The translations under genes were made by a program, and so were the position numbers. Shown piece by piece: positions 1 through 29,160 of a stretch of 29,160 nucleotides of DNA. The notes below the pieces were generated by a model. The model saw only the letters and a program-made list of their open reading frames with translations. It was not told the DNA's origin and ran no database searches. Source of the stretch: a virus; the IMG/VR virus record IMGVR_UViG_3300010354_000430, positions 1 to 29,160 of that record. The stretch is one strand, 5' to 3'. The number at the start of each line of letters is the position of its first letter. The stretch's first letter is position 1.

Positions 1-123
1 ATTACCCTGTACTTTAACATTAACTTTAACACCACTTAATTGATTTTGTATCTGTTGAACAACTTGTCCAACATTATTTGGTGCTTGAAGCTGTAATTGT
101 GCAGTAAGTACAAACTTAGACAT
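1..123 (-). CDS. tape measure protein, N-terminal fragment (partial)
   Basis: An ATG at 121-123 opens a frame that stays open for 41 codons to the window edge, so only the N-terminus is visible. It begins MSKFVLTAQLQLQAP and continues with a Gln/Val-rich stretch (QVVQQIQNQL) followed by alternating Val/Lys residues. This style of opening is common in tape measure proteins of aquatic siphoviruses; that is recalled family resemblance. The tape measure sets tail length and fills the tube during assembly. Context supports the call: it follows the tail tube gene and two chaperone-like genes, the canonical order in long-tailed phages. A GTAGGG element precedes the ATG at suitable spacing. Most of the gene lies outside the window, so length and domains cannot be checked. 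Confidence 0.6.
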   Translation of the reverse strand, partial: MSKFVLTAQLQLQAPNNVGQVVQQIQNQLSGVKVNVKVQGN

Positions 124-144
124 TTAATACCCTACATAAAAAGG

Positions 145-999
145 TTACTTGGCTTCTGAATCAGAATTTGTCTCATTAACTGATACTTTCTTACCCTTTT
201 CGTCTAGATATGTAATTGATGGTATGTAATTTCCATTGTCATCAAGTAGATTACCATCTTTATCTACACGCTTACCTTCGTTATTAATATAGTAACCAAA
301 TTTATCTATTCTACGGCCTTCAGTGTCTACCGTCTCACCGCTTTCATTTACTAGTGAAAGTTCATCATTGACAAACTTAAACATCTTAAGGAATTTATTT
401 TCTGGTAGATTGGCTTCAAAATCCTTGTCTATAGCATACATAATTTGGGCTAGATTAGAGGCAGCGGCAAAGGCTATTTCTCCATCTGATTTTGAATTAT
501 AATCTTCTACATCAGAATACACCTTTTGACCATTTTCATAAAATGTGCAACTAGATACTAAAAAGTCAAACTGAGCATTGTCTGCTAATGATTCAGCAGT
601 ATTTTGCTCTAGACTCATTTTTTCGCCAATATGATCACGCAACTCTGCTCTTTTGCGTCTCATTTCGACGGCGATATTTTTGCCTTCTGATGTTTTAAGC
701 TTACCCCCCTTACCAACTACATATAGTTCTTTTTCTAATCTAGCAATTTCTTCTATAATGTGTTTTTGTTTTGTATCTTTTTCATCATCCCATGTGCCAT
801 TACTTTCCATGAACTTTTGTAGTTCTTTTTTAGTCATAATACCGTCTCTAACACAATCTGTCCAAGCCTTGGCTCGTACTCTTTGTGCTTGAGAAATAGT
901 AGCATTGTTTGGTTTTTTTACTACAATTTTTACAACCTTATCCTGTCCGTTTTCTTTAACAGTAACTTCTACTGTTTTTTCCGTTCCTCTACTTGACAT
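145..999 (-). CDS. putative tail assembly chaperone, paralogue B
   Basis: A 284-residue protein. Residues 36-160 are recognisably related to residues 34-155 of the gene at 1354-2376: both have a Cys followed by a DGIMT motif (C49 with DGIMTKKEL here), a charged helical stretch (about 72-135), then an Asn-rich segment ending in a Phe/Trp-L-[VI]-S and Tyr motif. The C-terminal part (about 222-260) carries acidic near-repeats of the type EGRRIDKFG and EGKRVDKDG, and the tail is highly charged. The position directly before the tape measure fits a GT-type tail assembly chaperone, which in lambda-like phages binds the tape measure and recruits tube subunits. The function is inferred from position and paralogy. 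The start is set by an excellent AAGGAG site; the gene starts one base after the stop of the preceding gene. Confidence 0.55.
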   Translation of the reverse strand: MSSRGTEKTVEVTVKENGQDKVVKIVVKKPNNATISQAQRVRAKAWTDCVRDGIMTKKELQKFMESNGTWDDEKDTKQKHIIEEIARLEKELYVVGKGGKLKTSEGKNIAVEMRRKRAELRDHIGEKMSLEQNTAESLADNAQFDFLVSSCTFYENGQKVYSDVEDYNSKSDGEIAFAAASNLAQIMYAIDKDFEANLPENKFLKMFKFVNDELSLVNESGETVDTEGRRIDKFGYYINNEGKRVDKDGNLLDDNGNYIPSITYLDEKGKKVSVNETNSDSEAK

Positions 1000-1000
1000 A

Positions 1001-1342
1001 TTAAATCTCCTTTTTTGGTGATGGAATTACCGGTAGATGTAATGAATATCTCATCCACTCAACTTCGTATTGAGATAGTTCAGCATCAATATTTCTAGCT
1101 TGATTATTACCTCTATCTAGAATTTCTGATCTAATTTTATTGTATAAGTTTTTCATGAATTCTTGGTCTTTAGTTAATGGTTTATTATTCTCATTATTCC
1201 ATAAAAATCCCAAGTGTTCTTCTATACTACTCAAAGCCCCGATCATAGTAGTTTCTATTTTTTTCTTTAATATTTTAGACAACCTATCCTTAGATTCTGC
1301 TTTATATTTTCTATCCCTAATTCTATTATAGTTTTCTAACAT
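1001..1342 (-). CDS. small conserved-looking phage protein between chaperone paralogues
   Basis: A 113-residue, highly charged and mostly helical protein. A basic N-terminus (about 1-30, many Arg/Lys) is followed by TTMIGALSSIEEHLGFLW, then a stretch with Arg, Asn and Tyr (RSEILDRGNNQARN) and a Trp-Met-Arg-Tyr near the end. No signal peptide or membrane segment is visible. It sits 11 bases after the first chaperone-like gene and one base before the second, so all three are probably translated from one message. Similar small proteins seem to occur in related aquatic phages (recalled, not checked). A tail assembly role is the natural guess from position; a nucleic-acid role cannot be excluded given the basic N-terminus. 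The codons for its last residues (PKKE) contain the AAGGAG used by the next gene. Confidence 0.6.
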   Translation of the reverse strand: MLENYNRIRDRKYKAESKDRLSKILKKKIETTMIGALSSIEEHLGFLWNNENNKPLTKDQEFMKNLYNKIRSEILDRGNNQARNIDAELSQYEVEWMRYSLHLPVIPSPKKEI

Positions 1343-1353
1343 GTAAATTTCCT

Positions 1354-2376
1354 TTATCTATTTTTCTTATTAACTTGCTGTAAATACAAGTCTTGTTTTA
1401 CGTCTGGTAATTCTTGATATAGCAATGTCCCTTTAGTATTAATAGCATCTACTCTACTTTGTATTAGATTTTTTGCTTCTGGACTATTGTATTCATAAAT
1501 ATTTTTAGCATGTTCTGCATCATGTGCCATTATTAATACTTCATTAGAATTTTTAATTTTACTATTACTTGTAGCACTATTTCTCTTACTTTCTAGTTTT
1601 TGTTTTTCAGCATTCTTATGTTGCACTATCATCCATCCATCAAACATATCGTCATCATTAAAAACAGAATCATCTGGACATTCTAATGATTCATGAGCAT
1701 TATCATATATTTGTGACCATATGATTAAATTTTTTTGATTAGCGGTCAATTCTTGATCTGATTTATTAAGAAATAATGATAGAGTAATATTTTTATGTAT
1801 AATCCACAAAGATCGCCACGGTTCATTGCGGGCTAATTCTCTTATGTTAGTGTCTGATAAAAATGATTGTTCCCATACAGAAATAATCCTATGTAATGGA
1901 GTTTTATCAAAATAATATTTTTCAGATCCATTATAAGTAGTTTGTGAAATTAACCAATTTAATCGTGCTAGTGATGATATTCCTTCGCATGTATTACTAT
2001 ATTCAGAATTTTTTAATACTAAATGATTATTTAATAGTTGCTCACTATGTCTGATGCGAGGTCTGATACTGTTACATTTTTTTGGATTATCTCTAGATTT
2101 AAATATTTCTACTTTTAATTCCTCTATTTCTTTCTTGTGTTTTTCAACCATGTTTTCATTATATTTGGTCCAAATTAAATTTTCTTTCATCCATACTATC
2201 ATATCATCTTCTGTCATGATCCCGTCTTGAACACACTGATCATACGTTTCATGATAGATAGCATATGAATCTGATATTTGATCTATTGTTGGTGGAATGA
2301 TATAAATATCATTTTCTATCTTAACTTTACCAGATCGTATCCTATAAATAAAAGATTCTCGCTCATGATGATTCAT
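1354..2376 (-). CDS. putative tail assembly chaperone, paralogue A
   Basis: A 340-residue protein whose N-terminal half (34-155) is paralogous to the gene at 145-999, including C48 plus DGIMTEDD, a Lys/Glu-rich predicted coiled segment (about 72-95), and the NWLISQTTY motif. The C-terminal half is different: Trp-rich in the middle (EPWRSLW, about 185-195), then acidic and helical, without the acidic Gly repeats of paralogue B. It lies immediately downstream of the tail tube gene, the usual place for the G-type chaperone. The function is inferred from position and paralogy only. The start codon lies in the loop of a strong hairpin (2352-2399), which implies control of its expression. A short GAGG upstream of the ATG is partly buried in the stem. 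Confidence 0.55.
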   Translation of the reverse strand: MNHHERESFIYRIRSGKVKIENDIYIIPPTIDQISDSYAIYHETYDQCVQDGIMTEDDMIVWMKENLIWTKYNENMVEKHKKEIEELKVEIFKSRDNPKKCNSIRPRIRHSEQLLNNHLVLKNSEYSNTCEGISSLARLNWLISQTTYNGSEKYYFDKTPLHRIISVWEQSFLSDTNIRELARNEPWRSLWIIHKNITLSLFLNKSDQELTANQKNLIIWSQIYDNAHESLECPDDSVFNDDDMFDGWMIVQHKNAEKQKLESKRNSATSNSKIKNSNEVLIMAHDAEHAKNIYEYNSPEAKNLIQSRVDAINTKGTLLYQELPDVKQDLYLQQVNKKNR

Positions 2377-2399
2377 ACAAACCTCATGGCGAGAATCTT
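2352..2399 (-). promoter_or_regulatory. hairpin enclosing the start codon; candidate attenuator or translational operator
   Basis: On the minus strand the arm AAGATTCTCGC (2399-2389) pairs perfectly with GCGAGAATCTT (2362-2352). An inner arm CATGA (2388-2384) pairs with TCATG (2368-2364), leaving one bulged A at 2363. This gives 16 base pairs around a 15-base loop (2383-2369) that contains the ATG (2376-2374) of the chaperone-like gene. The 3' arm is followed by TTTTATTTAT. The structure therefore resembles both an intrinsic terminator with an imperfect U-tract and a ribosome-site hairpin. It is placed between a tube protein needed in many copies and assembly factors needed in few. The base pairing is read directly; the role is inferred. 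Confidence 0.6.
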
Positions 2400-2440
2400 A
2401 ATGTTTCCTTGTTGGTCCTAAAAAATTAACTTAATAAGAA

Positions 2441-3427
2441 TCAAGTAATATAATTACTATCTGTAACGGTGAAGAAGTTATATGTAGTAAAGCTTCTTGA
2501 AATTGTAGCATTACCTCCAGTAGCATCTCCACCCGTCTGATTAATAGCTGATAAGTAACAGCCACTACCAAGATTAACTGTAACATTACCAGCAGTTACA
2601 GTAATGGATTGATCTCTAACTGGTAAGAATACTGTAGAATCATCAAATTCTGCATCATCATCATTATTTTCTGTTAATAGAGACTGAATTTCAGCAGTGA
2701 CTTCGATAGGATAGGTAGCAATCTTGGCATATGGAATACGCTGACCAAATTCAAAAACGTCTTCACGACCAAGATTAAGAGTTAATGTTACGCTTTGAGC
2801 CTTTGCAGAACCAGGAGCAGTAACGGTCACATCTTGTCTACGAACCATTCTACCGCTTCCAGTAGCATAATTAGCAGTATCTGGTGGGCCATCATCTGCT
2901 GGATCGGAACCGTTTGATACGCTAGCTGGAACACCAGCCATGCTTGCAGTGCCTAATTTTTTGATATTACCAACTAGAGTAATACTTTCTGTGCAATTAC
3001 CTTCTACTGGAAAAGTATATGTGACATTATTAACATACATGCCTGTGCATAAGATATTAAATAAGCCACCACCATTTGCAGCATTACCAGTATCAGCATA
3101 AACCACAAAATGTGCATCTGCTCTAAACTTACTAGCAGTAGCTAAAGCTTGTCCGCTTGAAATATAACTATATGGAGTAACATATCCATCTAAAGCTTTT
3201 TCAATAGTAATTTCTACCTGTGGAATATTTAGTACTGAATCATATATTTCAAGTTGGCCTAATTCGAATACGTTTTCAACGTCAAAAGTAGAATTAATAC
3301 CTACTGATTGAATGCCGTGCATGTACTTTACTGGTCTGGTAATGGTGGGATAATTACCAGTGGCGTCTGGCTCTCTAGCACCAATACCAACAGCTTGACA
3401 GGCATAAAATGTTCTTAAATTTGCCAT
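2441..3427 (-). CDS. major tail tube protein
   Basis: A 328-residue protein, soluble and beta-rich. The segment at about 44-82 (FDVENVFELGQLEIYD, then VEITIEKALDGY) followed by SGQ and later VEGNCTESITLVG resembles tail tube proteins of uncultured siphoviruses, in which a tube monomer assembles around the tape measure. A second related half follows: LNLGREDVFEFGQRIPYAKIATYPIEVTAEI (split here at about 218-248) mirrors the first FELGQ...IPQVEITIEKAL segment, so the protein may contain two copies of a tube fold or a tube fold plus a C-terminal domain. It has a strong TAGGAGACAAT site before the ATG. GC content is visibly higher than in its neighbours, as for other abundant virion proteins here. 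The gene order (tube, chaperones, tape measure) is the best support. Confidence 0.65.
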   Translation of the reverse strand: MANLRTFYACQAVGIGAREPDATGNYPTITRPVKYMHGIQSVGINSTFDVENVFELGQLEIYDSVLNIPQVEITIEKALDGYVTPYSYISSGQALATASKFRADAHFVVYADTGNAANGGGLFNILCTGMYVNNVTYTFPVEGNCTESITLVGNIKKLGTASMAGVPASVSNGSDPADDGPPDTANYATGSGRMVRRQDVTVTAPGSAKAQSVTLTLNLGREDVFEFGQRIPYAKIATYPIEVTAEIQSLLTENNDDDAEFDDSTVFLPVRDQSITVTAGNVTVNLGSGCYLSAINQTGGDATGGNATISRSFTTYNFFTVTDSNYIT

Positions 3428-3478
3428 AATATTGTCTCCTAAGTATGAGCGGTGTGTTCTATAAAATATACACAGAAA

Positions 3479-4453
3479 TCATATTTTTGTGCTAATTGTC
3501 TCTACCGTGAGTCGTACTATACCAGCGTAAAAATTGCTATTAATCAGTTCCATGCCCTGTACGGTAGAATTCTTTAAAAATGCTTTATCAAAAGTATATT
3601 GCGTTACTATATCTGGGTATCGTAAAGCTCCACTAACTGGTACTCCAGTATAATCTAATGGAAACTTTCCGCTAGCTGCCAGGGCATTACTATCAAAAAG
3701 TAATATTGTTTTGTCGTTTTGCATAGATACAATATCTACTAATTTATTTCTAGTAATTTCATCTTCAGCTAAACAATGAAATAACACATCAGTGTATATG
3801 AATTGACCACCGCCAAGTTGATATCCAGACATAGTTCTTTTTGGTACTACTTCTACTGCTATAGCTGGTAATTGTACTCTACTTTCTGATGGTAAATTAA
3901 ATTCACCTTTATTATTAAGAGAAAAATTACTAGAAATATCTAATGTGCGATATTGTACTTCTCTAATCCAGGGTAATGCATTGGCATAAATAACATTAAT
4001 ATATTTGTAACTATATTCAGCTTGTACTTTGCTGCCTGTTGGAATAGGATTATCAAATATTATTCTGCCATTAAAATAGTCAACTTTGTGAGCATATGTG
4101 CCAGTGACCGATGATGAATAAAAAGTATCATTTACATATACTCCAGATATTCCGGGTTTGGCATGATTAGAACCAACTAATGGTGCTGGTGAATATGATA
4201 CTCCACTTTGCCACACCCAATTTTGTCTGAATCCTTCCCATGCTTTGCCAGATGGAAAGTGAGGATTAGAACTCATTCGTAACAAACTATAATCTTTACC
4301 ATTGGGAGATAGTTCGCCTTTTGTAACATTAAAATAATTTCCTTTTTCTAATAATCCCCAATCAAGAAATTCTACTATATTATCTTGTAGTTCATTATTT
4401 AGCGTAGTTTCAAATACGCTATCAAAACCGTTAAGATTTAATGGATTTTTCAT
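3479..4453 (-). CDS. conserved virion/neck-region protein of unknown role
   Basis: A 324-residue protein without signal peptide or membrane segment. The N-terminus (MKNPLNLNGFDSVFE) is followed by a Trp-rich stretch (EFLDWGLLEKG; RQNWVWQSG), a beta segment (YFNGRIIFDNPIP, about 125-137) and AEYSYKYINVIYANALPW. Further on, LPAIAVEVVP (about 195-205), a GYQLGGGQ motif and a C-terminal EDEITRNKLVDIVSMQNDKTI segment look like a conserved structural protein of tailed phages. It overlaps the preceding gene by four bases (ATGA), which indicates translational coupling. It sits directly before the tail tube gene, the place of tail terminator, tail completion or tail-associated proteins. No specific family is named with confidence. 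A 51-base gap with a Shine-Dalgarno and an AT-rich TATATTTTATAG element separates it from the tube gene. Confidence 0.55.
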   Translation of the reverse strand: MKNPLNLNGFDSVFETTLNNELQDNIVEFLDWGLLEKGNYFNVTKGELSPNGKDYSLLRMSSNPHFPSGKAWEGFRQNWVWQSGVSYSPAPLVGSNHAKPGISGVYVNDTFYSSSVTGTYAHKVDYFNGRIIFDNPIPTGSKVQAEYSYKYINVIYANALPWIREVQYRTLDISSNFSLNNKGEFNLPSESRVQLPAIAVEVVPKRTMSGYQLGGGQFIYTDVLFHCLAEDEITRNKLVDIVSMQNDKTILLFDSNALAASGKFPLDYTGVPVSGALRYPDIVTQYTFDKAFLKNSTVQGMELINSNFYAGIVRLTVETISTKI

Positions 4454-5085
4454 AGTAATATGTCTTTTATAAGATTAATAATTTGAGTTTCTTGAGTAGT
4501 TCCAAGTAATGCTCTAGTAACGAAATTATTATCAGATGTTCCAGAAAATTGTGGTGGTACTCTAAATACGCCGCCAGGAATCATGGTTCCTAAACCAGAT
4601 CGTCCCATTCCAGTAGCAGGATTGTATTGATAATTTACTATGATTATTGTATCTCCGGCATTTAATAACCAGTTTAACCAGTGTAAATCTCCATCAGAAT
4701 ATCTAACATGACCTTCTGGTAAAATGATTAAGTTTTCAAAGGTATTTGGTTGAAAATTAACCTCTAATCCGCCGTTTTGTAAGTCTCTACTATATGGTAT
4801 AAAATTAACAGATACTGATTTTTCTATAGCAGAAATAATAGAATCTATTGCTGGTTGTACTTGAGATGGAGGAATACCAAAATAACCGGCCAAGGAATCG
4901 GGACTAGATGATAATAATGAATTAATTTCTGGTTGAGATTTGATCCATTGAGATACTAAAGATTTGGCTCTATTAACTAAAGATTGTTTTTGTTTTGATA
5001 ATTTATCATTTATGTATTCAGAGATTGCTGTATTAATATTTCTAGCTATAGTTTGTTCTGATTCTAGGAGTTTTAATGTTATCAT
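4450..5085 (-). CDS. putative neck/tail completion protein
   Basis: A 211-residue protein starting MITLKLLESE. An ATG 21 bases further upstream (5106) would add seven residues, but the ATG at 5085 forms a perfect ATGA overlap with the stop of the preceding gene and follows a GAGTGGG element, so it is preferred. The N-terminal 60 residues are helical (ARNINTAISEYINDKL), then Ser-rich; the C-terminal part is beta-rich with a distinctive motif GMGRSGLGTMIPGGVFRVPP and a NFVTRALLG segment. I recall similar conserved proteins in aquatic phages, found in the neck/tail-completion block, but cannot name a characterised family. Coupled overlaps on both sides (ATGA upstream and downstream) suggest stoichiometric production with its two neighbours. 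Confidence 0.55.
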   Translation of the reverse strand: MITLKLLESEQTIARNINTAISEYINDKLSKQKQSLVNRAKSLVSQWIKSQPEINSLLSSSPDSLAGYFGIPPSQVQPAIDSIISAIEKSVSVNFIPYSRDLQNGGLEVNFQPNTFENLIILPEGHVRYSDGDLHWLNWLLNAGDTIIIVNYQYNPATGMGRSGLGTMIPGGVFRVPPQFSGTSDNNFVTRALLGTTQETQIINLIKDILL

Positions 5086-5570
5086 CCCACTCTTTTCCAA
5101 AAACAAGCAAAATATCTAGTTTGTCTTAAGCCAAGAGGAATATGTTCTCCATAACGCTCAAATCTCATCTCTTTATACTCTTTAATATCTTTATGTACTA
5201 TTAACTGTTTAGCTTGTAAAATTTTTGGAAGATCTGTCATAAAACCAATAGTTTGAATACTTCCTTGTGGAACCACTATATTATCTGTTACTCCAACCCA
5301 CTGTTTGGTATCCCAATAAACTTTGAGTTTAATATCTGTTAATACTTCTACTTCTCTAATTGTTTTTGTTCCTACGTCATATTCTCCACCGCCACCACGC
5401 CTGTGATTATTGATACTATTGACTGATGGAATATTATTACTTGGATTATAAACTATTTCTTCTTTTTTATCTATAGATACTAATTGGCATGTAACGCCAA
5501 AAATATCAAATGTAGAATCTATAACATCAAAATATTTATCAAATACGCTATCTGGAACATTAATTGGCAT
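5082..5570 (-). CDS. putative head-tail connector (stopper/adaptor-like) protein
   Basis: A 162-residue protein beginning MPINVPDSVFDKYFDVID. A short helical N-terminus is followed by a beta-rich core with a Gly-rich loop (RRGGGGEYD, about 58-66), then the segment IKLKVYWDTKQWVG and a later VVPQGSIQTIGFM. The size, the compact beta core and the location among connector candidates and before the tail tube fit a head-closure (stopper) or adaptor protein that seals the filled capsid and joins the tail. This is positional inference plus general resemblance. The start follows an AGGTGA element seven bases after the stop of the gene at 5578-6546. The stop overlaps the next start as ATGA. Confidence 0.5.
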   Translation of the reverse strand: MPINVPDSVFDKYFDVIDSTFDIFGVTCQLVSIDKKEEIVYNPSNNIPSVNSINNHRRGGGGEYDVGTKTIREVEVLTDIKLKVYWDTKQWVGVTDNIVVPQGSIQTIGFMTDLPKILQAKQLIVHKDIKEYKEMRFERYGEHIPLGLRQTRYFACFWKRVG

Positions 5571-5577
5571 ATGTCAC

Positions 5578-6546
5578 CTAGAATGAAGAACCAAGACTAA
5601 TTCTACGCCATCCAGATGCAGGATTAAGATAAATGTATAAATATTGACTATCGTATGCCATTTCGTTTGGTGTTCCGGCAGTAGCACTAGATGCTATAGT
5701 TTTTTGTGAAATGTGTGGATATAAACCACTAAGATCTGGAATATCATTAGCAACTAAAGTTCTAAAGCTAGGATATCCTGGAGAACATGGTGGTGTGCAT
5801 CCACTTGGTGGGCCAGCAAATACTGTGCCAGCATCTTGTTGCTGTAATAATAGGTATTGATTTACCACGCCACTAACATCAAATACTTGTCCAGCGCCAG
5901 TAGTGGTTTCTAACTGATTAGGTTCAAAATGCACTAACTGTCTACCACCAGCATATGTTATCGGGCTGGCATTTTGATAAAATGTAGTATTACCAGATGG
6001 AAAAGAAACTCCAGATGAACCAACATAAAAACCAGATGCTCCAATAGATGATTGTCTAGAGTCTCCACCAACCTCTATGCCATAATCTGGTTCTGCTTTT
6101 AATACTCCGAGACGTTTGTTGCCACTATCCCATATGATAGCACTATCATAATTAAGGATATTAGAGTTAGCCCAATAAGCAATACCTTTATTTTGTGGGG
6201 TAGATAAAGTGCCCAAACCAGAACCCATAAATACGCTATGTGTTGCTGGATAAGTAACAAATACTTCTTTTAGTCCTGCTGGAAAATTAACTAAATTATT
6301 AGAGTTGGTACTTTTAATGGGAAAGCGTTTTAGTTCTGGATTACTGATACCACTTACATAAACTCCACTACCTATTTCATATCTAGTGCCATCTGTGATA
6401 GCATAAAATAAACTATTATTATATGAATAGGCAGAGCTAAATGATCTAAAACCATTTGCTGCTCCGGTTAGGTCAAAGTTGCCGGTGCCAGTAGTATAGC
6501 TTAACTCTTTGACTCTATCTGCTAGTGAAACAAGATGATTTGACAT
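5578..6546 (-). CDS. fibre-like appendage protein with shared N-terminal module
   Basis: A 322-residue protein. The N-terminal 110 residues (LADRVKELSYTTGTGNFDL, then a Phe-Arg-Ser-Phe, YEIGSGVYVSG and a YPATHSVFMGSG segment) match the N-terminus of the gene at 14151-15497, so the two share an attachment-type module. The middle is Gly/Ser-rich with SGVSFPSGN patterns typical of fibre shafts, followed by a Pro/Cys loop (PSGCTPPCSPGYP, about 248-260). The C-terminal part (NEMAYDSQYLYIYLNPASGW) resembles small beta domains found at the end of many phage fibre proteins. It is probably a virion appendage. Its position between connector candidates raises the possibility of a neck or whisker-type fibre. 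A GAGGACAAT site precedes the ATG. Confidence 0.55.
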   Translation of the reverse strand: MSNHLVSLADRVKELSYTTGTGNFDLTGAANGFRSFSSAYSYNNSLFYAITDGTRYEIGSGVYVSGISNPELKRFPIKSTNSNNLVNFPAGLKEVFVTYPATHSVFMGSGLGTLSTPQNKGIAYWANSNILNYDSAIIWDSGNKRLGVLKAEPDYGIEVGGDSRQSSIGASGFYVGSSGVSFPSGNTTFYQNASPITYAGGRQLVHFEPNQLETTTGAGQVFDVSGVVNQYLLLQQQDAGTVFAGPPSGCTPPCSPGYPSFRTLVANDIPDLSGLYPHISQKTIASSATAGTPNEMAYDSQYLYIYLNPASGWRRISLGSSF

Positions 6547-6555
6547 TTATTGTCC

Positions 6556-7497
6556 TCATATATTTACGACGGTTGGTGATGAACTTGCAGTAACGCCGCT
6601 AGAATTACCATATACCACTAGATCGTTTACTCTAGCATTAACATACTCGCCGTTGTCATTTCTAACAACAAATGTTAGATAATCTTTATTTCTTGTCACA
6701 ATACCAACAGTATTAATATCAAAGTCTTGTGGAGAGCCTGAACCAGTAGTGCTATTACTATGACCAATAGCTACATAGTTACTATTAGTAAAGGTGCCCG
6801 TATTAAAGTAAAGAACATAATATCCATTACCACTTTGATGAATGGCAGAAATATTATATGATGAATTGACAACAACATTGCCAGATGTGCCTGTAAAATT
6901 AATCCATGCTTGAGCTATACCCTTGGCAGAATTAAAGTTAGAATTATCAATATCAAATTTTACAGACGTACCTTTAACGCCAAGGCCACTACCAACATGA
7001 ATAACTTCTCTATCTGTGCTTACATATTCAAATTTAAGACCATGATTATTCATGGTTGTGCTAAGTAAATCAACATTACCACTAGCATTTAGCCATTTAT
7101 CTGACATTGGAAAGTTGCCGGTCATCTTGTTATAACCAGCCACATGAGCATACTGTGTGTGTGGATTACCTACTGTAAGATCAGCAATGCCAGTGTGAGA
7201 TATACCACCAGCACCAGGATAAGCTACATATTGAGTAGTATTTCCATTGTTTGGAAACTTTATACCGGATTCTGCGATAAAAAATCCATACTGATTATTT
7301 ACAATTTTAGCACGAACATTAGCATTACTAAAGGGTGTGCTAGAATCAAAATTTCCACTACCAACTATGGTATTAATGGATTCTACAACGTCTTTCATAT
7401 TTTCACGAATGTCTGCTGCTGAAATTAATCCAGCATTATTATCTGCTAAATCCGTGTTAATATTATTGACAATGGTTGTTTGTGATCTAATGGTCAT
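6556..7497 (-). CDS. fibre-like appendage protein with IS-x-DIR N-terminal module
   Basis: A 313-residue protein. The N-terminus (INTDLADNNAGLISAADIRE, then a VVESI motif, to about residue 42) is paralogous to the N-terminus of the 1065-residue fibre at 19716-22913 (NELSDNSVGQISPYDIRHN, LDIIDSI), suggesting a common docking domain. The rest is beta-rich and Gly/Ser/Asn-rich: SGIKFPNNGNTTQYVAY, a short HTGIADLTVGNPHTQYAHV segment (about 100-118) of the kind that links shaft and knob in phage fibres, and a C-terminal domain (about 195-313) with many aromatic residues (NGYYVLYFNTGTF), a possible binding domain. It is preceded by AAAGGAGAAT, a strong ribosome site. The exact virion location is unknown. 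Confidence 0.55.
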   Translation of the reverse strand: MTIRSQTTIVNNINTDLADNNAGLISAADIRENMKDVVESINTIVGSGNFDSSTPFSNANVRAKIVNNQYGFFIAESGIKFPNNGNTTQYVAYPGAGGISHTGIADLTVGNPHTQYAHVAGYNKMTGNFPMSDKWLNASGNVDLLSTTMNNHGLKFEYVSTDREVIHVGSGLGVKGTSVKFDIDNSNFNSAKGIAQAWINFTGTSGNVVVNSSYNISAIHQSGNGYYVLYFNTGTFTNSNYVAIGHSNSTTGSGSPQDFDINTVGIVTRNKDYLTFVVRNDNGEYVNARVNDLVVYGNSSGVTASSSPTVVNI

Positions 7498-7508
7498 CTT
7501 ATTCTCCT

Positions 7509-8030
7509 TTAGTATCTAAAATAATTTCCTCTTTGATCGTAATCATTATTTGTTCGTATGATATAATCACTACCTGGAGCGTATGGCCCAAGAATAGCTT
7601 GACCAGCAATAACATTTCCAATAATATGATCTTGTAATAAAGCACTATATTTTTCTGAAAGATCTTTATACAATGCTAATAGGGTAGATGATACTCCACG
7701 AAGATCTATAGCTGATGGTCCATCTTTAATAGAAATAGCATTACTAGCTTCTGATCTTACTTCGCTACCAATAATAAGAGATGCAGTTTTAAGAGCAACC
7801 AAAGCCACAAAAGCATCATCTTTTGTTTGAGTATCCGTAGGATCTGGACTTAATGAACACTGCTCCACGTTAACAGTATATGTATTATTAAAATTAGCAT
7901 CATTTATTACTAAAAATGAACTAACTAGAATAGATTTTTCTATCCTATTATCACTATATTTATAGTCTGTTTCATCTAGATCATTTACTAGATGTCTAAC
8001 GATAGTAGATATTTGACCTTGCCAACTCAT
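7509..8030 (-). CDS. putative head-tail connector/neck protein
   Basis: A 173-residue, mainly helical protein. It opens MSWQGQISTIVRHLVNDLDET followed by YKYSDNRIEKSILVSSFLV, which is the style of connector proteins that bind the portal ring (early helices with a Tyr-x-Asp-x-Arg motif), then DDAFVALVALKTASLIIGSE (about 91-110) and IKDGPSAIDLRG, ending in a helix and a Gly/Pro/Tyr-rich tail (AILGPYAPGSD). Proteins of this pattern are frequent near the neck genes of aquatic phages; adaptor function (gp6/gp15-like) is inferred from fold style and context, not from a recognised catalytic or binding residue. An AGGTAA site precedes the ATG, seven bases after the stop of the gene at 8038. Confidence 0.5.
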   Translation of the reverse strand: MSWQGQISTIVRHLVNDLDETDYKYSDNRIEKSILVSSFLVINDANFNNTYTVNVEQCSLSPDPTDTQTKDDAFVALVALKTASLIIGSEVRSEASNAISIKDGPSAIDLRGVSSTLLALYKDLSEKYSALLQDHIIGNVIAGQAILGPYAPGSDYIIRTNNDYDQRGNYFRY

Positions 8031-8037
8031 AAATTAC

Positions 8038-8343
8038 CTATAGGTTACAGTGTACTTGGAAAGTATGAATATCTGTATAATATGTTCCACTAGCTAACTG
8101 AATATGACCTTGAACTTTATAATAACCGGCCTCATCTAAATCGCCAGAAACAGTGTCATAATATGTTCTTCCGTCAGTTCCGCCAGAGCATAAACATCCA
8201 GATCTATAGATAACAGTATCGCTTGGCTTTTTAAAAGCAATGGTTATCATCGGGGCTCCAGAGATATTAACTACCTCGCCGTTATCTTTAACGGTAAATA
8301 TGAATCTTGTACCGATGTCATTTACATGAATTTCGCTAGACAT
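8038..8343 (-). CDS. small beta-sandwich structural protein, BppU-N-like
   Basis: A 101-residue protein of almost pure beta character: IHVNDIGTRFIFTVKDNGE, SGAPMITIAFKKPS, a DGRTYYDTVSGDLDEAG segment and a final TDIHTFQVHC strand. The pattern (ND-IGT-x-F at the start, an exposed kP loop, then GYYKVQGHIQL) resembles the N-terminal domain of baseplate upper proteins and related small phage structural proteins, so a virion role such as attachment of an appendage or adaptor is likely. The family assignment is a weak resemblance made by eye. AAGG lies upstream of the ATG. It follows the 58-codon ORF at 8405-8581 with a gap of about 60 bases, which contains a weak hairpin. Confidence 0.5.
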   Translation of the reverse strand: MSSEIHVNDIGTRFIFTVKDNGEVVNISGAPMITIAFKKPSDTVIYRSGCLCSGGTDGRTYYDTVSGDLDEAGYYKVQGHIQLASGTYYTDIHTFQVHCNL

Positions 8344-8404
8344 AATTACCTTATTAGTGTTATAGTATAATTAGTAGATATATTGAAGTCTACTTCTATG
8401 ATAT

Positions 8405-8581
8405 TCATAATAGTACTATTATTCTAGGATCTTCCTCTATATTTAGTTCTATTTCTATGGTCTTTTTAATACTAGCAATATGTGTTGGATCTTGCTGTAT
8501 GCTTAGTATAAAATAGAAAATTTCTCCATTAAACTTGGGAGTAAATGATGTGCAAAATGGAAGTTCGCAGAAATTAAACAT
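8405..8581 (-). CDS. small hypothetical protein (58 codons)
   Basis: An ATG at 8579-8581 opens a 58-codon frame ending with TGA at 8405-8407. The product begins MFNFCELPFCTSF and is rich in Ile, Glu and Thr, with a plausible strand-turn-helix arrangement (GEIFYFILSIQQDPTHIASI) and a charged middle (KKTIEIELNIEEDP). Codon choice (A/T-ending) matches neighbouring genes and the frame has the same direction as all other genes. It fills most of the only gap of about 275 bases in the window. A GAG lies 8-10 bases upstream of the ATG, which is a weak ribosome site. No family is recognised. It could be noncoding, but the direction, placement and composition favour a real small gene. Confidence 0.45.
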   Translation of the reverse strand: MFNFCELPFCTSFTPKFNGEIFYFILSIQQDPTHIASIKKTIEIELNIEEDPRIIVLL

Positions 8582-8618
8582 ACAGTCTCACATAGATATA
8601 CACGGATTATCTAGTATG

Positions 8619-8918
8619 TTAAACACAGTCCCAAGAAAACGTAGACGTATTCAAAGTACAGTTTTCACTAGGTTTTGGAGGTATAAAAGCGTCTAAATTC
8701 TCATCGTAATAATATCCTATTCCAGCATAATTACCCCTATAAGGTATTCCGCTATTTTTATGAGTATTAGAGTATGTATTATAACTAGTTCTTTTACAAA
8801 CTTGTCCTCTAAAATCACTATAATATTTTTCCCAATCAATTCCTAATTCATTCTCATCTCTACCAACAATAACTTCTGTAACTATATTATTTTCATCTAA
8901 AAATGCATAGTGTGCCAT
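8619..8918 (-). CDS. conserved small phage protein (MAHYAFLDENN family)
   Basis: A 99-residue protein beginning MAHYAFLDENNIVTEVIVG, followed by a Trp-Glu-Lys-Tyr, KRTSYNTYSNTHKNSG, then IPYRGNYAGIGYYYDENLDAF and a Pro-Lys-Pro motif. I recognise this as a small protein that recurs in marine and freshwater phages, often close to tail-fibre or structural genes, but I know of no demonstrated function. The many Tyr and Asn residues with the RGNYAGIGY motif suggest a compact beta fold. It has a strong AAAAGGAG site and lies directly downstream of the glycine-rich genes, with base composition of the AT-rich background, so it marks the end of the GC-rich island. Residues near the C-terminus include two Cys (NCTLNTS, WDCV). 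Confidence 0.6.
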   Translation of the reverse strand: MAHYAFLDENNIVTEVIVGRDENELGIDWEKYYSDFRGQVCKRTSYNTYSNTHKNSGIPYRGNYAGIGYYYDENLDAFIPPKPSENCTLNTSTFSWDCV

Positions 8919-8929
8919 ATTTTCTCCTT

Positions 8930-8945
8930 TTAACTAAAAGTTATA
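8930..8945. repeat. 16-base direct repeat, copy 1 (other copy 9871-9886)
   Basis: The 16 bases TTAACTAAAAGTTATA at 8930-8945 recur exactly at 9871-9886. In both cases the repeat is the 3' end of a glycine-rich gene, including the stop codon and the codons for the final residues ITFS. The spacing of 941 bases approximates one gene length, consistent with tandem duplication followed by divergence of the interior. Confidence 0.7.
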
Positions 8946-9859
8946 TTATCCGTTCCTGCCGTGATGGTCAAAATCGTATCGTTGCCACTTGTGGCTGACG
9001 TATAGGTAAGGCCTGCACCAACCGTCGCTGTGATCGTGCTGGAAAACCGCAGGACAACGACGCCGGAGCCGCCGTTACCCGGCACCTGCGTCGCGCCGTT
9101 ATAGCCGCCGCCGCCGCCAGAACCTGTGTTTGCAGTTCCAGCGGTAGCCGCTACTGTATTTGTTGCACCACGACCACCAATTCCGCTACCGCCTGCGGCA
9201 CCAGAACCGCTCCCTGCTCCACCGCCACCAGCCGCATACGTTGTCGAGCTAACTGGCGTTGATGAAGCTTTTCCTGTCCCTGCCGCGCCACCCGCGGTGG
9301 TGTTGTTTGCCCCGCCGGCACTGCCCGCGCCGCCGCCACCGCCGCCGGCGTTATAAAATCCGCTAAGTGCCCCCGCTCCGCCGTTGTTGCCTAACACAGA
9401 ACTGAGCGTTTTGCCGGAACTGTTAGCCGCGATGGCATACGAGCCGCCTCCTCCGCCACTGCCGCCATTTCCGGGGTATCTTAAAAACGTTGACGGAGCC
9501 CCGCCGCCTGAACCGCCTCCAATCGCCACCAATGGACCAAACTGAGAATAACCGCCGTGGTTTACTGCGCTAGAAGATATCGCTCCGCCCGCGCCTACAA
9601 CCACGGTATATGTGGTATTCAGCACAATTGTGATTTGCTGATCAATAAACGCGCCAGCGCCGCCGCCACCGCCAGCTAAATCTACCGAGCCTCCGGTGGT
9701 GCCGCCATATCCGCCGGGGCCGCCTCCACCAATGACAAGCGCCGTTACGACCAAAGCTCCGTCACGAAGTTCCCACGCATATCCGGTCCATGTGTACAGC
9801 CTGTCGTTCTGACGCGACAGTTGACCAACCGTTGGGCTATTTGGAAAACTAAATGGCAT
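8930..9859 (-). CDS. glycine-rich appendage/adhesin-like protein 1
   Basis: A 309-residue protein. Residues 1-34 (FPNSPTVGQLSRQNDRLYTW, TGYAWEL) are a common N-terminal module of phage fibre proteins; a similar LYQWTG segment ends the gene at 11112-12494. Residues 40-280 are a Gly-rich domain with GGGG runs and VVVGAGG strands, of the kind found in glycine-rich phage and bacterial surface proteins; in T-even-type gp38 adhesins, poly-Gly helices form the receptor-binding tip, so a receptor-binding role is plausible but not shown. The C-terminus (LTYTSATSGNDTILTITAGT) is shared with the gene at 9871. The DNA is strikingly GC-rich (47 of 60 G+C in 9061-9120) and uses GGC for many glycines, unlike the rest of the window. 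It was probably acquired recently. Confidence 0.65.
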   Translation of the reverse strand: MPFSFPNSPTVGQLSRQNDRLYTWTGYAWELRDGALVVTALVIGGGGPGGYGGTTGGSVDLAGGGGGAGAFIDQQITIVLNTTYTVVVGAGGAISSSAVNHGGYSQFGPLVAIGGGSGGGAPSTFLRYPGNGGSGGGGGSYAIAANSSGKTLSSVLGNNGGAGALSGFYNAGGGGGGAGSAGGANNTTAGGAAGTGKASSTPVSSTTYAAGGGGAGSGSGAAGGSGIGGRGATNTVAATAGTANTGSGGGGGYNGATQVPGNGGSGVVVLRFSSTITATVGAGLTYTSATSGNDTILTITAGTDNITFS

Positions 9860-9870
9860 AATACATTTCC

Positions 9871-9886
9871 TTAACTAAAAGTTATA
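9871..9886. repeat. 16-base direct repeat, copy 2 (other copy 8930-8945)
   Basis: An exact second copy of TTAACTAAAAGTTATA, at the 3' end of the second glycine-rich gene. The repeat contains the inverted pair AACT/AGTT, so the final codons are also weakly palindromic. Shared gene ends could serve as a site for homologous exchange or unequal crossing-over between the two genes. Confidence 0.7.
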
Positions 9887-10722
9887 GTGTCGGTGCCGGC
9901 TGTGAATGTAAGCACTGTATCTGTACCGGTCCTTTCACTCGTATATGTCAATCCAGCCCCAATTGTTGTTTTTAGATATGATGGAAATCGAATCACAACG
10001 ATACCAGAACCGCCATTACTGGGAGCGGCGCCATTGACTCCCGGTCCGCCTCCTCCGCCTCCTGTATTTACTCCACCAGCCTGACTTGTAGGCGCTCCTC
10101 CATTTCCGCCGCCACCTGAGCCGCCAGTGCCCGCAGTGGCTCCAGAAGCAACGCCGCCGCCACCGCCGCCACAAAATGTAGTGCTAGTAACAGGAATACT
10201 GGATGCTCTGCCTGCACCTCCGTTTCCTCCAACGGTTGAGACAGCAGTTGCTCCGGCGCTTCCAGCGCCGCCCCCGCCTCCGCCGCAATTCAAGGAGCTT
10301 GAGCCAAAACCGAATCCTCCAGAATTGCCTTGAGACGAAATAAACGCTAATCCTCGCAAACTTGTAATGTTCGATCCGGCACCAGATCCGGCGCGAGCGG
10401 CTGTATTATTTGCCAAACCACCGCCAATTGCGCTTAACGATCCAAATAATGATGAGTTACCGTAGTTAGAGGCAGTAGTGCCGCCAGCGCCGCCAGCGCC
10501 AATAGTTACTGAATATGCTTTATTCAAAATGACAGCAAATTCAGTGTCTTCAACAAATGCTCCCGCTCCTCCGCCGCCACTACTGTTAGTACTCGCATAA
10601 GTTCCGGTTCCGCCGCCGCCCACAACCAAAACTTTAATAACAGAAGTTTGCGTCGTACTCGTGAGATTAAACGGCAGAGAATTGCTAATCGGATTCCCAA
10701 AGCCAAAAACACCCGGATTCAT
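9871..10722 (-). CDS. glycine-rich appendage/adhesin-like protein 2
   Basis: A 283-residue protein paralogous to the gene at 8930-9859. After a different, short N-terminus (MNPGVFGFGNPISN) comes a strand KVLVVGGGGTG, then repeated Gly-rich blocks (SGGGGAGAFVED, SVTIGAGGAGG, CGGGGGGAGSAG) to about residue 240 and the shared C-terminal beta tail (GLTYTSERTGTDTVLTFTAG). The predicted fold is a glycine-rich sandwich, which suggests a virion-surface role; receptor binding is inference. GC content is raised but less extreme than in its sister (33 of 60 G+C in 10141-10200 and 24 of 60 in 10621-10680), as if this copy had ameliorated further. The start overlaps the stop of the preceding gene by four bases (ATGA), so translation is coupled. 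Confidence 0.65.
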   Translation of the reverse strand: MNPGVFGFGNPISNSLPFNLTSTTQTSVIKVLVVGGGGTGTYASTNSSGGGGAGAFVEDTEFAVILNKAYSVTIGAGGAGGTTASNYGNSSLFGSLSAIGGGLANNTAARAGSGAGSNITSLRGLAFISSQGNSGGFGFGSSSLNCGGGGGGAGSAGATAVSTVGGNGGAGRASSIPVTSTTFCGGGGGGVASGATAGTGGSGGGGNGGAPTSQAGGVNTGGGGGGPGVNGAAPSNGGSGIVVIRFPSYLKTTIGAGLTYTSERTGTDTVLTFTAGTDTITFS

Positions 10723-11102
10723 AGATCAGCCCCCAGCGCCGTCACATGAGTTGTTTGGGAAACACTAGTTGTTACTCGTATGCTCCACGACGAACTGGGG
10801 AGAATCAAGTTGTTGTATGAAGTGCTAACTCTTGTTTGCTGAACCGTAGACGATCCAGTAGCCGCCGCAATTGTTACTTCATCAAATAACCAATAAGTTG
10901 TGCCGTCGTACAGAAAGATTCGTACAATGGCAGCAGCACTTGTTGCCGCACATTTAACAACAATTTCTGCAATTCTTGTACCACCAGAACCTCCAGTAAG
11001 TAGTGTTCCAACATTAGTAGGTGCTGTGTATGACGAATCAGCAGTAGCAATACTTACTGATCCTATTCTTGGTGTTGCTGCAAAAGCTGGACTTGTTGCC
11101 AT
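10719..11102 (-). CDS. small conserved virion-type protein
   Basis: A 127-residue, Ala/Ser/Thr-rich beta protein: an N-terminal ATPRIGSVSIATADSSYTAP, then GGSGGTRIAEIVVKCAA, AIVRIFLYDGTTYWLFDEV (about 60-78) and a C-terminal THVTALGADL. This arrangement (a start like ATPR-x-G, a GG-x-RI-x-I strand, then R-IF-YDG and a final A-x-GADL) is familiar from small proteins encoded in phage structural clusters, probably trimeric or decoration-like, but I cannot name a characterised member. It is preceded by a strong TAGGAG site and couples to the glycine-rich gene through ATGA. Its composition is intermediate between the GC-rich island and the AT-rich background. It is likely to be on the virion, possibly the partner of the glycine-rich proteins. 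Confidence 0.55.
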   Translation of the reverse strand: MATSPAFAATPRIGSVSIATADSSYTAPTNVGTLLTGGSGGTRIAEIVVKCAATSAAAIVRIFLYDGTTYWLFDEVTIAAATGSSTVQQTRVSTSYNNLILPSSSWSIRVTTSVSQTTHVTALGADL

Positions 11103-11111
11103 AATATTCTC

Positions 11112-12494
11112 CTATTTAAAATTACTCCACATATAAAGATCAACTGCCGCTTGAGCATTATTTATACCACCTATTGGTGGACCAATTTCAACATATAATG
11201 AACCGGTCCACTGGTATAATCTACTTGTATCAGTTGCTAGATAGTATGATGATACTGATCCTGTGGCTGGAAATAAGCTTGTAGTAGCATAAGGTAATAT
11301 AGATAAACTATTAATAGTATAATTGCCACTACTAGAACTAACACTAATACCTGACCCGGCAGATATATTTGTTACTGGTAATAATCCGCTAACACTACTA
11401 TTAAAATCTGTAATATCAGAAGAAACATGCGTGTGACCGCTAACACTAACACCGGTTCCATTAACGGATAATGATGTAAAATTTCCACTACTACTAGCTA
11501 TCCATAATCCACTAGCATTATTATATTGTAAAAATTTGCCATCACTAGTACCATTTACAGCAACATTGTGAAGTTCTCCAAGCTCAAAACCGTTTTGTAC
11601 TTTAATAAAAATTTTACCATTATTTTGCTGTTTAACAATAACATATCCAATAAAAACTAGATGATTTGGAGCTACCGGTTTGTTTCCAGTTCCATAAATC
11701 AATGCTCCTGGCGTTGTTGGAGATAGCCAAATTGGATCTCCAGCAGATCCAGCAGAGTTAGTATTTATAGCATTTAAAGTGCCTTCAGTGATAACATATC
11801 CAAACTCATTGTTAGCAAGATCTTGTTTTAATAATCCAAGAGTTTTAGAAGAAGAACTTTCACCATTTGCAACAGCAAGTGTAATAGTTGGGTGATCGCC
11901 CTGTGCGCCATTGATATAAACAGCTTGGCCTTTAAATAATCCAGAACCAGTTGTATTTTTTACATATGCATTTACTTCTGTTGCAAAATTATCTATCCAC
12001 TGTAGATCATAATTAGTATCATTAATTTTCTGTAATAGTTGATTAGCTGTACCGCCACTTGGCAATACTGCAACAGCTTTATCTTCATAATAAAGTATAC
12101 CACTAAGATTATACAACGAACTAGTTGTAGGAGACGGGGCTGATCCAGATGTTAAAATTAGTTTATCAGTATAATTAGTTTCACTGTATAAATTTCTAAA
12201 TTTTAATGATGATGATCCTATATCATAGGTTTTATTACTCAATGGTATAAAATGACCACTACTGGTAATTTTTATTTTACCAGTTGCAGATTCACTGTAG
12301 GCTGTAGAAAATACTAGAGATGTAGGATTAGTTATCTCTGTAAAATCCCCCTCTGCTTCTGCATGAACACTAGCGCCGATCAATCTAGCATCGGCGCTAT
12401 TTGATTCATTAGAAGCAGCAAAGGATACTCTGCCCAATACATCAGACTGTTGAACATTACTATCCGATGTTTGAAGTGTAAATGATTCAGCCAT
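11112..12494 (-). CDS. modular tail-fibre-like protein
   Basis: A 460-residue protein. About 75-115 has the TYDIGSSSLKFRNLYSE pattern typical of phage fibre shafts. About 170-310 is a domain seen in many phage fibres: VNAYVKNTTGSGLFKGQAVY, a Gly-x-HP motif, a GLLKQDLANNEFGYVI segment, then GDPIWLSP and a FELGELHNVAV motif. About 345-400 has SGHTHVSSDITDF, the link to a C-terminal module ending in YYLATDTSRLYQWTGSLYVE. The protein is thus a chain of small shaft and knob modules without enzymatic motifs. The start is one base after the stop of the gene at 12496 and there is no good ribosome site, so translation probably depends on reinitiation. The role in host attachment is inferred. Confidence 0.65.
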   Translation of the reverse strand: MAESFTLQTSDSNVQQSDVLGRVSFAASNESNSADARLIGASVHAEAEGDFTEITNPTSLVFSTAYSESATGKIKITSSGHFIPLSNKTYDIGSSSLKFRNLYSETNYTDKLILTSGSAPSPTTSSLYNLSGILYYEDKAVAVLPSGGTANQLLQKINDTNYDLQWIDNFATEVNAYVKNTTGSGLFKGQAVYINGAQGDHPTITLAVANGESSSSKTLGLLKQDLANNEFGYVITEGTLNAINTNSAGSAGDPIWLSPTTPGALIYGTGNKPVAPNHLVFIGYVIVKQQNNGKIFIKVQNGFELGELHNVAVNGTSDGKFLQYNNASGLWIASSSGNFTSLSVNGTGVSVSGHTHVSSDITDFNSSVSGLLPVTNISAGSGISVSSSSGNYTINSLSILPYATTSLFPATGSVSSYYLATDTSRLYQWTGSLYVEIGPPIGGINNAQAAVDLYMWSNFK

Positions 12495-12495
12495 A

Positions 12496-13851
12496 TTAGA
12501 CTACAAACCAATTTGTTCCATCAGAAACGAAAGATAATGTTTCATATTGATAATACAAGATTTTAGATGTTGCACCATCTATAGTATCTGTATTATTTCG
12601 TGAAACTGTAACTGTACCAGCAGCACTATCTACCTTTTTAACTATTACTAATTTGCCAGTTACTGGGGCTGGTAATTTGACAGTTATTCCGCCAGCACCG
12701 CCACTAACAAGATTAATATCAGAAGATATAGTATCATTATTACTAAATGAACTGTCTACACTACGATAGCGTTTAGCTTCAGTAATGCCAGAGTCTTTAA
12801 CTCTTAGTATATCACTATTTACTTCTACTGTACTATTATCTACATTAAGATCAATAACTAGAGTATCTGTAGACTGACCAGTTGTAACAACGCCCGATCC
12901 ACCAGTAATAGTAAGAGTATCACCAAGGCTGATTGTTTGATTAGATCCACCATCACCAGCTAATGTAATTGAGCTATTAGCTAGCGAGCTATTGGGAACA
13001 TTACTTAAACCAAGAGTAATAGTACCAGAACTTGTTATTGGGGAACCGCTATCAATATCAATACCATCAGTACCACTAATAGCAACATATGTTACTGTGC
13101 CACCGCCAAGGTCTGTTAAGAAATTTGTCTTAGTTATTTTCTTTAGTTCATCAGCATTACTATCATAAATTAAAATTTGATCACCACTGGCTGGTGTAAT
13201 AAGTTCAGTTCTAGATGTAATTACTGTTTTAACAACATGAACGCCATTAGCATCACTTTGTAACCCACTGCCAGCAAGTACAGCTACTGAATCTTCATAT
13301 ACTACAATGCCACTACTAGCACCAACGTGGAGTGTTTTAGATTCTGAATTAATACCACCATCGACTAGACCGCTACCAGCAGTTGGATGAGTAGCCATAC
13401 GATAATAATTACTACCATTATTAGTAAATGTCCAATAATTATTACCTTCATCCCATTGTAATCTAACATTTGGATCATCACCACGCTCAATCTCAATACC
13501 AGCATCTGACATTGCAGATCCAGTAACATTTTTATTAAGAAGAATAATATTATCTTCTACTGATAAAACTTCAGTATTGAGTATAACCTGGGAGCCTTGT
13601 ACTGTTAAGTCTCCATTAATAACTACTCCAGATGAGAATGTGGCAATACCATCGCTTCCCAATGTGAGTAGTCCAGTTTGACTAGCACTACCTATTTTAC
13701 CGCCATCGCTTAATACTATATTGGGAACACGAAGCTGAGAATTGGCAGCATCTAGAAGAAAATTAGAATTTGATTCTAATACTTGATCACTAGATGTTGG
13801 ACCAAAAAATACTATGCCAGAAGGATTGCGATCATATGGAAGATATGCCAT
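12496..13851 (-). CDS. modular tail-fibre-like protein with shared C-terminal domain
   Basis: A 451-residue protein. It begins MAYLPYDRNPSGIVFFGPTS, followed by a region with GDLTVQGSQVILNTE and LSVEDNIILLNKNVTG (about 80-113), then AGIEIERGDDPNVRLQWDEG, a widespread fibre module. Later there are beta repeats (TLTITGGSGVVTTGQ) and the C-terminal 60 residues (LVIVKKVDSAAGTVTV, TIDGATSKILYY, VSDGTNWFVV) match the C-terminus of the gene at 14151-15497, so the two fibres carry the same tip-like domain on different shafts. A GAGGTAA site precedes the ATG. It is probably part of the receptor-recognition apparatus; the receptor cannot be inferred from sequence. Confidence 0.65.
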   Translation of the reverse strand: MAYLPYDRNPSGIVFFGPTSSDQVLESNSNFLLDAANSQLRVPNIVLSDGGKIGSASQTGLLTLGSDGIATFSSGVVINGDLTVQGSQVILNTEVLSVEDNIILLNKNVTGSAMSDAGIEIERGDDPNVRLQWDEGNNYWTFTNNGSNYYRMATHPTAGSGLVDGGINSESKTLHVGASSGIVVYEDSVAVLAGSGLQSDANGVHVVKTVITSRTELITPASGDQILIYDSNADELKKITKTNFLTDLGGGTVTYVAISGTDGIDIDSGSPITSSGTITLGLSNVPNSSLANSSITLAGDGGSNQTISLGDTLTITGGSGVVTTGQSTDTLVIDLNVDNSTVEVNSDILRVKDSGITEAKRYRSVDSSFSNNDTISSDINLVSGGAGGITVKLPAPVTGKLVIVKKVDSAAGTVTVSRNNTDTIDGATSKILYYQYETLSFVSDGTNWFVV

Positions 13852-13862
13852 TGTATTACCTC

Positions 13863-14123
13863 TTAAATATAAGGATCATTGATTGTGGGCGTGGAGATTG
13901 TATTTTCTAATTGCTTCTTAAGTAGATCTAATTGATATCTACGAACATGATCACCGATAAATTCTCTAACCATTCTATTAGCAAATACTGGTTTAGTTTC
14001 TGGATTTTCTATAGTATTACCATTAGAATCTATTATAGTTTCTGGACGCTTATAGTTGGAACACAAAGAATCTATAACTATATTGACATCACTATCAGCG
14101 ATTTCTATAGAGAATATTGCCAT
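13863..14123 (-). CDS. small hypothetical phage protein
   Basis: An 86-residue protein with an N-terminal strand-helix (FSIEIADSDVNIVIDSLCSN), a Pro/Asn-rich loop and a helical basic/aromatic segment (ANRMVREFIGDHVRRYQLDL), ending LLKKQLENTISTP. No membrane segment or signal is seen. Small proteins with this kind of arrangement accompany structural genes in many aquatic phages, but I cannot give a function. It lies between two fibre genes, 11 bases before the downstream start, so it is part of the same transcription unit; a chaperone or fibre-attachment role would be consistent but is guesswork. AAAGAGGAC precedes the ATG. Confidence 0.55.
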   Translation of the reverse strand: MAIFSIEIADSDVNIVIDSLCSNYKRPETIIDSNGNTIENPETKPVFANRMVREFIGDHVRRYQLDLLKKQLENTISTPTINDPYI

Positions 14124-14150
14124 TTTAGTCCTCTTTCATTAGTTTATACA

Positions 14151-15497
14151 CTAAATAATATACCAATTTGTATTATCCGAAACTAGAGTTATGGACTGAT
14201 AATCATATGGGATACTAATAGATGATGATCCATCTATAGTCTGCCCGCCAGTAGTAGAAACTGTTAAATTATTACTTCCATTTTTTCTTTTGATAATTAT
14301 ACGCTTACCACCATTATTAACAGCCGTTGGCATCGTCAAAGTGACATTACCACTAGCAGTATCCACAAAAACAACATCGTCTGTTATTAAGATAGAAACT
14401 GAAGAAGTAACATTTCTGTAATTCTCACTATAAGCTCTGGTTTGTACTGAATTATCACCACTAAATTTAATACTTTGACAATAAATTTGTCCACTAGGAC
14501 TAACGCTAGCAACAACTGAGGATGTATATGTTTCCCATTCTTGTAAATTTCCGGCTTGTGCTGCTGCTCCTTGTACTGTAAAAGCTGTAACTGATGCAGT
14601 TTGGTTATAGACATAAGATCCTGTTAACTTACTAACATTAAAAATATCTAAATTTCTATGGTTAACCCAAAAACCATTAGTATAGTTAACTAGTGCATAA
14701 TTTTGATCTGTTGCATAAATACCAGCAGAACCATTGTTGGCTTTAATATATCCTGCTGTTGGTTCGCCAGAAAAAGATGTGGAATATGATTTTAATCCTA
14801 GTTTCCAATTTGGAGATGACTCATTAGTTGAGTACAAAGCTATCATATTGTCATAAGCATTGTCAACGTAAGCATGAAAAAAACATCCTGCACTTGTTCT
14901 ATAAAATATATTGTCTATTAGTGAGCATGATGATACTTGAGAATTAGAAATATATGATCCAGACAATGTAGCAGAACCATATACTGATAAATCGCCAGCA
15001 ATAACAGCATCACCACTAACACTTAATATATCAGAAGACCAAGTAAGATCATTAGAACCAATAGCTATACCATTATTCCAATGAGCTATTTGACCATCAG
15101 AACCACTGGCAGCAATAGCAGCTTTAGTTTGTACGCTACCATCGGGAAAAGCTATGCCACTATAGTATGGATATAATCCAGAAGCATAACCATTATTGGT
15201 TAAGAAAAAAGATCGTTCTGCGGGGTACGAACAAAATACTACAGAGACGCCGTTCAAACTAATTTTTTGTTTACTATTACTACTGTCTAGAATATAGTCT
15301 CTAGATAATGTATTACTATTATAAGTACCAACACCTACTTCAAAATTATTACCATTTTCAATAGTATAATATGTACTATTGCCATTGCCTATAGCGTTAG
15401 CAAAAGATTGGAAGCTACCAAACGTATCAGCCAAGGTAATGGTGCCAGTACCTTGAGTTGTGCTAGTTTGTTTTACGCGGTCAGCAAGTATAAACAT
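14151..15497 (-). CDS. modular tail-fibre-like protein with shared N- and C-terminal modules
   Basis: A 448-residue protein. The N-terminal module (LADRVKQTSTTQGTGTITL, FEVGVGTYNS and a YPAERSFFLTNNG segment; about 1-105) is paralogous to the gene at 5578-6546. The middle has SGIAFPDGSVQTKAAI and GDLSVYGSATLSGSYIS shaft patterns, then a Trp-Lys-Leu-Gly-Leu beta domain (about 230-300) and a further shaft. The C-terminal 55 residues (RIIIKRKNGSNNLTV, TIDGSSSISIPYDYQ, VSDNTNWYII) match the end of the gene at 12496-13851. The gene therefore looks like a recombination product of modules found elsewhere in the window. An AGGA site precedes the ATG. Role in adsorption is inferred. Confidence 0.65.
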   Translation of the reverse strand: MFILADRVKQTSTTQGTGTITLADTFGSFQSFANAIGNGNSTYYTIENGNNFEVGVGTYNSNTLSRDYILDSSNSKQKISLNGVSVVFCSYPAERSFFLTNNGYASGLYPYYSGIAFPDGSVQTKAAIAASGSDGQIAHWNNGIAIGSNDLTWSSDILSVSGDAVIAGDLSVYGSATLSGSYISNSQVSSCSLIDNIFYRTSAGCFFHAYVDNAYDNMIALYSTNESSPNWKLGLKSYSTSFSGEPTAGYIKANNGSAGIYATDQNYALVNYTNGFWVNHRNLDIFNVSKLTGSYVYNQTASVTAFTVQGAAAQAGNLQEWETYTSSVVASVSPSGQIYCQSIKFSGDNSVQTRAYSENYRNVTSSVSILITDDVVFVDTASGNVTLTMPTAVNNGGKRIIIKRKNGSNNLTVSTTGGQTIDGSSSISIPYDYQSITLVSDNTNWYII

Positions 15498-15524
15498 TAT
15501 GTATCCTATTTAAATAACGAATCT

Positions 15525-15530
15525 ATTATA
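15525..15530 (-). promoter_or_regulatory. candidate -10 box (TATAAT), weak
   Basis: On the minus strand TATAAT lies at 15530-15525 in the 56-base gap between two appendage genes, followed by AG as at the candidate box after the capsid gene. No recognisable -35 element is present at normal spacing. In an AT-rich genome such a hexamer can occur by chance, so the call rests on the perfect match, its intergenic place and the shared TATAATAG octamer. Confidence 0.22.
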
Positions 15531-15553
15531 TTTTACACTATCTATAGTTATTA

Positions 15554-17836
15554 CTAACTTAAAGTTTCCCAAGCACTAACCGAATTTGAGTTTGATGATG
15601 CGTCTGCTGATCTACCCCTGAATACTAATCCTGTAGTATCTGAACCATAAGCAGTTACTGATCCAGTAAATTGGCTAAAAGCATCAGAATATGGAGTCCA
15701 TGATGTGCCACCATTTGAACTAGATTCTATACTAAATTTAATAGGTAAATTATTAGGATTTGGATTGTATAATTCTAGATTAAATGTATTTTTCTTAGTG
15801 AGTACTGGTGGTAATATATTAGCAGTATTAAAATATGATTCTGTACTCCATTTACTTACTGAATTAGAAGAAGAAGTCATATCTCCACATCTTGTTCTTA
15901 AAATTAAATTTGATATTAGTCTTTGTGGAAAAATAGTAATGTCTCCATTTCCAGGTATAACATTACCATACAAATTATACCATGTACTCAATGGATCTTC
16001 ATTGTATGAATATTCTATAACGGCAAATACATTTATATCATTAGGATTAAAAATTCTAAAAGAAATATAGTTAGCATCATTACCATATTGAACTAATCCA
16101 AATACTGGTGCATTCAGATTTGATGAGTTTGTATAAGTTTCATAAGACCATAAACTAACGGAGGGAGAATGAAGATAGGTCGATTCTATTAATCTAGCTC
16201 TTAACCGAACTGAATTTAGATTAATTGATAGTCCTCCGTATGGATAAATAATATCTGAACTATTAGCATTAATTGTTACTCCATTGAATGGCTTCCATGT
16301 TACACCAAAATCTATACTATATTCAATAGCAGCTAAAACTGTAATATCATTACTATTACCTATTAAAATTCCACCATTAACACCTCCACCAATAAGTGGT
16401 GGATTAAGATTTGCACTATTTGGTAAGCTGGCAACATTGGACCAAGAACTAACAGAATTAGAATTAAATGATTTATCACCACATCTTGTTCTAAATACTT
16501 TATCAGATGTAGATGAACCATATATTATAGTACTACTATTATTATTAATATTTCCACCGCCATAAAAATACCAATTAGCAATATCAGAGGACTGACTTTC
16601 AATAGTAAATTCACAAGGAATAGTATTTAAATTAAAAATATTAAGACTATTATCATTCATACCAATAATCATAGGAGGAATAATATTAGTAGGATTAAAG
16701 TAAGTACTAGTAGACCAAGAACTAACAGAATTACTTACTGTTGAAGCATCTCCGCATCGTACTCTGAAGAATTCAGAAGCTGGAATTAATTCATGAATAT
16801 TAAAACCATTATGAGTTTGATTAGCGGGCAAATAAAACGAACGATATGGCACCCAATTGCCCATAGAAAGAACTTCTACACATACATATACATCAACATC
16901 ATTAGGATTAAATGTATACAAATATCCTGTATCTGGAAATTCTCCAAAAAAATTCGTTTGATTTAATCGTAAGATCGGAGCATTAAGCGATGTATTATTA
17001 TAGTATGTTTCTGTAGACCAACTACTTTGTTCTCCATCGGCAAAAGATTTTGCTCTTATTGGATAATCTGATGAATACATGATATATGTAGTTGTTGTGC
17101 CGTTTGGGCCAATATCTCCACTAAAATATGTTGTCCAATTACCGTCAATGTATAATTGTACTGTAGTAAATACTGTTTTTTCATTTGGATTAAATACTAC
17201 AAAATAATTAGTAACATCTATAAGACTAATACCAACTAATGGAGCTTGTAATTCAGGAGGAAGCGTAGTAGACGTTGTTGTAGTAGTTGTAGTTGGTGGA
17301 GGGAATGGGGTAGTGAATGTAGTAGAAGTTGTTGTCGTTGGTCCAGGTGTTGTTGTAATAACCTGTAAGCAAATTTCACAAGGATCAAATAAACAAGATG
17401 TAATAAGTGAGGATGGCAACCTATCGCAGCACGATATTGTAGTATCTTCACATATGCTTTCTATTTCTAAAATAATTCTATCATTAGTTAAGTTTACTTT
17501 TGATAGTATGCTATCTCCAAAAATATTAATATTTTGTATATTAGTTTCATCATTTAAATGTCCAAGATATAGTATTGCTAATGGTCTATCTAAAGTATAG
17601 CTTTTGAGTGTAATTTTAATTTTATTATCTAGCTTGATATTGGATACAGAATGTATAGATATAGAAGAAATATTATTAATACTTAATGTAGACGATATTG
17701 TTCTAAATTTTTGTCCAGATAAAATATAGATATCCTGGTTATCATGCAAAAATGAGCATGTAACATCGGTATCTCCACTGATTGTTACAGTAAAGTCTTT
17801 TGGTAAAACTAAACTACCGCATGGACAAATAGACAT
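15554..17836 (-). CDS. Ig/Fn3-like repeat appendage protein with Thr-rich linker
   Basis: A 760-residue protein in three parts. Residues 1-160 form a beta-rich Cys-containing head (MSICPCGSLV; a Cys cluster about 129-156). Residues 161-194 are a Thr/Pro linker (runs of Thr ending STTLPPE). Residues 196-760 are six tandem repeats of about 87-101 residues at 196-283, 284-384, 385-476, 477-573, 574-673 and 674-760. Each starts with a conserved [LI]-x-[AP]-P and ends with a SNSVSSWS-type motif; repeats 2, 3 and 5 carry RxRCGD. The repeat style suggests Ig/Fn3-like beta sandwiches. Such domains decorate phage surfaces and may bind glycans or mucus, but that role is inferred. No catalytic motif was seen. 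The start overlaps the stop of the previous gene by one base (TAATG). Confidence 0.6.
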   Translation of the reverse strand: MSICPCGSLVLPKDFTVTISGDTDVTCSFLHDNQDIYILSGQKFRTISSTLSINNISSISIHSVSNIKLDNKIKITLKSYTLDRPLAILYLGHLNDETNIQNINIFGDSILSKVNLTNDRIILEIESICEDTTISCCDRLPSSLITSCLFDPCEICLQVITTTPGPTTTTSTTFTTPFPPPTTTTTTTSTTLPPELQAPLVGISLIDVTNYFVVFNPNEKTVFTTVQLYIDGNWTTYFSGDIGPNGTTTTYIMYSSDYPIRAKSFADGEQSSWSTETYYNNTSLNAPILRLNQTNFFGEFPDTGYLYTFNPNDVDVYVCVEVLSMGNWVPYRSFYLPANQTHNGFNIHELIPASEFFRVRCGDASTVSNSVSSWSTSTYFNPTNIIPPMIIGMNDNSLNIFNLNTIPCEFTIESQSSDIANWYFYGGGNINNNSSTIIYGSSTSDKVFRTRCGDKSFNSNSVSSWSNVASLPNSANLNPPLIGGGVNGGILIGNSNDITVLAAIEYSIDFGVTWKPFNGVTINANSSDIIYPYGGLSINLNSVRLRARLIESTYLHSPSVSLWSYETYTNSSNLNAPVFGLVQYGNDANYISFRIFNPNDINVFAVIEYSYNEDPLSTWYNLYGNVIPGNGDITIFPQRLISNLILRTRCGDMTSSSNSVSKWSTESYFNTANILPPVLTKKNTFNLELYNPNPNNLPIKFSIESSSNGGTSWTPYSDAFSQFTGSVTAYGSDTTGLVFRGRSADASSNSNSVSAWETLS
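15557..17251 (-). repeat. six tandem Ig/Fn3-like coding repeats
   Basis: Read on the minus strand, units lie at about 17251-16988, 16987-16685, 16684-16409, 16408-16118, 16117-15818 and 15817-15557. At the protein level they share a leading Asn/Ile-x-Pro-Pro, a central strand with IEYS or IESS, and a terminal Ser-Val-Ser-x-Trp. Length and sequence vary enough that they are old duplications rather than recent ones. Confidence 0.6.
17255..17356 (-). repeat. ACN-triplet low-complexity tract (Thr-rich linker)
   Basis: Codons for residues 161-194 of the 760-residue protein: interspersed ACA/ACT/ACG threonine codons, seen on the plus strand as repeated gtagt and gttgt units. Near-identical tracts lie at 19516-19563, 19615-19650 and 19252-19284. 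Such runs can change length by replication slippage, so linker length may vary between close relatives. Confidence 0.7.
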
Positions 17837-18672
17837 TATCGTCTGTTCCTCATAGAATAAATTTTATTATATGTATATTCAGTAACTGTATTAATATTAT
17901 TCTCTACCTGTACAAATCCATAATTTGGTGCTGGTGTAGTTGTTGGTGGTTCTGTTGTGAATTTACATTGAGTAATATCAATATTAAAAGTATCGCATAC
18001 TGGTGTAAATCTACTAGCTATATCTTTTGCACATACATTTATAGAATATGTTTTAGCTATTGGTGGATATTTAGTTAAATAAATACGTTTACCATAAATT
18101 GCAAAATATTCAGAATCATTACCTTCTAGTGTGAGTTTATATCTTCCACAAGCGTCATTAGAAAGATTGATATCTCCAACATGAATAAATACTTTTGAAT
18201 CTGTAGAAATATTAGGTTCTAGAGTTGTGGAAGTAACAAGACTAGATTCTTTAAACCATATAGATAGTTGATTAACTCTAATATTTTGAGTGTTACAATT
18301 TGATAAATCAAATGTAATATATTTTGTAGAGCCACTAGATATGGCAATTTTTGACGGTTTAGGATATATGGGTATTGGTATAGCATCTGATTGAGGAATT
18401 CTTTCATTACCAATATAAACTGGTCTATGGTATAAATAAGGTACACAAGATTCACCATTAATAATTTCTACTAAAGAAGAAGTAAAATCAGTATTAATTA
18501 CATAATATTGAATGTATAAAAATCCTGAACTGTACGAAGTTAGTGATATAGGATATGGAAATTTATAAATATTATTAGAAAATTCATCCCAAAAGTATGG
18601 ATTGTCTTCTGTTCCTATCCCAGTATGATAGGAGTTATCTGCTGTTCCATCGAAATTAAGTATTAGACTCAT
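17836..18672 (-). CDS. cadherin-like-domain appendage protein
   Basis: A 278-residue protein. Residues 1-150 are beta-rich with many aromatic residues (DNPYFWDEFSNN; PVYIGNERIP), with no signal peptide. Residues about 160-236 resemble a cadherin-like beta domain: DINLSNDACGRYKLTLEG, NDSEYFAIYGKRIYL and an SINVCAKDIAS strand. A short Thr/Pro linker (TTEPPTTTPAPN, 239-250) follows, and the C-terminus is basic (SMRNRR). The linker relates it to its two neighbours, so the three genes (15554-19701) look like one set. The stop overlaps the next start (TAATG), suggesting coupled translation and equal amounts. Domain assignments are by pattern only. A virion appendage that binds surface polymers is plausible but unproven. 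Confidence 0.5.
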   Translation of the reverse strand: MSLILNFDGTADNSYHTGIGTEDNPYFWDEFSNNIYKFPYPISLTSYSSGFLYIQYYVINTDFTSSLVEIINGESCVPYLYHRPVYIGNERIPQSDAIPIPIYPKPSKIAISSGSTKYITFDLSNCNTQNIRVNQLSIWFKESSLVTSTTLEPNISTDSKVFIHVGDINLSNDACGRYKLTLEGNDSEYFAIYGKRIYLTKYPPIAKTYSINVCAKDIASRFTPVCDTFNIDITQCKFTTEPPTTTPAPNYGFVQVENNINTVTEYTYNKIYSMRNRR

Positions 18673-18693
18673 AACTTTATAAAATATTATTCA

Positions 18694-19701
18694 TTATGTA
18701 ATTAATAGACCATATCCATTTAATACTTCATTTTTAACATCACTGTATACATAATTTGAATCTGTATATCCTTGTTTAGTAATTTTAGTTCTAACTTGAA
18801 AGTATTTATAATTTATACCAATATTATAATCTTTACCCATAATATTTGTTGTTATAATTTCATATGGTGGACTAAAATAACCTACAGAATTAAAAAATAT
18901 AAAAACATCTTCTGGAAGATGATACTGTCTTATTGATTGAATTTGAATAAAATTTTCATCTGGTAGATTAGCATTAATTCCTGGCATATACCAATCTGAT
19001 ATTGCTAATTCACAAATAACATTAATAAATTCATTTGAGCCAAGATATTGACTCCATCTAGGATCACTTCTAGCACCTACATATATTATTGGTATGACTG
19101 TATCGTTGTATCTTGGAGGTTCAAAGTTAAGACTATCAGCATTAATTAAAATAGGAATAGAACCGCCGCGTATTCGTGGAATACCATTAATAGTATCTTG
19201 AATTTGGAATAAAAATGTATATTGAGGCTGTATAAGAATTAATGGATTTTCAGTTGTAGTTGTTGTAGTAGTAGTTGTAGTAGTATTATTCTCATTAAAA
19301 AATTGACTACATCCACCATTATAAATTAATTTTCCATTGCCAGATAAGATAGATACTGGTGCTGATCTTTCTGCACAAAAATCTAATCTTTGAACACTAC
19401 CAACAACTATTTGATTAACGGAATTAGCATTATCACATGGAGCAAAAGTAACAACAGCGCCATTTTCATCATCTGGTAAAAAAGAGTACGAGGCACATGG
19501 ATAATTGAGATCTATTGGTGGTAATGTAGTAGAGGTCGTTGTAGTGGTAGTAGTTGTTGTAGTAGGACAAATAGAACCACTATTTGGAATAGTAATATAA
19601 TTAGAAAAATCTTCTGGCGGTAGAGTAGTAGTAGAAGATGTTGTTGTAGTATAATCAATAAATGGACTAGGGCGAAAATCGCACTTTTTTGGTTTTCCCA
19701 T
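18694..19701 (-). CDS. appendage protein with three Thr-rich linkers
   Basis: A 335-residue protein built of short domains separated by Thr linkers at residues 18-29, 47-62 and 140-150. The first two end with TLPP, as does the linker of the 760-residue protein. The N-terminus is basic (MGKPKKCDFRP), the domain at 63-139 is Cys-containing (YPCASYSF; FAPCDNANS; YNGGCSQFF), and the C-terminal domain (about 150-335) is beta-rich with many aromatic residues (YTFLFQIQDTI; NVICELAISDWYMPG; YNIGINYKYFQVRTKI). No enzyme motif is recognised. An AGGA lies about 9 bases before the ATG; an ATG eight bases further upstream is in another frame. A flexible stalk with small head domains is the simplest structural reading. 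Function unknown; virion display is inferred from position and linkers. Confidence 0.55.
   Translation of the reverse strand: MGKPKKCDFRPSPFIDYTTTTSSTTTLPPEDFSNYITIPNSGSICPTTTTTTTTTTSTTLPPIDLNYPCASYSFLPDDENGAVVTFAPCDNANSVNQIVVGSVQRLDFCAERSAPVSILSGNGKLIYNGGCSQFFNENNTTTTTTTTTTTENPLILIQPQYTFLFQIQDTINGIPRIRGGSIPILINADSLNFEPPRYNDTVIPIIYVGARSDPRWSQYLGSNEFINVICELAISDWYMPGINANLPDENFIQIQSIRQYHLPEDVFIFFNSVGYFSPPYEIITTNIMGKDYNIGINYKYFQVRTKITKQGYTDSNYVYSDVKNEVLNGYGLLIT
19252..19284 (-). repeat. ACN-triplet low-complexity tract
   Basis: Codes for residues 140-150 (an unbroken threonine run) of the 335-residue protein. Codons alternate ACA and ACT on the minus strand. This is the longest pure Thr run outside the 19516-19563 tract. 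Confidence 0.65.
19516..19563 (-). repeat. ACN-triplet low-complexity tract
   Basis: Codes for residues 47-62 of the 335-residue protein: ten threonines, then Ser-Thr-Thr-Leu-Pro-Pro. The STTLPP end is shared with the linker of the gene at 15554-17836. Confidence 0.65.
19615..19650 (-). repeat. ACN-triplet low-complexity tract
   Basis: Codes for residues 18-29 (four Thr, two Ser, three Thr, Leu-Pro-Pro) of the 335-residue protein; a shorter relative of the other linker tracts. Confidence 0.6.
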
Positions 19702-19715
19702 GAGTCCATTCCTAT

Positions 19716-22700
19716 TTATTTATTACAACATTCACATGCCGTAGCTTCAGAACTTACCCAAATAGGTCTATATTGATTATTAATTCTAACGGCTATTACA
19801 TAATCATTTTTAGTAATTTTTAAATATGGATCTCGATTAATAAGAGAAACTGTACCATTATCTCCCCAACTACTATTTTTAGTAGATAATAATCCATTAG
19901 TAGGACTATTAGGACTAGTTGGTGGTTCAATACTATCTAAAGCATAGCCCTCAACAAACATAGACGTTACTAGATTTCTAGTAGCAATACCACTATTATT
20001 AATAGCTGTAATGTCATTTAGAAAATTAGCAGAATCAACGCTTGTTGCATCACTAAAACATAATGCATTTCTTAGTTTAATGTCTCCATTAACTGTTATT
20101 GATGGTCCATATCCTCCAGAATAAACTGGAGTATTGCTATATGGAGTTCCAGAACTTTGTAAGACTAATAAATCATTATAGTCATTACCGGAGAATCTAA
20201 ATACAAGATCTTGTGATGGAAAGTCATTGCCAGTATTATCTATTACTTCAATGACTCCATTTTTAAGTCCTAAACTATAATAGCTATTAAGACTATCTAA
20301 GAATAATTTACCACCGCTTGGCATTGTTAATTGTTTATTAATATCATTTGGCCCAAGAGTTCCATCAAATAATACTTGATTGCCATTACCTAAAATAAAT
20401 TTGTAATCACCACTAACACTATTTGCTAATCCACTATTACCAATAATAATATTATTGCTGTTGCCTCTGAAAGTATTATTGTAGATGAAAGAACCAATAA
20501 CAATATTAGCATCTCCACTAGTTAAGCTATTAGCAGAGTGTGCGCCTATAACAATATTTCTATCGCCAGTTGTAAGACCGCTAGATGCTGCTGATCCAAT
20601 AGCAGTATTATAATGACCGCTAGCAGACAAACTATTCAAAGCATAATAGCCTAAAGCAGTGTTACCACTTGGCTTTACGTTCATTGAACTAACAGCTTTT
20701 CTAGACTCTATAGATTTATATCCAGCAAATGTATTATTATAAGAGTCAGTATAAACTGCTCGTCCATCTATTTGATCTAATTTATTAACTACTAAGTCAT
20801 GAATATTACCACTAGAGTCTAGTAAGGATAATGTATTTATTTGATCAGCATATAGTTTACTAACTCTAGTTGCATAAAGTTGAGGATAATATTCTATTGC
20901 TGATACTGCTGGTATAGTTTCTCTAAATGCTACAGAATTTACAGCACCACTAGTACCAATTGTGAGCATAGCATTTGCTACGCCTTTTGATAATAGTCCT
21001 ATCTTATTATCATCATCAAAACGCATAAATATCGTTTTGCCGGATGATGCATACATATTGAGATCAGCAATACCACTAGTATTGGTATAGATGAGTTCTA
21101 TACCGTCTTGTAAACAGTTTTGTCCACCTACTAATTGTAATGCGGATTGTGCGCTACCAGAACTTTCAGCAGCGGCACGAATGATAGAATCTGAAGATGA
21201 TCTTACATTAAGAGTGGTTTTAGGTAATAAATATTCTCCACCGCTAGTAAAGTTGTTTATACCAACAACTCCACCATCGCTAGAATTTTTCATCACAATC
21301 AAATTGTTCATAGGATATGATGTATTATCATATGAACTAATTACAAATCGATCAGTAAGTGGACCAGTATAAACTATATTAGAGTCATCAAAATACTTTA
21401 ACTCAAATCCTCTTAATTTATCTTTATCGCTATTAGTATTATCTTTAACTCGTACTTTGGAACCCGTAAGGAATTTCTGACTAACACTAACTCCACTTTC
21501 TAGTGCGGCTACCGTCACGCCATAATCAGATGAACTACCAGAGCTAGCAAGAAAATTAACATGAGATATACCAGCTAATACTCCTGTAGAAGAGTGTGGA
21601 TTAATAGCTAATATATTGCCTCTGGAAACATAAAGATGATCATCATTAATAAATAATCCATAATTACTAGGATCTGTTGTTAATGATAATCTTCCACTAG
21701 TAACAACTCTTTGAGTTTTAAGATGACAGCCACTAGCAATTTCTAAACTAATATTAGATCGCCAGTGAGATTTAGAGTAAGCGTTACTAGTTTCCAAGCT
21801 TGAGATAGTGTTATAACCGCTTGGTTTGAACACAAACTCATAATCTCTTAAATAAGATGCTCCACTAGCTTTGACAATAAATCCAGCATTGTCTAGCAAC
21901 TCGTCTGATAAGTATCCGCTAATAGTAGAAACGCCACTAATTGCTGCTAGATAAATAGTTTTATCGTTATAAATACTAGTATAAATAGTTATAAGATCAT
22001 TGATATAAGCATGACCACTCACATGAAGGTCTTCAAAGTGTCCACTTAGCCATTTACGATCAGATGATCCTAGACTATAAGCTAGTGTGGTAGATGGATA
22101 TAAATTAGTATTAGAATAAATACCACTTTTACTATAATCAAAACCAATAGATGTTCCACTAGCAAATATTAAATCATTAGTTAGATAAGCATTATTGAAT
22201 CTATAATTAGATGATCCAAGATCAAAACCAGAATTATGAGATGGTGTGATATGTCCACTAACTTGTAGTGATCCTTCTGTGTGTAATGATCTTACGCCTA
22301 TACCTAGTCTTAAAGAATCAAAATCACCATATACTAAAGGATTAAGACCAGAACCTAATGGATTATCACAGATATAATCATTATCAACAGGATGTGAAGC
22401 AATAATTAATTTTTTGTTGGTATTGCGATCAACATAATATCCGGCAGCATGACCAATAGCAACATTAAAATGACCAAGTTTATTATTTTGTAAAGTAAAA
22501 TTACCTATACCAATATTACCACATCCAATAGTGTTTCCACCAAGAGAACTATATCCAGCACCAACATTATCGGTGCCATAAATATTGCAACTAAGCGATA
22601 TAGATCCAATGGCAGTATTTCTAACACCTTGATAATTAGACTTTAAGGCCGCATATCCTAAAGCAGAATTATCAGTGCTAAAATATCCATCAAGATTAAT

Positions 22701-22913
22701 TTTTTCTAAAGTGTGCTGACCTAATCTTGTGGATCTGGTTTCTGGATTGCCAACATTAAGAGCATTAATCTCTTTGTCGAAAGTTAATAAATGTATAGAA
22801 TCTATTATGTCTAATAAATTATGTCTGATATCATAAGGAGAGATCTGTCCTACTGAATTATCAGATAGTTCATTGACTATATTTTCTACTAACTGATTCT
22901 TACTCAGTATCAT
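19716..22913 (-). CDS. large fibre protein with YadA-head-like repeats
   Basis: A 1065-residue protein, the largest in the window. Residues 1-45 (NELSDNSVGQISPYDIRHN) are the docking-type module shared with the gene at 6556-7497. Residues 81-160 and about 748-850 hold repeats such as NTAIGSISL, NIGIGNF, NVAIGHAAG, NTALGYYAL, NTAIGSAAS and NIVIGAHSA, the left-handed-helix repeats typical of trimeric adhesin heads (YadA/Hep-Hag-like) and of some phage fibres. Between them lie shaft modules (FDLGSSNYRFNNAYL; SLGSSDRKWLSGHF). The C-terminus ends CECCNK. No S74-type (endosialidase chaperone) domain is visible at the end. The protein is likely a trimeric appendage; host attachment is inferred. An AAAGG site precedes the ATG. 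Confidence 0.65.
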   Translation of the reverse strand: MILSKNQLVENIVNELSDNSVGQISPYDIRHNLLDIIDSIHLLTFDKEINALNVGNPETRSTRLGQHTLEKINLDGYFSTDNSALGYAALKSNYQGVRNTAIGSISLSCNIYGTDNVGAGYSSLGGNTIGCGNIGIGNFTLQNNKLGHFNVAIGHAAGYYVDRNTNKKLIIASHPVDNDYICDNPLGSGLNPLVYGDFDSLRLGIGVRSLHTEGSLQVSGHITPSHNSGFDLGSSNYRFNNAYLTNDLIFASGTSIGFDYSKSGIYSNTNLYPSTTLAYSLGSSDRKWLSGHFEDLHVSGHAYINDLITIYTSIYNDKTIYLAAISGVSTISGYLSDELLDNAGFIVKASGASYLRDYEFVFKPSGYNTISSLETSNAYSKSHWRSNISLEIASGCHLKTQRVVTSGRLSLTTDPSNYGLFINDDHLYVSRGNILAINPHSSTGVLAGISHVNFLASSGSSSDYGVTVAALESGVSVSQKFLTGSKVRVKDNTNSDKDKLRGFELKYFDDSNIVYTGPLTDRFVISSYDNTSYPMNNLIVMKNSSDGGVVGINNFTSGGEYLLPKTTLNVRSSSDSIIRAAAESSGSAQSALQLVGGQNCLQDGIELIYTNTSGIADLNMYASSGKTIFMRFDDDNKIGLLSKGVANAMLTIGTSGAVNSVAFRETIPAVSAIEYYPQLYATRVSKLYADQINTLSLLDSSGNIHDLVVNKLDQIDGRAVYTDSYNNTFAGYKSIESRKAVSSMNVKPSGNTALGYYALNSLSASGHYNTAIGSAASSGLTTGDRNIVIGAHSANSLTSGDANIVIGSFIYNNTFRGNSNNIIIGNSGLANSVSGDYKFILGNGNQVLFDGTLGPNDINKQLTMPSGGKLFLDSLNSYYSLGLKNGVIEVIDNTGNDFPSQDLVFRFSGNDYNDLLVLQSSGTPYSNTPVYSGGYGPSITVNGDIKLRNALCFSDATSVDSANFLNDITAINNSGIATRNLVTSMFVEGYALDSIEPPTSPNSPTNGLLSTKNSSWGDNGTVSLINRDPYLKITKNDYVIAVRINNQYRPIWVSSEATACECCNK

Positions 22914-22925
22914 GTTTTATAGCCT

Positions 22926-23609
22926 TTATTTTAGACTAATTTCTAATGAATTTGAATCAAATTTGATATTGTCTCCTGTGTAAACTAATCTTGGATTTTC
23001 TAGTTGAGCATACATTAAAAGATTACCAGAACCATAAGTAGCACTATCAAGTATTGCTATTCCAGATACCCATCCCCAATCTGTGAGAGCGGTGCTAAAT
23101 AAAATTTGAGATGCATTTTTAATAAATCCATTGCCTTCATATGATGTATAGCCTGGATTGGTCTGTGATCCACTAACATCAATAGTGGCTGGAGCATAGA
23201 ATAGTACATCTGGAAATGTTTTAGAAAAAGTATATTGTTGTGTTACACTATTTGGATCAGCGGCTGTAGCAGCACTTTCTGATAGATATAATGGATAAAA
23301 ATAACCACTATTATTAACTTCTGTACTATAAACTTGATAAGGAGTTGTAACATCATATCCAACATTATTCCAGGTATTATTGCCAGTAGTTGCTGGAGAG
23401 CCAAGATTTACTCTAGAATAATTTGTTGTAACAAAAGTTGCTCCTTTAGTAACTCCAGATGGTAATTCTGGAATAGTGGCTCCAGTATCAGAATCTTTGG
23501 GAACACCACTGGTTAAGGCTAGCGCAATCGTTGTGGGCTTTGCAAATGTTGCACCTCTAAATATATGAGAAAGCAAACCAGACTCTAGATAATCCGATAA
23601 TGCGGCCAT
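22926..23609 (-). CDS. tail-fibre-family structural protein
   Basis: A 227-residue protein with the pattern MAALSDYLESGLLSHIFRG, then FAKPTTIALALTSGVPKDSD, a NYSRVNLGSP segment and, near the C-terminus, a WGWVSGIAILDS motif followed by GNLLMYAQL and a final GDNIKFDSNSLEISL. This matches a frequently seen phage family of small beta-rich tail or virion proteins (a [YF]-x-R-x-x-x, [FW]-x-x-x-x-x-WG-x-[VI] and GD-x-[LI]-x-F core), recalled from many tailed phages. It is the first gene after the capsid-gene terminator, with a strong AGGAG site and a TATAAT box about 44 bases upstream, so it may start a separate message. Its place directly after the major capsid gene would also allow a capsid-associated role. 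Confidence 0.6.
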   Translation of the reverse strand: MAALSDYLESGLLSHIFRGATFAKPTTIALALTSGVPKDSDTGATIPELPSGVTKGATFVTTNYSRVNLGSPATTGNNTWNNVGYDVTTPYQVYSTEVNNSGYFYPLYLSESAATAADPNSVTQQYTFSKTFPDVLFYAPATIDVSGSQTNPGYTSYEGNGFIKNASQILFSTALTDWGWVSGIAILDSATYGSGNLLMYAQLENPRLVYTGDNIKFDSNSLEISLK

Positions 23610-23652
23610 ATTGATCTCCTAAAAAAATGATCCTAACAATACAATCTATCCT

Positions 23653-23658
23653 ATTATA
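23653..23658 (-). promoter_or_regulatory. candidate -10 promoter box after the capsid gene
   Basis: TATAAT (23658-23653, minus strand) lies just downstream of the terminator U-tract and about 44 bases before the next ATG. The nearest -35-like element, TTGAGG, is only 14 bases upstream and overlaps the terminator 3' arm, so the spacing is poor. A promoter right behind a terminator would give the appendage cassette its own transcript; a phage-type late promoter needing only a -10-like box is also possible. Confidence 0.35.
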
Positions 23659-23661
23659 CAC

Positions 23662-23695
23662 AAAAAAGCCACCCTCAACTTAATGAGGATGGCTT
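23662..23695 (-). terminator. intrinsic terminator after the major capsid gene
   Basis: On the minus strand AAGCCATCCTCA (23695-23684), loop TTAAGT, then TGAGGGTGGCTT (23677-23666): a 12-bp stem with a single G-U pair, followed by a run of six T residues (23667-23662, the first two within the stem). It lies 26 bases downstream of the capsid gene stop. This is the strongest intrinsic terminator seen in the window and would limit read-through from the head genes into the appendage genes. Confidence 0.85.
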
Positions 23696-23721
23696 AATTG
23701 TGATTCAATCTAATTATTTAA

Positions 23722-24729
23722 TCAGAATGAACCTAGAACAACTCGGCGGTTGTCTAGAACGCCAAAGCCAAGCTCTGCCCAGCCATAATAACCAGCCCTT
23801 TGCTGACGGTGTAGAGTTGGGTCTTCAAACACCTGTAGCTGCTGCTTAACTGGCATAACAAAGCTGTCGTTGGTTGACTGATCAAGGCCAACAACAAGCT
23901 CAACGTCACTAGTCTGAACTTGACCACTAAGCTCGTTAGTGAAGAAGTTCTGGTACTCCTGGCCTTCGCCAAGCTCATCAAGGGCACGGAGATTAACACC
24001 GAAGATGCGTGTGATTGGAGCGCCACCTTCTGGTGCAGCATAGATCTCACGACGAGTAACATCGTCAACTTGATCTAGACCCCAATTACGAATATCTTCT
24101 AATGCTTCTGGAGAAACATAAAGATCTGTTAATCTACCACGACCAACTGATGCGGAGTTACCGCCTGAGTTACGACGCATAACTGTTTGCATTAGTGAAA
24201 CTAATCTCTTACTAAATAGACCGGCTGTGGAGTCACCGTCATAAACAAGGATGTTACGGTCAACGCCAGCGGCTAGAAGAGTATGCCATGCATCGTCGTT
24301 CATCTTCTTGGTGAAACCGGCTTCCATTACTTGCATAGCACGACCAACAATATCCCATCTGGCTTCGCGGGCATAGCGAAGTAGATAGTCTACTGAAGAA
24401 GCAATGCTATATGTTGGGATCATTACATAATCACCCTCAACACTACGCTCTGGAATTCTACCGTGACCAGGATTGGTGTAAGCAATATGCTCACCTTCAA
24501 GGCCAGGAGAAACTAGATCAAGAGGAAATTCAGTTGTTGAACCGGCTTCCACGTTGATGGTTTCGAAAATATCACCAAGAATATTACCAACTAGAACACC
24601 CTTACGAAGAGGAAGTTCTAGAGCTTTGGCAAACTCACGTTGAGCAGCCATTGCTACATTTACATCGGCATCACCTGACTTGCGTAGGAGAGCGATGAAT
24701 TCATCACTAGGTCTGTTATTGATAGGCAT
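23722..24729 (-). CDS. major capsid protein (HK97-fold type)
   Basis: A 335-residue protein. The N-terminal 40 residues are helical (FIALLRKSGDADVNVAMAAQ), followed by the ILGDIFETINV and TTEFPLDLVSPG segments, SSVDYLLRYAREARWDIVGRA (a long spine-type helix at about 110-135), then RLTDLYVSPEALEDIRNWG (about 203-222), a pattern typical of the P-domain strand and helix in HK97-fold capsids, and a C-terminal YYGWAELGFGVLDNRRVV. No long N-terminal delta domain is seen, consistent with a separate scaffold. GC content is clearly higher (32 of 60 in 24001-24060) than in the portal (16 of 60 in 27841-27900), as expected for codon selection in an abundant protein. The gene is preceded by AAAGGAGAATT and followed by a terminator. 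Confidence 0.8.
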   Translation of the reverse strand: MPINNRPSDEFIALLRKSGDADVNVAMAAQREFAKALELPLRKGVLVGNILGDIFETINVEAGSTTEFPLDLVSPGLEGEHIAYTNPGHGRIPERSVEGDYVMIPTYSIASSVDYLLRYAREARWDIVGRAMQVMEAGFTKKMNDDAWHTLLAAGVDRNILVYDGDSTAGLFSKRLVSLMQTVMRRNSGGNSASVGRGRLTDLYVSPEALEDIRNWGLDQVDDVTRREIYAAPEGGAPITRIFGVNLRALDELGEGQEYQNFFTNELSGQVQTSDVELVVGLDQSTNDSFVMPVKQQLQVFEDPTLHRQQRAGYYGWAELGFGVLDNRRVVLGSF

Positions 24730-24755
24730 GTTTAATTCTCCTTTAGATTTTATAG

Positions 24756-25226
24756 TCAGGGAAGGTTGATTTCGACTTTGGCATAACCATCGGCATCCTT
24801 ACTACTAAGGAATCTACCGACTTGTAGCACACCAGAACTGCCTGGGCTGTCTGTGCGAAGATTGCCAGCATTAACATGGCAAGCATAAGCAGGATCGCCA
24901 GCACTGACAGATGATGTTGTGATACTGTTTGTTACAACGTAACCCTTACGGAGAACTGTAACCTTGCCACCCTTCTGTACCTCATCCTTATGCTGATTGA
25001 GATGTGTACGGGTTAGATCTTTGTTAACAACGTCGTTTAGTAGAATGCCTACTGGGCGACTAGCAGCAGTAACAGCAGCATACTTTACAAGGTTTACACC
25101 CTGGTCCATAGCTGCGCCAGAACCGGCAGTATCATGCACAACTACGCCACCGCGAGTAGCGGTGCCTTCATTGTAGAAGAAACTGATGTCTGTTTGAAGT
25201 TCGTATCTATCTGATTTTAGAGCCAT
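24756..25226 (-). CDS. putative capsid decoration/head stabilisation protein
   Basis: A 156-residue beta-rich protein located between the protease-scaffold gene and the major capsid gene, the same place as lambda gene D. It reads MALKSDRYELQTDISFFYNE, GGVVVHDT, an ARP-like segment (VTAASRPVGILLNDVVNKD), then GGKVTVLRKGYVVTNSITTS and a C-terminal LQVGRFLSSKDADGYAKVEI. The two Gly-rich turns before VRLL-type strands resemble small trimeric decoration proteins and DUF2190-like head proteins. The call relies on gene order and fold style; a characterised family is not certain. Like the capsid gene it is relatively GC-rich. A TAGGAGACT site precedes the ATG, and the gap to the capsid gene is 26 bases with its AGGAG site. 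Confidence 0.6.
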   Translation of the reverse strand: MALKSDRYELQTDISFFYNEGTATRGGVVVHDTAGSGAAMDQGVNLVKYAAVTAASRPVGILLNDVVNKDLTRTHLNQHKDEVQKGGKVTVLRKGYVVTNSITTSSVSAGDPAYACHVNAGNLRTDSPGSSGVLQVGRFLSSKDADGYAKVEINLP

Positions 25227-25246
25227 AGTATAGTCTCCTATTTATT

Positions 25247-25885
25247 TCACTTACTAAATACATTATCGGTTAACCACTGGGCCACACTGGCTCTAGTGGC
25301 ATTAAGTTCGTCTTCATCTCCAGAAGCGTCAACAAGAGTTGCCTCTGTTGACTTAACGCCATCAAAAAGCTCCTCTGTTACTTCTTCAGCAACAATACTA
25401 GCTTTAGGATTTTTGCTTTCATTTTCCTCGTCTTTTTTAACATTCTCTTTAACTTCTACTTTTTGCTCCATCTTTGCCATCTTCTTTTTGTAGACAGCAA
25501 CGATAGCTTCAAAAGCTGAATCTTCTAGATTATCATAAAGAGCGAGTGATTGTTCGGCTTCGGCATCTTCAAAGCCAGCCTGAATAAGACTAGCTTTTCT
25601 CATTGCCATTTTTTCTTTCTTTTTCATCATATGCATTTCGGCTTTTACATCGTTAAGTTCTGCCTCTTTAGCAGCTAGAGCATCCTGTAGATTCTGGATG
25701 GTCTGATCTTTTTCTGCAACTGCTTCTGTGAGAGTTTTATTGGTCTGCTCAAAATTTGATAGAGATTGCTGTAATTCTGTTACATTAACCTCTACATTTT
25801 CTGTAGCTTGTGTTTCGCTACTGACCTGTTCGGTAGCTACAGCAACAGCTTCGACCTGTTGCTCTACGGTATTTGTATCTGACAT
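25247..25885 (-). CDS. internal in-frame start: free scaffold protein
   Basis: An ATG at 25883-25885 lies in frame with the protease gene (residue 265, MSDTNTVEQQ). AAGGAG (25899-25894) sits eight bases upstream, one of the best ribosome sites in the window. The product would be 212 residues: acidic, with a coiled-coil segment (NLQDALAAKEAEL), a Lys/Met-rich part (MHMMKKKEKMAMRKA) and an acidic C-terminus. Scaffolds are needed in many more copies than protease, and nested protease/scaffold genes are known (lambda C/Nu3). Internal initiation is predicted from sequence only. Confidence 0.65.
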   Translation of the reverse strand: MSDTNTVEQQVEAVAVATEQVSSETQATENVEVNVTELQQSLSNFEQTNKTLTEAVAEKDQTIQNLQDALAAKEAELNDVKAEMHMMKKKEKMAMRKASLIQAGFEDAEAEQSLALYDNLEDSAFEAIVAVYKKKMAKMEQKVEVKENVKKDEENESKNPKASIVAEEVTEELFDGVKSTEATLVDASGDEDELNATRASVAQWLTDNVFSK

Positions 25886-26677
25886 ATCTTTTTCTCCTTG
25901 ATTAAGATTACTTGAACTTTGTTCATTTATAGAGAAAGCTTTACTAGCATCAAGAATAACACTTCTTGGATTTGCTGGTTTAGAAACCAAACCTTTGCCA
26001 GAAAAAGAAATGTCTCTTAATGATCTGCCAATTTTATAGTCTTCATACTGTCCAGTGCCACCATATGCCCTTAAATGCTTAGTTAAAAATGAAGAATCAT
26101 CATTTCTTGCTATTACTTTGTGACCACCATCTGGACTAATAAGAGCATAGTCAAAACCGGCAAATAAACATTCCATAGAAACGAACCATTTGCCTTGCTC
26201 GATTTCTGCTATAATTTTATTCATTCTTTCTCTATTTTCAGGATTAGTCCAACTATTGTATAGTACAGCTTCGGTTATGATATCAAATTCAGATGGAATA
26301 TCAGTAGTATCATTAGCTACTGCATTACCATTTCTATCAATAACATAGCTACCAGTGATATGACCTATAATATCGTTTTCATTATGCATGAAATTAAACT
26401 GTTTATCTTCTGGTGTTGATCTAGCAGCCCATGTGGCAGCAGTAGAAAATACATCGTCATTTTTATTCCACCCAGTAGACACTAAAACAGATTTAATATA
26501 GTATAGATCAAGTTGTTTTGGATTAGCTGTAGATGCTTTAATTTTTTGAACAACATCATGACTTAACTTACAATTGTCAGTAGTAGATAAAACTGCTGGA
26601 GAGCAAAAGGCAATAGAAGCCTGTGACTGCACAGAGGCAGCTAGACCGTCTAAGATTTCATATTTAAATACTTTCAT
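25247..26677 (-). CDS. prohead protease with C-terminal scaffold domain
   Basis: A 476-residue protein. Residues about 50-250 form a protease domain: YIKSVLVSTGWNKNDDVFS, FNFMHNENDIIGHITGSYV (H98 is the probable catalytic His), WFVSMECLFAGFDY (S167 the probable nucleophile) and RSLRDISFSGKGLVSKPANP, the conserved block near the domain end. Residues 265-476 are acidic and coiled-coil (EKDQTIQNLQDALAAKEAEL), typical of scaffold. An internal ATG (residue 265) with a strong ribosome site would yield a 212-residue scaffold alone, as in the lambda C/Nu3 arrangement. The protease would cleave scaffold and head proteins at maturation. Assignment of H98 and S167 is by pattern. The start follows GAGAGG with good spacing. 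Confidence 0.75.
   Translation of the reverse strand: MKVFKYEILDGLAASVQSQASIAFCSPAVLSTTDNCKLSHDVVQKIKASTANPKQLDLYYIKSVLVSTGWNKNDDVFSTAATWAARSTPEDKQFNFMHNENDIIGHITGSYVIDRNGNAVANDTTDIPSEFDIITEAVLYNSWTNPENRERMNKIIAEIEQGKWFVSMECLFAGFDYALISPDGGHKVIARNDDSSFLTKHLRAYGGTGQYEDYKIGRSLRDISFSGKGLVSKPANPRSVILDASKAFSINEQSSSNLNQGEKDMSDTNTVEQQVEAVAVATEQVSSETQATENVEVNVTELQQSLSNFEQTNKTLTEAVAEKDQTIQNLQDALAAKEAELNDVKAEMHMMKKKEKMAMRKASLIQAGFEDAEAEQSLALYDNLEDSAFEAIVAVYKKKMAKMEQKVEVKENVKKDEENESKNPKASIVAEEVTEELFDGVKSTEATLVDASGDEDELNATRASVAQWLTDNVFSK
25894..25899 (-). promoter_or_regulatory. internal ribosome binding site for nested scaffold
   Basis: AAGGAG on the minus strand, eight bases before the in-frame ATG at 25885. 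It encodes Gln-Gly-Glu in the long protein, so it could be coincidence, but the match and spacing are as good as at the true gene starts here. Confidence 0.65.
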
Positions 26678-26697
26678 TTATATTTTCCTCTCAACAT

Positions 26698-26734
26698 GCT
26701 AATACACAAAAAGCTAAAAACTATGTGTATTAGC
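26698..26734 (-). promoter_or_regulatory. hairpin overlapping the portal stop codon
   Basis: Perfect 11-bp inverted repeat: GCTAATACACA (26734-26724, minus strand) and TGTGTATTAGC (26708-26698), separated by 15 bases. The 5' arm contains the portal TAA stop (26732-26730). No U-tract follows on the minus strand, so it is not a standard terminator; an RNA processing or stability element between portal and protease messages is plausible. The protease ribosome site starts a few bases downstream. Confidence 0.5.
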
Positions 26735-28823
26735 TAATTTTATATTCAACAAAACATCCAACGATATGCTTACGATAAGAATCAATATTCATATTATTTA
26801 TCGATATATCTTTAGATTGTAATATATTTTTAAACTCTTGTGGAGTCTTTAAATTCTTAGAAAGAATATTATGTATATTTTCAGCAGTAGCAGTTTCTAG
26901 TATTTGTAAATTAGAAAATACATCTAGTTTTAATTGTTCAAGATTATCAAACTCGGCTTTAGTAAGCTGTCTAAGATTTTTCTTATTATTTAGATCTAAA
27001 TATGCTTTAGTTAATATATCTGAGGTGGTTTCCCAAGAAGACTCGGCCCATATTATTAATTCAGCAACACCTGGAGTAGACTTAGGATTAGCCACCCTTT
27101 GCTTTCTAACATTTGTATCTTGGCTTAACGGTGGTCTACCATTAGGTTTAGATTCGGGTTGTTTGGGCTGTGCAGTGGGAGAGGACGGCAAACCAAATCC
27201 GCCGCCCTTTGGAGCTAATAGCATATCTTTTGGAACGCTAGTTTTTATACCAACATCTTGTGGTAATATTTTGCCAGTTTGTAAAGCGATTTTTTCCAAG
27301 TCTTCTTTGATTTGTGGACGATGATATGGTCCAGCTTTTTGTGGGTTAGATTCATCTTCACGATCAGCAACCTCTCGTTTGAGACGAATTTTCTCAATTT
27401 GTGGAATTTCCTTAAATCTCTGTAAAAGCGTCTCTTGACTAATAATATCACGATCAGCAAGTTGTATAAGTAGATTTTTCTCTGCCGCTTCATCTGACAA
27501 TGACATTTGATCAAACTGTATGTAAGCTTTATATCTAAAACCCATAGCCTGTCTTACAAGCTCAACTTCTTTTTCCCAAAATCTTACTAATTGATCTCGT
27601 CCGTATTGTAGTCTTTCAACAAGAGTTTTAAGTGAGATGAAGTTATTGGTAAATCCACCACCATTAGTAGCCATACCTGTTAGTGTTGGAGGAACGCCAA
27701 GACCAGCATAGATACTATTTAAAACAGCAGTATATTTTTCTGATCCTAGAAATTTATAAACCTCGCTGCTAGATTCTTTGAATGATAGTTCTGGACCCCA
27801 TACTAATTCCATTGTGCCACCACCAACATTACTAGCTAAAATATCTCTTAATTTATTAATAGCTGCTTTATTTGGTAAAATCTTATGTTCTAGATTGCCG
27901 AGTGTCCATAGTCTAATGTTAGATATAGCTCCATCTAATGCTGATAAATCGGCTAGTCTCATTTTTTCTAGCATAATAACATCATCTAATATTGCATAAA
28001 TCATTGGATTGGCCCATAATAGCCAATCATCTTTCTTATAATGGAAAACGCTCACACGTTCTGGATCTAGTGGTACATCGCGTTCTCCACGCATGAGGCT
28101 TTGTTTAATTGCTACTGGTAAACTTTCAATAAAATCGTTGGGAAGATCTCCAGCTACAAATTTATCAAAAAAAGAATTAGATGTTACAGTATAATTCTGT
28201 ATGCCCATAAATAGAGATAGATTTCCATTTACAGATTTAACCGTAAGAGGATTGAAGAAATTGTATCTCCAGGGAATTTCGTTTGGTTTAGCGGATGGTA
28301 TATCAACACGAATATCGCTAGCTAAAGACTTCATATATTGAATAAGTTGGCTATTCATTTTAGCATAGCTACGATAAGTAATAACATTACCACATCGATA
28401 TAAAGTATTTAAAAATCTTTCGCTTATTTCTTTACCATTCACATTCTTAAACCACTGTTGATAGAATTTTTCAACACTTTTATTAGGATGAATAATCTCT
28501 ATACCTTGACTACCAAAATCACCCATAAGGTCAATAATATTACGAATAATACCAACTTTATCATATGCATCCATGCACATTTTGATAATGCTACGCTGCT
28601 GATTAGGGACCGCCTCATTTGGACGGAAAGCGTAATAATCTCTAGGGGTAAATCCTGGCTTAACAGATCTAGATGGTTCTATGTCTAAAAAGTGACGATA
28701 AATATTACCTTGAGATTTTGGCAAGCCAGTATAGTTATCAATATTGTCACTAAGTCTGTCCATAGCACTAGACTTACTATCAAAATTATCGTCTTGCCAC
28801 GTTATAATATTTTCGTCATTCAT
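26730..28823 (-). CDS. portal protein
   Basis: A 697-residue protein directly downstream of the terminase end. RNIIDLMGDFGSQGIEIIHP (about 95-114), then FYQQWFKNVNGKEISERFLN and TLYRCGNVITYRSYAKMN follow the wing/clip order of phage portals; later FHYKKDDWLLWANPMIYAIL and a helical GLGVPPTLTGMATNGGGF segment (about 370-390) also fit. Typical portals are about 450-550 residues, so the C-terminal extension is long: a Pro/Gln-rich, Gly-rich linker (about 545-590) is followed by about 110 helical residues with no recognised domain. Base composition is the AT-rich background. The gene begins 40 bases after the terminase stop, with a GAGAAAAC element before the ATG. Confidence 0.7.
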   Translation of the reverse strand: MNDENIITWQDDNFDSKSSAMDRLSDNIDNYTGLPKSQGNIYRHFLDIEPSRSVKPGFTPRDYYAFRPNEAVPNQQRSIIKMCMDAYDKVGIIRNIIDLMGDFGSQGIEIIHPNKSVEKFYQQWFKNVNGKEISERFLNTLYRCGNVITYRSYAKMNSQLIQYMKSLASDIRVDIPSAKPNEIPWRYNFFNPLTVKSVNGNLSLFMGIQNYTVTSNSFFDKFVAGDLPNDFIESLPVAIKQSLMRGERDVPLDPERVSVFHYKKDDWLLWANPMIYAILDDVIMLEKMRLADLSALDGAISNIRLWTLGNLEHKILPNKAAINKLRDILASNVGGGTMELVWGPELSFKESSSEVYKFLGSEKYTAVLNSIYAGLGVPPTLTGMATNGGGFTNNFISLKTLVERLQYGRDQLVRFWEKEVELVRQAMGFRYKAYIQFDQMSLSDEAAEKNLLIQLADRDIISQETLLQRFKEIPQIEKIRLKREVADREDESNPQKAGPYHRPQIKEDLEKIALQTGKILPQDVGIKTSVPKDMLLAPKGGGFGLPSSPTAQPKQPESKPNGRPPLSQDTNVRKQRVANPKSTPGVAELIIWAESSWETTSDILTKAYLDLNNKKNLRQLTKAEFDNLEQLKLDVFSNLQILETATAENIHNILSKNLKTPQEFKNILQSKDISINNMNIDSYRKHIVGCFVEYKIS

Positions 28824-28863
28824 ATTGTTTTCTCGTTAATCGGATTGGTAATCGGAACGCCTA

Positions 28864-29160
28864 TTAATACACATTTTTCATCTGTTCTGAGAACCAACTA
28901 GGACCAGAATATAAATTTTCATCCTCTGCCTTTTCGTCTCTATTTAGACCATGAGCAAAACCACCAAAAAACTTGTATTCTGCCTGCGTTGGTGTACGCT
29001 GTAATGTTCTAGCTGCCATGTTAGCCATTAACAATGCAGAATATCTATCTTTTCTAATTTTGTTTTTCTTACCAGTTCCAACTATTACTTCTGGAGTATC
29101 CCATCTATCTCTACCATTATTTGTTTGTGTCATTTGTATCATACTTAATTCATCTTTAAG
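28864..29160 (-). CDS. terminase large subunit, C-terminal fragment (partial)
   Basis: A frame open from the window edge (six codons before the first visible ATG at 29142) to TAA at 28864-28866, about 98 residues. It reads GRDRWDTPEVIVGTGKKNKI followed by RKDRYSALLMANMAARTLQR. The KDRYSALLMAN-type segment is familiar from the C-terminal nuclease part of terminase large subunits, where an Asp in KDR-like context and a following helix close the domain. The first visible Met is therefore probably internal. Position directly before the portal gene supports the call. The ATPase and most of the nuclease domain are outside the window, so catalytic residues cannot be inspected. Confidence 0.7.
   Translation of the reverse strand, partial: LKDELSMIQMTQTNNGRDRWDTPEVIVGTGKKNKIRKDRYSALLMANMAARTLQRTPTQAEYKFFGGFAHGLNRDEKAEDENLYSGPSWFSEQMKNVY

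Follow-up and report, generated by a model that had tools for sequence, protein, structure and literature searches.

In phage T4, genes I-TevI and e are relieved from repression by transcripts with start points that leave out the inhibitory RNA structure. Hairpins that hide ribosome-binding sites have been described in mRNAs of T4-type phages for soc, e, I-TevI, and mobE (PMC2988022). A structured start codon can also be opened by a ribosome arriving from an upstream gene, and this RNA-unfolding translational coupling is exemplified by the coat and lysis genes of phage MS2 and genes VII and IX of phage f1 (PMC12548453). The iraD gene of Escherichia coli is preceded by a short leader open reading frame, the stop codon of which overlaps the gene start, and its Shine–Dalgarno sequence is sequestered by RNA structure (PMC5574718). 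In phage lambda, the dose of the tail assembly chaperones is fixed by the gpG/gpGT programmed frameshift at the junction of the tube and tape-measure genes (PMC5009743). The start-codon hairpin described here is a conserved RNA element that probably acts in cis as a gate on translation of the gene next to the tail tube gene on its downstream side, and a ribosome loaded upstream would open it.

The window, which is the whole stretch of DNA that was analyzed, is the 29,160-base virus record IMGVR_UViG_3300010354_000430, with the structural genes on the minus strand. The gene at positions 2441–3427 (minus strand) encodes a major tail tube protein by fold, its product matching the tail tube of P74-26 (Z of 18.6 over 275 residues) and also pb6 of T5. 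Directly downstream of it is the tail gene with the hairpin at its start (1354–2376, minus strand), which encodes a 340-residue protein of putative function. The AlphaFold model of this protein is confident and helical (mean pLDDT of 88.7). No convincing match to it was found in Pfam, PHROGs, or by fold, and the best VIA-align matches are helical and cover about 57 residues only. The gene has a paralogue at 145–999 (24% identity, E of 6e-11) on the other side of a small gene (1001–1342), and each of the three has its own start in the open reading frame list. The earlier note called the 1354–2376 product chaperone-like; the position of the gene and the presence of the paralogue agree with this, and a putative tail assembly chaperone would suit that position, but a family or fold match is absent. 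The claimed setting after the tail tube and before assembly genes is supported, with the tube identified by fold upstream and, in the relative L040, the tail gene followed by two more genes and then by a frame of at least 1246 residues, presumably the tape measure. A tube homologue is positioned directly upstream of the gene in nearly all relatives examined. The start codon at 2374–2376 (minus strand), taken from the open reading frame list, is correct: the distance from the methionine to the SG motif is the same 16 residues in homologues.

The hairpin spans positions 2352–2399 of the minus strand, which reads from 2399 to 2352 AAGATTCTCGC CATGA GGTTTGTATGAATCA TCATG A GCGAGAATCTT, and is supported by sequence, fold, and covariance model. 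The 5′ arm (2389–2399) and the 3′ arm (2352–2362) form a perfect outer stem of 11 bp, which is continued by a bulged A (2363), an inner stem of 5 bp, and a 15-base loop with the ATG at 2376. RNAfold predicts five additional pairs within the loop (GGUUU/GAAUC), so that only a four-base tip is open and contains the AU of the start codon. The predicted inner stems P2 (2384–2388/2364–2368) and P3 (2379–2383/2370–2374), which together cover 2364–2388 (minus strand), close over the Shine–Dalgarno sequence and the ATG. The gene's own Shine–Dalgarno-like sequence, GAGG at 2382–2385 (minus strand), is paired in the hairpin, and the unpaired probability of this region in the window is 0.01. A stretch of 71 nt folds at −25.4 kcal/mol (z of −5.5, 0 of 200 shuffles as good), and the fold of the region of about 120 nt, which had been proposed as a check, is also stable (−30.0 kcal/mol for 121 nt, z of −3.8). 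However, about 0.55 perfect inverted repeats of 11 bp with loops of up to 40 would be expected by chance in a window of the same composition. The window alone is therefore no proof of the hairpin, and its conservation in relatives was examined instead. Because relatives keep the pairing, the hairpin is accepted as real, at the coordinates and with the ATG in the 15-base loop as given in the earlier note. A second perfect inverted repeat of 11 bp (GCTAATACACA/TGTGTATTAGC) lies at 26698–26734, at the junction of genes 26730–28823 and 25247–26677, which is another boundary in the same array. The frame 8930–9859 contains a GC-rich hairpin patch (9140–9510) in a window of otherwise 35% GC.

The first relatives, found with whole-protein patterns (L003–L036, about 30% identical), are without the hairpin, and it was absent from the 21 of them that were searched with the covariance model. 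Closer relatives were reached via the tail tube protein and an alignment scan. Among these, L037, which is located on the same contig as L040 and was found via the upstream gene, has a tube protein of 50% identity and a hairpin with two compensatory pairs, and its coding-side codons still read HERE. A profile scan yielded 43 loci, all with the hairpin, which together with the window represent 39 distinct sites. The pattern used in the first alignment scan contained HERE, and a second scan with only the C-terminal part of the protein was therefore used as a bias check. It recovered relatives without HERE in which the hairpin is still present. In total, 64 distinct sites from the window, both scans, and matches to contigs of metagenome-assembled genomes (MAGs) have the start codon in the hairpin loop, and 25 of them lie beyond the scan with the HERE pattern, most coming from the C-terminal scan. 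At least sixty uncultivated phages thus carry the same hairpin at the gene after the tail tube. Searches with tblastn using either protein found no relatives among cultured phages, and in bacterial genomes only five MAG contigs matched, which are probably binned phage.

Across 57 sites, the three-helix structure contains 90.3% standard pairs, compared with 35–53% in slid controls, and 11 of its 16 pairs are changed on both sides (shuffled mean of 6.9, 0 of 500 as high). Compensatory changes in related phages, which the earlier note had suggested looking for, are thus present. Pairs are formed in 96.9% of cells in the outer stem, 96.5% in P2, and 70.5% in P3, the register of which varies among the sites. 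RNAalifold recovered the outer two helices unaided. Codon-level changes that preserve the pairing occur in L163 (GCUCUCGC/GCGAGAGC), L156 (AAUCCCUC/GAGGGAUU), L144 (AUUCCCGC/GCGGGAAU), and the window itself (AUUCUCGC/GCGAGAAU). In proteins that read YERE, HERD, LREF, KREL, or MREL, the stem is kept and the non-coding arm is changed to match. Arginine codon 6, which is part of the 3′ arm, is CGG in 60 of the 64 sites, and CGG accounts for 2.5% of arginine codons in the same loci. Judged from this pattern of substitutions, the hairpin is under selection as a structure. The opposite explanation, a by-product of a conserved protein sequence with chance pairing, could draw on the invariance of residues 4–7 (HERE) in an alignment of 39 proteins, which was itself gathered partly by the HERE pattern. 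However, a rare synonymous codon is fixed, codon changes are matched by covariation in the non-coding 5′ arm, and L137, L153, and L163 have other residues with the stem kept. The pair counts already contradict this explanation, and its probability is negligible.

Covariance model R1 matches the window at 2349–2402 (66 bits, E of 6.5e-15). In 20 of 20 whole records (71–174 kb), the model identifies exactly one strong site, always at the tail gene, and the weak matches on the opposite strand correspond to the palindrome itself. A pattern based on DNA only (AAGGA, arm, ATG, arm) was run over 2.9 million viral contigs and gave 62 matches, of which 56 begin a member of the protein family, another belongs to a truncated member (L193), and the remaining five are apparently chance matches. 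When the residues coded by the hairpin were left out of the tree, a single clade of 68 rows (100/97 support) contained all 64 with the hairpin; its members without the hairpin are L165, L166, L133, and L147. L147 is near-identical to L151 (at about 2700) with exactly the hairpin missing, AACTCCCG..GAACGGGAG having become AACGGGAG; the loss reflects either deletion between the inverted repeats or an artefact of amplification or assembly.

The coat protein of phage MS2 binds a hairpin as a translational repressor, and the product of the tail gene or the tube protein could bind the hairpin in a similar manner. Conservation of the outer stem sequence, ACUCCCGY/RCGGGAGU, exceeds what pairing by itself requires, as would suit a protein-bound operator. 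In contrast, the stem sequence is changed wholesale in the window, L156, and L163 with the hairpin kept, there is a single strong site per genome, and an RNA-binding fold was not seen in the 1354–2376 product; we consider such an operator decidedly unlikely. A multi-site operator is rejected because of the single strong site per genome.

Upstream of the hairpin is the sequence AAGGA (2406–2410, minus strand, in the window), a proposed ribosome-loading site, which is present in 63 of the 64 sites and reduced to AGGA in the remaining one. A leader ATG follows 4–11 nt after AAGGA in 53 of the 64 sites, compared with 12.2 expected from mononucleotide shuffles that are uncorrected for kinship. The leader frame runs over the 5′ arm, and its stop lies within −21 to +14 relative to the real start, with +14 as the commonest position. 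A leader of the uORF type, defined as a short upstream frame with its own Shine–Dalgarno sequence and a stop at or overlapping the gene start, is present in these 53 of the 64 sites. A conserved leader peptide is rejected, as all three leader frames occur among the sites, which points to ribosome passage rather than the peptide as the conserved feature. The gene's own Shine–Dalgarno sequence (AGG or GGA 4–12 nt before the ATG) is present in 52 of the 64 sites. Eleven of the 12 sites that lack it have a leader frame, when GTG is counted as a start, and L054 is missing both. The ten sites without a leader start, the window and nine others, have no well-placed start as a replacement. In the window AAGGA is present but no leader ATG lies behind it, and a leader of the uORF type is absent there. 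The window's ATG closest to AAGGA begins the mini frame ATG AGG TTT GTA TGA (2373–2387, minus strand), the stop of which overlaps the real start. An ATG in the P2 strand occurs in 10 of 10 sites without a leader ATG vs 24 of the 54 others (Fisher p of 0.001, uncorrected for kinship), and in these ten its mini frame extends across the real start. The hairpin might alternatively be a processing site for RNase III or RNase E, or a 3′ stabilizer of the tube mRNA, for which a long duplex would be suitably placed, with a gene in high demand on one side and genes presumably needed less on the other. However, processing does not account for a loop that holds the start codon, for the pairing of the Shine–Dalgarno sequence, or for the conserved AAGGA and leader frame, and it is very improbable.

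The computed energy of the start regions has a median of −26.8 kcal/mol (61 sites, −32 to −20), compared with −6.2 for 221 other starts with Shine–Dalgarno sequences in the same loci, the lowest of which is −19.9. All 61 start regions are thus more stable than all 221 control starts. With the 5′ arm removed, the energy is −7.6, which is in the ordinary range, and this drop in stability is the effect expected from a ribosome moving over the arm, in agreement with the RNA-unfolding model of coupling (PMC12548453) and with iraD (PMC5574718). When only the 5′ arm is blocked in the model, P2 and P3 still hold the Shine–Dalgarno sequence (median unpaired probability of 0.32; 0.01 in the window), and a ribosome would therefore need to pass further in.

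We propose that the mRNA folds the gene's own Shine–Dalgarno sequence and start codon into the long hairpin, so that a free ribosome would start there rarely and the hairpin would act as a repressor. Ribosomes would instead load at AAGGA, which precedes the hairpin and is more open, and in the majority of these phages would go on to translate the leader over the 5′ arm, stopping at the real start or close to it. Translation of the leader, or a ribosome standing at AAGGA, may open the hairpin; the former would strip the outer stem and give access to the gene start by coupling or re-initiation. The gene would thereby be expressed at a low and constant level alongside the abundant tube protein, and the purpose of the element may be dosage. 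In the window, ribosomes may stand by at AAGGA, or the leader may be replaced by the mini frame 2373–2387. As the window is without a leader ATG, one of these two routes must apply there, which is the weakest point of the gating reading. Of the roles offered by the earlier note (partial terminator, translational operator, or processing site), translational control is the best supported, because the Shine–Dalgarno sequence and start codon are in a hairpin kept by compensatory change and a conserved ribosome-loading site is positioned upstream; termination is the weaker one.

The terminator reading concerns the U-rich stretch at 2344–2353 (minus strand), which comprises the stem end and the bases just after it and is coding. 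A T-rich tract had been reported after the 3′ arm, and it is present; however, the run TTTTATTTAT takes in the last two T of the arm, so that only TTATTTAT follows the stem. As a partial intrinsic terminator, the stem and the U-rich tract would end part of the transcripts coming from the tube gene and so reduce expression downstream, alone or together with gating. The conserved GC-rich stem has 8 bp and encloses about 25–30 nt with further helices. In the F8 clade, it is followed directly by a U-tract (UUUUUU; UUUUUUAUUU), with an A-rich sequence before the 5′ arm, whereas the Y8 clade has a broken tract (GAGUAUUUUGU). The codon TTT is used for 78 of the 84 phenylalanines at positions 8–9, compared with 73.5% TTT in the loci. 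However, the stretch encodes E-F or Y-F, and the residues E-F-L are also found in the hairpin-less L133, L165, and L181, so coding constraint can explain the U-tract. Since hairpin-less relatives encode the U-rich tail as well, partial termination would be only secondary. A terminator would need neither the start codon in the loop nor AAGGA with a leader frame, and a terminator scan, limited to loops of 8, found no excess and did not pick up the site 2352–2399. Ordinary terminator-like hairpins are present in the same gap of the distant relatives L004, L008, and L181, which are without the start hairpin. This is in favor of termination at this place and suggests that some lowering of output at the junction may be general in the family. 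On balance, partial termination by the start hairpin is unlikely. L012 and L034 resemble these three relatives in having terminator-like hairpins with T-runs in the gap between the tube and the next gene and no start hairpin. In L006, L022, and L030, a hairpin CCAGYCTAGTA..TACTAGRTTGG is located at the end of the tube gene, about 50–60 nt before the start codon, with C/T and G/A differences that are apparently compensatory.

A second conserved RNA motif, GCGAUAGC ... GC(A/G)AGU inside a covarying outer stem, is found at L161:2571–2639, L065:4893–4962, L150:2568–2636, and about 35 other loci, and is absent from the window. It is positioned 56–157 nt (mostly 80–100) before the start codon and also occurs in distant relatives without the start hairpin. 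With a structure given by hand, 83 cells of the motif are changed on both sides vs 36 in shuffled alignments; RNAalifold predicted almost nothing from the motif alignment, and the motif has no match in Rfam. The start hairpin with its leader and, in many members, the second motif could form a two-part regulatory RNA that sets the ratio of tube to assembly protein in response to a tail protein or to the translational state. This is a speculative and rather unlikely scenario; if true, a two-part RNA would do the job that lambda does by frameshifting.

The principle of such control is known, and we did not find the element, its gene, or the leader arrangement described; the papers covered by the literature searches contain no description of the hairpin element. 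Rfam (release 15, 4227 models, gathering score) has no match in the window or its relatives, and the window region gives only sub-threshold chance matches. The hairpin is thus a covariation-supported RNA element without an Rfam entry that is linked to a single gene at the tail-assembly junction in a group of uncultivated phages with records of up to 174 kb. At the start of this tail gene, the RNA constraint overrides codon choice and apparently also residue choice. The covariance model can be used to flag phages of the group and to mark the true start of the gene. The proposed gating provides a testable alternative to programmed frameshifting for the dosing of tail assembly proteins.

Like the frameshift of lambda gpG/gpGT, the hairpin would be a dosing device at the junction of the tube and tape measure, but it would act at initiation on separate genes and without a frameshift, and the chaperone identity of the product is putative. 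As in T4-type phages, a hairpin in a phage mRNA hides a ribosome-binding site. In contrast to those hairpins, it is preceded by a ribosome-loading site, and a promoter producing transcripts that lose the structure is not evident here: none of the stronger sigma-70-like sites listed lies at the hairpin on the minus strand. The locus shares with iraD the short leader frame with a stop over the gene start and the Shine–Dalgarno sequence sequestered by structure. It differs in that no CsrA-type repressor is known for it, the start codon itself is enclosed by the hairpin, and the gene is a phage tail gene. The coupling in MS2 and f1 is similar in that a ribosome on an overlapping or adjacent upstream frame opens a structured start. 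Unlike in MS2 and f1, the upstream frame is here a dedicated short leader, the peptide and frame of which are not conserved, and the conserved part is the RNA.
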